Origin: Methylophilus sp. 5
GTDB taxonomy: Bacteria; Pseudomonadota; Gammaproteobacteria; Burkholderiales; Methylophilaceae
Assembly (NCBI RefSeq): GCF_000515275.1
Contig: NZ_KI911560.1
Coordinates: forward strand, 1,178,001-1,242,000
DNA: 64,000 nucleotides
Direction of reading: 5' to 3'
Part shown: piece by piece, positions 1 through 64,000 of the stretch
Layout of the letters: each line of letters opens with the position of its first letter
Numbering within the stretch: the stretch's first letter is position 1
Made by a program: the position numbers and the translations under genes
The notes under the pieces: model-generated
The model's database searches: none
What the model was told of the DNA's origin: nothing
Seen by the model: only the letters and a program-made list of their open reading frames with translations

Positions 1-416
1 GCGAACAAAATGAAAAACCCATCATCATGGTCGTTGGCGGCACGGGCTTTGCGCCAGTCAAAGGCATGATAGAGCACATGGTTTTCAATCAAATCAATCG
101 GCCGGTTTACCTCTACCGCGGTGCGCGTCAGGTGAGTGACTTATACATGGACGACCTCTGCCAGCGCTGGGCACAGTTTATGCCGAATATTCAGTATATC
201 CCGGTGATTTCAGATGGTAATGATGGCGACAACTGGGATGGGCGTCGGGGACTGGTGCATCAGGCGGTGTTGGAAGATCATGCGGATTTGAGTGGATTTG
301 AAGTGTATGTGTGTGGCGCACCGGGCATGGTGGATGTTGCTAAACAAACGTTTGTGGAACGTGGTTTGCCAGAGGAAGAGTTTTACAGTGATGCGTTTAC
401 GTTTGCGCCTAAGTAA
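1..416 (+). CDS. C-terminal part of a flavin/ferredoxin NAD(P)H reductase (truncated by window start)
   Basis: The reading frame is open from the first complete codon at position 3, so the gene starts outside the window. The visible part has the NAD(P)-binding half of the ferredoxin-NADP reductase fold: a VVGGTGFAPV nucleotide-binding loop near the start, YLYRGAR in the middle, and the VCGAPGMVD signature followed by an acidic LPEEEFYSDAF tail. This matches the C terminus of betaproteobacterial AscD-like (CDP-6-deoxy-hexulose reductase type) electron-transfer reductases, which carry a 2Fe-2S domain at the N terminus that cannot be seen here. Its role would be passing electrons from NAD(P)H through flavin to a partner protein. 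The physiological partner is unknown. Confidence 0.75.
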   Translation, partial: EQNEKPIIMVVGGTGFAPVKGMIEHMVFNQINRPVYLYRGARQVSDLYMDDLCQRWAQFMPNIQYIPVISDGNDGDNWDGRRGLVHQAVLEDHADLSGFEVYVCGAPGMVDVAKQTFVERGLPEEEFYSDAFTFAPK

Positions 417-474
417 AAAAGTTACTCATTAGGTTTTAGCTAACTGCTTTGAATTAGGTTTTATTTGACTGCCC

Positions 475-1022
475 TTTTCGCCTCTCGGCGAGTCACTTTC
501 TGATGCTTGCCCCTCAGAAAGTAACCAAAGAAGAGGGCACCCAGCCATCACGGCCTTCGGCTCCCTTGCGTTGCTCAACAAAGTGGGCGTCCATCGAAAC
601 TCGCCCTAGCAGCTTGCAAAAAACGCAAGCCACCGCGGAACTCGAACAGCCGATGGCCGACTACACCCACTTCGTCTCCGCTACTCAGCGTGATGGAATG
701 GGATTCTTCTCACCTAAGTAACATCGTCGAGAGTTGGACGGTTCAAAAACCAGATTCGTTTATTAAAATCACCAACCATTGCGCTCAGTAGGTGTTCGGG
801 GTCCCCATCTGCCGCGCCGAGTAGCGCAGGCAAAATAAGGACAAAGGGAGCGACTGCTCGAATCCCGCGGTGGCCTGCGTTTTGTGCAGGCCGCTAGGTT
901 GAGTTTCGTGACCGCTTATTTTGACGAGCAACGCAGGAAACAAGCGGAAGCTGGGGTGCATTTCTTTTGGTTACTTATTCTTTGGGCAAGCAAAGAAAAG
1001 TAACTCGCTGTAAAAGCGAAAA
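475..1022. repeat. Structured palindromic intergenic element, copy 1
   Basis: First of four copies of a non-coding element (others near 25651, 29464 and 47975). The two ends are imperfect inverted repeats of roughly 65 bp: the left end reads inward through GCGAGTCACTTTCTG and AAAGTAACCAAAG, and the right end gives the same pattern on the other strand. Each half contains its own stem-loop. The left apical hairpin is GCTTGC, 7-nt loop, GCAAGC (612-630); the right one is GGCCTGC, 7-nt loop, GCAGGCC (872-892). Around them, the left arm pairs AAGTGGG with CCCACTT and the right arm pairs AAATAAG with CTTATTT. It fills the 660-bp gap between convergent genes. Open frames inside it look accidental. 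Confidence 0.8.
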
Positions 1023-1077
1023 GAAACATCACAAAGAATCCCAACCGCGTGAGCATTCATGCCGACCCTACGAAGAC

Positions 1078-3163
<2,086 letters not shown>

Positions 3164-3222
3164 AATGTACTCGCATGTTTTATCGTTTAACTTAACCAGT
3201 GCGTCTTTAACTCGTGCGCGTG

Positions 3223-3711
3223 TTACTGGTAAGTGTGATGTTGATGTGTAATCCAGCCACTCTGGCGGCCCTGCGGATCGTGGTGCGTCCAGTGCATGAT
3301 GCCACCTTTGGGGTTGTAAATATATTCCCCTTTAAATGTCACCTCATCACCTACGTTCAGGTTTTCTACCCGCGGTGCCAGATCAATATTGTGTGCAAAC
3401 AACAAGGTTTGTTCAGCAGAAACACTGACCAAAAAGCGCTGGTGTCGCGCGCCCTTGTTATCATCGGGCAGCAGTTTTTTTACAACGCCACGCCCCTCCA
3501 GCCAGACATGACTTTGCTTTTGGGCAAACGCCTGTTGCACGGCGATGGCTTCATTGCTGAGCCCATTAGACAGCGGCTGCAGATTGAGCGTTTGTGTCTG
3601 TGATTTAACCTCAATGGCAGATTGCGGCGCATTGCTGGCTGGCTCTTGTTGCGGCGACTGAAAGCAGGCGCTTAGACAACAGGCCACCAGCCACAACGCT
3701 ACGTGCTTCAT
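3223..3711 (-). CDS. DUF3465 family lipoprotein inside the trp operon
   Basis: A 162-residue predicted lipoprotein. The N terminus has a short charged start, a hydrophobic stretch and a lipobox LSAC with the acylated Cys at position 16, so it should be anchored in a membrane on the periplasmic side. The C-terminal two thirds match what I recall of DUF3465: [12 protein letters not shown], then [10 protein letters not shown], then WTHHDP and a final GWI segment. Its start overlaps the trpD stop by 4 bp (ATGA), so it is probably translationally coupled to trpD although no role in tryptophan synthesis is known. The family is suspected to be a small OB-like or nucleotide-binding fold, but I cannot show that. 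Its place between trpD and trpC is unusual. Confidence 0.8.
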
Positions 3712-4736
3712 ACCGATTGGCTCAGTGCTTTAAGTTGCTGCAACTTATTGAGTGCAGCGCCAGTATCAATCGCCTGTGCCGCTTGTGCAATGCCAGCAGT
3801 CAAGTCAGCGGCCAGGCCGGACACATAAATAGCAGCACCAGCATTTAACAAGACGATATCGCGCGCCGGGCCTTTTTCACCCGCAAACACACCCAGAATA
3901 ATCTCACTCGAATGCTGCGCACTTTCAACACGGATGCTGTTGATATCATGCAAGGGCATGCCAAACTGTGCCGGGTTCAAAGTGTATTGCTTCACCTCGC
4001 CGCCTTTTAATTCGGCAACATAGGTGTCGGCCGAAAATGAGATTTCATCCATCTCATCGGCGCTGTGTACCACCATCACATGTTCGCTACCCAAGGTTTG
4101 CAGCGTCTGTGCCAGCAGTGGCACCAGATCGCGGTGAAACACACCCATCACCTGGCGTTTGGCACCCGCCGGATTGGTCATCGGGCCCAGCAAGTTAAAC
4201 ATGGTGCGCACACCCAACTCGCGGCGCACCGGCGCGGCATATTTCATGGCAGCATGATGATTAGGCGCAAACATAAAACCAATGCCCGCTTCATTGACGC
4301 AACGCGCCACCTGCTCTGACGTTAAGCTAATGTTCACACCTAACGCTTCCAACACATCGGCTGAGCCACTTTTAGAGGAGGCCGCACGACCGCCATGTTT
4401 GGCAATACGCGCACCGGCACCCGCCGCAACAAACGCCGATGCCGTAGACACGTTAAAAGCCTTGTTGGGCGCGCCACCCGTGCCACAGGTGTCAATTAAA
4501 TGTCGTGCATCTTCAACCACCACTTTGCTCGACAACTCACGCATCACCTGCGCGGCCGCAGCAATTTCGGTGACGGTTTCACCTTTCACCCGCAGCGCAG
4601 ATAAAAAGCCTGCAATCTGTATGGTCGTAAACTCGCCACTCATGATCTGCTGCATGATTTGCAGCATTTCTTCGTGACTGAAGTCGGTGTGATCAATCAG
4701 CCTTTGTAGTGCAATTTTAGGCGTGAGTGACATCAA
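3708..4736 (-). CDS. trpD: Anthranilate phosphoribosyltransferase
   Basis: Transfers phosphoribose from PRPP to anthranilate, the second step of tryptophan synthesis. The protein is 342 residues, the normal size for stand-alone TrpD. The diphosphate loop [17 protein letters not shown] lies near residue 82, followed by [21 protein letters not shown] and, later, the [13 protein letters not shown] and [10 protein letters not shown] motifs. Its ATG overlaps the trpG stop by 4 bp, and its own stop overlaps the start of the DUF3465 gene in the same way, so the three are tightly coupled. Confidence 0.97.
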
Positions 4737-5299
4737 TAGCCTTTCAGAAAGTTGTCCAGCAACTCATGCCCGTACTCGGTCAAGATAGACTCCGGGTGAA
4801 ACTGCACACCTTCGACTGCCAGTGTTTTATGCTTGACGCCCATGATCTCGCCATCGTCGGTCCAGGCCGTGATTTCCAGGCAATCAGGGATGGTTTCGCG
4901 CTCAATCACCAGTGAATGGTAGCGCGTCGCGGTGTATGGATTAGGCAAATCTTTAAACACACCGGTATTGGTATGGTGGATTAAAGAAGTTTTACCATGC
5001 ATCAGCGTTTTGGCCTTAATGATGTTGCCACCAAAGGCCTGGCCTATGCTTTGGTGACCCAAACACACGCCCAGCAACGGAATTTTGCCTGCAAACTCAT
5101 GAATCAGCGGCACAGAAATGCCGGCTTCATTCGGTGTGCAAGGTCCTGGCGAAATCACGATTTTTTCTGGTTTCATGGCATGTATCTGTGCCAGCGTGAT
5201 TTCATCGTTTCTATGCACATGGACGTCTTGCCCCAACTCGCCAAAATATTGCACGAGGTTATAGGTAAAAGAGTCGTAGTTATCAATCATCAACAACAT
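4733..5299 (-). CDS. trpG: Anthranilate synthase glutamine amidotransferase subunit
   Basis: Supplies ammonia from glutamine to TrpE, and may also serve PabB as many trpG/pabA products do. The 188-residue class I amidotransferase shows the complete triad: C79 in GVCLGHQ, and H168 and E170 in VQFHPES. It starts 1 bp beyond the trpE stop and overlaps trpD by 4 bp, so expression is coupled to both. No separate pabA is visible in this window. Confidence 0.96.
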
Positions 5300-5300
5300 A

Positions 5301-6809
5301 TCAGGCTCCTTTGACTGCGTTTAATTGGGCTTCACTGTCCAGGCCAGCTTGCACTAACTCAGCCGCGCGAATCACCGCTTTGGCTTTGTTTTGGGTTTCT
5401 TCCCACTCACTTTGCGGCACAGAGTCGGCCACGATGCCTGCCCCGGCCTGCACATACAATTTTTTGTCTTTAATCACGGCGGTGCGAATCGCAATCGCCA
5501 CGTCCATGTCACCGTTAAAACCTAAATAGCCCACCGCACCAGCGTAAATACCGCGCTTAGAGGGCTCCAGCTCTTCGATAATCTCCATGGCCCGCACTTT
5601 GGGCGCACCAGACACGGTGCCTGCGGTAAACGTGGCTTTAAGCACATCAATTGCATCCAGGCCCGGTTTGAGCTGGCCTTCTACATTACTCACGATATGC
5701 ATCACGTGCGAGTAACGCTCTATGGTCATATTATCAGTCACTTTCACCGTGCCGGTGAGGGCAACACGGCCCACATCGTTGCGGCCCAGATCCATCAACT
5801 GCACGTGCTCGGCACGCTCTTTCGGGTCGGCCAGCAATTCGGCTTCGAGTGCTAAATCATGATCGCGGTTTTTGCCGCGTGGACGGGTGCCCGCAATCGG
5901 GCGCGACGTCACGGTAGTGTCTTCCAAGCGCACCAGAATTTCTGGCGAAGCGCCAACCACATGATGGTCGCCCATGTCGTAATAGAACATATAAGGCGAT
6001 GGATTGAGGCCGCGTAAAGCGCGATAGAGACTGAGTGGCGACGCTTCAAAGTCTTGCGACATGCGCTGGCTTAATACCACCTGCATGATGTCGCCTTCTA
6101 AAATATATTGCTGCGACTTTTTAACTGCCGCTTTGAAATTGTCTTCGCCAAATTCTGACAAAGCCTGTGTTTTTCGGGTGGGCAACGCAGCCGGAATCTC
6201 CACTTGTGTGCGCAGTTTTGCCAACAAGACATGCATGCGTGCACAGGCCGTTTCATAGGCGTTTGGCTGCGCCGGGTCTGCATAGACGATAAAATATAAT
6301 TTGGCAGACAAATTATCGACCACCGCAATTTCTTCTGACACCATCAGCAGGATGTCTGGCGTGCCAATCGCGTCCGGCTTTTTGTTTTTGCCGAGGCGCT
6401 TTTCAATATATTGAATGGTCTCGTAACCAAAATAGCCCGCCAGGCCGCCGGTAAAACGCGGCAAACCTTCGTATGGTGGTGTCTTGAAACGGGCCTGGTA
6501 GGCCTTTATGAAGTCGAGTGGATTTTGATCGGTGTGAGACTCGATCACTGCCTCGCCTTGAATTACCTGCAACGACGCGTCACGCACCACAATACGCGTG
6601 GTGGCTGGCAAGCCAATAATAGAATAGCGCCCAAAGCGTTCGCCGCCTTGCACGCTTTCTAGCAGGTAAGAGTAGGGTTGATTAGCCAGTTTTAAATACA
6701 ACGACAGCGGTGTATCTAAATCGGCAAAGGTTTCCATCACCAGCGGAATACGGTTGTAACCTTGCGCCGCCAGCGCGTCAAATTCGGTCTTGCTCAAAGT
6801 GCTTAACAT
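5301..6809 (-). CDS. trpE: Anthranilate synthase component I
   Basis: Forms anthranilate from chorismate with TrpG. The 502-residue protein has the N-terminal domain with [16 protein letters not shown], the LLES motif associated with tryptophan feedback binding. The C-terminal chorismate-binding domain has [21 protein letters not shown] and AGAGIVADS. It is the first gene of the leftward trp cluster. A 157-bp region separates it from gph and contains a candidate Trp-containing leader peptide and inverted repeats. Confidence 0.97.
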
Positions 6810-6901
6810 GATGCTTTTTCCAGATTAATCGTTGAGGTTGTCGCGGGTAAGCCTCGCGACAGGTCAGTGCAATAGGCGTGCACCGGCGCCGGGGAAAAGG
6901 G

Positions 6902-6970
6902 CTAGCCCCGCCACGAACGACGCCAGCTTAATACTGGCAAACTGGAAAAATGATGAGCATAAAACATCAT
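6902..6970 (-). CDS. trpL: Candidate trp operon leader peptide
   Basis: A 22-codon frame whose ATG overlaps the gph stop (ATGA) and which ends in SWRRSWRG followed by TAG at 6902. Two Trp codons four positions apart just before the stop are the arrangement expected of an attenuator peptide, and trpE starts about 90 bp further on. The stretch between them contains two inverted repeats: GTGCA/TGCAC, and TGTCGCG/CGCGACA near 6840-6863. I see no run of U after them, so a classic intrinsic terminator is not evident. The peptide could be a coincidence in GC-rich sequence. Confidence 0.45.
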   Translation of the reverse strand: MMFYAHHFSSLPVLSWRRSWRG

Positions 6971-7683
6971 GATGTATAGGTAATTTTTTTATGATCCCCG
7001 CTTAAGAGAGCGGGTAACTCCAGCAAGTTCACCACCTCGGTGAGTTGCTGCACCGTGGCATCCACGGTTGCCGTATCAATGGCGCGCCCCTGATTATACC
7101 CATAAGGCACAGTCACGACAAAGCACCCTGCAGCATGGGCCGCCTGAATATCGGTTTCAGAGTCGCCCACCAGCATCGCTTCGGCTGGCAAAGTGCCTAG
7201 CTTTTGGCAAATATGCAACAGTGGTAGCGGGTCTGGTTTCTTTTTGGGCAAGGTATCGCCGGAGACAACGATCTCAAAAAAATCCGCCAATCCAGCATGT
7301 TGTAACAAAGGTAGAGTGAATTTTTCTGGCTTGTTGGTGACACAGGCTAAACGATAGCCTTGTTTTTTCAATTGCTGCAACGCTGGCAACACGCCAGCAA
7401 AGGCTTGGCTCTGCGTGGCATTCGCCTCATAAAAGCCATGATACAGCGGTTGCGCACGGGCAAATTCCTGCGCATCAGGTTCGCCATGCATGCTGCCAAC
7501 CAAACAACGTTTGATCAGGTTTTGCACACCTTCACCAATATAGGTTGTGATTTGCGCTTGCGGCAACATCGGTTTGCCTAAAGCCACCAGCATACGGTTG
7601 GCGGCCTCGGCAATTTGTGGCGCGGTATCAAGCAGGGTGCCGTCCAGATCGAACATCACTACGTTGACTTGAAACCGCATCAC
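6967..7683 (-). CDS. gph: Phosphoglycolate phosphatase, HAD family
   Basis: Hydrolyses 2-phosphoglycolate. The 238-residue HAD phosphatase has motif I FDLDGTLLDT with the nucleophile Asp near residue 12, motif II VTNKP, and motif III/IV KKKPDPLPL with LVGDSETDIQAA. Two adjacent Met codons are possible starts. The order rpe-gph-trpE is common in betaproteobacteria and fits here. The stop codon overlaps the start of the candidate trp leader peptide. Confidence 0.9.
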   Translation of the reverse strand: MMRFQVNVVMFDLDGTLLDTAPQIAEAANRMLVALGKPMLPQAQITTYIGEGVQNLIKRCLVGSMHGEPDAQEFARAQPLYHGFYEANATQSQAFAGVLPALQQLKKQGYRLACVTNKPEKFTLPLLQHAGLADFFEIVVSGDTLPKKKPDPLPLLHICQKLGTLPAEAMLVGDSETDIQAAHAAGCFVVTVPYGYNQGRAIDTATVDATVQQLTEVVNLLELPALLSGDHKKITYTS

Positions 7684-7743
7684 TCAACCTCAAAAAACAA
7701 CATAGCCTAAACAAGGCCACGATTTGGAAGTTTGGTCGCGCGC

Positions 7744-7791
7744 AAAAAAGCAGGACGCAGCCTACAAGTAGTAGGTAAGTCCTGATTTTTT
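7744..7791 (-). terminator. Large hairpin with T-run after rpe
   Basis: A long dyad: AAAAAAGCAGGAC pairs with GTCCTGATTTTTT with a single mismatch, and an inner CCTAC/GTAGG stem sits inside it. On the minus strand it follows the rpe stop and ends in a run of T, so it can act as an intrinsic terminator between rpe and gph. The second, inner stem is more than a plain terminator needs. Confidence 0.6.
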
Positions 7792-7828
7792 AAGCAGCAA
7801 CGAAGCATTGTGACGGATTATGTTGTTT

Positions 7829-8536
7829 TTAAACGGTGGCTAAAGACGCACGCATGGCCGCCACAACCGTGTCGTAACGGTTAGGGTCTGTGTCTTTAGG
7901 CGAGCCAAAAATGGCGCTGCCGGCCACAAACGTATCCGCACCGGCTTTAGCAATCTCAGCGATGTTATTCGCGTTAACGCCGCCGTCCACTTCCAGCCAG
8001 ATTTGACGGCCGGTTTGCTCAGCGTAAGCATCAATGCGCGCACGCGCTTGTTTCAATTTGTCTAATGTGGCCGGAATGAATTTCTGGCCACCAAAGCCCG
8101 GGTTCACAGACATCAACAAAATCATGTCGACTTTGTCCATCACGTAATCCAGGTAGTGCAATGGTGTGGCTGGGTTAAACACCAGGCCCGCTTTACAGCC
8201 GCTGTCGCGAATTAATGCCAGGCTACGGTCAATGTGGTCAGACGCTTCCGGGTGAAAAGTGATGATGTCAGCACCAGCTTTGGCAAAGTCAGGGATGATG
8301 CGGTCTACTGGTTTAACCATCAGATGCACGTCGATCAGCGCGCCAGCATTGTGGGACAACTCACGAATGGCATCACACACCAGTGGGCCAATGGTCAAGT
8401 TAGGCACGTAATGGTTATCCATGACGTCAAAGTGCACGATGTCGGTGCCGGATTTAATGACGTTTTCGATCTCCTGACCTAACTTGGCAAAGTTGGCAGA
8501 AAGAATACTAGGGGCAATGCGAAAAGTTTTGTCCAT
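7829..8536 (-). CDS. rpe: Ribulose-phosphate 3-epimerase
   Basis: Interconverts ribulose 5-phosphate and xylulose 5-phosphate. In a methylotroph this also feeds regeneration of the ribulose monophosphate formaldehyde acceptor. The 235-residue TIM barrel shows [14 protein letters not shown] at the N terminus, [34 protein letters not shown], and LEVDGGVN near the C terminus, which together supply the metal-binding His and Asp residues. It is transcribed divergently from hemA across a 229-bp gap in which I see no clear regulatory site. Confidence 0.96.
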
Positions 8537-8765
8537 GCTGGTGTTCCGTAGGTTGAGTTCCGTGAATTAATTCTAATAAAAATTTTAGTAAAACCAATAT
8601 TTTAACGCCATTTTGTTTCAAATTGACAGGATTCTTGCTTGTGGTCCGTGAATATAAGAAAATGTCGGCACTTTTGACATGGATGACACCGCCAAATAGC
8701 CATGAACTGTTTGCAAGCGCCGATTTGTTTCTCTTTTGACCCCGTGCCGCAGGTAAAATAGCGCC

Positions 8766-10025
8766 ATGCAGCTGTATACCATTGGTGTTAACCACACCAC
8801 CGCCCCAATTGCCATTCGCGAGAACGTTGCATTTAATAACGACACCTTGCCGCATGCGCTAGCGGATCTGGCACGCCACAACGTGACAGAAGTGGCCATT
8901 TTGTCTACCTGCAACCGCACTGAAATCTATGTGCAGTCTATCCGCCCCGAAATTGTCATTGACTGGCTAGCCAGCTACCACCGCCTGGAAGCCGACAAAC
9001 TGCTGCCCTACACCTACACGCTCAGCAGCCATGAAGCAGTCAAGCATGCGTTTCGCGTGGCCAGCGGGCTGGACAGCATGGTGTTAGGCGAGGCGCAGAT
9101 TCTGGGGCAATTCAAGCAATCGGTTAAAATTGCGCAAGATTCTGGCACGCTGGGCACCATGCTGCATAAGCTGTTTCAACGCACGTTTGAAGTCGCCAAA
9201 GAAGTGCGCACCAATACCGACATTGGCGGCAGCTCGATTTCGATGGCAGCCGCAGCAGTTAAACTGGCGCAGCGTATTTTTGGTGACTTAAGCGCACAAA
9301 GCGTGCTGTTTATTGGTGCTGGCGAAATGATAGAGCTATGTGCCGACCACTTTGCCGCACAAAAACCCAAAAAGATCACCGTCGCCAACCGCACTCTAGA
9401 GCGTGGCGAACAGCTGGCGGAAAAAATCCGTGGCCAGGGTTTAAACGTACAAGCCATTTTGCTCAATGACTTGCCCGAGCGCTTTCAAGAGTTTGATATT
9501 GTCATCACCAGCACTGCCAGCCAATTGCCGATTGTGGGTCTGGGCATGGTAGAGCGCGCGATTAAAGCACGTAAACATCGCCCGATGTTTATGGTCGACC
9601 TCGCCGTACCGCGTGACATTGAGCCCGAGGTGTCGGCGCTGGACGATGTATTTTTATACTCGGTAGACGATCTGGCACAAGTAGTGACAGAAGGCCTGGG
9701 CAACCGCCAGGAAGCCGCCGTCAATGCCGAGCTGATCGTTAACTCGCGTGTTGAGCACTTTATGCAGTGGCTCAAACAGCGCGAAGCCGTGCCCACCATT
9801 AAAGCGCTGCGCGACCAGGTAGATACTGTGCGCAAAGCCGAGCTGGAAAAAGCACTTAAACTGCTGCAAAAAGGCGAATCACCCGAAAAAGCGCTCGAAG
9901 CCCTGAGTAATGCACTCACCAACAAATTTTTGCACGGCCCCAGCCATGCGCTCAACAACAGCCAGGGAGATGCGCATGCCCACATGGAGCATCTGGTCAA
10001 ACAACTTTTTCAAATCAAAGAATGA
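8766..10025 (+). CDS. hemA: Glutamyl-tRNA reductase
   Basis: Reduces glutamyl-tRNA(Glu) to glutamate-1-semialdehyde, the first committed step of C5 tetrapyrrole synthesis. The 419-residue protein has the catalytic Cys49 in ILSTCNRTE, the [15 protein letters not shown] segment, the NADPH-binding VLFIGAGEM and the helical dimerisation domain at the C terminus. It heads a rightward cluster with prfA 49 bp downstream, the usual hemA-prfA arrangement. Confidence 0.97.
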
Positions 10026-10074
10026 TTTTTCAAGGCCTGGCCTTTGCCCGGTCTTTGAATATTAGGTAAATACA

Positions 10075-11157
10075 ATGAAACCAAGCATGCTGCAAAAACT
10101 CGCTAACTTAAGCGAGCGCCTCGAAGAACTCAACCGCCTGCTCAGTAGTGAAGGCGTGACTGACAATATGGATAACTACCGTAAGATCATGCAAGAACAT
10201 ACGGAAATCACCCCCATTGTTGAGCAATACCACATCTACTCACAAACCGAGTCAGACCTGAAAGAAGCGCACGCCATGCTCTCCGACCCGGAGATGAAAG
10301 AGTTCGCCCAGGAAGAAATAGACAGCGGCAAAAAACGCCTCGAAGAAGTTGAACGGACGCTGCAAACACTGCTGCTGCCCAAAGACCCTAGCGACGAAAA
10401 AAACATCTTTCTTGAAATTCGCGCCGGGACTGGCGGCGACGAATCCGGCCTGTTCGCGGGTGACTTATTCCGCATGTATTCCCGTTTTGCCGACCGCCAG
10501 GGCTGGAAAGTCGAAGTCGTTTCTGCCAACGAAGGCGAAGTCGGTGGCTATAAAGAAGTCATCGCCAAAATCATCGGCTACGGCGCCTACTCAAAACTCA
10601 AATTCGAATCGGGCGGCCACCGGGTGCAACGTGTCCCCGATACTGAGACGCAAGGCCGTATTCATACGTCAGCCTGTACGGTCGCGATTCTGCCCGAGGT
10701 GGAAGAGGTGGGTGACGTTGAAATCAACCCGGCCGATATCCGGATTGACACCTTCCGCGCCTCTGGTGCCGGTGGTCAGCACATTAACAAAACTGACTCT
10801 GCGGTGCGTATTACCCACGCCCCCACCGGCATCGTGGTCGAATGTCAGGACGGCCGTAGCCAGCACGCTAACAAAGCGCAAGCCATGCAGGTGTTAGCTG
10901 CGCGTATCAAAGCCAAACAAGTCGATGAGCAACAAAGCAAAATCGCCAGCGAACGCCGCAACCTGATTGGTTCAGGTGACCGCTCAGAACGCATCCGTAC
11001 CTACAACTACCCGCAGGGACGGATCACCGACCATCGCATTAACCTGACGCTGTACAAAATTGAAGCAATTACTGAGGGTGATATGGACGAGTTGATTAAT
11101 GCGCTGGCGACCGAGTATCAGGCCGATTTGTTGGCGAGTTTGGGTGAAGATAACTAA
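10075..11157 (+). CDS. prfA: Peptide chain release factor 1
   Basis: Terminates translation at UAA and UAG. The protein is 360 residues, the standard RF1 length. The catalytic GGQ lies at residues 233-235, exactly as in E. coli RF1, in the context [15 protein letters not shown]. Also present are [18 protein letters not shown] and the [14 protein letters not shown] segment. PrmC, which methylates the GGQ glutamine, is usually the next gene; here it is 2.9 kb away, behind two inserted genes. Confidence 0.98.
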
Positions 11158-11174
11158 GATCAACAGGAAGATTT

Positions 11175-13193
11175 ATGAAAAAAATTATCATTCTATTTTT
11201 AGTTTTTTTGACAATCTTTCCTTTAATTACAATCTCCACTACCACTAATAATATTCAAGAAAAAATTGAATATGAAACGTTTAAAGCTAAAACAGAAGCA
11301 AACTTAGAGTCTCTTAAAACTTTAAAAACTCAAGAGTTAATTCAATTACAGGCACAAATTGATAATCAAAAAACTCTGCTCGAGCAAGTTAATCATCAGA
11401 TAGGCTCATTTGGGAATAATCTATCTATAGGAAGTACTATTATTACAGTGCTTTTACTACTTATCGGCTTTTTCTCTTATAGAAATGCAAAAACCGATGC
11501 CCAACTTGCTGCCAAACAAGAAGCTCAAATTGTCACTCAACAAGAAGTCAAAATATGGTTTGATAAAAACACAAAAGACCTTAACGGCGAGATAGATATC
11601 CTCAGAAATAAATTAAAAATCCTTGAAGATGAGGTAACAAAAGCAGCCATCAGCACCAAGGAATTATTCAATAAACATCTAAATGATGTATTAAGTAGAT
11701 CAATCTCTGAGTTAGACAGTCAATCAAAAACAATTTCGTCTGAAGAAGAACTTGCTTTAAGTGCAAAATTAGATGAACTGAAATCAATAGCAGAAGCGAT
11801 GTACAGATTTCAGGACTGGAATACAAAAGCATTCGCGTCTTACCACCAAAAAGACTTTAAAAATGCAGCTAAATTTTGGGATTTGGCATCCCAATCATCA
11901 GATGCAAGTGAAGAGCAGATTGCTCAATCATACTTTAACCATGGAGTTGTTCTACTTGAACAATTAAAAGGTTACGCAGATGCAATCGCAATTTACGATA
12001 AATTGATAAGCAGATTCGACTCCTCAGAAAACTCTGCAGTACAAGAACATCTTGCTCGTGCATACTGCAACAAAGGGTTTGGGCTGGGTAAGCTAAATGA
12101 GCCGGAAAAAGAAATTGCGATCTATGACAGTCTAATTAATAAATTTGGCAATTCCAAAAACCCAGAAATTCAAACGCAAGTAGCTCGCGCCTATTTGAAT
12201 AAAGGCTCTTCACTAAATAACTCACATAATCAACCTGAAGCAGCTATTCTCACTTACGATACATTAATCCAAAAGTTTATCGAATCCAGCTACCCTTCCA
12301 TTCAGGCACAAGTCGCTCGCGCCTATTTAAATAAAGGTGTGGTTTTAGGCCAGTTATCAAGGCCTGAAGAGGAAATTGCATCATATGAGCTGTCAATTAC
12401 AAAATTTGGCAACTCCGAACATCCTGAGGTCCAAGAGTATGTGGCACGTGCTTATGGAAACAAAGGGGTCACTTTGTCCAGATTTCTTAATAATCCGAAG
12501 TCAGCAATTGACACTCTCAGCTCAGCGATTAATAAATTTGAAAAATCTACCAATCCTCAGTTACAAGAACAAGTAGTAACAGCATATCGTAATATAGCCT
12601 ATACGCAAGGAAACGTTCTTAATCAACGCGAAGAAGAGATAGCCTCATACGACACCATAATTGAAAAATTTGCAAACTCTGAATACCCTGAAGTTTTAGC
12701 CCATGTTGCAAATGCTTATCGTAGCAAAAGTCATGTACAAAAAGAGTACCTTCATCAACCTCAGCTATCCAGTGAAACCCTTAGCAATCTGATAGAAAAG
12801 TTCTCCAATTATAAATATCCAATAGTACTGACTGAAGTTGCAAAAGCTTACAACAGCAAAGGATTCGATGATTTGTTATTAGCCAAACAAGAATGGAAAG
12901 AGAAAAGCAAAAGAGAGGCTATTTTAATTAAAGCATTTAGCTCATTTGAATTAGGTATTGAAATTTGTGATGACAATAGTAAACCATTCATTTTAGGTAA
13001 TATCGCCTACTGTAATTGGCTATTGAACCGTAAAAGGGATGTCGAGAAACTACTAACCGAAGCTTTTTTATTGGGTGGTGACCCCCTATATCAAGCAACA
13101 ATAAAAGATACTGAGCAATATACTGTTGCGCCAGATAGAACGTTCAGAAAACTGATCAATAAAGTTTGGCAATCAATAAACCAGCACTCATAG
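11175..13193 (+). CDS. AT-rich TPR-repeat membrane protein inserted between prfA and prmC
   Basis: A 672-residue protein of unknown function. Residues 1-20 look like a signal peptide or first membrane helix, and a second hydrophobic helix spans about 86-101. Residues 25-80 and 105-160 are charged and coiled-coil-like. The rest is a tetratricopeptide-type array of ~45-residue units with recurring phrases such as VARAYLNKG and EIASYDTIIEKF, suggesting a protein-protein scaffold facing cytoplasm or periplasm. It starts only 18 bp after the prfA stop with an AGGAAG ribosome site, so it rides on the hemA-prfA transcript. Codon use is markedly AT-rich beside GC-richer neighbours, a sign of horizontal acquisition into the operon. 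Confidence 0.75.
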   Translation: MKKIIILFLVFLTIFPLITISTTTNNIQEKIEYETFKAKTEANLESLKTLKTQELIQLQAQIDNQKTLLEQVNHQIGSFGNNLSIGSTIITVLLLLIGFFSYRNAKTDAQLAAKQEAQIVTQQEVKIWFDKNTKDLNGEIDILRNKLKILEDEVTKAAISTKELFNKHLNDVLSRSISELDSQSKTISSEEELALSAKLDELKSIAEAMYRFQDWNTKAFASYHQKDFKNAAKFWDLASQSSDASEEQIAQSYFNHGVVLLEQLKGYADAIAIYDKLISRFDSSENSAVQEHLARAYCNKGFGLGKLNEPEKEIAIYDSLINKFGNSKNPEIQTQVARAYLNKGSSLNNSHNQPEAAILTYDTLIQKFIESSYPSIQAQVARAYLNKGVVLGQLSRPEEEIASYELSITKFGNSEHPEVQEYVARAYGNKGVTLSRFLNNPKSAIDTLSSAINKFEKSTNPQLQEQVVTAYRNIAYTQGNVLNQREEEIASYDTIIEKFANSEYPEVLAHVANAYRSKSHVQKEYLHQPQLSSETLSNLIEKFSNYKYPIVLTEVAKAYNSKGFDDLLLAKQEWKEKSKREAILIKAFSSFELGIEICDDNSKPFILGNIAYCNWLLNRKRDVEKLLTEAFLLGGDPLYQATIKDTEQYTVAPDRTFRKLINKVWQSINQHS

Positions 13194-13228
13194 TTTATGA
13201 TCTCTATATACTCTTAATAACTTTTGAA

Positions 13229-14074
13229 ATGAACTTCCGCCTTCCTAGCGCTCCTCGCAGCATACAAAAAGATAACCCAATCAAGTTTTTGCTGGATAGC
13301 GAAGCCATTGATTGTCTGGCCCATAACATTGGCCTGGTGCACAGTGCTTTTGATGGGCAAGCCTTTAAACAGTTAGCGCTTACCAATATTGCACCATTAG
13401 GCTTTATGGATAGGTCGGCGCATATTGCGGCGGCTTTAAAAGCGACGCTGCCAGCCAAGTTTTCAGACGCCACAGAGATTCTACTCAACACGCTCACACC
13501 ACCCAATGTGCATACCGAGCGCTTAGGCTTAAGTGTGTTTTTCTACTTGCCACATACACGCTTTATTGCCGACTATGGCCGTGATGCGCAGCACAACGGC
13601 GGCGAAGATCCATTTGAGGCGGCGATGCGCGCACAGTATGAATTGACGCGCCGCTTTACAGCAGAGTTTTCGATCCGCCCGTTTTTGATACACGATTTTG
13701 AGCGCACACTGAAGCAACTCACGCTGTGGCTGAACGACCCAGACCCGCATGTGCGACGTTTGTGTTCTGAAGGTTGTCGCTCCCGCTTGCCGTGGGGCGC
13801 ACGCATTCCGCAACTGATTGCCGACCCGACGCCAGTGTTACCAATACTAGAGGCACTAAAAAATGACCCGAGTTTGTATGTGCGTCGCAGCGTAGCGAAT
13901 CATTTGGGCGATATTGCCAAAGACCATCCGGCAGTAGCATTTGAAGTATGTGAGCGCTGGCTCACAAATGCCGACAAAGACCTGAAATGGGTAATCCGCC
14001 ATGCGGTGCGCCATCCGGCCAAACAAGGCCATGCCACGGCGATTGCCTTGCGCAAAGCGGCCGGGGGCAGGTGA
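13229..14074 (+). CDS. HEAT-like DNA alkylation repeat protein (AlkC/AlkD-like)
   Basis: A 281-residue alpha-helical repeat protein resembling AlkC-type alkylpurine DNA glycosylases. The clearest part is the C-terminal half, with LWLNDPDPHVRRLCSEGCRS and then SLYVRRSVANHLGDIAKDHP, which is typical of AlkC. That family excises 3-methyladenine-type lesions. I chose the ATG at 13229 (MNFRLP) because the longer frame would overlap the end of the TPR gene. The stop overlaps the prmC start (ATGA), so the two are coupled. A repair enzyme for methylated DNA would make sense in a methylotroph, but substrate is inferred. Confidence 0.75.
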   Translation: MNFRLPSAPRSIQKDNPIKFLLDSEAIDCLAHNIGLVHSAFDGQAFKQLALTNIAPLGFMDRSAHIAAALKATLPAKFSDATEILLNTLTPPNVHTERLGLSVFFYLPHTRFIADYGRDAQHNGGEDPFEAAMRAQYELTRRFTAEFSIRPFLIHDFERTLKQLTLWLNDPDPHVRRLCSEGCRSRLPWGARIPQLIADPTPVLPILEALKNDPSLYVRRSVANHLGDIAKDHPAVAFEVCERWLTNADKDLKWVIRHAVRHPAKQGHATAIALRKAAGGR

Positions 14075-14937
14075 TGATGTCGCACACCGTACAACAATGG
14101 CTACAAACGGCCCGGCAACAGTTGGCGCAGTTTGTCCCGCCCGATGAGGCGAGTATGGAAGCGCAAATATTATTGATGCATGTGCTGAATGTGAACCGTG
14201 CCTGGTTGATTGCACACGCGACTGACAGCCTGGCTGACACGCCTATCACCAAGGTAGAGTCACTCTTACAACGCCGTTTGCAAGGCGAACCAGTTGCGCA
14301 TATTTTAGGTTCACGCGAGTTTTTCGGGCTCGCGCTCAAAGTCACGCCAGACACGCTGATTCCACGCCCGGATACCGAAACGCTGGTCGAGGCCGCCTTA
14401 GAAAAAATCAACGGCCGCATGCGCGTGTTAGACCTGGGCACTGGCACCGGCGCCATTGCACTGGCGATTGCCAAGCATACACCAAGCTGTGAGGTGGTTG
14501 CGGTAGATGCGTCAGCGGCTGCACTCGCCGTCGCAGCGGAAAATGCAGCAACGTTGCAGCTCAACAATGTGCAATGCATTGCCAGCCACTGGTTTTCTGC
14601 ATTACCAGCAAGCAAGTTTGACCTCATCGTCAGCAACCCGCCTTATATCGAAAGCAGTGACCCGCATTTGCAACAAGGCGATTTGCGTTTTGAGCCCATG
14701 AGTGCACTGGCCTCTGGTGCAGATGGCCTGCAGGATATCCGGCAGATTGTTGCCCAAGCGCCAGCCTACTTGAATGCAGGTGGCTGGCTGATGCTGGAAC
14801 ATGGCTACAATCAGGCCGACGCGGTGCAACAACTGCTGCATACGGCAGGCCTGCAACAGATTCAAACCCAGCATGATTTGGGTGGCAATCCGCGAGTCAC
14901 GTTAGCGCAATGGCTGACACCTGTGACAGAACAATAA
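14074..14937 (+). CDS. prmC: Peptide chain release factor N5-glutamine methyltransferase
   Basis: Methylates the GGQ glutamine of release factors RF1 and RF2. The 287-residue protein has the N-terminal helical domain, the AdoMet-binding loop VLDLGTGTGAIALA and the NPPY catalytic motif starting at N188 (SNPPYIES). Start codons at 14071 (GTG), 14074 and 14077 are all possible; 14074 gives the ATGA overlap with the preceding gene. It normally sits directly behind prfA, so the two genes in between look like insertions. Confidence 0.93.
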   Translation: MMSHTVQQWLQTARQQLAQFVPPDEASMEAQILLMHVLNVNRAWLIAHATDSLADTPITKVESLLQRRLQGEPVAHILGSREFFGLALKVTPDTLIPRPDTETLVEAALEKINGRMRVLDLGTGTGAIALAIAKHTPSCEVVAVDASAAALAVAAENAATLQLNNVQCIASHWFSALPASKFDLIVSNPPYIESSDPHLQQGDLRFEPMSALASGADGLQDIRQIVAQAPAYLNAGGWLMLEHGYNQADAVQQLLHTAGLQQIQTQHDLGGNPRVTLAQWLTPVTEQ

Positions 14938-14980
14938 TAATCAATAAAATTAACTTAAAAATTATCCAAGGGGGCAATAC

Positions 14981-16114
14981 ATGATTCAGAAATTACGCTT
15001 GGCGATCCGCAACGACCTGGAGGCACCAGAAGAGGCCAGGCACTTTGGCTCAGGCTGGTTAAGCGGAGTGGCCGCACTAGTGCTTGGTATCGCCAGCCTG
15101 TGCCTGTTACTGGGCGAACGTTTGCAAGGTGTGTTTTCAACCCAGATGCTGTCACCGCTCTACGCCTTGCCGCAGTTCACAATCATCGTTCAAGCCTTGT
15201 TATTAGCCAGCTTTTTGCTCGCTTGCAGCAACCTGGTGTTACGTCGCAATCGTGTGCTGGGCTTTACGGCCATTTTTCTGGTGCTGCTCACCATCACCAT
15301 TGCCGAAACCATAGATGCACAGGCCACACGCACCAGCGGGGTTGCTCTTAGCCTGGACTGGTTTGTGCTCAATATCTTGCTCACTGGCTTTTTGTTTATT
15401 CCGCTGGAGAAACTGTTTGGCCGCCTGACCCAGCAACCCTTGTTCCGTGACGAGTGGCGTGAGGATTTGTTTTATTTTTTAATCAGCAGCGTGTTTGTGC
15501 AAACACTGACCTTGTTCACGCTAGCGCCTTCGATGACCATTTTGCACTACACCGGTGATTGGGCCAGTATGCGACAAGCCATCGCCAGCCAGCCACTGTG
15601 GCTGCAAGTGATTGAAATCATGTTTTTAACCGACTTTGTGCAGTACTGGTTTCACCGCGCTTTTCACCAAATCCCTTTTTTGTGGGGCTTCCACGCCGTG
15701 CATCACTCTGCCAAAAAGATGGACTGGCTGGCAGGCTCACGCATGCATATTGTAGAAATTATCGGTTTGCGCAGCATGACCGTAGTGCCGATGTATGTGC
15801 TCGGTTTTGCTGAAGGCGCCTTGCATCTCTATATTTTGCTGGTCTACCTCAACGCCACCTTTGTGCACGCCAATGTTCGCTTTAATGTGGAGTGGCTGAA
15901 ACCGTTGATCGTCACACCGCGCTTCCATCATTGGCATCATGGCATTGAAAAAGAAGCGATTGACGTCAACTTTTCCATTCACTTCCCGCTGTTCGACAAA
16001 TTGTTTGGCACTTATTACATGCCTAAAAATCAATGGCCAAGCGGTTATGGCATCGGCGGCCATCCGGTGCCAAACGGCTACTGGCAACAACTAATGTATC
16101 CGTTTAAAAAGTAG
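14981..16114 (+). CDS. Sterol desaturase / fatty acid hydroxylase family membrane protein
   Basis: A 377-residue integral membrane protein with about five to six hydrophobic helices in the first half. The second half has the histidine boxes of the di-iron fatty acid hydroxylase superfamily: FHRAFHQ, FHAVHHS and, near the C terminus, RFHHWHHG. Such enzymes hydroxylate or desaturate lipid chains at the inner membrane using oxygen. The lipid acted on cannot be told from the sequence. It lies 43 bp after prmC and just ahead of the HAD phosphatase gene on the same strand. Confidence 0.85.
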   Translation: MIQKLRLAIRNDLEAPEEARHFGSGWLSGVAALVLGIASLCLLLGERLQGVFSTQMLSPLYALPQFTIIVQALLLASFLLACSNLVLRRNRVLGFTAIFLVLLTITIAETIDAQATRTSGVALSLDWFVLNILLTGFLFIPLEKLFGRLTQQPLFRDEWREDLFYFLISSVFVQTLTLFTLAPSMTILHYTGDWASMRQAIASQPLWLQVIEIMFLTDFVQYWFHRAFHQIPFLWGFHAVHHSAKKMDWLAGSRMHIVEIIGLRSMTVVPMYVLGFAEGALHLYILLVYLNATFVHANVRFNVEWLKPLIVTPRFHHWHHGIEKEAIDVNFSIHFPLFDKLFGTYYMPKNQWPSGYGIGGHPVPNGYWQQLMYPFKK

Positions 16115-16178
16115 GGCATGCGCATTGCGCACGATTTTTGCTGCTAGCAGTCTATCTGTGTGTAGTGAAAGGTCGACC

Positions 16179-16976
16179 ATGTTTAACTTTAATTCAATCA
16201 AAGCGGTGCTGTTTGACCTGGACGGTGTGCTCTATATCGGGCAACAGCCAATTGACGGCGCCATTGAGGCGGTAGCCAAGATTCGCCAGGCAGGCATCGC
16301 CGTGCGCTTTGTCACCAATACCAGCACCCTATCACTCACGGCATTGCAGCAAAAAATTAGTGCGCTTGGCTTCAATGTAGTGCCAGAAGAAATCATGAGT
16401 GCACCACAAGCGACCATTCAATACCTTAAAAAACAGCCCAACCCGTTGTGCAAACTGTTGCTGGCAGACGATGTTAAAAAAGACTTTTCCTGCTTTGACC
16501 AGTCAGAAACGGCGGCCAATTATGTGGTGATTGGCGATATTGGCGACCGCTGGTCTTACGAGTTGCTCAATGAGGTGTTTCATTGCCTGGTGAATGGTGC
16601 GCAATTAATCGCCATCCACAAAAACCGTTTTTGGCAAACCGAAACCGGCCTGCAGATGGACATAGGCGCCTTTGTCACCGGGCTGGAATACGCCAGCAAC
16701 ACCAAAGCCATGCTCATGGGCAAACCTTCGCACCATTTTTTCAATATGGCGATTGATGCTTTGCGCCTCAAACCGCATGAAGTGGTGATGGTAGGCGATG
16801 ATATTGATGCCGATGTCGGCGGCGCACAAGATGCCGGACTACATGGCGTGCTGGTCAAAACCGGCAAATACCGCGAAACCTACACCCGGCTATCTGCGGT
16901 AGAGCCTGATGCAACCATTCCGTCAGTCTCTGATTTGCCTGCACTACTGGGATGCTTGTCAGCAACACCCTCCTAA
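16179..16976 (+). CDS. HAD-IIA (NagD-like) phosphatase
   Basis: A 265-residue HAD phosphatase of the class IIA type. Motif I is LFDLDGVLYIG, with the two Asp residues near positions 13 and 15; motif II is FVTNTST; motif III/IV is KPSHHF followed by MVGDDIDADVGGAQDAG. The C2 cap between motifs II and III fits NagD-like enzymes or the mammalian LHPP-like subgroup. Substrate is unknown. I chose the ATG at 16179 because the conserved region begins a few residues later and the upstream extension has no family resemblance. Confidence 0.82.
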   Translation: MFNFNSIKAVLFDLDGVLYIGQQPIDGAIEAVAKIRQAGIAVRFVTNTSTLSLTALQQKISALGFNVVPEEIMSAPQATIQYLKKQPNPLCKLLLADDVKKDFSCFDQSETAANYVVIGDIGDRWSYELLNEVFHCLVNGAQLIAIHKNRFWQTETGLQMDIGAFVTGLEYASNTKAMLMGKPSHHFFNMAIDALRLKPHEVVMVGDDIDADVGGAQDAGLHGVLVKTGKYRETYTRLSAVEPDATIPSVSDLPALLGCLSATPS

Positions 16977-17006
16977 AAGCAAGCCACGCCCCATCTCGCC
17001 GTTTGG

Positions 17007-17033
17007 CATGCTGCATAGTATAATTGCAGCATG
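17007..17033. promoter_or_regulatory. Perfect dyad spanning the -10 box and start codon of metX
   Basis: CATGCTGCA, 9 bp, TGCAGCATG is a perfect 9-bp inverted repeat. The central 9 bp contain a consensus -10 hexamer TATAAT (17019-17024), and the last three bases of the dyad are the metX ATG. Transcription from this -10 would start at or next to the ATG, giving a nearly leaderless mRNA; no Shine-Dalgarno is visible. The dyad could be an operator covering the promoter or an RNA hairpin. The -35 region is poor. Confidence 0.55.
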
Positions 17034-18158
17034 TCTGAATCGAATTCTGTTGGTATCGTCAAAGCGCAGGTCGCGCATTTCACCCAGCCGCTCACCCTGA
17101 AAAGCGGCGCCGTGTTGCCACAATACCACCTGACCTATGAAACCTATGGTGAACTCAACGCGGCTAAAACCAATGCCGTGCTGATCTGTCACGCCCTGTC
17201 GGGCAACCATCATGTCGCTGGCCGCTATTCGGCAGACGATAAATATCCAGGCTGGTGGGATAACCTGATTGGCCCTGGCAAGCCGTTAGACACCAATAAG
17301 TTTTTTGTCATTGGCCTCAACAACCTTGGCGGCTGTCATGGCAGTAGCGGCCCTTCCAGCGTTGACCCGCTCACAGACAAGCCCTATAGCGCCACTTTTC
17401 CGGTAGTCACCGTCGAAGACTGGGTAGAATCACAAGCCCGCTTACTTGACTATTTAGGCATTGAGCAATTAGCAGCCGTGATTGGTGGCAGCCTGGGTGG
17501 CATGCAGGCGCTGCACTGGAACATCGTTTACCCAGCGCGTGTACGCCATGCGTTTGTGATTGCCTCTGCGCCTAACTTAACCGCGCAAAACATGGCGTTT
17601 AACGAAGTAGCACGCCAGGCGATTATTACCGACCCCGAGTTTTTTGACGGCGATTATTACAACCACGGCACAGTACCGCGGCGTGGCTTGCGCATTGCGC
17701 GTATGCTGGGCCATATCACTTATTTGTCTGACGACGTCATGGGCGAAAAATTTGGCCGCAAACTGCGTCATGGCGATGTGAAATACAGCTTTGATGTCGA
17801 GTTTGAAATGGAATCTTACCTGCGCTATCAAGGCGACAAGTTTGCCGGTGAGTTTGATGCCAACACCTATTTACGCATGACGCGCGCGCTGGATTACTTT
17901 GACCCGGCGCTGGATTACGAAGGTGATTTAAGCAGAGCATTGAGCCGTGCCCAGGCCAAATTTGTGGTGATTTCTTTTACCACCGACTGGCGTTTTTCAC
18001 CCGCACGCTCGCGTGAAATTGTCAAAGCACTGCTTGATAATGCCCTACCGGTAAAATATGCCGAGGTGACCTCAGACCACGGTCATGACGCATTCTTAAT
18101 GCCTGACCCGTATTATCACAACATCATGCGCGCGTATCTGGAGCAAGTTAAAGTATGA
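17031..18158 (+). CDS. metX: Homoserine O-acyltransferase
   Basis: Activates homoserine for methionine synthesis by acylating its hydroxyl group. The 375-residue alpha/beta hydrolase fold has the nucleophile S154 in [12 protein letters not shown], an Asp in [15 protein letters not shown] and a His in [10 protein letters not shown]. Whether acetyl- or succinyl-CoA is used cannot be settled by eye; betaproteobacterial MetX proteins next to metW are often the succinyl-using form. The gene overlaps metW by 4 bp. Confidence 0.95.
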
Positions 18159-18763
18159 TTAATGCAAATATTACAAATATTCGTCCAGATTTTGCATTAA
18201 TTACAAACTGGATCAATACCAAAGCCAAAGTGCTAGACTTAGGTTGTGGTGACGGCACCTTGCTGACTCATTTGCACGAAACGCTGGAAACCACCGGTTA
18301 TGGCATTGAAAAAGATGATAGCAACTGGCTGGCTGCGCTCAAAAATGGTGTCGATGTGATTCAAATGAACCTCGAAGAAGGCTTGTCTGGCTTTGAAGAC
18401 CAGTCGTTTGATACCGTCATTTTGTCGCAAACCTTACAAGCCATGCATAACACCGAAAGCATTGTGCAAGAGATGTTGCGCGTCGGCCGCGAAGTGATTG
18501 TGACCTTCCCCAATTTTGGCTACTGGCGCAACCGCATGCAGATTACATTCGGTGCCATGCCAGTGTCTAAAAGCCTGCCTTACCAGTGGTACGACACCCC
18601 AAACGTGCACTTGTGCACCATCAATGATTTTGACGATTTTTGCGTGCAGCACCAGATTCAGGTGATTGAACGCAAGGTCATCACTGGCGGCCAGGATGTG
18701 CACTTACTGCCTAACCTGATGGGCAATCTGGCCATGTATCGCCTGCGAAAATACAGCGCCTAA
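18155..18763 (+). CDS. metW: Methionine biosynthesis protein MetW
   Basis: A 202-residue class I methyltransferase fold protein encoded immediately behind metX, with which it overlaps by 4 bp. It shows the AdoMet-binding loop [13 protein letters not shown] near residue 28 and the family segments [13 protein letters not shown] and [16 protein letters not shown]. MetW is needed for homoserine acylation together with MetX in proteobacteria, probably by activating it in a complex. Confidence 0.95.
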
Positions 18764-18898
18764 CCACCTTCACATCAAATAATTACCCTATATTCGCGGC
18801 CTACACTGGCTGACGAATATCTACGCCTACCGATAGGGCGCAACTCACATGTCGCCCAATCGCTCACCAAAGACCACCGATTAAAAATAATAGATGTA

Positions 18899-18946
18899 TT
18901 GACATCCATCCATTATTTATTGATAATGATAATCATTCCCATTATC
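18899..18946 (+). promoter_or_regulatory. Sigma-70 promoter overlapped by a Fur box
   Basis: A -35 box TTGACA (18899-18904), a 17-bp spacer and a -10 box GATAAT (18922-18927) form a strong promoter for the PEP-CTERM gene. Starting at the -10 box, GATAATGATAATCATT (18922-18937) matches the first 16 bases of the classic 19-bp Fur consensus, and the next bases CCCATTATC supply a further half-site. Binding of Fur would block the -10 element, so iron-dependent repression is predicted. Downstream in the leader, CTGGCG/CGCCAG forms a small dyad near 19005-19027. Confidence 0.75.
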
Positions 18947-19061
18947 ATCAATGTGGGAATACATGGTAAAGACGTTTGTGAGTAACGCAGCCAGTTAAAA
19001 GATTCTGGCGCGTATTAAAGACGCCAGTCATTAATAATTACTCAAAAAGGAAGTTAGTAAA

Positions 19062-19748
19062 ATGAAAGCTCAATATTTAAGCATCGCTATTGGTGCAAGC
19101 CTGTTCGCAATCACTGGTCTGGCACAAGCCAACACCACTTACAGCAGCTTTGTAGATGTGGCTGACTCAGTCTCATTTGACGGCTGGAACCAGCTCAACC
19201 GCAACCGCGTTGATGACACTGGCGCAGCCACCCCATTAACAGCAGCGCAATTGGCCGCAGGCACCGAAGGCAACGTGGCAGGTTCCGGCGACGCATTGCT
19301 GACTCAGGTATCCGGTAGCTACTACCCGGCTGGCTTTGGTTTGTATGGTGACGGTAACCTGACATTCACTGACAACACTGTTTCAAACAACATCAGCGCT
19401 TTGGCATTCCAAGGCATCGTCAATGACTTCAATGCGTCATTCGGTGGTGAAGCCTACACGATTACACTGAGCTACAACGGTGGTAGCCAGGCAATCGCAG
19501 GCACATTGGTTAACTTTGTGAATACCGGCACTGTGGATGACTATTACTACTACTCATGGGATTTGAGCGGCATTTCTACACCGGTCACCTCTTACACCTT
19601 AAATTTCAGCGCTGGTTTCTCACAAGCACTGGCCTTCCAGGTTGACCAGGTCGCTTCTGTGTCCTCAGTGCCAGAAGCTGACAGCTATGCCATGATGATG
19701 CTGGGCCTGGGTGTGATGGGCGCGGTTGCACGTCGTCGCAGCAAATAA
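19062..19748 (+). CDS. Exported PEP-CTERM-like protein of unknown function
   Basis: A 228-residue secreted protein. An N-terminal signal peptide ends near TGLAQA-NTT (about residue 23). The C terminus carries a PEP-CTERM-type sorting tail: VPEADSYAMMM, a hydrophobic helix, then an ARRRSK basic end. This is recognised by the exosortase system and usually accompanies exopolysaccharide production. The body is rich in Asn, Ser, Thr and Tyr and predicted beta-rich, with no family I recognise. The promoter carries a Fur box, so it may be made under iron limitation. It has a Shine-Dalgarno AAGGAAG and a strong terminator, so it forms a single-gene unit. Confidence 0.8.
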   Translation: MKAQYLSIAIGASLFAITGLAQANTTYSSFVDVADSVSFDGWNQLNRNRVDDTGAATPLTAAQLAAGTEGNVAGSGDALLTQVSGSYYPAGFGLYGDGNLTFTDNTVSNNISALAFQGIVNDFNASFGGEAYTITLSYNGGSQAIAGTLVNFVNTGTVDDYYYYSWDLSGISTPVTSYTLNFSAGFSQALAFQVDQVASVSSVPEADSYAMMMLGLGVMGAVARRRSK

Positions 19749-19768
19749 TACCTACTATCATAACGCCA

Positions 19769-19805
19769 TGAAAAAAAGCCCCGGTATTGCGCCGGGGCTT
19801 TTTAG
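19769..19805. terminator. Bidirectional intrinsic terminator
   Basis: AAGCCCCGG, 7-nt loop, CCGGGGCTT flanked by A-run and T-run on both sides. It can end the rightward PEP-CTERM transcript and the leftward sigma-54 activator transcript. Confidence 0.85.
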
Positions 19806-19820
19806 TATTTGGGCAGTTGA

Positions 19821-21707
19821 TTAACTCAAATTCAACGCTTTCAAGCGGCGATACAATGTATTTCTGCTCATGCCAAGCTGGCGCGCCACGGCAGAGATAT
19901 TGCCCGCCTGCTGCTGCATTGCCAACCGGATCGCTTCATCCGACTGCGCTTTTAACGTCATTAACATGGGCGCTGCAAGCGGTTCTACCGTCGCATCAAT
20001 ATAAAGCTCATCCAAAAAATCTTGCGTTAAGTGCTGCAAGCCGATCAAAGCACCGTCTGCGAGTGCTACCGCGGTGCGCAATACATTATGCAATTGCCGC
20101 ACATTGCCAGGCCATGGATGCCGCGCAAACAGTGCCATGACTTCAGTGTCTATGTCACTATTGGTTGCCTGTTCTACTTGCAAAATCAGGCTGATTAATC
20201 GCTGCAGGTCTTTACGCTGGCGCAAGGCTGGCAACTGTACCGTCAAGCCATTAATACGGTAATACAAATCACTGCGAAACTCACCCGAGGCGACTTTATC
20301 TTTTAATTTTTGGTTGGTCGCGCTAATCAGCATAAAATTCACAGGGATGGATTTGCTAGAACCCAGTGGCGTCACACTACGCTCTTGTAACACACGCAAT
20401 AATCGCGCTTGCAACGATAAAGGCATGTCGCCGATTTCATCTAGGAACAGCGTGCCGCCGTCAGCCTGCTGAATTTTGCCGAGATTGCCTTTGCGCTTGG
20501 CGCCGGTATAAGCGCCTTCTTCATAGCCAAATAACTCCGCCTCAATCAGGCCTTCTGGCAATGCCGCACAATTCACAGCAATAAAAGGGCGTTCGCGCCG
20601 TGTGCTGGCATCATGGATAGCACGCGAAAACAGCTCTTTACCCGCCCCAGTTTCACCCAGCACCAAGACCGGAATCTCACGATTTAATACTTGCTTAACC
20701 TGTGTAATCGCCAATTTCAGTTGTGGATCGCCACTGTCGAGCAACTCAAGGCTGGCGGCTGATTCTCGTGGTTGTGTCATGGCAGGCTTGCGGCTTGACG
20801 CGCGTGCCGACGCACGTGCAAACAGCGGCGCACCATTACGCAATCTGAGTGGGAATAATAAATCTGCGCCTAAACCGCGCTGTTTAAAAGCGAGCCAGGA
20901 CTCATCAAAAATGTCATCAAACTTAACCGGCCTGCTCGCCAGCACATCTTCATCCAAAGGCAGCCCAAACTGAAACTGGCCACTGCGGTTAATCGCACGC
21001 AGCAAACCAGTGTCATCAAACAAGGCCAAGCCCTCCCACAAGGTGCCAATAAACTCTGGCCTGGCATGAAAATGCACGCCAATATCGCCTTCTACCATGG
21101 CATGGAACAAGCGGTTTTCTACCATTTGTGCGGCCATTTTAACCAGCGCCAGCGTGTGTTGCTGAGGCTGATTCAAATCGTTGGACACATCCAGGGTAGC
21201 CACCAGCTGGTTGTTGGCGGCAAAAATAGGCACGGCAGAACAACTCAATGAATGGTGATAAGCCATAAAGTGCTCAGCCCCTTGCACACTGATAGGCGCG
21301 CGCTCTACCAGCGCCGTGCCGATCGCATTGGTGCCACGGTGCTCTTCACTCCATGACGCACCAGGCAACAAGGAAGCACGCACATCCCCTTGCGCGACGC
21401 CTTCGCCCATGGTGCGCAAAATAACGCCTTCGTTGTCGGTCAAAATGACCAGGCTACGGGTATGTGCAATTTGCTCACTCAAGGTCAGCATCTCTGGCTC
21501 GGCATGCGCCAGTAGCAAACGATTTTTTTCCAGTCGCTGCGTTAACTCCTGGGCCGTAATGATCTGATCATGGGCCGGCGCCTGCTCATCAACCCCTTTG
21601 ACCATGCAGCGCCGCCAGGAGCGTTCAATCGCCTCAGCAATGGCAAGCTGATCGTCACGCATGGCCGGTAATGCTGACTGTGAAGTAGATTGAGAAAACT
21701 TGGACAT
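19821..21707 (-). CDS. AcoR-type sigma-54-dependent transcriptional activator
   Basis: A 628-residue enhancer-binding protein. The N-terminal half contains a GAF-like sensor region (around ILTDNEGVIL and LSCSAVPIF) as in AcoR. A central AAA+ domain follows with Walker A GETGAGKE, the sigma-54 contact loop GAYTGA (a variant of GAFTGA), LFLDEIGD and the R-finger region FRSDLYYR. The C terminus has a Fis-type helix-turn-helix with ISAVARQLGMSRNTLYRRLK. AcoR-like proteins activate alcohol, acetoin or quinoprotein dehydrogenase operons. It is transcribed divergently from xoxF, whose promoter is a consensus sigma-54 site, so xoxF is the obvious target. I chose ATG 21707; a GTG at 21758 would add 17 residues. 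Confidence 0.88.
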   Translation of the reverse strand: MSKFSQSTSQSALPAMRDDQLAIAEAIERSWRRCMVKGVDEQAPAHDQIITAQELTQRLEKNRLLLAHAEPEMLTLSEQIAHTRSLVILTDNEGVILRTMGEGVAQGDVRASLLPGASWSEEHRGTNAIGTALVERAPISVQGAEHFMAYHHSLSCSAVPIFAANNQLVATLDVSNDLNQPQQHTLALVKMAAQMVENRLFHAMVEGDIGVHFHARPEFIGTLWEGLALFDDTGLLRAINRSGQFQFGLPLDEDVLASRPVKFDDIFDESWLAFKQRGLGADLLFPLRLRNGAPLFARASARASSRKPAMTQPRESAASLELLDSGDPQLKLAITQVKQVLNREIPVLVLGETGAGKELFSRAIHDASTRRERPFIAVNCAALPEGLIEAELFGYEEGAYTGAKRKGNLGKIQQADGGTLFLDEIGDMPLSLQARLLRVLQERSVTPLGSSKSIPVNFMLISATNQKLKDKVASGEFRSDLYYRINGLTVQLPALRQRKDLQRLISLILQVEQATNSDIDTEVMALFARHPWPGNVRQLHNVLRTAVALADGALIGLQHLTQDFLDELYIDATVEPLAAPMLMTLKAQSDEAIRLAMQQQAGNISAVARQLGMSRNTLYRRLKALNLS

Positions 21708-21714
21708 GACTGCC

Positions 21715-21769
21715 TGAACACCTGTATCACCGATTGAACAACTGTACCAGTTTGACACACCACTGAACA
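21715..21769. promoter_or_regulatory. Candidate upstream activator sites (TGAACA repeats)
   Basis: Three direct copies of TGAACA begin at 21715, 21735 and 21764, with a near copy TGACAC at 21753. They lie 125-180 bp upstream of the expected xoxF start site, the usual distance for enhancer sites of sigma-54 activators, and directly upstream of the activator's own start codon, so autoregulation is possible. Spacing of 20 and 29 bp is near two and three helical turns. The assignment is by position and repetition only. Confidence 0.4.
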
Positions 21770-21867
21770 GTTACCACTGCCTCAGCCATGATCACGCCAA
21801 CTAGAACACATAAATAAGCATTTGATTTTAATTCATTTTTTCTATTTTCCAAAATAGTTAGCAAGGT

Positions 21868-21884
21868 TGGCACAGGCGTTGCAA
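21868..21884 (+). promoter_or_regulatory. Sigma-54 (-24/-12) promoter of xoxF
   Basis: TGGCAC, 5 bp, TTGCAA matches the RpoN consensus at every key base: GG at 21869-21870 and GC at 21881-21882 are 10 bp apart as required. Transcription should start near 21893, leaving a leader of about 80 nt before the xoxF ATG. A sigma-54 activator gene is encoded divergently just upstream. Confidence 0.85.
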
Positions 21885-21974
21885 TCAATCGTCAGCAGTC
21901 ACAAAAGAAGCGTTTGTTGACTGTCACGCAAGACCACTTATTCCAGCTTCAAACACACCATTTTGGAGGTATGT

Positions 21975-23840
21975 ATGCAACACCAAATCAAGCTCGCCAT
22001 CACTGCAATGATGCTAGCCGGCAGCACCAGCGTATGGGCCAACGCTGAACTGGACGCCATGATGAAAGACGATAACCAATGGGCAATGGCACGTAAGGAT
22101 TATGCCAACCAGGGTTACAGTCGTTTGTCACAAATCAACAAGAGTAACGTCAAAAAACTGAAACTGGCGTGGACATTTGCCACCGGCGTCAACCGTGGTC
22201 ACGAAGGTGCGCCACTGGTGATTGGCAATACCATGTATATCCACACCGCGTTCCCAAACAACGTATACGCACTCGACCTGGATGATAACCAGAAAATTGC
22301 CTGGTCTTATTTCCCCAAGCAAGACCCGGATGTGCAATCTGTGTTGTGCTGCGACAACGTGAACAAAGGCCTGGGCTACGGCGATGGCAAGATATTCCTG
22401 CAGCAAAACAACGGTGTATTAGTGGCCCTGGATGCCAAAACTGGCGCCAAATTGTGGGACGTTAAAGTGAATGACCCAAAAATGGGCTCAGCCAATACCA
22501 ACGTACCTCACGTTTTTAAAGACAAAGTCGTGACCGGCTGTTCTGGCGGTGAATTCGGTGTGCGTTGCCATATTTCTGCTTACAACATCAAAGATGGCAG
22601 CCTGGCCTGGAAAGCTTACAGCACAGGTGCTGACAGCGAAATGCTGATAGGCAAAGACTTCAACAAGGAAAACCCGCATTACAGTGCATTGTCTGTGTAT
22701 CAGGATGTCAACGGCGGCAACAAAGAAGGCGGCTCCTTCAAGCCGCTGGATAAATCCCAATTAAAATATCCTGAAGCAGACCTGGGTGTACGCACTTGGC
22801 TGAAACCACAGCAGCAGAAAGATGGCTGGCAAAACGGTGGCGGCCCAACTTGGGGCTGGTACTCTTACGACCCTAAATTGAACCTGATGTACTACGGCAC
22901 CGGCAACCCAGGCACCTGGAACCCGGACGTGCGCCCAGGCGACAACAAATGGTCAATGACGATTTTTGCCCGCGACCTCGATACAGGCATGGCACGCTGG
23001 GGCTACCAGATGACGCCACATGACGAGTGGGACTACGACGGCATGAACGAGATCATTTTGTGGGAAGCCAATGGCAAACAACTGGCCTCACACTTTGACC
23101 GTAACGGTTTTGGCTACACCTTTGACCGCACCAACGGCACCTTGCTGGTGGCCGAAAAAATGCATCCATTCGTTAACTGGGCCAGCAAGATCGACCTGAA
23201 AACCGGCATCCCGGTCAAAGATGCAAAATACTCCACGCACCAGGACTACAACGCCAAAGGCGTGTGCCCATCTGCATTAGGTGTCAAAGACGAGCAACCC
23301 GCGGCTTACTCACCAAAAAACAAAACCTTTTACGTGCCGCTTAACCATGTGTGCATGACCTATGAGCCGGTTGAATCCAAATATGTGGCTGGCCAACCAT
23401 GGGTAGGCGCAACCTTGACCATGTTTGCTGGCCCGGACGGTGTAATGGGTGGCTTTATGGCCTGGGACGGTTTAAAAGGCAAAACCCAGTGGTACAACAA
23501 AGAGAAATTCTCTGCCTGGGGTGGTGCATTAGTGACTGCGTCTGACCTGGTGTTTTACGGCACGCTGGACCGCTGGGTAAAAGCACTCGATGCCAAAACC
23601 GGTAAAGAACTGTGGAAATTCCAGGTCGGCTCAGGCGTGGTCGGCAACATGATCACCTACGGCCACAAAGGCAAGCAATACGTCGGCGTGCTGTCTGGCA
23701 TTGGTGGCTGGGCAGGCGTGGCGATGAACCTTGGCCTGACTAACGATACCGATGGTTTAGGCGCAGCGGGTGGTTACAAAGAGCTGACCAAATACAACGC
23801 CGCGCCTGGTGGCGGTGGCATGAACGTATTCAGTTTATAA
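21975..23840 (+). CDS. xoxF: Lanthanide-type PQQ-dependent methanol dehydrogenase
   Basis: A periplasmic quinoprotein that oxidises methanol (or another short alcohol) and passes electrons to a cytochrome c. The precursor is 621 residues with a signal peptide cleaved near SVWA-NAEL. Hallmarks of the eight-bladed PQQ propeller are the adjacent C125-C126 in SVLCCDN and repeated W-motifs such as DAKTGAKLWD and DAKTGKELWKF. The catalytic segment reads PHDEWDYDG, with Asp353 and a second Asp two residues on (355); that extra Asp is the mark of XoxF enzymes using lanthanides, where calcium MxaF has Ala. The ATG at 21975 follows a GGAGG site by 5 bp. A cytochrome c gene follows 13 bp later. The XoxF clade was not determined; Methylophilaceae often carry XoxF4. 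Confidence 0.92.
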   Translation: MQHQIKLAITAMMLAGSTSVWANAELDAMMKDDNQWAMARKDYANQGYSRLSQINKSNVKKLKLAWTFATGVNRGHEGAPLVIGNTMYIHTAFPNNVYALDLDDNQKIAWSYFPKQDPDVQSVLCCDNVNKGLGYGDGKIFLQQNNGVLVALDAKTGAKLWDVKVNDPKMGSANTNVPHVFKDKVVTGCSGGEFGVRCHISAYNIKDGSLAWKAYSTGADSEMLIGKDFNKENPHYSALSVYQDVNGGNKEGGSFKPLDKSQLKYPEADLGVRTWLKPQQQKDGWQNGGGPTWGWYSYDPKLNLMYYGTGNPGTWNPDVRPGDNKWSMTIFARDLDTGMARWGYQMTPHDEWDYDGMNEIILWEANGKQLASHFDRNGFGYTFDRTNGTLLVAEKMHPFVNWASKIDLKTGIPVKDAKYSTHQDYNAKGVCPSALGVKDEQPAAYSPKNKTFYVPLNHVCMTYEPVESKYVAGQPWVGATLTMFAGPDGVMGGFMAWDGLKGKTQWYNKEKFSAWGGALVTASDLVFYGTLDRWVKALDAKTGKELWKFQVGSGVVGNMITYGHKGKQYVGVLSGIGGWAGVAMNLGLTNDTDGLGAAGGYKELTKYNAAPGGGGMNVFSL

Positions 23841-23853
23841 AAGAGGATCTCTG

Positions 23854-24174
23854 ATGCAATTATTTAACAAAACATTGCTGGCAACAGCGTTACTCGCGAT
23901 GACTGCCTCCGCAGTTGCAAGCAGTGGCGCTGAAGCGTTGGCACAAAAAAGCGGCTGCTTGCTGTGCCACGGCGTAGACAAAAAAGTGGTTGGCCCGGCT
24001 TATAAAGAAGTCGCCGCCAAATACAAAGGCGATAAAACGGCTGAAGCCAAACTGGTACAAAAAGTCAAAACCGGTGGCGGTGGCGTCTGGGGCGAAATGC
24101 CCATGCCGCCTAACAGCCCGCAAGTAAAGGACGACGATATCAAAACCATCGTCCAGTGGGTGTTAAGCCTGTAG
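23854..24174 (+). CDS. Small class I cytochrome c, likely electron acceptor of XoxF
   Basis: A 106-residue precursor with a signal peptide (cleavage after about SAVA-SSG). The heme-binding motif CLLCH gives C35, C38 and H39; the sixth ligand is probably a Met in GEMPMPPNS. The fold matches cytochrome c551/c552-like monoheme proteins, though the position behind xoxF would earn the name xoxG. It is co-transcribed with xoxF and followed by a terminator. It is smaller than the XoxG/MxaG proteins I know from other methylotrophs, so its role as the direct acceptor is inferred from context. Confidence 0.88.
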   Translation: MQLFNKTLLATALLAMTASAVASSGAEALAQKSGCLLCHGVDKKVVGPAYKEVAAKYKGDKTAEAKLVQKVKTGGGGVWGEMPMPPNSPQVKDDDIKTIVQWVLSL

Positions 24175-24270
24175 TTTAGTCAACATGGCGTCAGTGGCTG
24201 CGTGTCGCACATGCGCCCGCGCGTTCACTGATGCCATGTTTTCTATTGTTTTACCATTGATCTCCGAGTG

Positions 24271-24300
24271 TGGCCAACCCGCAAGGGTTGGCTTTTTTTT
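24271..24300 (+). terminator. Intrinsic terminator after xoxF-cytochrome c
   Basis: GGCCAACCC, short loop, GGGTTGGC followed by eight T. It ends the sigma-54-driven transcript before the downstream transporter gene. Confidence 0.85.
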
Positions 24301-24343
24301 GCGCTAATATTAGCCGCTTTATAAAAGCGTTTACAATGCGGGC

Positions 24344-25588
24344 ATGACCATCGCACAAACCCTGTTTACGCGCCGCATGCTGATGTGTGTGGCCTTAGGC
24401 TTTAGCTCCGGCTTGCCACTTTACCTGCTACTGCAACTCTTGCCCGCCTGGCTACGCAGTGAAGGCCTTAACCTCAAAACCATCGCCGCCTTTGCCTTTA
24501 TACAATTGCCCTACACCTGGAAGTTCTTGTGGGCACCGCTGATGGATAGATACAGCTTATTGCAGTCGCTAGGCCGTCGCCGCAGCTGGATTCTGGCCAC
24601 GCAACTGGCCCTACTGGCCAGCATCATCAGCCTGGGCATGTTTCAACCGCAACAAGACATCACCATGGTCGCCACACTGGCGACATTGGTCGCGCTGTTT
24701 TCCGCCAGCCAGGATATTGTCATTGACGCTTACCGTCGTGAAATTTTAAGTGATCAAGAGCTTGGCCTTGGCAACAGCATACACGTCAACGCCTACCGCA
24801 TTGCAGGCCTGGTGCCCGGCTCACTGGCGCTCATCCTCGCCGATCACCTGCCATGGTCACAAGTCTTCATCATTGTGGGCCTGTTTATGTTGCCGGGCAT
24901 CGGCTTTACCCTGTGGTCGCAAGAGCCTGCCATCGTCAGCGTCCCCAAAACCTTGCTCGCCTCAGTCGTAGAGCCCTTTAAAGAATTCATGCAACGCAAC
25001 GGCTGGCAACACGCGCTGTGGGTATTACTGTTTATCCTACTGTATAAACTGGGTGATAGCATGGCCACCGCACTCGCCACCCCGTTTTACATAGACATGG
25101 GCTTTAGCAAAACCGACATTGGCGCCATCGCCAAAGGCAGTGGCCTGCTCATGCAAATTGCTGGGGCTTTTGTAGGTGGCCTGTGGATGCTCAAATTAGG
25201 CATCAATCGTGGCTTATGGGTATTTGGCGTGGTTCAAGCGTTATCTATCCTCGGCTTTGCCTGGTTGGCACAAAGCGGCCCATTTACAGAAATCGGCGCG
25301 GCCGAGCGCAGCATGCTGGCATTTGTGATTGGCTTTGAAGCATTTGGCGTTGGTCTAGGCACCGCAGCCTATGTCGCCTATATGGCACGTGAAACTAACC
25401 CGGCGTATACCGCCACACAACTCGCCTTGTTTACCAGCTTATCTGCTGTACCACGCTCGGTATTTAACGCGCTGACTGGTGGCATGGTGGAAAGCCTCGG
25501 GTGGGAGCGGTTTTTTTATGTGTGCACTCTGCTGGCGATTCCGGGGATGTTGCTGTTGTTTAAAGTGGCACCTTGGCGAGAACGCTAA
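24344..25588 (+). CDS. AmpG-like MFS permease
   Basis: A 414-residue transporter with about 12 membrane helices. The N-terminal phrases LGFSSGLPLYLLLQLLPAWL and PYTWKFLWAPLMDRY, followed by GRRRSW, are typical of AmpG, the inner-membrane permease that imports GlcNAc-anhydromuropeptides for cell-wall recycling. A charged DAYRREIL segment follows. The muropeptide ligase gene mpl occurs 9 kb away in the same window, consistent with an active recycling pathway, although the two are not linked. Confidence 0.82.
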   Translation: MTIAQTLFTRRMLMCVALGFSSGLPLYLLLQLLPAWLRSEGLNLKTIAAFAFIQLPYTWKFLWAPLMDRYSLLQSLGRRRSWILATQLALLASIISLGMFQPQQDITMVATLATLVALFSASQDIVIDAYRREILSDQELGLGNSIHVNAYRIAGLVPGSLALILADHLPWSQVFIIVGLFMLPGIGFTLWSQEPAIVSVPKTLLASVVEPFKEFMQRNGWQHALWVLLFILLYKLGDSMATALATPFYIDMGFSKTDIGAIAKGSGLLMQIAGAFVGGLWMLKLGINRGLWVFGVVQALSILGFAWLAQSGPFTEIGAAERSMLAFVIGFEAFGVGLGTAAYVAYMARETNPAYTATQLALFTSLSAVPRSVFNALTGGMVESLGWERFFYVCTLLAIPGMLLLFKVAPWRER

Positions 25589-25650
25589 TTAATTGCTCAC
25601 AACCAGCATTACTCGACACACCAACATTTGTTAGTTGTTATGACGACTCG

Positions 25651-26204
25651 TTTCGCCTCTCGGCGAGTCACTTTCTGGTGCTTGTCCCCCAGAAAGTAAC
25701 CAAAGAGGACGACACCCAGCCATCACGGCCTTCGGCTTCCTTGCGTTGCTCAACAAAATAAGCCGGTCACGAAACTCAACCTAGCGGGCTGCAAACCCCG
25801 CAGCCCACCGCGGGATTCGAACAGTCGCTCCCTCTTCTCTTATTTTGTTTCCGCTACTCAGCGTGATGGAATGGGATTCATCTCATTTAAGTAACATCAT
25901 TGAGAGTTGGACGATTCAAAAAACAGATTCTTTTTTCTTTCTTCAGCTCACTAACGGTTGCAGTCGCATGGTGTTCGGGGCCCCCATCTGCCGCGCCGAG
26001 TAGCGCAGGCGAAGTGGGAGTTTTCGGCCATCGGCTGTTTGAGCTCCGCAACAAGCCACGAAGTGTGTGGCTTGTCAGGACGAGTTTCGATGGACGCCCA
26101 CTTTGACGAGCAACGCAGGAATCAAGCGGAAGCTGGGGTGCATTTCTTTTGGTTACTTGTTCTTTGGGCAAGCAAAGAAAAGTAACTCGCTGAAAAAGCG
26201 AAAA
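25651..26204. repeat. Structured palindromic intergenic element, copy 2
   Basis: Second copy, filling the gap between the convergent AmpG-like and MFS genes. The ends repeat the inverted TTTCGCC...GCGAGTCACTTTCTG pattern. In this copy the arms are swapped relative to copy 1: the left arm carries the AAATAAG/CTTATTT stem and the right arm carries GAAGTGGG/CCCACTTT. The apical hairpins are GGGCTGC, 7 nt, GCAGCCC (25786-25806) and ACAAGCCAC, 7 nt, GTGGCTTGT (26051-26075). A trailing segment to about 26300, with a CCTTTTAT(C/T)GCAATCA phrase, is shared with copies 3 and 4. Confidence 0.8.
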
Positions 26205-26337
26205 GAAACCTAACAAACAACCATAAACATGTGGGCCTCAATGCCGCCCCCTACGACGACGAATCAAAGAATAACCTTTTATCGCAATCAAACCACGCCT
26301 ACGCCAAAATGACAGAGTAAACGCCCACACGCATGCG

Positions 26338-27540
26338 CTACACCAACGCTGGCTTAGCCTCCCGAATCGGCAAATTCGCCACCGCCGCCAACACAGCTAA
26401 AACAATATCCCCACACCACATCCACACATAACTACCATTGGCATAAAACACCAACCCACCCAGCCAGGCACCAAAAAAGCCGCCAATCTGATGGCTGAGC
26501 AGGGTGAATCCAAACAGAGTGGCCAGATAGCGCGGGCCGAATAACTTGCCGACTAATCCGGCGGTGGGTGGCACGGTTGAGAGCCAGGTGAATCCCAGCA
26601 CGGCGGCAAACAGATAAAACGTCCATGGTGTTTTAGGCGCCGCCAGATAAGCAGCGACTGCAATAGCGCGTAACGCATACATCCAGAACAAAATCATTTT
26701 CATACGCCTGGTTTGCCCCAACCAGCCCGCATATAAGCTGCCAGCCACGTTGGATAAGCCAATAATGGCGAGTGAGGTTGCACCCACTGTTGGCGTCAAG
26801 CCGCAGAGGTTTACTTCACCCGGCAGATGCGTGACCAAAAAGGCGATATGGAAGCCACAGGTGAAAAAGCCAATATGTAGGCACCAATAGCTGCGGTCTT
26901 TAAAGGCGATGCGCAATTGCTGTCCCAGTGTGATGCCTTCATCCACTTTTGCCGATGGGTGTTTGCTGGCGCCTGGCTTGTCTCGCAAGGGCAACGCCAT
27001 GGCAATGCTGCACAGCGACGCACATGCCAGTATCAGCATGGCATTGATCCAGTTAAACGAATGAATCAATGCCTGTGACAAGGGTGCGAATACAAACTGG
27101 CCAAAGGACCCACCAGCGTTAATAAACCCTGCCGCAAATGACCTGCGCTCGGCAGGCAATTTGGCCGCAACGGCACCGATTAAAATAGAAAAACTACCGG
27201 CACCGGCGCCGACGGCTGCCAGCAAACCGATAGAAAAAATGAGGCCAGCCTGTGAGCTCACAAACGGCGTGAGCGCTAACCCCGCCGCGAGTAACAGCGT
27301 GCCAATGACAATGACTTTAAACGCACTCACGCGATCCGCCAGCATGCCAAACAGTGGCTGCGCCAGGCCCCAGGTAAACTGGGCGATAGCCATGGCAAAA
27401 CTAATGGCCACAATGCCCAACCCGGTGCTGGTGTTGAGTGGCGACACAAACAGGCCTAACGACTGGCGTATGCCCATGGTCACGGCCAAAATAGCCGCAG
27501 CAGCAATGACCAGCGTCCAGAAAGTGCGCTGTTCGGTCAT
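26338..27540 (-). CDS. MFS transporter, monocarboxylate/OFA-like
   Basis: A 400-residue protein with 12 predicted membrane helices and the MFS loop FGMLADRVSAFK between helices 2 and 3. The N terminus IRQSLGLFVSPLNTSTGLG resembles the family that includes oxalate/formate antiporters and NarK-like or YbfB-like exporters. The substrate cannot be assigned. It starts 6 bp after the xthA stop on the same strand and is probably co-transcribed with it. Confidence 0.75.
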   Translation of the reverse strand: MTEQRTFWTLVIAAAAILAVTMGIRQSLGLFVSPLNTSTGLGIVAISFAMAIAQFTWGLAQPLFGMLADRVSAFKVIVIGTLLLAAGLALTPFVSSQAGLIFSIGLLAAVGAGAGSFSILIGAVAAKLPAERRSFAAGFINAGGSFGQFVFAPLSQALIHSFNWINAMLILACASLCSIAMALPLRDKPGASKHPSAKVDEGITLGQQLRIAFKDRSYWCLHIGFFTCGFHIAFLVTHLPGEVNLCGLTPTVGATSLAIIGLSNVAGSLYAGWLGQTRRMKMILFWMYALRAIAVAAYLAAPKTPWTFYLFAAVLGFTWLSTVPPTAGLVGKLFGPRYLATLFGFTLLSHQIGGFFGAWLGGLVFYANGSYVWMWCGDIVLAVLAAVANLPIREAKPALV

Positions 27541-27546
27541 GCGTGA

Positions 27547-28320
27547 TCAGTCTGCATAATCTACCGTTAACGGCGCATGGTCACTAAAGCGTTCAGCTTT
27601 GTAGACACTGGCTGCCACTACTTTCGCCCCTAAGGCTGGCGTTGCCAGTTGATAGTCAATGCGCCAACCTACATTTTTGGTCCAGGCCTGGCCGCGGTTG
27701 CTCCACCATGTGTAGCATTCATCGGTGGTATCTGGATAAAGTCCACGATAAGTATCCACCCAACCGACACGCCCCAGTACGTCGGTCATCCAGGCGCGCT
27801 CTTCTGGCAAAAAGCCAGAGTTCTTGCGATTGCCTTTAAAGTTCTTGAGATCAATCTCCTGGTGCGCAATATTCCAGTCACCACAAATCACCACTTCACG
27901 GCCAGAAGCGACCAATTGTTCCAGGTGCGGTAAAAATAAAGCCATGACCTCAAACTTGAATTGCTGGCGCTCTTCGCCACTGGAACCACTGGGCAGATAT
28001 AAAGACACCACGCTCAGGTTGCCGTACTGACACTCCAGATAACGGCCTTCAGCATCAATATGCGCATGGCCAAGCCCGATAATGACTTTATCCGCAGGCT
28101 GCTTGCTATAGATGCCAACACCGCTATAGCCTTTTTTCTCAGCATAGTGAAAATAGCCGTGGTAACCAGGTGGCTGCAACATCTCGGGCTGCATGTCTGC
28201 TGCTTGTGCTTTGAGCTCCTGCAAGCACACAATATCGCCGCCACTATTGGCCAGCCATGGCAAAAAGCCTTTGTTACAGGCCGACCGTATGCCATTGAGG
28301 TTCAAGGTTATAATACGCAT
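27547..28320 (-). CDS. xthA: Exodeoxyribonuclease III
   Basis: A 257-residue endonuclease/exonuclease/phosphatase fold enzyme that cleaves at abasic sites in base-excision repair. Key motifs are LNLNGIRSA at the N terminus, CLQELKAQ with the metal-binding Glu, [25 protein letters not shown] and the final [12 protein letters not shown] with the catalytic His. It is divergent from pyrE with only 26 bp between start codons, so their promoters must overlap the coding ends. Confidence 0.94.
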
Positions 28321-28346
28321 TGTTTAAATACTTTCTGCTTTTAAAA

Positions 28347-28994
28347 ATGACTGCCAACACACTCAGTGCCGATTTTATTGCTTTTTCCATCCAGAAACAG
28401 GTATTACGCTTTGGTGAATTTAAAACCAAAGCCGGGCGCTTGAGCCCTTATTTTTTTAACGCTGGCCTGTTTGACGATGGCGAAAGCATGCTCAAACTGG
28501 GCGAATTTTACGCTAACAGCATTCTACAGTCTGGCTTGCAATTCGACATGCTGTTTGGGCCCGCTTATAAAGGTATTCCGCTGGTCACGGCCATCAGCGT
28601 CGCCTTTGCGCGTATGGGAAAAAATTACCCTTACGCCTACAACCGCAAAGAAGCCAAAGACCATGGCGAGGGCGGCACGCTAGTCGGCGCCACACTCAAA
28701 GGCCGCGTGCTGATTATTGATGACGTGATTTCGGCAGGCACCTCTATCCGCGAGTCTGTAGAGTTGATTCGCAACGCTGGCGCCACGCCTTGCGCCGTGA
28801 GCATTGCTTTAGACCGTCAGGAAAAAGGCTTGGGTGAATTATCTGCCGTGCAAGAAGTGGAGCAAACCAACCAGATGCCGGTGGTCAGCATCGCCAAACT
28901 GGCCGACCTGTTTGCCTACTTGCAAGGCAACGACAACCTGGCGCAATATTTCCCGGCGATTGAAGCGTATCGCGCGCAATATTGCGTACGATAA
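28347..28994 (+). CDS. pyrE: Orotate phosphoribosyltransferase
   Basis: Joins orotate and PRPP to orotidine monophosphate in pyrimidine synthesis. The 215-residue protein has [22 protein letters not shown] and the PRPP-binding loop [18 protein letters not shown] chose the ATG at 28347 (MTANTL); the frame extends nine codons further upstream to a TTG without support. Its xthA-pyrE divergent pairing is common in proteobacteria. Confidence 0.95.
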
Positions 28995-29008
28995 GACAGT
29001 GAGCCAAA

Positions 29009-29040
29009 CAATAAAGCGAGCAAATGCCCGCTTTATTTAT
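29009..29040. terminator. Bidirectional terminator between pyrE and yidB
   Basis: ATAAAGCG and CGCTTTAT flank a short loop, with A/T-rich runs outside on both strands. It can terminate pyrE from the left and the yidB-like gene from the right. Confidence 0.75.
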
Positions 29041-29426
29041 TTCAGCATACCCATTAAGCGCGACATGATCAGTGCCGGATTATTTTCCACTGCACCATTC
29101 GGCGTCAATTGATTCACGACATCTGGCAAATGCTCGGCAATTTTGCCAGTCAGCTCATCTGATGTCATATTCAACTTACCCGCAAGCCCGGCCAACACAG
29201 AGCTGCCTAATGCAGCACCGATTTGTTGCGCGTTGACATTCTGGTTAGCGCCCGTGCCAACCCAGGAATCCACCTGCTCAGTTAAACCACCATTTTTCAG
29301 TGCCTGCAAAATGCCGGGCAACCCACCATATTGCTGAAACAACTCCATGGCCAATGTTGCCAGGGGGCCTTTATCACCCATGACTTTGTTCATCATGGCA
29401 CCGGCGACGCTATCGAATAATCCCAT
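29037..29426 (-). CDS. YidB family (DUF937) protein
   Basis: A 129-residue protein beginning MGLFDSVAG, the typical start of the YidB/DUF937 family. It is rich in Gly, Leu and Asn, with the phrases QYGGLPGILQALKNGG and LPDVVNQLTPNG that recur in this family. No signal peptide is visible. The function of the family is unknown. It lies directly downstream of repeat copy 3. Confidence 0.82.
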   Translation of the reverse strand: MGLFDSVAGAMMNKVMGDKGPLATLAMELFQQYGGLPGILQALKNGGLTEQVDSWVGTGANQNVNAQQIGAALGSSVLAGLAGKLNMTSDELTGKIAEHLPDVVNQLTPNGAVENNPALIMSRLMGMLK

Positions 29427-29463
29427 TATGGCTCCTAAATAATCATTATATTGAATCTTACTT

Positions 29464-30009
29464 TTTCGCCTCTCGGCGAGTCACTTTCTGATGCTTGCCC
29501 CTCAGAAAGTAACCAAAGAAGAGGGCACCCAGCCATCACGGCCTACGGCTCCCTTGCGTTGCTCAACAAAGTGGGCGTCCATCGAAACTCGCCCTGACAA
29601 GCCACACAAAACGTGGCTTGTTGCGGAACTCAAACAGCCGATGGCCGAATACCCCCACTTCGTCTCCGCTACTCAGCGTGATGGAATGGGATTCTTCTCA
29701 TTTGAGCAGCATCGCCACAGTTTGGACGGTTCAAAAACCATATTCGTTTATTAAAATCACCAATCGTTGCGCTCAGTAGGTACTCGGGGTCCCCATCTGC
29801 CGCGCCGAGTAGCACAGGCAAAATAAGGAGGAAGGGAGCGACTGTTCGAATCCCGCGGTGGCCTGCGTTTTGTGCAGGCCGCTAGGTTGAGTTTCGTGAC
29901 CGCTTATTTTGACGAGCAACGCAGGAAACAAGCGGAAGCTGGGGTGCATTTCTTTTGGTTACTTATTCTTTGGGCAAACAAAGAAAAGTAACTCGCCGAA
30001 AAGGCGAAA
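29464..30009. repeat. Structured palindromic intergenic element, copy 3
   Basis: Third copy, lying between the pseudouridine synthase gene and yidB, which are both on the minus strand. Arms are arranged as in copy 1: the left stem is AAGTGGG/CCCACTT and the right stem AAATAAG/CTTATTT. The apical hairpins are ACAAGCCAC, 7 nt, GTGGCTTGT (29597-29621) and GGCCTGC, 7 nt, GCAGGCC (29860-29880). The right half is nearly identical to that of copy 1, while the left apical hairpin differs, so halves seem to vary independently. A trailing segment to about 30137 resembles the tail of copy 4 and ends in a TGGATTCC...GGAATGACG dyad. Confidence 0.8.
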
Positions 30010-30138
30010 CGCAACCTAACAAACATCCACAACCGCGTGGGCAACCATGCCCACCCTACAACGACTACGACTACCGCAAAAAACAACCTTTTATTGCAAT
30101 CTCACCACGCCTGGATTCCGGCCTAAGCTGGAATGACG

Positions 30139-31224
30139 TCAAAACCGCTCATGCTCTCCCAAATACCGCCATTGCCCCGGTGGCAACTTACCTAAGTTGA
30201 TACTACCAATCCGAATCCGCTTTAACCCAACAACGTGTAAACCTACCAGCTCACACATACGTCGAATCTGCCGTTTACGGCCTTCACGTAACACAAAGCG
30301 CAATTGTTCTTCATTTTGCCAGGAGACCTTGGCAGGTCTGAGTGTGACGCCGTCAAGGCTCAGGCCATGATTTAATAACGCCAGGCCATTATTGCTCAGC
30401 TGGCCTTCTACACGCACCAGATATTCTTTTTCTACATTGGAGTCATCGCCAATCAGCTTGCGTGCAACCCGGCCATCTTGCGTGAGTACCAGTAAACCGG
30501 TGGAATCAATATCCAACCTGCCTGCCGGGGCCAGGCCTCGTAAATGGCCACGCTTGAAATCAATGCCACTGCTATCTTCTGACCATTGATTGTCAGGATT
30601 AAATAACACAACGGCAGGCTCATAGCCATCTTCGGCCTGACCGCTGACGTAACCAACCGGCTTGTGCAACAGAATGGTCACGGTTTCTGCCTGATGCTCT
30701 TTGGCATAAGCGCTAATCACGATCTCGGCATCCGGTTCAATGCGTGTGCCTAATGTTTCGATAATGTCACCATTGACCTTAACCCAGCCATTGACGATCC
30801 AGTCGTCCGCTTCACGGCGTGAACACAGGCCACGGTCTGCCATCACTTTAGATAAACGTGGTTGCAAGTCGCTGTCTGGCGCGGCCTGTACTGGCCTGCT
30901 TGCTGGGCGGGTAAACGTTTTTTCAGTAAACGGGCGGGCGTTGTCGCGCGGTTTTTCACCACGGCCAGACGTAGATGCAGATGAACGTCCACCTGCATAG
31001 GCTGGCTTACCTGCAGGTTTACGCGGGGCTTTATCTTTAAAGGTTTTATCCTTACGCGGCGTTTGGGTTTGCGGGTTAGCCTCTGGCTGTATCTCTGCAC
31101 TCAGTTGTTTTTTAACAACAGGGGCTTTAGTACGATCACGCAGCTCTGGTGACCTCTGTCTGACCGTTTTCTCGCGTTTTTGATCAGCAGCAGCGGGGGA
31201 TTTATTGAGTTTGAGCGTAGACAA
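30139..31224 (-). CDS. RsuA/RluB/RluF-family 23S rRNA pseudouridine synthase with long basic N-terminal tail
   Basis: Isomerises uridine to pseudouridine in rRNA. The 361-residue protein begins with about 120 low-complexity residues rich in Lys, Arg, Pro, Ala and Ser, without predicted fold. An S4 RNA-binding domain follows ([20 protein letters not shown]), then the catalytic domain with the Asp in [19 protein letters not shown] and the [15 protein letters not shown] signature. The details look closer to RluF or RluB than to RsuA; the exact target uridine cannot be assigned. The tail is a common but variable addition and may bind RNA. Confidence 0.82.
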
Positions 31225-31269
31225 AACAGTCGTCTCACTAATGAAAGATGAACAAGATGCTATTGTAGT

Positions 31270-32523
31270 TTATTTGGCTGCTGGCGCACGAAAATTCAGG
31301 CTACCCGGCTGCTTGCGTGCACTTTCCGGCATATAGTGCAAAATGCTTTCAGCACGCCGCATATCTGGCTGCTGCGCCACAAACTGCTGCTTCCAGGCGC
31401 GATGCGGGTTACGGATAATCCCGGCCAGCCAGGCGGCCTGCGTCGGATTCAGTTGCATCGGCGTTAAACCAAAATAATAGTTTGCCGCAGCGTGTGCCCC
31501 ACACAAACTGGGGCCCAAATCGACCGTATTCAAATACAGGTTAAGAATTTGTGTTTTATCTAGGGTGTTTTCCAGTTGCACTGCATAGAGCAATTCTTCT
31601 ATTTTTCGCTTCCAGGTACGCTCACCATTGGTGAACATATATTTGACCACTTGCTGGGTAATGGTGCTGCCACCCACCGCTTTGTCGGCGCTCTCTTTGC
31701 CGAGCAACTGCTGCATTTGTGTGATGGCATACCCGGGGTGGTGCCTGAACTCGGCATCTTCAGCAATAATGGTCGCCATGGGCAACCAGCGGCCCATTTT
31801 ATCGTAGCTTAGCCAATGCACTTTTTCCGGGTGCTTTTGTTCATCTAGCAGCGGGCAATCGTATTGCACCAACGCCGTCGTCACTTTGCTTAAGTCAAGG
31901 CCGCTGACCTGTAATTGCGCCAGCTGCGGTTGCGCACTCCAGCGCTGCCTGGGCCAGCGCAGCGTGCCCTCGGCGGTTAGCACACCTGCCACCTTAGCTT
32001 GTGCAATTGTGGTCGAATACTGGCGCAAAGGCGCTAACAAGCTTGCCAGCGGCGTGGTAGGCAAGGTCCAGCGTAATCGCAAGCTACGCATGTTGACCGT
32101 GCCATCAAAATAAATCTTGAACGGATTTTCCGCCGCATCTGCCAGCAAAGAGCCAGTTAATTGCTGGCCATCGAGCTTTAACCACAGTTCAACCGAGTCC
32201 AGCATAAGCGGCTGGTCACTAACCGATTTAGCCTCCAGCCAGCAGTGCTGGCAATGCACGCGCAAGCCATCATCATCGTATAAACGGATATCGCCCTGGT
32301 GCAGACTAAAGCCTTTTTTATCCAGCAACCAGCGGCCAGCCGGAGAGGTGGCCAACATCAGCATAGGTAACACACGCACCTGCACACCACTGCCTAGCGG
32401 CAACTTTACGCGCCAGGCGGTTTTGTCATAAGGTTGCCAGATCCAGGCAGCCACACCGAGGCCTGCCAGCAAGCAGGCTAGTAATACGGTTATAACCAGG
32501 CGTTTGCACCACACTTTTAGCAT
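31270..32523 (-). CDS. GT51 peptidoglycan glycosyltransferase with large N-terminal domain
   Basis: A 417-residue inner-membrane protein. One hydrophobic helix lies near residues 8-28, then about 210 residues of beta-rich sequence facing the periplasm with no family I recognise, then a GT51 glycan-polymerising domain from about residue 250. The GT51 motifs are present: EDAEFRHHPGY with the catalytic Glu, GGSTITQQ, and a WKRKIEELLYAVQLE segment. There is no transpeptidase domain. Ordinary MtgA proteins are about 240 residues, so this is an extended monofunctional transglycosylase. It would lengthen glycan strands from lipid II. It lies 9 bp from the ferredoxin gene and may be co-transcribed with it. 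Confidence 0.82.
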   Translation of the reverse strand: MLKVWCKRLVITVLLACLLAGLGVAAWIWQPYDKTAWRVKLPLGSGVQVRVLPMLMLATSPAGRWLLDKKGFSLHQGDIRLYDDDGLRVHCQHCWLEAKSVSDQPLMLDSVELWLKLDGQQLTGSLLADAAENPFKIYFDGTVNMRSLRLRWTLPTTPLASLLAPLRQYSTTIAQAKVAGVLTAEGTLRWPRQRWSAQPQLAQLQVSGLDLSKVTTALVQYDCPLLDEQKHPEKVHWLSYDKMGRWLPMATIIAEDAEFRHHPGYAITQMQQLLGKESADKAVGGSTITQQVVKYMFTNGERTWKRKIEELLYAVQLENTLDKTQILNLYLNTVDLGPSLCGAHAAANYYFGLTPMQLNPTQAAWLAGIIRNPHRAWKQQFVAQQPDMRRAESILHYMPESARKQPGSLNFRAPAAK

Positions 32524-32532
32524 GTAGCCACC

Positions 32533-32847
32533 TTAAACCAGCAAGCGCTCCACCACCTTGCCTTGTTGCAGGTGGCTTTCAATAATGTCATCAATGTCGC
32601 TTTCATCGACAAAGGTGTACCACACGGCATCCGGGTACACCACCATCACCGGCCCCTCGGCGCAGCGATCAAGACAACCGGCACGATTGATGCGTACCTT
32701 GCCTGCACCGGCCAGGCCCTGTTGTTTGACTTTCTTTTTCATGTAGTCAAACACGGCCTCGGCGCCTCTGTTCATGCAGCAGTCTTCACCATTTTCGCGT
32801 TGGTTAAGACAAAAAAAGACGTGATATTGAAAGTGACTAACGGTCAT
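32533..32847 (-). CDS. Thioredoxin-like [2Fe-2S] ferredoxin
   Basis: A 104-residue protein with the cysteine pattern of the thioredoxin-fold ferredoxins: Cys in FFCLNQ, CC in EDCCMNRGAE, and GCLDRCAEGP. This matches the family of Azotobacter FeSII or NuoE-like ferredoxins. Such proteins carry a 2Fe-2S centre and act as small electron carriers, but the partner is not known. It is located between the transglycosylase and a TonB-like gene, in a leftward run that also includes mpl. Confidence 0.88.
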   Translation of the reverse strand: MTVSHFQYHVFFCLNQRENGEDCCMNRGAEAVFDYMKKKVKQQGLAGAGKVRINRAGCLDRCAEGPVMVVYPDAVWYTFVDESDIDDIIESHLQQGKVVERLLV

Positions 32848-32885
32848 AACGATTACCTTGTAAAGCCTCTTACCGAAGGCAGCCC

Positions 32886-33842
32886 TTATTCGGTGGAGAG
32901 TTGGGCATCTCTGCTAAAAGTCCAGGTACGCGTAATGCTCAGTACGTCGGTATCCTGGCGAATATCTTCCGAAAAAACCGGAAACGGGGCAGCCAGCTGG
33001 ACAATGCGGCGTGCAGATTCATCTAATATCCGGTGGCCGGAGCTTTGATGGATACGGATACTCTCTATACTACCATCGGCTTTGACTGAAACGGTCATTT
33101 GCAATTTGCCATAAAGCTTTTGTGTCATGGCCGTTTGCGGATAATTAAGGTTACCAACCCGCTCAATTTTCTGTCGCCATTGCTCAACATAATTGGCAAA
33201 CCGGTACTCTCTGGTACGTGCGCCAACAAACTGGCGCTTGGGCCGCATCTCGTACTCTTCTTGCTGCTTGGCGATCAGGGCTTCCAGTTTGGCCATCTCT
33301 TGCATGGCCGCCGTTTGCGGCTGCGCTTGCACCAGCACATGCTGGGAGGGTGGTTGCTGCCTGGTGGCCGGATGCGGCTGTGACAACGGCGGCGTCTGCA
33401 AACTGGTCACCGCCTGGCTGGCTTTTAACTGTGTTAACAGCGCTTGCGCCTCTTGCTCCAGTTGGGCCACACGCTGTTTTTCGCGCACGAGCTCCGTCTC
33501 TTGTGGGCTGGCGGCAGTGGTTGCCGATGGTAGCGTGGCCTGGGCCGCGTGCGGCATAGCAGCCTGTATTTGTTGCACGCTAGGCAACGGGCTTTTCATG
33601 GTCCGCTTTTCGTCGGTATTGCCACCACGATCAAGATTGGCTTGCGCCAGCGCATCCGCTTTTTGGGGGGCACTGCGCGTTTTGCTGTTGACCAGCATCA
33701 CCTGCAATGAAGGAATCTGGTCTTTAAACGCTTTGAGTTCAGGTTGAAAATGTAGCGTCAACACCACCGCATGCGCCAGTAGCGAAAACCATAACGCCCA
33801 TACCAGCGGTGAACGTTGACTCAAGCCATTGCGAAAACCCAT
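32886..33842 (-). CDS. TonB-like energy-transducing protein
   Basis: A 318-residue protein with one N-terminal membrane helix (WALWFSLLAHAVVLTL) and a long Gln/Ala/Pro-rich middle with coiled-coil features. The C-terminal domain resembles TonB: YVEQWRQKIERVGNLNYP, then LQMTVSVKADGSIESIRIHQSSGHRILDESARRIV. It would link the proton-driven ExbBD motor to outer-membrane receptors. No exbB or exbD is in the window, so it may act with motor genes elsewhere. It lies 15 bp downstream of mpl on the same strand. Confidence 0.82.
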   Translation of the reverse strand: MGFRNGLSQRSPLVWALWFSLLAHAVVLTLHFQPELKAFKDQIPSLQVMLVNSKTRSAPQKADALAQANLDRGGNTDEKRTMKSPLPSVQQIQAAMPHAAQATLPSATTAASPQETELVREKQRVAQLEQEAQALLTQLKASQAVTSLQTPPLSQPHPATRQQPPSQHVLVQAQPQTAAMQEMAKLEALIAKQQEEYEMRPKRQFVGARTREYRFANYVEQWRQKIERVGNLNYPQTAMTQKLYGKLQMTVSVKADGSIESIRIHQSSGHRILDESARRIVQLAAPFPVFSEDIRQDTDVLSITRTWTFSRDAQLSTE

Positions 33843-33857
33843 CGGGTATCTGCCTGC

Positions 33858-35228
33858 TTATCCCTGCAAGGCCTGCAACAGTTTTTGGTGCACACCACCA
33901 AAACCACCATTACTCATCACCAGCACATGATCGCCCGGTGTTGCCACGGCGGTGACGGCAGCTACCAACTGGCCCAAATCATCAAACGTTTGCGCTTTGT
34001 GCTGGATGGGGGCTAATGCCGCCGCCGCATCCCAACCCAGGTTATTGGCATAACAGAACACCGCATCGGCATCACGCAGACTGTCGGGCAGGGCGTCTTT
34101 CATCACGCCCAGCTTCATGGTGTTAGAGCGCGGCTCCAGCACGGCCAAAATTCTGGCCGCGCCCACTTTGGCACGCAAGCCAGCTACTGTGGTAGCAATC
34201 GCCGTCGGGTGATGGGCAAAATCATCATACACCGTCACCTCGTTGATAACGCCTTTGACCTCCATGCGCCGCTTCACATTTTTAAACTCGCTCAATGCTT
34301 CAATCGCGACACAGGGCGCGACACCGACATGACGCGCAGCAGCAATCACTGCCAGCGCATTGCTACGGTTATGCTCACCAAGCAACTCCCAGCTCACATT
34401 GCCCTGGCGCTCACCATTTAAGTAGACATCAAAACGGCCTTGGGCATCAACGTTTTGCACTTGCCAGCCAGTGGCAGTGTCTATGCGCTCCAGGCCACTC
34501 CAGCAGCCACGTGCAATCACGCGGTCCAGGCTGTCCTGCTGGTTAGCAACCACCAGACCTTGTTGCGGCACGGTGCGCACCAGGTGATGAAATTGTTTCT
34601 CGATCGCCGCCAGGTCTTCAAAAATATCGGCGTGGTCAAACTCCAGGTTATTCAGCACCGCCGTGCGTGGGCGGTAGTGCACGAATTTTGAGCGTTTATC
34701 AAAAAAAGCGGTATCGTATTCGTCGGCCTCAATCACAAAAAATGGTGAAACCGATGCTGGGTCTTGTTTAGGTGTTTGTGGTAAACGGGCAGAGACACCA
34801 AAGTTTTCCGGCACACCGCCGATGAGGAAACCAGGCGCCAAGCCTGCATATTCGAGCACCCAGGCCAGCATGGAAGAAGTGGTCGTCTTGCCATGCGTAC
34901 CCGCGACAGCCAATACCCACTTACCTTGCAACACGTTTTCGGCCAGCCACTGCGGGCCAGAAATATACGGCAAGCCCTGGTTGAGGATTTCTTCCATCAG
35001 AGGATTACCGCGTGTGACCACGTTACCAATCACATAAATATCGGGGTTAAGGCTAGTTTGCGCGGGGTCAAACCCCTCAACCAGCTCGATACCTTGCGCT
35101 TCAAGCTGCGTGCTCATAGGGGGGTAAACATTGGCATCACACCCGGTGACACGATGCCCGGCCGCTTTGGCCAGTACGGCAATGCCGCCCATAAAAGTGC
35201 CACAAATACCAAGGATGTGAATATGCAT
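33858..35228 (-). CDS. mpl: UDP-MurNAc:L-Ala-gamma-D-Glu-meso-DAP ligase
   Basis: Recycles the murein tripeptide by joining it to UDP-MurNAc in the cytoplasm. The 456-residue Mur ligase starts MHIHILGICGTFMGG at 35228; the frame extends 14 codons further but that part lacks family likeness. Visible are the ATP loop VAGTHGKTTTSSMLAW, FVIEADEYDTAFFD, and VYDDFAHHPTAI near the C-terminal domain. These distinguish Mpl from the MurC branch. Together with the AmpG-like permease it points to peptidoglycan recycling. Confidence 0.95.
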   Translation of the reverse strand: MHIHILGICGTFMGGIAVLAKAAGHRVTGCDANVYPPMSTQLEAQGIELVEGFDPAQTSLNPDIYVIGNVVTRGNPLMEEILNQGLPYISGPQWLAENVLQGKWVLAVAGTHGKTTTSSMLAWVLEYAGLAPGFLIGGVPENFGVSARLPQTPKQDPASVSPFFVIEADEYDTAFFDKRSKFVHYRPRTAVLNNLEFDHADIFEDLAAIEKQFHHLVRTVPQQGLVVANQQDSLDRVIARGCWSGLERIDTATGWQVQNVDAQGRFDVYLNGERQGNVSWELLGEHNRSNALAVIAAARHVGVAPCVAIEALSEFKNVKRRMEVKGVINEVTVYDDFAHHPTAIATTVAGLRAKVGAARILAVLEPRSNTMKLGVMKDALPDSLRDADAVFCYANNLGWDAAAALAPIQHKAQTFDDLGQLVAAVTAVATPGDHVLVMSNGGFGGVHQKLLQALQG

Positions 35229-35298
35229 AGAATTTACCAGATCAGTTAACGCATGCATTTTACCAAACAACGTCTGGTAAAGCGGTAGCGATTAGCGC

Positions 35299-35925
35299 TC
35301 AATTTTTTGCAAATAAAGGCTGATACTGGCGGCAATGCGCAGCAATATCCGCAGCCTGGAAAATATCGGTAATCACTGCCAGCGCATCGGCACCTGCTTC
35401 AATCAGCGGGCGGGCGTTATCTAAGGTAATGCCGCCAATGCCAACCACTGGCACCGATAATAACTGCTTGGCTTGTGTGAACAAGGCAGATGTCGCTCTG
35501 GGCGCGTCAGGCTTGGTAGAAGAAGAGTAACAAGCACCAAAGGCCACGTAATCAGCGCCTGCTGCCTGCGCCTGCTCGGCCAATTCAAAGCGGTTATAGC
35601 AAGAGGCACCGATGATTTTCTGTTTACCCAGCACCGCCCGTGCTGCACTGATGGCACTGTCGTGCTGACCAACATGCACACCGTCAGCATCCAGTGCCGC
35701 GGCCAGCGCCACATGGTCATTCATCAGCAAAGGCACATTGGCCTGGCGACAAATAGCGAGCAGGGCAGTTGCCTGCTCTAAACGCAAAGCATCACTGGCA
35801 GTTTTGTGGCGGTATTGCACTAACGCAACACCGCCTTGCAAGGCCTGTGTCACTTGGGCACAAAGTAATCCGGTGTCATCACAATCTGGCGTGACCAGAT
35901 ATAACCCGCTAATGCTGAAGTTCAC
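35299..35925 (-). CDS. thiE: Thiamine-phosphate synthase
   Basis: Joins the pyrimidine and thiazole halves to make thiamine phosphate. The 208-residue TIM barrel starts at the GTG (VNFSISGLYLVTPD) at 35925; a longer frame exists but would lie deep inside thiD. Motifs present are VQYRHKTA, LLMNDHVALA, ADGVHVGQHD, GASCYN and VVGIGGITLDNA. The start overlaps the end of thiD by 17 bp and is preceded by AGGA, so the two genes are coupled. Confidence 0.92.
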   Translation of the reverse strand: MNFSISGLYLVTPDCDDTGLLCAQVTQALQGGVALVQYRHKTASDALRLEQATALLAICRQANVPLLMNDHVALAAALDADGVHVGQHDSAISAARAVLGKQKIIGASCYNRFELAEQAQAAGADYVAFGACYSSSTKPDAPRATSALFTQAKQLLSVPVVGIGGITLDNARPLIEAGADALAVITDIFQAADIAAHCRQYQPLFAKN

Positions 35926-36766
35926 TCGCTTTTTCCTGCACGTCAGATTCACGCGCCCAAAAAAACCGGTCAGGGATAAACTGCCCCATGCCAGGACGGA
36001 ACGCATAGCGCAATGTTTGCCAGGTAAATTCCTGCGCTTCATGCACGGCTTCTTCCATGGTCAAGCCATGTGCCAAGCAGGCGGTAATCGCACTGGTCAA
36101 GGTACAACCAGAACCATGATAACTACCTGGCAGACGCTCCCAGTGATAATCTTTAATCAGCCCCGGCAGCTCGTTTTGCACACCATATAAACTGTTAACG
36201 ACATCCAGCGAGCGCTCGTGTGTGCCGGTAATCATCACATACTCGCTACCCATGCTCAACAAACGCAACGCGCACTCTTCGAGCGAGCTGTGTTTTACCT
36301 CATCACCCTCATCGTAATAAGCCAGACGACGTGCCTCCAGGCTATTCGGTGTAATCAGGGTTGCCTGCGGAAACAGAAGCTCGCACATGGCGGCCTGCAT
36401 TTCTTCATTAGAGAGTTCATCGCCTCGACCAGAAGCCAGAATCGGGTCTATGATCAACGGCACATCTGGGTAATCGGCGACGATTTCGGCAATCACTGCC
36501 ACGTTTTCCACACTGCCCAACAAGCCTAATTTAAAGGCATTCACAGACACATCTTCGAGAATCGCACGGGCCTGGTCATTAATCCAGTCCGCATCTAGCG
36601 GCATCACACTTTCAACGCCTACCGTATCTTGCACCGTGATACCAGTAATTACCGACAGCGGGTAACAACCAATACTGGACAATGCCATGATGTCAGCCTG
36701 CACACCGGCGCCACTACTCGGGTCGGTTGCTGCAAACGTTAAAACGGTGGGAGGAGTATTAGCCAT
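35909..36766 (-). CDS. thiD: Hydroxymethylpyrimidine/phosphomethylpyrimidine kinase
   Basis: Phosphorylates HMP and HMP-P in thiamine synthesis. The 285-residue ribokinase-like protein has the N-terminal FAATDPSSGAGVQADI, then NSLEARRLA, VMITGTHE, and the anion hole and base in GSGCTLTSAITACLAHG. It starts 12 bp after the tRNA-Gly gene. No TPP riboswitch is visible upstream; the tRNA occupies the place where a leader would lie. Confidence 0.94.
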   Translation of the reverse strand: MANTPPTVLTFAATDPSSGAGVQADIMALSSIGCYPLSVITGITVQDTVGVESVMPLDADWINDQARAILEDVSVNAFKLGLLGSVENVAVIAEIVADYPDVPLIIDPILASGRGDELSNEEMQAAMCELLFPQATLITPNSLEARRLAYYDEGDEVKHSSLEECALRLLSMGSEYVMITGTHERSLDVVNSLYGVQNELPGLIKDYHWERLPGSYHGSGCTLTSAITACLAHGLTMEEAVHEAQEFTWQTLRYAFRPGMGQFIPDRFFWARESDVQEKASELQH

Positions 36767-36777
36767 GAAAATTCCTT

Positions 36778-36851
36778 TGGAGCGGCTGACGGGAATCGAA
36801 CCCGCGTATCAAGCTTGGGAAGCTGGCGTTCTACCATTGAACTACAGCCGC
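36778..36851 (-). tRNA. tRNA-Gly, anticodon CCC
   Basis: Read on the minus strand, the 74-nt gene has an acceptor stem GCGGCTG/CAGCCGC, a T-arm with GGTTCGATTCC and an encoded CCA end. The anticodon loop TTCCCAA gives CCC, which reads GGG. One pair in the anticodon stem is a C-U mismatch, which is unusual but the rest folds normally. thiD follows directly. Confidence 0.93.
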
Positions 36852-36910
36852 GAACGAATGACCGCTATTTTACTTGGTGTCTGGTCGAATACAAAACATT
36901 ATTCGGCACA

Positions 36911-36945
36911 AAAGCAAAAGCCGGACAATTGTCCGGCTTTTGCTA
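36911..36945 (-). terminator. Terminator of the TPS exoprotein gene
   Basis: AAAAGCCGGAC, AATT, GTCCGGCTTTT is a perfect stem followed on the minus strand by TGCTTTTG. It lies just after the exoprotein stop at 36957. Confidence 0.8.
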
Positions 36946-36956
36946 GGCTGATTAAA

Positions 36957-39900
36957 TTAAATACAATTTGAGTTGACGCCGTCTGGCAATTTCACGCCAG
37001 AACTCAGGATAGGCGTACTGCCCAAATGGTCCTCATTGGTTGGACAAGCCACCGCATCCAGATCATCCTCATCACCAGCAGCAGGGTTCAGAGAAACGAT
37101 AAACATCGTATTCAAGATCGGGTTGTTAGGAATCAAGCCACCTAAACCGGCATCATCACGTGGTGATGCGAACCCGGCAGGCGTTGGCGTGACTGGCACA
37201 GCTGTAATGCTACCCGTTGCGGTTGAGTTATTGCTGACCGTCGTATAAGCATTGTAAATAACTTTGCCCTCATTGGTCACCGCACTGGTGATCGTTGTCG
37301 CACCCGTAGTAATCGCCTTACCTGCGCCCACAGCTGCTGTGTCAAACGATGCGCTGGTTAATGCCGCTGGCGAGAAGGTAACCACATCATTATCAAGCAC
37401 GCCGCTGGTTGTCAGCGTCAAGCCACTTAAATCAGTCACCGTATTAGTACCATCAAACACCTTGGTAGATGTACCCGCCAAGGTCGCAGTGACTGTTGGC
37501 GTCACTTGATGTACAAAGCCGTTACCAGTGCCTAACAAGGCGCCACCAAATGCAGTGCCATATTGCTTGTAATCATAAGTCGCCAGCAAATTACTGCCTT
37601 TTACATCGCCGGTTGGATCATTACTGTAAATGGTCCAACGGCCGGTTGCCCCATCATTAAATTTGATAGTGTGCCCCGCAGGGCTAGCGTTATTAATAAA
37701 GTGACGGCCCGCAACCAGCTGGACTGCTTTACCTGCATCAGCTGGAACTTCATTCCTATTGCTTGTGATATCGCCATTCATGTATACATCACGGACAGCC
37801 TGAACAAGAATCCTAGCGCCATTGCCCGCTATACCAGTACCCGTTTTGTCTCCACCTTCAACAGTGATAGCGCCAAAGTTAATATCGCTGTCAACTGCCG
37901 TGGTTTTTAATGTCACGGCTCCTGCTGCACCACCGGACTTATTCGTACCATTACCATCTGCACCAGAAGCTGTAATCGCCTGAACAGTAATACCTTTAGC
38001 TGCAGTGATGCTCACAGCACCAGCACTCTTGCCATCGGTATTAGCACGGCCGGTACCAGCACTGGTATCAATATTGCCAGCGGCCACGGTTCCACCAGCA
38101 GCAGAAAGCGTTACTTTATTGCCAATAGCGTTAAAACCACCCTTGGTAGACACATCGCCAACGGTCACATTGCCTGTAGTGCTTTTAACACTCACCTCAC
38201 CAGAGGCCACAGAAACAATAGAAGTACGTCCGGCATTACCTGCACCCGTCGTAATATTGCCTACTTTGGCATCACCGGTAGTGGTAATGTCGACCTTACC
38301 GCCAGTGCCGCCGTTGCCAATTGGTAATGTTTTCAGTGGCACGACAGATACAATTGTAGGTGTCGTGTTGCCATTACCAGGACTGCCAGAATTCGAGCCT
38401 GACGTATTGATACTGCCCGTCATATTCAGGCTGCCTGCCTGAATAACCACGCTACCGCCATTAAATCCATTGCTTGCGCTCGGTGCAACGCGTCCATTCG
38501 CCGTAATGTTGGCTGTGCCTAAATCTGCCAAACCAGCCACGGTGATTTTGATACTGCCTGCATGGCCAAAGCCTTTATCATCACCATTGGCACTAATATT
38601 ACCTGCGGTGTGAGTCAATGTTGCTGCAGACAAAATTACGCCGCCAGGGCCAGTAATATTGGCACCAATCGCCAAATTACCCACTCCATCAGTATCAGCA
38701 TCGGCTTTCAGATTGATACTGCCTTTGCCTGAGGTGGTCAACGCCGCATTCACATTGATATCGTTATTGGCTTCAAGGCGAATATTGCCATCCACGTTCA
38801 TCGTGACGGCTGTATTTACGTTAATGTCTTTTGTCGCTTGCAAAAACAACTCGCTAAAGCCGGTGATGCCTGCAACATTAATATTGGTTGTACCGCCAGC
38901 ATTGTCACCAAACGCCACATCTGGCGTACCAGAAGCATTATCGGTGACTGCAGAGCCGCCGCTGATCAAGTTGATTGTCTCAGGGTCCAACAACACTGAA
39001 CCGCCAAGGCCATTAGCCGCGGCCACATTCACAGTGCCAAGAAAAGCCAGGTCTTGCTTGCCAGAGACCTCAACAAAACCACCATTACCACTGGCCGCAC
39101 CGCCTTGTGCAGAAATACTGCCATAGTAACGGGTCAAATTATCGGCCCAGACAACCACCTTACCGCCGTCACCCTGTTGGAGTGCATCCGCTTTGATAGT
39201 CGCGCCACTCGCAACATAAGTGGTTCTTGAGTTATAAACAGCGTCGTTTTTACCTTGGTAATCACCACCAACCAGCACCTTGCCACCACCCGTATCACCA
39301 GAGGCATCCAGTAAGGCACCATTCATCAAGGCCACTTGCTCACCGGTAACTTCAATCGACCCACCCGTCGTGCCTTGACCTTGTGCGATCAACTGGCCTG
39401 ACACCTCAACCTTAGCGTTATCGCCACCTTCAAGGCTGATCATGCCGTTGCGTTCAACCAGTTGATTGGCTTCAACAATGCCGGAAACATTGATTGCTGA
39501 CGAACGGGCATTCGTTGCTAATTGCACCAAACCACCATCTGCATAAATGGACCCGCTGTTTTTAATGGTTGCTTCAAGCGCATCGCCTGATAATTTAACT
39601 TTTACCAAGCCATTGCCAAAAAAGTCTAACGTTGCCGTTTGTGCAGAACCCAGTGCCACGCTGCCATTGCTGGCGACCAAAGTGCCACTGTTGTCTACTG
39701 TTTTACCCAGCAAAACAATATAACCTTCGTTTTGTGCTTTAATCACGCCGCGGTTTTCGATATTGCCCACAAGGTTGCCTGCGGTAAACTGATAATTACC
39801 CTGCAAAAAAGCCTCATTGGAAATATTTAAGGTAGAAGCCACAATATTACCGACGTTGACCTCTGAGCCTTTGCCAAACAGGATGCCATTCTGGTTCACC

Positions 39901-40379
39901 AGAAACAGGCTACCCTTAGCGTTTAACGTACCCATAATTTCGGAACGGCTGTTGCCAATCACGCGATACAGTGCGCGACCAGCATCAGGCATGATGACAT
40001 CCAGCTGATTGCCTTTCGCCACGCCGAACTTGTAGAAATCAACAATGTTGACATTGGCGGTATGAATATACTGGGTGTGGGTCGCGCTGACCTCTTTCAC
40101 GGTCAGGTCACCGGCAATCACACCAGCCACAACGTTAGTATCTGCCATTGATGAGAGAGGCATGATCGCCGCGGCAAATGCACTCGCAACGACAAAACGC
40201 CATTTGCTCGAAGAGGTCAATGCTGCAGCAAGCATCCCGCTTGCCGCCGGCGCTTCGCCCACTTGACCACTCACATTAGATTTACCATGGGCACGGGCTG
40301 TTTCGGCGACTGCCACCCACGCTTGCTGGAGCTTGCTCCAGACCAAACGATAAACATGGTTTAAGGATGCTGCTTTCAT
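36957..40379 (-). CDS. Two-partner secretion exoprotein, HMW1/filamentous-haemagglutinin-like
   Basis: A 1140-residue secreted protein. The first ~75 residues are an extended signal peptide (ESPR) starting with LNHVYRLVWSKLQQAW, then a cleavage region near SSMA-DTN. Residues ~80-330 are a TPS secretion domain, including NQNGILFGKGSEVNVGNIVA, that docks to the partner transporter. A long Gly/Asn/Asp-rich beta-helix follows, with a YDG-like repeat near TKVFDGTNTVTD. The only two Cys in the protein are near the extreme C terminus (VACPTN and SNCI, 28 apart), an arrangement recalling HMW1 adhesins that stay tethered to the cell. It follows a good ribosome site AAGGAGA. Adhesion or contact function is inferred. 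Confidence 0.87.
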   Translation of the reverse strand: MKAASLNHVYRLVWSKLQQAWVAVAETARAHGKSNVSGQVGEAPAASGMLAAALTSSSKWRFVVASAFAAAIMPLSSMADTNVVAGVIAGDLTVKEVSATHTQYIHTANVNIVDFYKFGVAKGNQLDVIMPDAGRALYRVIGNSRSEIMGTLNAKGSLFLVNQNGILFGKGSEVNVGNIVASTLNISNEAFLQGNYQFTAGNLVGNIENRGVIKAQNEGYIVLLGKTVDNSGTLVASNGSVALGSAQTATLDFFGNGLVKVKLSGDALEATIKNSGSIYADGGLVQLATNARSSAINVSGIVEANQLVERNGMISLEGGDNAKVEVSGQLIAQGQGTTGGSIEVTGEQVALMNGALLDASGDTGGGKVLVGGDYQGKNDAVYNSRTTYVASGATIKADALQQGDGGKVVVWADNLTRYYGSISAQGGAASGNGGFVEVSGKQDLAFLGTVNVAAANGLGGSVLLDPETINLISGGSAVTDNASGTPDVAFGDNAGGTTNINVAGITGFSELFLQATKDINVNTAVTMNVDGNIRLEANNDINVNAALTTSGKGSINLKADADTDGVGNLAIGANITGPGGVILSAATLTHTAGNISANGDDKGFGHAGSIKITVAGLADLGTANITANGRVAPSASNGFNGGSVVIQAGSLNMTGSINTSGSNSGSPGNGNTTPTIVSVVPLKTLPIGNGGTGGKVDITTTGDAKVGNITTGAGNAGRTSIVSVASGEVSVKSTTGNVTVGDVSTKGGFNAIGNKVTLSAAGGTVAAGNIDTSAGTGRANTDGKSAGAVSITAAKGITVQAITASGADGNGTNKSGGAAGAVTLKTTAVDSDINFGAITVEGGDKTGTGIAGNGARILVQAVRDVYMNGDITSNRNEVPADAGKAVQLVAGRHFINNASPAGHTIKFNDGATGRWTIYSNDPTGDVKGSNLLATYDYKQYGTAFGGALLGTGNGFVHQVTPTVTATLAGTSTKVFDGTNTVTDLSGLTLTTSGVLDNDVVTFSPAALTSASFDTAAVGAGKAITTGATTITSAVTNEGKVIYNAYTTVSNNSTATGSITAVPVTPTPAGFASPRDDAGLGGLIPNNPILNTMFIVSLNPAAGDEDDLDAVACPTNEDHLGSTPILSSGVKLPDGVNSNCI

Positions 40380-40404
40380 GACACTTCTCCTTTAGTAAGA
40401 AACG

Positions 40405-40428
40405 CCACTGATCTTCCAAGACCAGTGG
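40405..40428 (-). promoter_or_regulatory. Hairpin in the leader of the TPS exoprotein gene
   Basis: CCACTGATCT, 4 bp, AGACCAGTGG is a 10-bp dyad with one mismatch, 26 bp upstream of the exoprotein ATG. As RNA it would sit just before the ribosome-binding site. It could affect translation or mRNA stability, or uncouple expression of the two TPS genes. Confidence 0.45.
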
Positions 40429-40504
40429 GTTACCATCACTTCTCTCAATTCCTGATATGGGTGTAATTTTGGTTCAGGAAATTATTTTTGTATGTAGCCC
40501 ACTA

Positions 40505-40534
40505 TGACTAATCCAACTCCAATTGGACTAGTCA
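40505..40534. promoter_or_regulatory. Dyad between the TPS transporter and exoprotein genes
   Basis: TGACTAATCCAA and TTGGACTAGTCA form a 12-bp inverted repeat with one mismatch and a 6-bp centre. It sits 126-155 bp upstream of the exoprotein start, where an operator or a partial terminator would be expected. No T-run follows, so an operator is more likely. The regulator is unknown. Confidence 0.4.
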
Positions 40535-40609
40535 ATATTCAGCGATGCTACTTACTTTTTTATATGTCCAGACTTATTGCCTGGATCATTGTTTACTAGC
40601 GGGGTGATA

Positions 40610-42316
40610 CTAGAAATTTTTTCTTAACTGGCCCCAGAGTTGGTACTCTGTATTACTTTCGGCAGCATCAAGATCGCGTTTCTGCTGTGTGTAGGTCGTG
40701 GTTAAAATCCATTGCCCCGGGAACTGAATATCAGTACCGACACCAACCATGTTAGACCTGACGTACCGACTGCTGCCAATCGGGTCATGGTTCAACTTGC
40801 CGCGGCCCGCATCAAAAAATGCAAATGGCGTGACGGACTGAATATAAGGCGTGACATCCGCACCGGTAGTCGCAAATGTTTTGCGCACGTCGGTGCCTAC
40901 CATCCAGCCTTGGTCAGCCTGGCTTGGAATCTCTGAAAATTGACGCCAGCGGTTAATGGCACCAATACCAAAGCGCTCAGCAATATCCAGGTTGTTACCG
41001 GCGCCCTGATAATCGGCCCGCACAATCCAGTTCACACCATTGTCAAACACTTGGGTACGGCTGGAGGTCCAGTTCCACTTCACAAAACTGCCTTGGGTAT
41101 CAAGTAATCCCCGGTCATTCGCTTTTGCCAGCGAGTCTTTATAAGAGACATTACCGCCAGTGACCAAGAAGCTCCATTGATAAGCCACACTACCGGTTTC
41201 GTTAATCCAGTCACCCACCAGGCCTAGCTCCAGGCTACTGATATCGCGACGATTATTAATCGAAAATGCATCAACATCATCATCTAAAATCTTGTAGTTA
41301 GTGCCCACTTTAAAGGCGACGCCTTTTTTGGTTTCACGCAACAACGGATGCTCAAGTGACGCATACAGATAATGCGCATCACCAGAGGCATCAAACTGCT
41401 TGAAATCACCGCCGAGCTTATAATCTACATAGCTATAGGCTAAGTTCATGATCGTGCCTGCACTGCCCACAGGAGTAAAATACAAGCCGCTTAACGAGCG
41501 CTGACCTTCATCTCTTGAAGTTTTACCGACTACGGCCAATTGGTCGCCACGGCCATTGAGGTTATTCACGGCCAAACCAAAGCCCAGCGTTTCGTGGTTG
41601 GTGTAGCGGTTACCATAAGTGTTTGCACTGACAAAACCACTGTATTTGGTTCTAGGTTCCACAGACACAGCCACATCTGAGCTACCGACCGCCTCACCGG
41701 GGTTAAGCTGTGAAGTCACCTGTATGCCCGGCAAGCCGTTCATCACCATAATGTTACGCACCAGGTTGCGCTCATTGAGCACATCACCCTTATTCAAGCC
41801 GTATTCTGACAATGACTGGAAATAAGGCTGATCCAGGCCTTGGCCAACTTCAGCTTTAACGTCACCCAATGTGCCCTCCAAAATAGAGAGCTCAACAACG
41901 GCCGCAGCTTCTGTGGTTTTCTGCAAATCCTGGGTGGGCAAATACACTTGCGTTAACAAATAGCCGCGCTGACGATAATAGTTACGCACCGTACCAACCG
42001 CTTCATTCAGTTCACGCAAGCCAATTTCATGGCCGGTCAGGTGCGCCAGTTGCGCAGCCAGCACTTCATCTGAAAATTGTTTGTTGCCAGAAAACTTAAA
42101 TTCTTTAACCACAATTTTGAGGCTGGATTTTTTTTGTTTTCTTTCTGGTGCAGGCGTTTCTTCAGGCACCTGAATGATCGGTCTTGGCTCAGGCAACACC
42201 GGTCTTGGTAAGTTTTGCTGAATGTCCGGCAAAGAAACACCGCCGGCCAGTACTTGCGATGTATAGCCGATTGCCAACAGCTGCAGCAGGCCTATACGCT
42301 TTAATTGTGTGTTCAA
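40610..42316 (-). CDS. Two-partner secretion outer-membrane transporter (TpsB, ShlB/FhaC/HecB family)
   Basis: A 568-residue Omp85-like transporter that exports the adjacent exoprotein. After the signal peptide a Pro-rich segment leads to POTRA domains (KIVVKEFKFSGNKQFSDEVL, then the LNERNLVRNIMVMNGLPGIQV region), and the rest is a 16-stranded beta-barrel ending in an aromatic FxF-type strand (LWGQLRKNF). The order transporter-exoprotein on one strand with a 230-bp gap is typical. Residues about 484-493, near DVTPYIQSV, are encoded by the exact DNA of a spacer of the CRISPR array at 57.8 kb. The reading frame is intact. Confidence 0.9.
   Translation of the reverse strand: MNTQLKRIGLLQLLAIGYTSQVLAGGVSLPDIQQNLPRPVLPEPRPIIQVPEETPAPERKQKKSSLKIVVKEFKFSGNKQFSDEVLAAQLAHLTGHEIGLRELNEAVGTVRNYYRQRGYLLTQVYLPTQDLQKTTEAAAVVELSILEGTLGDVKAEVGQGLDQPYFQSLSEYGLNKGDVLNERNLVRNIMVMNGLPGIQVTSQLNPGEAVGSSDVAVSVEPRTKYSGFVSANTYGNRYTNHETLGFGLAVNNLNGRGDQLAVVGKTSRDEGQRSLSGLYFTPVGSAGTIMNLAYSYVDYKLGGDFKQFDASGDAHYLYASLEHPLLRETKKGVAFKVGTNYKILDDDVDAFSINNRRDISSLELGLVGDWINETGSVAYQWSFLVTGGNVSYKDSLAKANDRGLLDTQGSFVKWNWTSSRTQVFDNGVNWIVRADYQGAGNNLDIAERFGIGAINRWRQFSEIPSQADQGWMVGTDVRKTFATTGADVTPYIQSVTPFAFFDAGRGKLNHDPIGSSRYVRSNMVGVGTDIQFPGQWILTTTYTQQKRDLDAAESNTEYQLWGQLRKNF
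40836..40865 (-). other. Protospacer: exact 30-bp match to CRISPR spacer 11
   Basis: These 30 bases, inside the TPS transporter gene, are identical to spacer 57761-57790. The match stops exactly at the repeat boundaries on both sides. In crRNA orientation (minus strand) the 3' flank, where a Cas9 PAM would lie, reads CGTCACGC. It differs from the NNNNGATT PAM of Neisseria Cas9; the PAM of this Cas9 is unknown. Confidence 0.97.
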
Positions 42317-42453
42317 GATGACTCCCCAAAAACTTTATAAAATCTATATCATTTAAATAGTATAACAACGCCAAAATTTACCTTAAAAAACACGCAAATA
42401 CTAACGTATTTTTACAATAAATCAGGCATTTAGTAGCATATTTGTAATTTTCG

Positions 42454-44727
42454 CTAGTATTCCAGCGCGTCCACATCAAGCACCCAGCGTACTTTTGCTT
42501 GCAGCGGATGTGTTCTTACCCAATCGACCGCCACCAAAAGCAGCTGCTGCAAGGCGCCGCGATGCACAGACTGCAACATCACATAGCCGCGTTCCATTTT
42601 GTTTAGCCTGGCAATGCCAGGGCGCACCGGGTCATACACCAACGGCTGCTCGGGCAAGGTTGCAGCGTGTGCCGAAACATACTCTCTGGCCGCCTGGCTA
42701 AAGTCGCTCAAAAACTGATTCACCAGCGCGTAATCAGCCGCCTCAGCCTTCATTACGGCGATATAGGTCGCCGGCGGAAACTGCATGGCCATGCGTTCTT
42801 GCAACAAATCATTAGCAAAATCGGCGTAGTTTTGCTCGCGCAAAGCGGCAAATAAAGCATGCTGCGGAAAAGCGGTTTGTACCAGCACCTCCCCTGGCTT
42901 GTCTCCGCGACCGGCGCGACCAGCCACCTGCATCAGCTGGGCAAACAGGCGCTCGCTGGCACGATAATCCGGGCTATACAGCGCACCATCGACATCCAGC
43001 ACGCCAACTAGCGTCAAATTGGCAAAGTCATGGCCTTTGGCCAGCATTTGCGTACCAATTAAAATATCAATTTGACCGGCATGTACCGCGGACAACAGCT
43101 CAGTTAAGGCATCCTTGGCCTGAATGGTGTCTCTATCCACCCGCGCAACGCGCGCTTGCGGAAAAAGCTGTTGCATACTTTCTTCAACGCGCTGTGTGGC
43201 CTGGCCAATCGGGCGCAAATCAGGGTTACCGCAACTAGGGCATTGCACAGGAATCGGCTGCTCATCGCCACAATGATGGCAACGCAAGACACGCTGGCGC
43301 AAGTGCAACACAGCTTTGGCCGAGCAGCGGCGGCAGTCTGCCAGCCACTGGCAAGCAGAGCAATGCAGTACCGGCGCGTAACCTCGACGATTAATAAATA
43401 GCAAGCTCTGCTCACCTCGCTGCAAACGCAGCTCAATCGCCTGCTTTAACTGCGGCGTGAGCCCGGCTTCTGGCGGACTGTGCGTAGTATCTATGCAAAA
43501 AATGCGGGGTAATTTTGCCTGGGCAGCCGCGCGTTTGGTTAAGGTCAGCAATCGGTAGCTTGGCTTTTTGGCAGCCGACGCGCCTTGCCCCTGGTCACCC
43601 GTGGCGTTATACCAGCTTTCCAGCGAAGGCGTTGCACTGCCCAGCACCACCGGAATCCCGCATTGCTTGGCACGCACCAGCGCCACATCCCGCGCATGGT
43701 AACGCATACCATCTTGCTGCTTGTAAGAGGTGTCATGCTCCTCATCGAGAATCATCAGTTTGAGATGCGGCATGGGCGTAAAAACACTCAACCGGGTGCC
43801 GATGACGATGCGCGCCACCCCAGACTGGGCCGCCTGCCAGTTTTGCAAGCGCTCACTCTCGCTTAAATGGCTATGCAACGTCACCAACGGAAACTCACTC
43901 AGGCGACGACGAAAGCGGCTTTCAAGCTGCGGGGTAAGGTTAATTTCCGGCACCATGATCAGTGCTTGCGCGTGCGGCTCCGCGAGCACGGTTTGCAGCA
44001 AGCGAATATACACCTCAGTTTTGCCGGAGCCTGTCACCCCAAATAACAACCAGGGCTGAAAACGATTCAGCCCTTTTAAAATGGCGTTTACGGCATCGGC
44101 TTGCTCATTATTGAGTGTCGGCGCCTGGTCTGAGGCGGGTAGAGAAGGGCGGGTCGCAATCACCTCGCGCCTGGTCACAAACCCACCATCAAGCAATGGC
44201 TGCATCGCTTTGCGCCAAGTGGCAGACACTTCACCCAGCACTGCTTCACTGCATTCATCATACTGCTGCAAACAGGCAATCAGCCTGGTGAGCACTTGTT
44301 GCCGTTTGCCGACAAAGTCTTCCGGGATCGCCTGCGCCAAGTGGTATACCCACATTGTGCGCGTCACCGCGGGTTTAATCTGGCGCAAACGTAGCGGCAA
44401 GCTAGCCAACACGGTTTGCCCAAAAGGGTAGTGATAATAGTCGGCGCAAAATCGCAGCAACTTTAAAGTGGCCGCATCAAACGGCACATCGTCAAACACT
44501 TGCAGCACGGCTTTGAGCTTATGCTGCGGCACATCCGTTTCAGTCAGCAGCGCCATCACAATCCCAACCAATTGCCGCCCGGCAAAAGGCACCACCACGC
44601 GATTGCCTACACAAATAGGCAGGCCAGGGTTCAAATAATCAAACCAGCGATCCAATGGCACATCCAGCACCACGCGCACAATGCTGGCAGGAGAGATGGC
44701 CTCAAGGTCGGTGGCGGTTGAACACAT
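42454..44727 (-). CDS. priA: Primosomal protein N' (replication restart helicase)
   Basis: A 757-residue superfamily 2 helicase that reloads the replisome at stalled forks. Motifs include Walker A LFGVTGSGKTEVY, the DEEH box in LILDEEHDTSYK, and the motif VLGSATPSLESW. The zinc-binding region between helicase lobes has CSAC, CRRC, CHHC and CPSC pairs. It starts upstream of argS on the opposite strand; the two divergent genes share a 59-bp gap. Confidence 0.96.
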   Translation of the reverse strand: MCSTATDLEAISPASIVRVVLDVPLDRWFDYLNPGLPICVGNRVVVPFAGRQLVGIVMALLTETDVPQHKLKAVLQVFDDVPFDAATLKLLRFCADYYHYPFGQTVLASLPLRLRQIKPAVTRTMWVYHLAQAIPEDFVGKRQQVLTRLIACLQQYDECSEAVLGEVSATWRKAMQPLLDGGFVTRREVIATRPSLPASDQAPTLNNEQADAVNAILKGLNRFQPWLLFGVTGSGKTEVYIRLLQTVLAEPHAQALIMVPEINLTPQLESRFRRRLSEFPLVTLHSHLSESERLQNWQAAQSGVARIVIGTRLSVFTPMPHLKLMILDEEHDTSYKQQDGMRYHARDVALVRAKQCGIPVVLGSATPSLESWYNATGDQGQGASAAKKPSYRLLTLTKRAAAQAKLPRIFCIDTTHSPPEAGLTPQLKQAIELRLQRGEQSLLFINRRGYAPVLHCSACQWLADCRRCSAKAVLHLRQRVLRCHHCGDEQPIPVQCPSCGNPDLRPIGQATQRVEESMQQLFPQARVARVDRDTIQAKDALTELLSAVHAGQIDILIGTQMLAKGHDFANLTLVGVLDVDGALYSPDYRASERLFAQLMQVAGRAGRGDKPGEVLVQTAFPQHALFAALREQNYADFANDLLQERMAMQFPPATYIAVMKAEAADYALVNQFLSDFSQAAREYVSAHAATLPEQPLVYDPVRPGIARLNKMERGYVMLQSVHRGALQQLLLVAVDWVRTHPLQAKVRWVLDVDALEY

Positions 44728-44786
44728 GGGTGAAAATGGCTAATTAGGTTAAAATGGCGGTTTGATTATTCAGCGTCATTTTAACC

Positions 44787-46445
44787 TTGAAACAAACGAT
44801 CACAGAACTCATTCTGCAAGCGGTGCAACCACTGGTAGAAGACACCTCCAGCCTCAATATCATTCTTGAGCGGCCAAAGTCTGCCGACCATGGTGATTTT
44901 GCGACCAATATCGCCATGCAACTGGCCAAGCCTTTAAAACAAAATCCGCGTGCAATTGCGCAACAGATTATTGATGCCTTGCCCGCCAACAACGTCATTA
45001 GCAAGGTAGACATTGCAGGCGCTGGCTTTATCAATTTCTTTGTATCGGCAGATAGCAAGCAGGCGATTGTGCATGAGGTTTTGCAATCAGGTGCCGCCTT
45101 TGGCCGCAATCAGCTTGGTCAACATGAAAAAGTACAGGTGGAATTCGTCTCTGCCAATCCAACCGGCCCTTTGCATGTTGGTCACGGCCGTGGTGCGGCG
45201 GTGGGCGATTGCTTATGCCGCCTGTTAGATGCCAATGGCTGGGATGTTACGCGTGAGTTTTATTACAACGATGCTGGCGCGCAAATCGACAACCTGACCA
45301 AGTCAGTGCTGGCACGCGTGCAAGGCCTAGGCCCGGACGATGCAGGCTTCCCCGAAGATGGTTATCGTGGCGACTATATTGTTGATATTGCCCAGGCCTA
45401 CCAGGCCAAAGCCACCATCATTGCCGATGACATGCAAGTGACCGCTAGCGGTGACGTGCAGGATACCGAGTCTATCCGTAAGTTTGCCGTGGCTTACTTG
45501 CGCCATGAGCAAGACCTCGACTTACAGGCTTTTCAGATCAAATTTGATGTGTTTTCACTCGAAAGCGCTTTATACAGTGAAGGCAAAGTAGAAAATACCG
45601 TGCAATCCCTGATTGCCAGCGGCCACACCTACGAGCAAGACGACGCCTTATGGCTGCGCACCACCGAGTTTGGCGATGACAAAGACCGCGTCATGCGCAA
45701 AAAAGAAGGTGGCTTTACCTACTTTGTGCCCGACGTCGCTTACCACCGCGAAAAATGGAACCGCGGCTTTAAACGCGTGATCAACGAGCAGGGCGCAGAC
45801 CACCACAGCACCATTACCCGGGTGCGTGCTGGCCTGCAAGCGCTCAATGTCGGCATTCCGCAAGGCTGGCCGGAGTACGTGCTGCATCAAATGGTCACCG
45901 TCATGCGTGGTGGCGAAGAGGTCAAACTGTCCAAGCGCGCTGGCAGCTATGTCACACTGCGCGACCTGATTGAAGAGGTTGGCTGCGATGCCACGCGCTA
46001 CTTCCTGGCGGCGCGCAGTGCAGACTCGCAACTGGTGTTTGATATTGACCTCGCGCGCGCGCAAACCAATGACAACCCGGTCTATTACATTCAGTATGCG
46101 CATGCCCGCATTTGCAGTGTGCTCAACCAGTGGAACGGCGACGTAGCCAGCTTAACCGCGGCTGAACTCTCGCCGCTGCAAAGCGCCACTGAAACCACCC
46201 TGATGCAAGCGCTGGGCCAATACCCTGAAGTGGTCAGCAGCGCCTGCCAGGCGTTGGCGCCACACATGGTGGCCAACTACCTCAAGGAGCTAGCCAGTGC
46301 CTTGCATAGTTATTACAATGACACCAAATTTTTGGTGGATGAGCCGCAGGTTAAACTGGCACGCTTGGCGCTGATCACCGCCACACGGTCCGTATTGCGC
46401 AACGGCTTGTCTTTACTGGGTGTCAGTGCCCCAGAAAAAATGTAA
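44787..46445 (+). CDS. argS: Arginyl-tRNA synthetase
   Basis: Charges tRNA-Arg. The 552-residue class I synthetase has the HIGH-like HVGH in [17 protein letters not shown], the KMSKS-like region [12 protein letters not shown], and the C-terminal DALR anticodon domain. I see no ATG at the N terminus; the TTG at 44787 gives the protein start MKQTITELI, and an in-frame stop lies 8 codons upstream. A TTG start would lower translation. SPOR and dsbA genes follow on the same strand. Confidence 0.95.
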
Positions 46446-46490
46446 GCATCCTGCTCAATAAATGCTTAAATTGATTGGTAAACATCACAC

Positions 46491-47081
46491 ATGAGTCGCG
46501 ACTACAAACCCTCACAAGCCAAAGCAAAAAGTAAAAGCAGCGGCAGCACCTTTTTTAATGGCCTGTTGGTGGGCTTGTTTTTGGGCGTGGCACTCACCGT
46601 GGCGCTGATCATCTACATCAAAGGCGATCATAGCCCGTTTTCCAGTGCGTTTAAAAAGGACGACGACCAGCAAGAAATCCCCATTAAAAGCACCGTGACC
46701 GAAGAAGAAGTCAAACCAGGCAGCGCTTCGATCGAAGACCCGAACAAGTTTGATTTCTATACGATTTTGCCTGATACCGAAAGCAAAATTAGCGAACAGC
46801 AAGTGAAAAAGAACCCCACCATCAAGCAAGAAAGCTATTTTGTGCAGGTGGGCGCGTTTGCCAAAGAAGATGACGCCAACAACCTCAAAACCAGGCTGGC
46901 ATTGGTCGGTTTCGAGGCATTTGTACAAACCGCAGACATTCCCAATAAAGGCACCATGCACCGCGTGCGCATCGGCCCGCTCAATGATTTGGCCAAAATC
47001 AACAAAATCAGCCACGATCTGGAAACCAATGGCTTCCAGGCCAATCTGATCAAGGTCAATATCGAATCTTCAAACCATTAA
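46491..47081 (+). CDS. SPOR-domain membrane protein
   Basis: A 196-residue bitopic inner-membrane protein. A short cytoplasmic Lys-rich head is followed by one membrane helix (NGLLVGLFLGVALTVALIIYI), a charged linker and a C-terminal SPOR domain (SYFVQVGAFAKEDDANNLKTRL, then HRVRIGPL). SPOR domains bind septal peptidoglycan, so a role at the division site is likely, as for FtsN. Its size is smaller than typical FtsN. It is encoded between argS and dsbA, the usual betaproteobacterial order. Confidence 0.88.
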   Translation: MSRDYKPSQAKAKSKSSGSTFFNGLLVGLFLGVALTVALIIYIKGDHSPFSSAFKKDDDQQEIPIKSTVTEEEVKPGSASIEDPNKFDFYTILPDTESKISEQQVKKNPTIKQESYFVQVGAFAKEDDANNLKTRLALVGFEAFVQTADIPNKGTMHRVRIGPLNDLAKINKISHDLETNGFQANLIKVNIESSNH

Positions 47082-47152
47082 TGCCGCTGTCATCGCATAG
47101 GCAGCTGCCACGTTAATGCATAACGTTACACAAAACTTAGGAAACTGACTTT

Positions 47153-47797
47153 ATGAAAAATATGTTGTTGAGTTTGATGCTTTTTGCTGGCTTCACCGCA
47201 AGCACCGCTTGGGCAGACCCGCAAATGGGTCAGCAGTTTGATCAGGTTGCACAACAAATTTCGACTGACCAACCAGCCAAAATCGAAGTCATGGAAATTT
47301 TCTGGTACGGCTGTCCGCATTGTTACCACATGGAGCAGCCACTGGACGCCTGGGTCAAAAAACTCCCCGCCGATGTGTACTTTAAACGCATGCCAGCCTT
47401 GCCTAATGCAAACTGGGCACCAATGGCAAAAGCCTATTTCGCCATGCAAGAACTCGGCGTGCTGGATAAATTGCACACCCAGTTGTTTGACGCGATTCAT
47501 AAAGCTAAAACACTGAACCCGGCTGACGAAGCCGCGGCCATTGACTGGATCACCAAGCAAGGTGGCCTGGACAAAATCAAGGTCGAAAAAGCCTTTAAGT
47601 CGTTTGCCACCAATATGCAAATGAATAAAGCCATGCAAGTATTCCGCTCTTCTGGTGCCACGGGTGTACCTAGCCTGATTATTGATGGCAAATACATCAC
47701 CGGCAGCTCGATGGCCGGCGGTAATGAAACAGCCCTGCAAACCGCAGACTTTATTATTCAGAATGTGCGCAAAGACAAAGCTACTGGTAAAAAATAA
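47153..47797 (+). CDS. dsbA: Thiol:disulfide interchange protein DsbA
   Basis: A 214-residue periplasmic thioredoxin-fold oxidase that introduces disulfide bonds into exported proteins. The signal peptide ends near STAWA-DPQ. The redox motif is C54-P-H-C57 in FWYGCPHCYH, the usual CPHC of DsbA, and the cis-Pro loop ATGVPSLIIDG is present. It has its own likely promoter region of about 70 bp after the SPOR gene. A clear terminator follows. Confidence 0.95.
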   Translation: MKNMLLSLMLFAGFTASTAWADPQMGQQFDQVAQQISTDQPAKIEVMEIFWYGCPHCYHMEQPLDAWVKKLPADVYFKRMPALPNANWAPMAKAYFAMQELGVLDKLHTQLFDAIHKAKTLNPADEAAAIDWITKQGGLDKIKVEKAFKSFATNMQMNKAMQVFRSSGATGVPSLIIDGKYITGSSMAGGNETALQTADFIIQNVRKDKATGKK

Positions 47798-47814
47798 TCT
47801 AGCCACTGCCCGCT

Positions 47815-47850
47815 CAAAAACGCCTAATGTGATGCATCAGGCGTTTTTTT
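47815..47850 (+). terminator. Intrinsic terminator after dsbA
   Basis: AAAAACGCCTAATG paired with CATCAGGCGTTTTTTT gives a stem followed by seven T. It ends the argS-SPOR-dsbA transcript. Confidence 0.85.
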
Positions 47851-47873
47851 GTTTTAAGCGCCTGCAAACCATC

Positions 47874-47911
47874 TTTGCCGCGGATGAACGCAGATACACG
47901 CGGATAAAACC
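47874..47911. repeat. Short dispersed repeat (CCGCGGATGAACGCAGAT type)
   Basis: A GCCGCGGATGAACGCAGAT motif followed by ACACGCGGATAAA. Related sequences occur as an inverted pair at 61432-61617, upstream of ettA. This resembles small REP-like intergenic repeats; I do not know a function. Confidence 0.5.
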
Positions 47912-47974
47912 TTATAGGATTTCATGACTGAGAATTTTCAGAATAGACGTTGCAAGGAATCTTACAAAGCATTC

Positions 47975-48526
47975 TTTTCGCCTTGTTGGCGAGTTACTTT
48001 TTTTGCTTGCCCCAAAAAAGTAACCAAAAAGAGGGCACCCAGCCATCACGGCCTGACGGCTCCCTTGCGTTGCTCAACAAAATAAGCCGGTCACGAAACT
48101 CGCCCTGACAAGCCACACAAAACGTGGCTTGCTGCGGAGCTCAAACAGCCGATGGCCGACTACTCCCACTTCGTCTCCGCTACTCAGCGTGATGGGATGG
48201 GACTTCTCTCACCTAAGTAACATCGCCGAGGTTTGGACGGTTCAAAAACCAGATTCTTTTTTCTTTAATTCGCTAACGGTTGCAGTCGGATGGTGTTCGG
48301 GGTCCCCATCTGACGCGCCGAGCAACGCAGGATTGGCGGGAGTTGTCGGTCATCGGCTGTTCGAGTTCCGCGGTGGCTTGCGTCTTTTGCAAGCCGCTAG
48401 GGCGAGTTTCGATGACCGCCCGACAAGCCGAGTAGCACAGGAAACAAGCGGAAGCTGGGGTGCATTTCTTTTGGTTACTTATTCTTTGGGCAAGCAAAGA
48501 AAAGTAACTCGCCGAAAAGGCGAAAA
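47975..48526. repeat. Structured palindromic intergenic element, copy 4
   Basis: Fourth copy, between the convergent dsbA and potassium-channel genes. It is the most divergent one. The left arm is a hybrid (AAATAAG outside, CCCACTT inside, which do not pair), while the right arm has a third pair type, GGCGGG/CCGCCC. The apical hairpins still fold: ACAAGCCAC, 7 nt, GTGGCTTGC with one mismatch at the base (48108-48132) and GGCTTGC, 7 nt, GCAAGCC (48375-48395). A tail to about 48690 resembles the tail of copy 3. Confidence 0.78.
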
Positions 48527-48745
48527 GCAACCTAACAAACAACTACAAAACCCGCGTGGGCATCAATACCCATCCTACGTCGCGCCCAGCAAGGCGAAAA
48601 GAAACCACCCAACCAAAGAGCAACCTTTTATTGTCATCAGACGTCGCCTGGATTCCGATCTACGCCGCAATGACGGTATGAAGGTGGTCACCCAGAGGCA
48701 ATAACACCCTAACAATGACCTTATTAGCCAATTCTAACCAATGCA

Positions 48746-50443
48746 TTAGCGCCCAGCCCTCAGCCACCGCCCCACCCATGTCTCCGGCATCTCCGTCCCC
48801 GTCACCAGATAATGTAGCGTTTTAATATCGTGCATCACAAAACGCTGAATAGATTTCGCCTGATCCAGCCCGCAACATAAAATCGTGTCACCAATCTGCA
48901 ATGGCGTCGATAATGTCGGCAATAACATTTTTTGCTCGCCCCGCACCAGCATCAGCGGCACCACTGGCATTTCATGTCGCTGCTGTCCGGCGGGACTCAT
49001 CATCAAGTGCTTGAGTGCAGGCTGTATGTCCTGCTCCATCAACGCACACACAGCCACTGCCATATCGCCCGCAATCGTAATATCCCAAGTATCAGGCACT
49101 TGCTCACCCAGCTTGGAAACCAACTGCGCAATCACAGCGTTAGCCCAGGCATTGCCCTGATGCCTGGCGGTGGCCAGAAATTCGGCCAGCATCGGCGACA
49201 CCATATAAGATAAACAAGTGTGCGCAATCACATCACTCGGTTGCATGGTGCTATCGGCATTAAAGTGCTGAAACAGCGGATCGTTATGCCGTTTGTTTTT
49301 GCGGATAATCACGAATAAGTTTGGATTCAACTCAAGCGCCGTCATTACAATCGACAAGTTGTTAATATCATTATCGGTCCCGGCAACAATGCCCACCGCC
49401 TGCTCTACCCCGGCCTGCTGCAAAATGTGCGATTCAACCCCGCTGCCGACAATACATTCCTCGCATTGTGTCCCTTGTGGGTCTGCCTCAATAATAGTGA
49501 CATGCATGCCGCCATTTTGCAGGCTGTTGACTACAGATTTTCCAAATCGGCCAAAGCCACAGGCAATCCAATGCCCTTGCGGCACCGCGGCCGGTGTGGC
49601 GATTGCATCGCCCGGCGCGCGAGTCAGCCATTCGTGTAACAAATAGGTGCCCAGCGCATTGAGGCGCATGGCCAAATGCTCACCAAAAATATCATAAGGG
49701 TTGATAATGCGGTCCGTACCAAACGAGGCCATATTCGCGGCAATGACATCATTCTGTACCCGGGCCAGCACCGGCAAATCGGGCTTGATCAGTTTCACCG
49801 CCACCGCAATCGCCAGATTGGCATGGTCGTCATCGGTCAAGGCCGCCACCCCACGGCACATCGGATGTTTAATGCCCGCATACAGTAGCACTTCAGAAAA
49901 TTTAGCATCTGCACACAAATGTGGAATGTAAAACTGGTAATCGGTCATTTCCAGCTCATTGATGCGCTCAGGCGAAATTTCCAGCACCACCACGCGCAAT
50001 TCATTTTTATCCAGTGCGCGCACCAGTTCACCACCGGTTTCACCATAGCCGCAAATGAGGTAAAACGGCTCCATCAGGTTACGCACATCGCGCTGAAACA
50101 TGGCATTTTTAAAAGCTAGCTTTAGGGCAGACTCTTGAAACAGCGCAATAATCGCCCCAATGGCATAAAACCAGGAAATCACTGTCAGGTAAATCGAGAA
50201 CGTCATCCACACACGTTGATGCGTGGTGAAAGGGTAGGGAATCTCACCAAAACCAATAGTGGTGGCGGTATAGCTTAGTATATAAAACGCATCAAAAAAG
50301 CTGTAGTGATATGGCTGGCCATGGTCATCTGCGCCTGGGATAAGCACGAAACCAATCAGTGCAATGGCATAGCTGATGATGACCATCAGTAGCGGCGCAC
50401 GCATGCGCCGCAGAATCAGAAAAATGATGTGATTGAGACTCAC
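48746..50443 (-). CDS. Potassium channel with two RCK/TrkA-N domains
   Basis: A 565-residue inner-membrane channel. Two N-terminal membrane helices flank a pore loop with the filter TTIGFGE (residues 61-67), a close variant of the TVGYGD selectivity filter. Two Rossmann-type RCK/TrkA-N domains follow, with CGYGETGGELV near residue 130 and ACGFGRFGKSVV near 290, each with a nucleotide-binding Gly pattern. It should be a ligand-gated K+ channel. A small DUF6394 membrane protein gene lies 22 bp upstream on the same strand and probably belongs with it. Confidence 0.87.
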   Translation of the reverse strand: MSLNHIIFLILRRMRAPLLMVIISYAIALIGFVLIPGADDHGQPYHYSFFDAFYILSYTATTIGFGEIPYPFTTHQRVWMTFSIYLTVISWFYAIGAIIALFQESALKLAFKNAMFQRDVRNLMEPFYLICGYGETGGELVRALDKNELRVVVLEISPERINELEMTDYQFYIPHLCADAKFSEVLLYAGIKHPMCRGVAALTDDDHANLAIAVAVKLIKPDLPVLARVQNDVIAANMASFGTDRIINPYDIFGEHLAMRLNALGTYLLHEWLTRAPGDAIATPAAVPQGHWIACGFGRFGKSVVNSLQNGGMHVTIIEADPQGTQCEECIVGSGVESHILQQAGVEQAVGIVAGTDNDINNLSIVMTALELNPNLFVIIRKNKRHNDPLFQHFNADSTMQPSDVIAHTCLSYMVSPMLAEFLATARHQGNAWANAVIAQLVSKLGEQVPDTWDITIAGDMAVAVCALMEQDIQPALKHLMMSPAGQQRHEMPVVPLMLVRGEQKMLLPTLSTPLQIGDTILCCGLDQAKSIQRFVMHDIKTLHYLVTGTEMPETWVGRWLRAGR

Positions 50444-50465
50444 AAACGGTCCCTACGGGTGCACG

Positions 50466-50840
50466 CTAGCGACGCAAGGTCACAGTTTCGTAAATAAGCA
50501 AAATCACCGAAGTGATATTGGCCAGAAAAGCACCGCCCGACAAAGAAACAATACCGACCATCACCTCGGGTTCTGCGCCTTGGCTCCCGGCCACCACCCA
50601 GATAATCGCGGCGGCAATCAGTTGTATGTCAGCCACCAGGCTGGTCGCCAGATGAATCGCACCAATTTGGGTGCGGTCGCCAAACTTAAGCACGGTAGCA
50701 ATCAAGTTAACCACAATCGCCACATATAACTCGTAATGCAAGTGATGTTGCGGATTATCAATCTCGCCCACAAAAAAACCAAAATTGAGTGTCATGGCCA
50801 GAATAATAAAAAAGCCAAAAATCACTTTTTCCAAATTCAT
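50466..50840 (-). CDS. DUF6394 family membrane protein
   Basis: A 124-residue protein with about four hydrophobic helices starting MNLEKVIFGFFIILAMTLNFGFFVGEID, which I recognise as the DUF6394 pattern. Function is unknown. Its close coupling to the potassium-channel gene (22 bp between them) suggests an accessory subunit or regulator of the channel; this is inference. Confidence 0.75.
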   Translation of the reverse strand: MNLEKVIFGFFIILAMTLNFGFFVGEIDNPQHHLHYELYVAIVVNLIATVLKFGDRTQIGAIHLATSLVADIQLIAAAIIWVVAGSQGAEPEVMVGIVSLSGGAFLANITSVILLIYETVTLRR

Positions 50841-50907
50841 TACGTTTCCCCGCGCATTGTTTTATGGCATTCTACCCGATTAAAATTTGTTTACCGTGAT
50901 GTTTTTT

Positions 50908-51717
50908 ATGCCGAAAAGTAGTGTGTCCGCCATGCGCATTTTAATTACCGGGGCTTCTAGCGGCCTCGGTGCCGCCCTTGCAAACGCGTATGCAGAACAA
51001 TATGGCGAAAAGCTAGTGTTGGCTTTATGTGGCAGAAATGAAGTCGCATTGCAAACCCTGGCCAAGCACTTAAAACAGCAATATCAAACCACCTGCGTCA
51101 TTTACTGTGTGGATGTGCGTGCCGCGGCGCAAATGCAATCTATGGCACAAGACTTTTTAAATCGCTTTGGCACGCCGCATATTGTCATCGGCAATGCCGG
51201 TGTCAGCCGTGGCACACTCACCGAATATGCTGAAGACATCCCAGCGTTTCAAGCCGTGTTTGAAACCAACGTAATGGGCTTAGTGCACACCTTTCAGCCC
51301 TTGATCGAAGCGATGAAAACGGCCGCCAACCAAGGCGAGCCAGCTCAACTGGTCGGCATCGCTAGTGTCGCCGGCATTCGCGGCCTGCCAGGCTCCGGCG
51401 CTTACAGTGCCAGCAAAGCTGCTGCCATCACTTACCTGGAAAGCCTGCGCGTAGAAATGCAGCTATACGGTATTGCCGTCACCACCATCGCCCCCGGTTA
51501 TATCCGCACACCAATGACAGAGATTAACACTTACCCCATGCCATTTTTGATGGACGCCAATGTGTTTGCACGCAAAGCGCTACGGTCTATTGCAGCTAAA
51601 CGGCGCTTCACCATTATTCCGTGGCAAATGGGCATCGCCGCACGCCTGATGCGACTCTTACCTGCCTGCATGTGGGACCTCATCATGAAAAAAGCCCCGC
51701 ACAAGGCGAGGCTTTAA
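50908..51717 (+). CDS. Short-chain dehydrogenase/reductase
   Basis: A 269-residue classical SDR. The nucleotide-binding motif is TGASSGLG, NAG lies in VIGNAGVSRGT, and the catalytic Ser-Tyr-Lys triad is in VGIASVAGIRGLPGSGAYSASKAA. The later APGYIRTPMT segment closes the active site. Substrate is not predicted. The start is uncertain: ATG 50908 or ATG 50932 (MRILITG), as neither has a strong ribosome site. A hairpin with GCCCCGC/GCGAGGC lies in the last codons. Confidence 0.85.
   Translation: MPKSSVSAMRILITGASSGLGAALANAYAEQYGEKLVLALCGRNEVALQTLAKHLKQQYQTTCVIYCVDVRAAAQMQSMAQDFLNRFGTPHIVIGNAGVSRGTLTEYAEDIPAFQAVFETNVMGLVHTFQPLIEAMKTAANQGEPAQLVGIASVAGIRGLPGSGAYSASKAAAITYLESLRVEMQLYGIAVTTIAPGYIRTPMTEINTYPMPFLMDANVFARKALRSIAAKRRFTIIPWQMGIAARLMRLLPACMWDLIMKKAPHKARL
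51688..51715. terminator. Possible bidirectional terminator overlapping the SDR stop
   Basis: AAAGCCCCGC, 4 nt, GGCGAGGCTTT forms an imperfect stem within the last codons of the SDR gene. On the minus strand it is followed by TTTTTTCATG, so it may serve the leftward YegP-like gene. Confidence 0.5.
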
Positions 51718-51734
51718 CAAAAACGTTAGCCTGA

Positions 51735-52070
51735 CTAGGTTAAGTCTTTAATTGTTTCGGTAGGGCCGTTGGTTTTCACCGACGCAATACCATTATCACG
51801 GCCAGACTCTGCAGAATACATCTGACTAGTACCGATGACCTGGCTATTGCCCGCCAGTAGATTGAAATAAGGGCGGCCATCTTTAGCAGTTAGCTTCTGA
51901 TAACGCTCGTCCAACGGACTGTTTTTTTGCACAGACTCAATGCCATTCTGTGCCGCCGCTTTAGTGGTGTACTGCTCACTTTTGAGAATCTGCTCGCCAT
52001 TGCCAGCCTTCAATGCAAAACTGAATTGCCCGTTCGCATCACTTTTTGTTAGTTCAAACCAACCCGCCAT
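51735..52070 (-). CDS. YegP family (DUF1508) protein
   Basis: A 111-residue protein with two tandem DUF1508 repeats. The first holds AGWFELTKSDANGQFSFALKAGNGE and the second PYFNLLAGNSQVIGTSQMY, the standard YegP layout. I chose ATG 52070 because it begins exactly at the family N terminus and has GGGAGC upstream; the frame continues 13 codons further without support. The function of YegP is unknown. It lies next to the tracrRNA region of the CRISPR locus. Confidence 0.88.
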   Translation of the reverse strand: MAGWFELTKSDANGQFSFALKAGNGEQILKSEQYTTKAAAQNGIESVQKNSPLDERYQKLTAKDGRPYFNLLAGNSQVIGTSQMYSAESGRDNGIASVKTNGPTETIKDLT

Positions 52071-52239
52071 CGCCCGCTCCCTATTTGTGTTGAGAAATTG
52101 ATACGTCATTAAAGCACTTCAAACAGGTAAAAAACCATTGAAGCATTTTCAATTTTACATAACTTTAAAATAAAATGGCGCACAATACTTTACATTTACA
52201 AATGCTGGTCATCTTTTTAATAAAAAACTGTGGGTGATT

Positions 52240-52336
52240 GCCATAACAGAAAGCCCAGCACGAAGGCTGGGCTTGGATACAGAATCTTTCGACTCTTTAT
52301 TGTAGCAACGGCTCTCACCCCGGATGACCACAACGA
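52240..52336 (-). ncRNA. tracrRNA of the type II-C CRISPR locus
   Basis: The anti-repeat (52299-52334, minus strand) reads GTTGTGGTCATCCGGGG and then TGAGAGCCGTTGCTACAAT. It is complementary to the crRNA repeat except for a bulge and a few mismatches, and it shares GAGA.CCGTTGCTACAATAA with Neisseria tracrRNA. Downstream are a short nexus hairpin GAGTC, GAAA, GATTC (52282-52295) and a 9-bp terminator stem AAGCCCAGC/GCTGGGCTT (52251-52274). The RNA is compact, about 90-100 nt. A promoter with TTGCTA, 17 bp, TATTAT would start it near the anti-repeat. The 3' end is approximate. Confidence 0.88.
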
Positions 52337-52340
52337 CTCA

Positions 52341-52369
52341 ATAATAAGGAATAAAAATATGAATAGCAA
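52341..52369 (-). promoter_or_regulatory. Likely tracrRNA promoter, overlapping the cas9 start
   Basis: On the minus strand, -35 TTGCTA (52364-52369), a 17-bp spacer and -10 TATTAT (52341-52346) fit sigma-70. The expected start is about 6-7 bp further, at the anti-repeat. The cas9 AAGGA ribosome site (52346-52350) and ATG (52359) lie inside this promoter, so the two transcripts must be read divergently across the same bases. The promoter of cas9 itself is not apparent. Confidence 0.6.
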
Positions 52370-55300
52370 GCAGGGTGTGAAATATAGCATTGGCTTGGAT
52401 ATTGGGATTGCCTCTGTAGGCTGGGCACTACTGGGAGAGCATCGAGTTATTGATTTGGGCGTACGTTGTTTCGATAAAGCAGAAACAGCCGACAAAGGTG
52501 AGTCACTCAACTTGGCGCGCCGGTCTGCACGTTTACTACGCCGACGTTTGAGAAGGCGCGCATGGCGGCTAACCAAGCTTGCACGACTATTCAAACGTGA
52601 AGGGTTGATTGCTGATGTCAATGTGCTCAAACAACCACCGGCCAAAGGTTTTGCTACACCAAACTTATGGCAATTACGTGTTGAAGCACTGGATAGGAAG
52701 CTCAGCGCTGAAGAATGGGCAAGAGTCATTTATCATTTATGTAAACATCGTGGCTTTCATTGGCAGAGCAAAGCTGAAGAGAAAAAAGCAGATGATGACA
52801 AAGAAGGTGGCGCAGTCAAAAAGGGCTTGGCAGGGACTAAAAAGCTGATGCAGGACAAAGGCTATCGTTCGGCGGCTGAAATGGTGATCAACGAATTCCC
52901 CGATGCGCAACGCAACAAACGTGGCGATTACAGTAAAGCCTTATCTCGTGAACTGCTTTCAAGTGAATTGCACATGCTGTTTGAAAGCCAGCGCACATTC
53001 GGCAATCCCAATACCTCTAGTGAATTCGAAAACAAACTGCTGGAAAGCAAACATGGACTGCTATGGGCACAAAAGCCCTCGCTATCGGGTGAAGCACTTT
53101 TAAACATGCTAGGTAAGTGCACATTAGAGAAAAATGAATACCGCGCACCGAAAGGCAGCTTTACTGTAGAACGTCATGTTTGGTTAACCCGATTGAATAA
53201 TTGCCGTTTGATTATTGACGGTGAGAAACGTGCACTGACACCAGCAGAACGCGCACTTGCCATTAATCTACCCTATGACCAAAGCAGTGATTTCAGCTAT
53301 AAGCAATTACGCAACGCCTTAGTCAAAGCGGGGCTGACAAGCGAGTTCCGTTTTGCCGGATTGGTTTACCCTAGCCAATCAGAACAAGAAAAATCCAAAA
53401 ACCCGGAAGATGAAAAGCTGATTAAATTACCTGCCTGGCAACAGTTACGCAAAGCCATGAAAGAAGCCAACTTGGAAAGCGATTGGCAGAAAATAGCAGT
53501 CGATGCGCTGGATGGTAAAGCGCAGCTTTATGATGGCATTGCCAGAATTCTGAGTGTTTATAAAGAAGATGATGAAGTTGAGCGCGAGCTAAACAAACTA
53601 GATTTACCCAACAAACCTGACATGGTTGCAGTATTACAAACCTTTCGGTTTGAGCAGTTTAGTAATCTTTCCCTTAAAGCACTGTACAACATACTTCCAC
53701 ACATGGAAAAAGGCCAGCGCTATGACGAGGCCTGTCTGGCCGCTGGATACCACCATAGTCAACAGCATGTCATCAGTACTGGTGAGTACCGATATCTACC
53801 GCCATTTTATAGCGGTCGTGACAAAGACGGCCGTCTTAAATTTAACGAAGAGCTGGATATACCCCGCAACCCTGTTGTGCTGCGTGCATTAAATCAAGCC
53901 AGAAAAGTCGTCAATGCCATCATCAAAAAATATGGCTCGCCAGATCAGGTACATATTGAAATGGCCCGCGACTTATCTAAATCATTTGATGATAGACGTG
54001 ACATTAAAAAAGCACAGGACGAATACAGAGATCGTAACGAGAAAGATCGCTCAACCTTTAACCTTGAATTTAATACTACTGGCGAATTGAAAGGTCGCGA
54101 ATTTGAAAAATGGCAGCTTTATCGTGAACAGCATGGAAAGTGCGCTTATTCATTACAAGCATTAGACATGAATCGCTTATTTGAAATGGGCTATGCGGAA
54201 GTGGATCATGCACTTCCGTATTCGCGTAGTTACGATGATAGTAAAAGTAATCGAGTGTTAGTGCTAGCTGCCGAGAATAGAAACAAAGGCAATATGACAC
54301 CTTACGAGTACTTAGGCGGTGCTCAAAACAATGTACGCTGGATTGAATACGTAGCCTTTGTGAACTCGAACAAAACTTATCGCCAAGCCAAACGTAACCG
54401 GTTATTGCGTAAAGATTTTGGTGAGGAAGCCGCCAAAGAGTTTAGTGAGCGCAATTTAAACGATACCCGTTATATTTGCCGCTTTTTTAAAAACTATGTC
54501 GAGCTCTATCTCAAACTGGCCGATGAAAGTGATGCAAAACGCTGCGTCGTCGTCAATGGTCAATTAACCTCGTTTCTGAGAGCACGCTGGGGTTTAGTTA
54601 AGGTACGTTCAGACTCCGACCGACACCATGCCTTAGACGCTGCCATCGTTGCAGCTTGTAGCCATAGTATGGTTAAACGCTTGGCGAACTACTCAAGGCG
54701 TAAAGAACTTGAGGCTGCGCGTGAAGGTTTTGTGGACCTAACCACGGGTGAAATTGCAAATCACGCAATGTATGCTCAACTCGAGCAACACTTTCCATTC
54801 CCTTGGTCGCACTTTAGGCAAGAGTTACAAGCAAGATTGTTCGCAGATGATTTACAAGCTATGCGCAATGAGCTGGAAAATATGGGCTACGACGCTGATG
54901 CACTAGATCACGCTAAAACGTTATTTGTCTCTCGTGCACCGCAACGGCGCAATGGTGGCGCAGCGCACAAAGAGACCATTTATGGTCAATCTGAAAAGTT
55001 AGCAACAACTGGCAGCGTCACCCAAAAAATAGTCGTGACAGATTTGAAGTTATCCGATCTGGATAAGCTCGTTGAACCACATCGCAATCAAAAACTTTAT
55101 GCCGAAATTGCAGAGTGGCTGAAAGGAAAGGACGAGCGAGAAAAGCGCGTGAAAGAAATTGAAACGAGCCTAGGCCGAGGTAAAGATAAACGTGAAATGA
55201 CTGCTGAAGAAAAAGCAGAAGTTGAGCGACTAAGAGCTTTACCACGCAAACCTACCAATGACGGGTCGCCAGGGCCTGTAGTGCGAACTGTGACGGCAGT

Positions 55301-55763
55301 GATTGATAAACTATCTGGCATTCCGATTAGGGGCGGTGTTGCGAAAAATGACTCCATGTTGCGAGTGGATGTATTTAGCAAAGCAGGTAAATTTTATCTT
55401 GTGCCGGTGTATGTGCATCATCGCGTCACAGGATTACCGAATCGGGCGATATTACAAGCTAAAGATGAGGCAGAATGGACATTGATTGATGAAAGTTTTG
55501 CTTTCAAATTTACGCTATATCCTAATGATTATGTATGCCTCATTCAAAAAGGAAAGTCACCCTTATATGGATATTATGCCGGATGCGACAGAACAACCGG
55601 CAATATTGACTTATGGAGTCATGACCGAAACAGATTAATTGGTAAAGATGGTTTATTACGAAGCTTAGGCGTAAAAACAGCCATTAGTTTAGAGAAATAC
55701 AATGTCGATGTTTTAGGCAATATCTATCCTGCGCCAAAGGAAACTCGAAGTGACTTGGCGTAG
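52359..55763 (+). CDS. cas9: Type II-C Cas9 endonuclease
   Basis: RNA-guided DNA endonuclease of 1134 residues, close in size and layout to Neisseria Cas9. Catalytic residues are all present: D14 in SIGLDIG (RuvC-I), E534 in HIEMARDLS (RuvC-II), H617 in VDHALPYS (HNH), and H756-H757 and D760 in RHHALDAAIVA (RuvC-III). An Arg-rich bridge helix follows RuvC-I (ARLLRRRLRRRAW). The C-terminal ~250 residues form the PAM-reading part. The ATG at 52359 has AAGGA 8 bp upstream. It overlaps cas1 by 14 bp. Nothing in the frame suggests inactivation. The PAM is unknown. Confidence 0.98.
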   Translation: MNSKQGVKYSIGLDIGIASVGWALLGEHRVIDLGVRCFDKAETADKGESLNLARRSARLLRRRLRRRAWRLTKLARLFKREGLIADVNVLKQPPAKGFATPNLWQLRVEALDRKLSAEEWARVIYHLCKHRGFHWQSKAEEKKADDDKEGGAVKKGLAGTKKLMQDKGYRSAAEMVINEFPDAQRNKRGDYSKALSRELLSSELHMLFESQRTFGNPNTSSEFENKLLESKHGLLWAQKPSLSGEALLNMLGKCTLEKNEYRAPKGSFTVERHVWLTRLNNCRLIIDGEKRALTPAERALAINLPYDQSSDFSYKQLRNALVKAGLTSEFRFAGLVYPSQSEQEKSKNPEDEKLIKLPAWQQLRKAMKEANLESDWQKIAVDALDGKAQLYDGIARILSVYKEDDEVERELNKLDLPNKPDMVAVLQTFRFEQFSNLSLKALYNILPHMEKGQRYDEACLAAGYHHSQQHVISTGEYRYLPPFYSGRDKDGRLKFNEELDIPRNPVVLRALNQARKVVNAIIKKYGSPDQVHIEMARDLSKSFDDRRDIKKAQDEYRDRNEKDRSTFNLEFNTTGELKGREFEKWQLYREQHGKCAYSLQALDMNRLFEMGYAEVDHALPYSRSYDDSKSNRVLVLAAENRNKGNMTPYEYLGGAQNNVRWIEYVAFVNSNKTYRQAKRNRLLRKDFGEEAAKEFSERNLNDTRYICRFFKNYVELYLKLADESDAKRCVVVNGQLTSFLRARWGLVKVRSDSDRHHALDAAIVAACSHSMVKRLANYSRRKELEAAREGFVDLTTGEIANHAMYAQLEQHFPFPWSHFRQELQARLFADDLQAMRNELENMGYDADALDHAKTLFVSRAPQRRNGGAAHKETIYGQSEKLATTGSVTQKIVVTDLKLSDLDKLVEPHRNQKLYAEIAEWLKGKDEREKRVKEIETSLGRGKDKREMTAEEKAEVERLRALPRKPTNDGSPGPVVRTVTAVIDKLSGIPIRGGVAKNDSMLRVDVFSKAGKFYLVPVYVHHRVTGLPNRAILQAKDEAEWTLIDESFAFKFTLYPNDYVCLIQKGKSPLYGYYAGCDRTTGNIDLWSHDRNRLIGKDGLLRSLGVKTAISLEKYNVDVLGNIYPAPKETRSDLA

Positions 55764-56655
55764 CGTTGTTATCTCCCAACCAGCCAAGCTACGACGTGAG
55801 CATTTCTCGCTAGCGATTGAGCAGGCACAAACCGCATTTGTGCCTTTTGAAGATATTGCGGTGATTGTGCTAAACAACCGGGAGATCACACTTACTCATC
55901 CTGTGCTTTCCGCGTGTGGTGAATATGGCATCAGCTTATTTTCAACCGGGGACAATCACCAACCAAATGGCATTTTTCTGCCATACCTTTCGCATTCACG
56001 CGCCAATAAATGGATGCGTTTGCAGTTAGATTTTCCTAAACCAAAATCCAAGCAAACCTGGGCAGCCATCATACGGCGCAAAATTGCTAATCAGGCAATT
56101 TGCTTGCGCCTTTCGGGCCGGGATGGGGTTGAGCGCTTAGAGTCTTATGTGGGACGCGTTCGCTCTGGTGATATTGAAAATATGGAGGGTCAGGCAGCTG
56201 CTTTTTATTTTCCACTGTTATTTGGCAAAGGCTTTAAGCGTATGCAAGAGAGCTTTACCAATGCTGCGCTGGATTATGGTTATGCCATTTTGCGCGGCAC
56301 GATTGCACGTGGGCTGGTCGCGCACGGCATGATGCCAGCCATGGGGGTTTTTCATGCCAGTGAGCAAAATGCGTTTAATCTGGCCGATGACCTGATTGAG
56401 CCTTTTCGGCCATTGGTTGATTTGTGTGTGAAAAATATGCCGCTACCCGCAAATGATGTTTTGACGCCTTTACACAAAGCAGGGTTGGTGAACTTGCTCA
56501 ATATTGATGTGAGTATGCCACGCGGCACTATGTCGGTGTTATCTGCAATAGAACAATTAGTCGAAAGCTTGGCACGAGTACTCGATGGTGGCAGCCCAGA
56601 GATGTTGGAACTGCCGGTTTTAATAGGGTTGGAGCAACATCAACTAGAGTATTAA
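55750..56655 (+). CDS. cas1: CRISPR integrase Cas1
   Basis: A 301-residue spacer-integration nuclease acting as a complex with Cas2. Metal ligands expected for Cas1 are seen: E146 in NMEGQAAAFYFP, H202 in FHASEQNAFNLADDL and an Asp at 213/214 just before the LIEPFRP signature. It starts with GTG at 55750 inside the end of cas9 and is followed by cas2 two bases after its stop. There is no cas4 or csn2, consistent with type II-C. Confidence 0.97.
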   Translation: MTWRSVVISQPAKLRREHFSLAIEQAQTAFVPFEDIAVIVLNNREITLTHPVLSACGEYGISLFSTGDNHQPNGIFLPYLSHSRANKWMRLQLDFPKPKSKQTWAAIIRRKIANQAICLRLSGRDGVERLESYVGRVRSGDIENMEGQAAAFYFPLLFGKGFKRMQESFTNAALDYGYAILRGTIARGLVAHGMMPAMGVFHASEQNAFNLADDLIEPFRPLVDLCVKNMPLPANDVLTPLHKAGLVNLLNIDVSMPRGTMSVLSAIEQLVESLARVLDGGSPEMLELPVLIGLEQHQLEY

Positions 56656-56657
56656 CT

Positions 56658-56990
56658 ATGAGTGGGGAGAACAGACGATATATGCGACTGCTAGTATTAT
56701 TCGACCTCCCAACGGTGACTAAAGCCGAACGTCGTGCCTACACGCTCTTCAGGCGTTTTTTAATCAATGACGGCTATGACATGATTCAATTTTCTATTTA
56801 CGGTCGCCTACTCAATGGCAACGATGCGCTTGATAAACACCTAAAACGATTAGTCGATAATTTGCCGCCAGAAGGCTCTGTACGGTGCTTAAGTGTCACA
56901 GAAAAACAGTATGCAAGTATGAAACTACTGGTTGGACTACCGCTTTTTCAGGAAAAAAAGGTCAAATCAGACCAACTTCTTTTGTTTTAA
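56658..56990 (+). CDS. cas2: CRISPR adaptation protein Cas2
   Basis: A 110-residue Cas2 of the type II kind. The ferredoxin-like core begins MRLLVLFDLPTVTKAERRAY with the conserved Asp near position 16, followed by FRRFLINDGYDMIQFSIYGR and a C-terminal LPLFQEKK segment. It forms the dimeric scaffold of the Cas1-Cas2 integrase. It is the last cas gene; a hairpin and the array follow. Confidence 0.96.
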   Translation: MSGENRRYMRLLVLFDLPTVTKAERRAYTLFRRFLINDGYDMIQFSIYGRLLNGNDALDKHLKRLVDNLPPEGSVRCLSVTEKQYASMKLLVGLPLFQEKKVKSDQLLLF

Positions 56991-57008
56991 ATCAGTGTTT
57001 TCAAAAAT

Positions 57009-57043
57009 TAAACCCGCACCAGTTGTTAGCTGGTACGGGTTTG
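57009..57043. terminator. Bidirectional terminator between cas2 and the array
   Basis: AAACCCG.ACCAG and CTGGT.CGGGTTT form a strong stem with one internal mismatch and a TTGTTAG-type loop. Minus-strand reading gives a U-rich AATTTTTG tail, so it can end the crRNA precursor transcribed toward cas2; on the plus strand it may end the cas operon. Confidence 0.7.
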
Positions 57044-57053
57044 GTGAGAGCCT

Positions 57054-58811
57054 ATTGTAGATCATCCGGGGTGAGAGAGGGAGCTACAACTTGCACATTT
57101 GCGCTAAGTGGGCTTGGCCTATTGTAGATCATCCGGGGTGAGAGAGGGAGCTACAACCCGACCACCAAGTCAGTCCGCGACAACCTTATTGTAGATCATC
57201 CGGGGTGAGAGAGGGAGCTACAACCCGACCACCAAGTCAGTCCGCGACAACCTTATTGTAGATCATCCGGGGTGAGAGAGGGAGCTACAACTGGTAATAC
57301 AAATCATATTTACGTTCGATGATTGTAGATCATCCGGGGTGAGAGAGGGAGCTACAACCATGCGCACAGCGTCAGTATGGTCAGATGAATTGTAGATCAT
57401 CCGGGGTGAGAGAGGGAGCTACAACGCATTGCGTTGAAACTGGAGAGCTTCCAACATTGTAGATCATCCGGGGTGAGAGAGGGAGCTACAACGGTGGAAG
57501 AGTTGCGGAAGCCCATAATTGAATTGTAGATCATCCGGGGTGAGAGAGGGAGCTACAACGGCGTGAACGTCGACCCTCTCGATCATCAAATTGTAGATCA
57601 TCCGGGGTGAGAGAGGGAGCTACAACGCCTGCCGCATCCCATGACTTACTTGACGCATTGTAGATCATCCGGGGTGAGAGAGGGAGCTACAACCCACGGG
57701 GTCAGCAAGACCTGTAATTGTAAATTGTAGATCATCCGGGGTGAGAGAGGGAGCTACAACGACTGAATATAAGGCGTGACATCCGCACCGATTGTAGATC
57801 ATCCGGGGTGAGAGAGGGAGCTACAACACGGTGATCGCGTATTGATCGGAAGCACGAATTGTAGATCATCCGGGGTGAGAGAGGGAGCTACAACAGCAAG
57901 CGCGACCATACTTGAATTGTTGCTATTGTAGATCATCCGGGGTGAGAGAGGGAGCTACAACTAACCAGGATGAGAAACTCACTCAAGCATAATTGTAGAT
58001 CATCCGGGGTGAGAGAGGGAGCTACAACCAGCATCTTTTAATGCCCTTTCTTCATCGGATTGTAGATCATCCGGGGTGAGAGAGGGAGCTACAACTATAA
58101 GGGAAATACATCATGTCTATCAATAATTGTAGATCATCCGGGGTGAGAGAGGGAGCTACAACGTTTCATGACGTGGGCTGCATGGGTTTTAGATTGTAGA
58201 TCATCCGGGGTGAGAGAGGGAGCTACAACAAAAGCGATCCTGTTCAGGACTTGGTTCGCATTGTAGATCATCCGGGGTGAGAGAGGGAGCTACAACTTAT
58301 ACACTGATTTACAGCAAAGACGATGCATTGTAGATCATCCGGGGTGAGAGAGGGAGCTACAACATGAGAAGAGCATCTGCTTGAGTGCGGGCCATTGTAG
58401 ATCATCCGGGGTGAGAGAGGGAGCTACAACGCTGGCACTAGGCGCATGCTTGAACGATTTATTGTAGATCATCCGGGGTGAGAGAGGGAGCTACAACACC
58501 ACCACTAACAATAGAAGAACCGAAACCATTGTAGATCATCCGGGGTGAGAGAGGGAGCTACAACGCTTCATGAACACATCGCATAGCCCAGACAATTGTA
58601 GATCATCCGGGGTGAGAGAGGGAGCTACAACGTCAACGCTGGTCTAATCATTGGCAATAATATTGTAGATCATCCGGGGTGAGAGAGGGAGCTACAACAT
58701 TGCGCGCTAATGTAAGCGCTCGCTCTTTATTGTAGATCATCCGGGGTGAGAGAGGGAGCTACAACGCAGGATTGATGAGAAGTGCGCCTCTAGTTATTGT
58801 AGATCATCCGG
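57054..58811 (-). CRISPR. Type II-C CRISPR array, 26 spacers
   Basis: 26 identical 37-bp direct repeats, each starting ATTGTAGATCATCCGGGG and ending GGGAGCTACAAC on the plus strand, followed by a 27th repeat truncated after 16 bp (58796-58811). Starts run every 67 bp from 57054 to 58796, so every spacer is 30 bp. Spacers 2 (57158-57187) and 3 (57225-57254) are identical. Spacer 11 (57761-57790) matches the window's own TPS transporter gene. crRNAs read GTTGTAGCTCCC, as in Neisseria, so transcription is on the minus strand, opposite to cas. Each repeat ends on that strand in TACAAT, a -10-like hexamer, but the TG extension of the Neisseria promoters is missing. Confidence 0.98.
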
Positions 58812-58828
58812 TCTGGTAAATATGAAGA

Positions 58829-58855
58829 AAAGCGACCCGTGCATAGAGTCGCTTT
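58829..58855. other. Inverted repeat beyond the truncated end of the array
   Basis: AAAGCGAC, 11 bp, GTCGCTTT is a perfect 8-bp dyad just past the degenerate repeat. No T-run follows on either strand, so it is not a clear terminator. The remaining 140 bp up to the toxin gene hold no gene that I can see. Confidence 0.5.
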
Positions 58856-58996
58856 ATGGCTCAGATTTGAGGGCTTATGCACAGCCACAGCTTCATCACC
58901 ATGCGAAAACTATACGTTCTTAAAAGCTTGATATCAACCTTTTACCAAAATCACGAGATAAAACAGTAAAAAGCCCATTTTAAATGCGCAATCGAT

Positions 58997-59344
58997 TTAT
59001 TCAGCCAAAATAGCCTCTATTCGCATCGCCACTTCATCCAACACAAAGCTTGGCGCAGCCTCTTTAAACTTAGCTTGGCGCACGCGCCAATCCAGTGACT
59101 TTAACTGATGGCAATGTACTGCACCCTGTGTTTCTGTACCACTTCCCATCAATGTCACCACTGTGCCATGCGTTCTGGCCGCTGCGGCTGCGCCTTGCGA
59201 GATAGGGCAGATCATTGCCAGGCCACGCTGGTTGAATAGCTTTGCACTGACAACCAAACCGAAATGCGGGCCTTTCATCTCCTGACCGGAGGATGGGTCA
59301 AACTGCAAGTGAACAATATCACCTCGTGCAGGCACATAAGCCAT
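58997..59344 (-). CDS. MazF/ChpB-like mRNA interferase toxin
   Basis: A 115-residue PemK/MazF-family toxin that cleaves RNA. Recognisable are the N-terminal RGDIVHLQFDPSSGQEMKGPHFGLVVS, MICPIS, and the CHQLKSLDW segment typical of ChpB. Its start overlaps the last base of the antitoxin stop, so it is read in the same operon. It sits next to the CRISPR array, 186 bp from the truncated repeat, and could help keep the locus. Confidence 0.9.
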   Translation of the reverse strand: MAYVPARGDIVHLQFDPSSGQEMKGPHFGLVVSAKLFNQRGLAMICPISQGAAAAARTHGTVVTLMGSGTETQGAVHCHQLKSLDWRVRQAKFKEAAPSFVLDEVAMRIEAILAE

Positions 59345-59589
59345 TACAACGCCTCTTTGCCCACAGCGGGCAACTCATCCCAGCCTTCAACCAGAGGCAG
59401 GCCATCTGGCATCTCATCCAGCAATGTTTTTAAGTCATAACGCTGCTTGCGGGGTGCTTTAATTTTCATCTGGTCACCTTCTAGCAACAACTCTACCTGT
59501 GATCCTTCTTTAAGCTGATTTTGGTCAATAAAAGCCTTGGGCACCGTCATCACCAAAGAGCCACCAGCGCGCCTTAATGTTTGTTGCAT
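59344..59589 (-). CDS. MazE/ChpS-like AbrB antitoxin
   Basis: An 81-residue antitoxin with an N-terminal AbrB/SpoVT swapped-hairpin DNA-binding domain: LRRAGGSLVMTVPKAFIDQNQLKEGSQVELLLEGD. The C-terminal part is acidic and would wrap the toxin. It is encoded upstream of the toxin and probably represses the shared promoter. GGAGG lies just ahead of its ATG. Confidence 0.9.
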   Translation of the reverse strand: MQQTLRRAGGSLVMTVPKAFIDQNQLKEGSQVELLLEGDQMKIKAPRKQRYDLKTLLDEMPDGLPLVEGWDELPAVGKEAL

Positions 59590-59659
59590 AGTTAACCTCC
59601 AACAGCAAAAGTTTTATTTTAGTAGGATATTTAGGTGGCGACAAGCGATAATCTACATA

Positions 59660-59691
59660 AAAAAGCCCATTCAATTGAATGGGCCTTTAAT
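59660..59691 (-). terminator. Intrinsic terminator after ettA
   Basis: AGGCCCATTCAA and TTGAATGGGCT form a perfect stem, followed on the minus strand by six T. It ends ettA. Confidence 0.85.
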
Positions 59692-61356
59692 TTAACGCGT
59701 AATCGGTTTGTAGCGAATGCGCTTGGGCTTAGCGCCTTCTTCACCCAGCCGCTTTTTCTTGTCGGCTTCGTATTCCTGGTAGTTACCGTTAAAGAAGGTC
59801 CATTGTGAATCGCCTTCTGCGGCCAGAATATGCGTCGCAATCCGGTCCAAAAACCAACGGTCATGCGAGGTGACCAGTACGCAACCGGCAAACTCTAGCA
59901 AGGCGTCTTCCAGTGCGCGCAAGGTTTCCACGTCGAGGTCGTTAGACGGTTCATCCAGCAACAGTACATTGGCGCCTGAAATCAAGGTTTTGGCCAGATG
60001 CAAACGGCCACGTTCACCGCCTGAGAGCTGTCCAACCACTTTCTGCTGGTCGCCGCCTTTAAAGTTAAAGCGGCCGATATAGGCGCGGCTTGGCATTTCG
60101 AACTTGCCGACAGTCAGTATATCCAGACCACCGGAAATCGCTTCGAATACGGTCTTATCGTTATCAAGGCCTTCACGGCTTTGATCTACCGCTGCCAATT
60201 GAACAGTGGGGCCAGTGACAATTTCACCGCTATCTGGCTGCTCTTTGCCTTGCAACATGCGGAAGAGGGTGGACTTACCGGCACCGTTAGGGCCAATCAC
60301 ACCAACAATCGCACCTGGTGGAATAGTGAATGACAGGTTATCGATCAACAGACGATCACCAAAGCCTTTGGAGACGTTATTAAACTCAATCACCTGATTG
60401 CCGAGGCGTTCGCCTGGTGGAATAAAGATTTCCTGGGTTTCGTTACGGCGCTGGTACTCGACGCTGGACATTTCTTCGTAACGGGCCAAACGCGCTTTAC
60501 TTTTGCTTTGGCGTGCTTTTGCACCTTGGCGTACCCATTCCAGCTCTTGCTTCATGGCTTTGCGGTGGGCATCTTCCTGTTTTTGCTCCAAGGCCAGACG
60601 GTCTTCTTTTTGCTCCAGCCAGTTAGAGTAATTACCCTTCCATGGAATCCCCTCACCGCGGTCCAGTTCCAGAATCCACTCGGCCGCATTATCGAGGAAG
60701 TAACGGTCATGGGTGACGGCCACCACAGTGCCCGGAAAGCGCACCAGGAACTGCTCCAGCCATTCGACAGACTCCGCATCCAGGTGGTTGGTCGGCTCAT
60801 CCAGCAATAGCATGTCCGGCTGCGATAACAGCAGCTTACACAAGGCAACACGGCGTTTTTCACCGCCCGACAAGGGGCCGACTAAGGCGTCCCAAGGGGG
60901 CAAGCGCAGCGCATCGGCGGCGATTTCCAGCTGCTGCTCGACGTCACTGCCGCTGGCAGTCAGGATATTTTCGTATTTGGCCTGCTCTTCAGCCAGTTTG
61001 TCAAAATCGGCATCCGGCTCGGCATACGCGGCGTAGATTTCTTCCAGTTTTTGCTTGGCTTCCATAATCGCGCCCAGCCCGGCCTCAACCTCCTGACGCA
61101 CGGTTTTGTCAGGGTCTAGCTGTGGCTCTTGCGGCAAATAGCCAATCGACAGATTTGGCTGCCATTGCACTTCGCCTTCGTATTCTTTGTCAGCACCAGC
61201 CATGATGCGCAACACGGTGGATTTACCGGAGCCGTTTAACCCCAACAGGCCAATTTTGGCCCCCGGGAAAAACGATAAGGAAATGTTTTTGATAATTTGC
61301 CGCTTTGGCGGCACGATTTTGCTCACGCGGAGCATGGACATCACATATTGTGCCAT
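59692..61356 (-). CDS. ettA: Energy-dependent translational throttle protein EttA (ABC-F)
   Basis: A 554-residue cytoplasmic ABC-F ATPase that binds the ribosomal E site. Two ABC domains are evident: Walker A GLNGSGKST and signature LSGGEKRRVAL with DEPTNHLD, then Walker A GPNGAGKST and LSGGERGRLHLAKT with DEPSNDLD. The charged linker between them (residues ~240-310) has the ABC-F P-site tRNA motif region. It differs from Uup and other ABC-F members by its N terminus MAQYVMSMLRVSK. It is a stand-alone gene with a clear terminator. Confidence 0.94.
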   Translation of the reverse strand: MAQYVMSMLRVSKIVPPKRQIIKNISLSFFPGAKIGLLGLNGSGKSTVLRIMAGADKEYEGEVQWQPNLSIGYLPQEPQLDPDKTVRQEVEAGLGAIMEAKQKLEEIYAAYAEPDADFDKLAEEQAKYENILTASGSDVEQQLEIAADALRLPPWDALVGPLSGGEKRRVALCKLLLSQPDMLLLDEPTNHLDAESVEWLEQFLVRFPGTVVAVTHDRYFLDNAAEWILELDRGEGIPWKGNYSNWLEQKEDRLALEQKQEDAHRKAMKQELEWVRQGAKARQSKSKARLARYEEMSSVEYQRRNETQEIFIPPGERLGNQVIEFNNVSKGFGDRLLIDNLSFTIPPGAIVGVIGPNGAGKSTLFRMLQGKEQPDSGEIVTGPTVQLAAVDQSREGLDNDKTVFEAISGGLDILTVGKFEMPSRAYIGRFNFKGGDQQKVVGQLSGGERGRLHLAKTLISGANVLLLDEPSNDLDVETLRALEDALLEFAGCVLVTSHDRWFLDRIATHILAAEGDSQWTFFNGNYQEYEADKKKRLGEEGAKPKRIRYKPITR

Positions 61357-61431
61357 GACGAATGGGTTCCAGAGTCTTGATCAAAGCGGGTATTTTAACC
61401 CAGAGCGTGGTTTAAAAACGGTTTTGTTTTT

Positions 61432-61617
61432 GCCGCAGATGAACATGAATAAACGCAGATAAGAAATCTTTATGATTATATTTACTAGGCCAATACAGTG
61501 ATTACCGCGTCGGCGGAAAACCAGTGAAGTAGCCCATTCATTTTGCTTCAATAAATCATATGCAACTACGTCAACCAAGCAACATCTGCATTTATCCGCG
61601 TGCATCTGCGGCGAGGA
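61432..61617. repeat. Inverted pair of dispersed GCCGCAGATG repeats
   Basis: A GCCGCAGATGAACATGAATA motif, followed by AACGCAGATAAG, ends near 61465. Its approximate reverse complement (CATTTATCCGCGTGCATC and GCGGCGAG) begins near 61584. The ~120 bp between hold no gene that I can support. A related single copy lies at 47874. The region may be a small non-autonomous element or a folded REP-type sequence. Confidence 0.5.
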
Positions 61618-61628
61618 GGTTTAAAAAT

Positions 61629-61657
61629 AAAAAGGGCCTGACGGCCCTTTTTATTTA
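61629..61657. terminator. Bidirectional terminator downstream of hsp20
   Basis: AAAAAGGGCC, TGAC, GGCCCTTTTT with A/T runs outside on both sides. It ends hsp20 on the minus strand and could insulate ettA. Confidence 0.85.
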
Positions 61658-61665
61658 ATCACAAC

Positions 61666-62130
61666 CTAGGCTGCAACACGTTGATCAATAAACGTCGTAT
61701 TAGTTTGCGCTTGCGTGCCAATTTGAATTTTGCGCGGCTTTAACGCCTCGGGGACTTCGCGCAATAAGGCGATGGTAAGCAAGCCATTCTCAAGGTGGGC
61801 GCCGGTTACTTTAACATGGTCAGCCAGCTGAAATTTATGTTCAAAATCACGGGTGGCAATGCCACGATGCAAAAAGGTGTTTTGCTGTTGTTTTTTCGCC
61901 TGACGGCCAGTGACACGCAACGCCTGGTGTTCGGTTTCTATTTCCAGCTCATCTTGCTGGAACCCGGCAACCGCCATCACAATTTTGTAGGCGTTTTCGT
62001 CTACCAGCTCAATATTATAGGGTGGATAGCTGATTTCGTTTTCACTGCGCTGGTTTTCATTCAGCATTTTGGCCAAGCGGTCAAAACCAATGGCAGTTCT
62101 ATAGAAAGGGCTTAAGTCATACGTACGCAT
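61666..62130 (-). CDS. Small heat-shock protein, Hsp20/IbpA type
   Basis: A 154-residue alpha-crystallin chaperone. It starts MRTYDLSPFYRTAIGFDRL, typical of IbpA/IbpB. The alpha-crystallin domain holds PPYNIELVDENAYKIVMAVAGF, GIATRDFEHKFQLADHVKV and LENGLLTIALLREVPE; the C-terminal tail has RKIQIG. It binds unfolding proteins and holds them for refolding. The upstream region has a consensus sigma-32 promoter, so it is heat-inducible. Confidence 0.93.
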   Translation of the reverse strand: MRTYDLSPFYRTAIGFDRLAKMLNENQRSENEISYPPYNIELVDENAYKIVMAVAGFQQDELEIETEHQALRVTGRQAKKQQQNTFLHRGIATRDFEHKFQLADHVKVTGAHLENGLLTIALLREVPEALKPRKIQIGTQAQTNTTFIDQRVAA

Positions 62131-62202
62131 AGGTTGATCCTTGTAAAAATAAAGCGATTAACATGATTGACAGACCTCAAACTGCAAGCATCTGTATTTT
62201 CA

Positions 62203-62230
62203 ATATGGGAGTGCGCTTTATTTTTTCAAG
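62203..62230 (-). promoter_or_regulatory. Sigma-32 heat-shock promoter of hsp20
   Basis: On the minus strand, -35 CTTGAAA (62224-62230), a 14-bp spacer and -10 CCCATAT (62203-62209) match the RpoH consensus. Transcription should begin near 62195, leaving a 65-nt leader with an ACAGA/TCTGT stem. Whether that leader is an RNA thermometer cannot be decided by eye. Confidence 0.85.
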
Positions 62231-62244
62231 GCTTTGCAAGCAGC

Positions 62245-63465
62245 TTAAATACCCAAGGCCTCCGTCCATGCCAATGCATCCATATGGCACTGGTTGACCT
62301 TATCAGGGTTTAATTGCAGCATCGCCGCCAATTGCAGAATTTCTTCACTATTGGCATCTTCGCAGGCTTCGGTCAACTTAAGAAAGGGGCCGAAAATACC
62401 TGCGCGCTTTGTGAGCGCGTCTACAATCGGCTCCGGCAATTGCAATTTTTCCAGCACCGTTTCCATGGGGACTTTAAGCATCACATCCAGCAATGAAAAC
62501 ACCCCCACCACAAACAAATTGTCACGGTCGCGCTTTTCAAAAAATGGCTCGCCCAGTAGTTCGGTGAGTCGACCACGGGTGATGGATGTTTTCATCAGGG
62601 CTGGCGAGCTACTATTATTACCTGCAGTGACCATGAGTAGCGTTAACCAGCGATAGAGCTGGTTGCGGCCCAAAATGGTCAGTGCATGGCCTATGGACTG
62701 CACCTCGCAAGACAAACCAAAGCCAACAGAATTAATGTAACGCAGCAGCTTGTAGCTCAGCGTGGTGTCGCGCTTAAAGCCATTTTCAATGGTTTTGTTA
62801 TCTGCCTCCTGGCTCACCAGGTTCAACAAATGCAGCACGCCGTCAAAACTGGGGTTAATCACTTTGCTAGTGAGATTTTCAGGTTTGGCGTAAAAGTAGC
62901 CTTGAAACTGTTGATAACCAGCGTCTAGCAAGCTGGTAAATTGTGCATTTTGCTCTACTTTTTCTGCGATCAGCTTGCAATTGGTGGTTTGATATTTTTT
63001 TAACCAAAGCGTGGCCTGCGCAATATCAACATCACGCATATCAAGCTTGATGTAATCCGCGTAGGGAATCAACGCTTCCAGTTGCGGGTGATGCTGCGGG
63101 TTATCCAGCGCAATTTTAAATTTAGTTTCTTTGAGCTCGCGGCAACGGGCAATGATTTCTGGCGTGACATCCACCGTGTGTACAATTTCTAGCACTGTTT
63201 TTTCGGCTGGCATCAGCTCCAGAAACACGCTATTAAGCATGACATGGTCGACATTGATAAAGGCCATTTGTTGCCCTAGCAGCCAATTCTCCTGCATCTC
63301 ATCAATGGTGGTAGAGAGTATTTTGGCGCAGGTTTGAATATCCTCTTCAAAGGGCGCATTGCCACCTGGGCTATCGTTTCTGAAAAAGAATTCATAGCCA
63401 ATAATTTCTTGTTGGCTGTTAACAATCGGCTGGCGGCCGATAATACTGTGTTGCGACGTGGTCAT
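62245..63465 (-). CDS. EAL-like plus HDOD signalling protein (YuxH type)
   Basis: A 406-residue cytoplasmic protein. The N-terminal half is an EAL-like domain in which the catalytic motif is replaced (GYEFFFRND, EFF rather than EAL), so it is probably not an active c-di-GMP phosphodiesterase. The C-terminal half is an HDOD domain (LLRYINSVGFGLSCEVQSIGHALTILGRNQLYRWL). This pairing is typical of YuxH-like signalling proteins of unknown output. ATG 63465 has AAAGG upstream; a start at 63486 is also possible. Confidence 0.83.
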   Translation of the reverse strand: MTTSQHSIIGRQPIVNSQQEIIGYEFFFRNDSPGGNAPFEEDIQTCAKILSTTIDEMQENWLLGQQMAFINVDHVMLNSVFLELMPAEKTVLEIVHTVDVTPEIIARCRELKETKFKIALDNPQHHPQLEALIPYADYIKLDMRDVDIAQATLWLKKYQTTNCKLIAEKVEQNAQFTSLLDAGYQQFQGYFYAKPENLTSKVINPSFDGVLHLLNLVSQEADNKTIENGFKRDTTLSYKLLRYINSVGFGLSCEVQSIGHALTILGRNQLYRWLTLLMVTAGNNSSSPALMKTSITRGRLTELLGEPFFEKRDRDNLFVVGVFSLLDVMLKVPMETVLEKLQLPEPIVDALTKRAGIFGPFLKLTEACEDANSEEILQLAAMLQLNPDKVNQCHMDALAWTEALGI

Positions 63466-63522
63466 GACTGCCTTTCTGATGAGCATCTACTCTCAGTATA
63501 AGGGAAACTAGCCTTTTTCTTA

Positions 63523-63556
63523 TTTGAAAAAAGCCCCGAATGTCGAGGCTTTTTAG
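63523..63556 (-). terminator. Intrinsic terminator after glmS
   Basis: AAAAAGCCTCGACATTCGGGGC followed by six T on the minus strand (loop ACATT). It ends the glmS transcript. Confidence 0.8.
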
Positions 63557-63567
63557 GTCTTTATTGC

Positions 63568-64000
63568 TTATTCAACGGTCACGCTCTTGGCCAGGTTGCG
63601 CGGTTTATCCACATCAGTGCCTTTAAGCAAGGCAGCGTGATAAGCCAGCAACTGTACCGGGATTGCATGCAAAATAGGCGAGAGCACACCAACATGGCGC
63701 GGTGTACGAATCACATGCACGCCCTCAGACTCTTTAAAGTGGCTGTCTGCATCTGCAAACACGAACAACTCGCCGCCGCGCGCTCTGACTTCTTGCATGT
63801 TGGATTTTACTTTTTCGAGCAGGGCATCGTTAGGCGCAATCACCACCACCGGCATATTGCTGTCGACCAGCGCCAGCGGGCCATGTTTTAACTCACCGGC
63901 CGGATAAGCCTCAGCGTGAATATAGGAAATCTCCTTGAGCTTGAGGGCACCTTCCATTGCGATTGGAAAATGCACGCCACGGCCCAGGAACAAGGCATGC
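63568..64000 (-). CDS. glmS: Glutamine-fructose-6-phosphate aminotransferase, C-terminal part (truncated by window end)
   Basis: Makes glucosamine 6-phosphate for cell-wall synthesis. Only the C-terminal ~143 residues are inside the window, and the frame stays open to base 64000. The visible part is the second SIS isomerase domain, with [41 protein letters not shown] and the terminal [13 protein letters not shown], both characteristic of GlmS. Confidence 0.96.

Follow-up and report, generated by a model that had tools for sequence, protein, structure and literature searches.

Spacer 11 of the type II-C CRISPR array described here, part of a 64,000-nucleotide stretch of Methylophilus DNA (the window), is identical over its full length to a place inside tpsB, the host's own gene for a two-partner secretion transporter. 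It is very probably a tolerated spacer that came from the host itself (or from a near-identical strain), at a place without a PAM. Evidence for this reading comes from the Cas9 residue that reads PAM position 5, from the phage matches of two other spacers, and from the bases that flank the self site in this strain and in its congeners.

The self match

The array, the matched site and the secretion genes are as follows.

57054..58811, minus strand: CRISPR array of 26 identical repeats of 37 bp, 26 spacers of 30 bp and a truncated repeat of 16 nt
57761..57790, minus strand: spacer 11, in crRNA sense (minus strand) CGGTGCGGATGTCACGCCTTATATTCAGTC, matching 40836-40865 at 30/30
40836..40865, minus strand: self protospacer inside tpsB, with the crRNA-sense 3' flank CGTCACGC and A at position 5
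40610..42316, minus strand: tpsB, two-partner secretion transporter of the ShlB/FhaC family, 568 aa (PF03865 ShlB, 9.2e-19; PF08479 POTRA_2, 7e-15)
36957..40379, minus strand: tpsA, secreted partner with ESPR and TPS secretion domain, 1140 aa (PF05860, 9.6e-22; PF13018, 1.3e-12)

An earlier note on this DNA had reported that spacer 11 matches the transporter gene, and direct sequence comparison confirms it. The two copies lie on the same strand and agree at 30 of 30 bases. Beyond these bases they diverge, the crRNA-sense flank being GTTGTAGC in the array and CGTCACGC at tpsB. For 25 spacers and both strands, the chance expectation is about 1.3e-10 exact matches of 30 bases. The site lies 85% into tpsB, a reading frame that was called mechanically and begins with a TTG start codon; tpsA adjoins it.

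The genome is a single contig of 3,033,021 bases and is 99.99% complete. When it was searched with the array as query at E<=1, three places were returned, namely the array itself, the tpsB site and the anti-repeat of the tracrRNA candidate, and no other spacer matched this single-contig 3.03 Mb genome at that threshold. Spacer 11 is therefore a self-targeting spacer in the usual sense, having an identical place in its own genome outside the array, and the match is both real and the sole self match found at E<=1. Misassembly was considered as its source and is unsupported, as both copies are on one contig.

The array ends in a truncated 27th repeat (ATTGTAGATCATCCGG, 58796-58811). Twenty-five of its 26 spacers are distinct: spacers 2 and 3 (57158-57187 and 57225-57254) are identical, a repeat-spacer unit having been duplicated close to the cas2 end, which fits recent activity there.

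The CRISPR-Cas locus and the orientation of its crRNAs

Ahead of the array, in plus-strand order, lie the following features.

52252..52325 (limits approximate), minus strand: tracrRNA candidate, in which a GC hairpin with a short T run follows the anti-repeat and its adjoining CCGUUGCUACAAUAA core
52359..55763, plus strand: cas9, type II-C, 1134 aa, catalytic residues kept
55750..56655, plus strand: cas1 (PF01867, 1.4e-25), the sole Cas1 match in the genome
56658..56990, plus strand: cas2 (PF09827, 3.8e-15)

The genes run in the order cas9-cas1-cas2 on the plus strand, from 52359 to 56990, and the array follows. Cas9 has the RuvC and HNH residues D14, E534 and H617, with DRHHALDA at 754. Neither csn2 nor cas4 was found beside the three genes, and a profile search for Cas4 (PF01930) gave no match in the genome. 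A Cas9 with both HNH and RuvC domains, accompanied by cas1 and cas2 and by no adjoining csn2 or cas4, places the locus in type II-C. The Cas9 catalytic residues, Cas1, Cas2 and the tracrRNA candidate all look intact, as the earlier note had judged. The system is like those of the Nme1/Nme2 type II-C kind in Cas9 sequence, in its 30-bp spacers and in gene order, and its repeat ends are presumably Nme-like as well.

The locus is bordered by DUF1508 and SDR proteins on one side; on the other lie genes for a PemK/MazF-like protein and for an ABC ATPase. The PemK/MazF-like protein (58997-59344, minus strand; PF02452, 1.6e-19), which lies just past the far end of the array, is possibly one half of a toxin-antitoxin pair.

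The direction in which the crRNAs are read decides which flank of the self site matters. With the array as query, the anti-repeat of the tracrRNA candidate, upstream of cas9, was matched at 52296-52327. In computed pairing it is complementary to the repeat, as expected of a type II-C tracrRNA, and forms a duplex of -40.4 kcal/mol with the minus-sense repeat. By symmetry, the mirror arrangement with both partners on the plus strand also pairs, over a longer stretch (-48.0). The minus strand is preferred because the anti-repeat is followed there by a core that we take to be that of an Nme-like tracrRNA, and by the GC hairpin at about 52252-52273. The tracrRNA candidate thus supports a crRNA read from the minus strand, and on that orientation the flank given in the earlier note, CGTCACGC, is the right one. 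The crRNA of spacer 11 (crRNA 11) is then of the same sense as the mRNA of tpsB, which is a minus-strand gene.

PAM inference

Three features bear on the PAM.

55587..55589, plus strand: codon of Cas9 residue D1077, the aligned counterpart of H1024 in Nme1Cas9, which reads PAM position 5
58029..58058, minus strand: spacer 15, matching an inovirus rep gene at 29/30 with the flank AAAACCTT; used for the PAM
57627..57656, minus strand: spacer 9, matching phage protospacers (in a terminase gene in the annotated one), four seen and all with C at position 5 (C5); used for the PAM

In the alignment to Nme1Cas9 chains, D1077 falls opposite H1024 within an ungapped stretch. Nme1 has His at this place, whereas the Cas9 here has Asp and keeps the other three PAM residues, Q981, T1027 and N1029. 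Among the tested orthologs described in PMC9433092, Asp at the H1024 place went with a strong C at PAM position 5. For Nme2, the account in PMC9701194 has residues D1028 and R1033 setting N4CC.

The earlier note had proposed that the PAM be predicted from phage matches of the other spacers, and this was carried out. Spacer 15 matches the inovirus MW202882 at 29/30 with the flank AAAA-C-CTT, and spacer 9 matches an IMG/VR contig at 28/30 with the flank TTTGCGAC (TTTG-C-GAC). Position 5 is thus C for both of the spacers whose phage matches reach 28/30 or better. Weaker homologs of the spacer 9 protospacer carry C5 as well (IMG/VR, 26/30 and 23/30; a Psychrobacter phage terminase gene, 26/30), although these are non-independent because of their shared coding context. 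The flank of the self site reads CGTC-A-CGC, with A at position 5 (A5). In the array repeat this position is T (GTTG-T-AGC), which means that a C5 rule would spare the array too.

From these flanks and the Asp residue we infer an N4C-type PAM in which C would be needed at position 5, and NNNNACGC is predicted not to be cut by this Cas9. Effective autoimmunity would take a functional PAM beside the match; the prediction is C5, and the self site has A5. The lethal cutting that the earlier note anticipated is unexpected at a site where no PAM is predicted.

The PAM prediction draws on one residue rule and on the independent phage matches of two spacers, for which a shared C at one position would arise by chance about 1 time in 16. 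Matches below 28/30 show mixed bases at position 5. Spacer 23 matches microviruses at 25/30 with T5 and at 24/30 with A5, and against 27 VP4 homologs its best match is 24/30, with position 5 mixed. Spacer 15 matches an inovirus Rep homolog at 23/30 with T5 and, in family genomes, sequences at 26/30 with C5 and at 24/30 with G5. Further family-genome matches were found for spacer 16 (24/30, A5), spacer 22 (25/30, A5), spacer 25 (23/30, A5) and spacer 10 (23/30, C5). The family search covered 187 genomes with two candidates scored per genome, and its whole-spacer fits of 23 to 26/30 are taken as chance. The 27 VP4 loci and the one inovirus Rep homolog were tried as PAM guides and rejected as too diverged. 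Weaker matches of these kinds are either diverged or due to chance, their flanks need not equal those of the DNA that was captured, and they lend no added support to C5. For one spacer of a relative whose Cas9 also has Asp (G232), an IMG/VR contig offers a 25/30 match flanked by A5, which counts against the C5 rule if that contig is the true source. Positions 6-8 disagree between the two phage flanks (CTT versus GAC). Degenerate PAMs are described for some type II-C orthologs (PMC9433092).

Other searches for protospacers covered phages, plasmids and related genomes. The array matched nine records among the INPHARED phages, of which only MW202882 (29/30) is convincing by itself. Spacer 11 aside, exact matches in IMG/VR were sought for five of the 24 distinct spacers and came from one of them: three for a 20-mer of spacer 9, and none for 22-mers of spacers 15 and 23 or 20-mers of spacers 22 and 2. 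A plasmid search with the array gave five records in which the matches span repeats, with no protospacer recognised. An order-wide search (399 genomes, two candidates each) returned arrays, repeat-overlapping pieces and the known tpsB site, and no new protospacer was recognised by coordinates. No usable INPHARED phage protospacer was obtained from the arrays of four relatives with Asp (L009, L153, L155 and L157) or from that of G074, whose Cas9 has His at the H1024 place. No literature was found on the PAM of a Methylophilus Cas9.

Survival could also be explained if CGTCACGC were a usable PAM and interference were off, through an anti-CRISPR, a silent cas9 or a hidden defect. Anti-CRISPRs against type II-C systems have been described. 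However, the self flank mismatches the predicted PAM, the nuclease residues, Cas1, Cas2 and tracrRNA candidate show no visible damage, and Phage_portal (PF04860), one prophage marker only, is absent from the genome. A usable PAM with interference switched off is, on this evidence, distinctly improbable.

The self site in congeners

Homologs of TpsB (E<=1e-20) are present in 16 of 21 congeners, some of whose genomes are incomplete. Eleven of them allow an ungapped alignment of the homologous 30-mer, at 19 to 27/30 identity; the other five TpsB-bearing congeners, whose best ungapped match is 16 to 18/30, were dropped from this count. Flank position 5 is A in all 11. In a protein alignment a conserved Thr codon begins at this position. 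Across the 16 homologs its first base is A in 14; a single homolog has T (Ser), and another has C (Gln), the latter belonging to congener G013, where the alignment is doubtful at 25% identity. Escape by mutation of the PAM was rejected on account of A5 in 11/11 alignable congeners. This uniformity gives no sign of PAM loss at the self site in this strain, and the flank was probably never a PAM.

The Cas9 query matched only G013 among the 21 congeners, a genome that is 82% complete, and the match was in two pieces; the TpsB homolog of G013 is 25% identical, and its best match to the site, 17/30, leaves none recognisable. No Cas9 match was found at E<=0.001 in the 11 congeners with an alignable site. 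A repeat-like piece was seen in a further congener (G019), without a Cas9 match. From the arrays of relatives, 468 distinct spacers (including 11 of this genome, via L152) were compared with the window and the fetched tpsB loci at E<=0.01, and only own-genome spacers matched.

The congeners also bear on the source of spacer 11, which might have been the DNA of a close relative, received through a lysate, transduction or conjugation, and not the strain's own chromosome. The spread of tpsB through the genus favours such a donor, as does the identity of the PAM-proximal 23 bases of the site in two congeners. Nevertheless, a 30/30 match is found only in the strain's own copy among the loci compared, and a donor all but identical to this strain would be required, a distinction of little consequence for function. 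We regard this origin as rather unlikely. In IMG/VR, no exact match to spacer 11 was found.

A possible regulatory role

Regulation of the surface secretion system was another suggestion of the earlier note. In this case crRNA 11 would act by PAM-free RNA cleavage or by DNA binding without cutting, the latter being the mode of F. novicida. Type II-C Cas9 proteins of C. jejuni and N. meningitidis are described as capable of PAM-free RNA cleavage (PMC6990116, PMC13431127), and the match here is perfect and located in a surface system. Nevertheless, crRNA 11 shares the sense of the tpsB mRNA and cannot pair with it, which excludes targeting of the sense mRNA and leaves only an antisense transcript as a target. 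Type II spacers in general lean to the template strand, as described in PMC8482600. Binding to DNA would still depend on a PAM, and a site so far into tpsB is away from the promoter. Nor do the 21 congeners offer any pairing of Cas9 with the site, the only one with a Cas9 match having no recognisable site and those with an alignable site having no Cas9 match, while the spacers of relatives, those of this genome aside, miss the tpsB loci. Regulation by crRNA 11 is thus very improbable, and regulation through spacer 11 that is conserved in the genus is unlikely. A specific form of the idea, in which Cas9 with crRNA 11 acts PAM-free on an antisense transcript of tpsB and tunes secretion, with the spacer kept by selection, is barely credible.

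The scaRNA systems of Francisella and Neisseria, as described in PMC13431127, have a type II Cas9 and an endogenous gene in common with this case. They differ in that the guide here comes from a spacer of the array, is of the wrong strand to pair with the mRNA, and has a target site without a predicted PAM. Regulation of DNA of the scaRNA type involves PAM-dependent binding of an endogenous site, and spacer 11 instead offers a 30-bp full match without a predicted PAM. At the RNA level, a regulatory crRNA would be complementary to its target transcript, which crRNA 11 is not.

Acquisition and tolerance of spacer 11

For the history of spacer 11 we infer capture from the host's own chromosome, or from a nearly identical strain, at a site without a PAM. 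crRNA 11 is probably produced and loaded, and the tpsB site would not be licensed by Cas9, its flank having A at position 5 where C is predicted to be needed. Lacking the predicted PAM, the tpsB match would be neither cut nor stably bound. Self captures beside a real PAM would lead to cell death, and a self spacer without one would be the survivor. Two variants of the capture were considered. Inverted insertion is of no help, as the other flank, GTAGTCGC, has T at position 5. The self flank has C at positions 4 and 6, such that a one-base shift in register would give C5; a slipped capture is possible on these grounds, at a level near chance.

The position of spacer 11 suggests an order of events. 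Type II-C arrays are described as growing at the transcript 3' end (PMC12638026). Here that end is the cas2 side, with the truncated repeat at the opposite end. Growth at the cas2 side would make ten spacers (nine distinct) newer than spacer 11, and acquisition appears to have gone on with spacer 11 already present. The long tolerance that the earlier note read from the mid-array position is plausible to the extent that growth was at this side. Taken as a whole, that interpretation is partly supported: accidental self-acquisition with a non-PAM flank agrees with D1077 at the residue for PAM position 5, with C5 in both close phage protospacers and with A5 at the self site, whereas lethality would not be expected and regulation lacks support.

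Comparison with other self-targeting spacers

In a 2010 survey, self-targeting spacers made up 0.4% of all spacers and occurred in 18% of 330 genomes (Stern et al. 2010, via PMC6990116), and some of them are classed in PMC6990116 as non-effective for want of an apparent PAM. The PAM-less self spacers described there resemble spacer 11 in having a perfect chromosomal match, cas genes, no apparent PAM and a host that tolerates them. On the features given in that source there is no substantive difference, the PAM here having been derived from a named residue and two phage matches. Campylobacter jejuni PT14 (Hooton and Connerton 2014, via PMC6990116) also has a type II-C system with spacers derived from the host chromosome. 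Capture in PT14 is ascribed to a phage-encoded Cas4 (PMC6990116), whereas the present genome is without a Cas4 match. Spacer 11 appears to be a further instance of the recorded class of self spacers without an apparent PAM, with no new mechanism indicated. It is a clean illustration from nature of the way in which dependence on a PAM can render self-derived spacers harmless, and it offers a prediction, namely an N4C-type PAM for Cas9 proteins with Asp at the H1024 place and other PAM residues like those of Nme1.

Related Cas9 proteins and repeats

Among the Cas9 proteins of relatives with similar repeats, the residue at the H1024 place varies and includes Asp, His, Asn, Gly and others, a pattern consistent with PAM switching in this Cas9 clade. 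Cas9 matches in two pieces were obtained in three relatives of the family, namely G183 (L058, L071), G116 (L057, L072) and G013 (L059, L073), which suggests broken or misassembled cas9 genes in these genomes.

Closely similar repeats are also found on a plasmid. Acidovorax temperans plasmid pEP1 (NZ_CP117194.1; L032) has a type II-C-like array together with cas2 and a Cas1 gene of only 390 bp; Cas9 is absent among the genes listed for the 16 kb covered, in a plasmid gene table that is incomplete.

Finally, a repeat-like stretch was seen in a microvirus from rodent faeces, bajarodmic virus 840 (PQ007086.1). At positions 154-190 of the matched locus (L163), where no gene is annotated, a 37-nt stretch with inverted arms agrees at 30/37 positions with the type II-C repeat of a relative, G485, and at 25/37 with the repeat described here. 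A second record, PQ006227.1, matched the L009 array at a similar place, and the BLAST E-values were 0.2 to 0.8. The 37-nt stretch could be a solitary repeat or a chance hairpin; solitary repeats are known as a kind of RNA anti-CRISPR.
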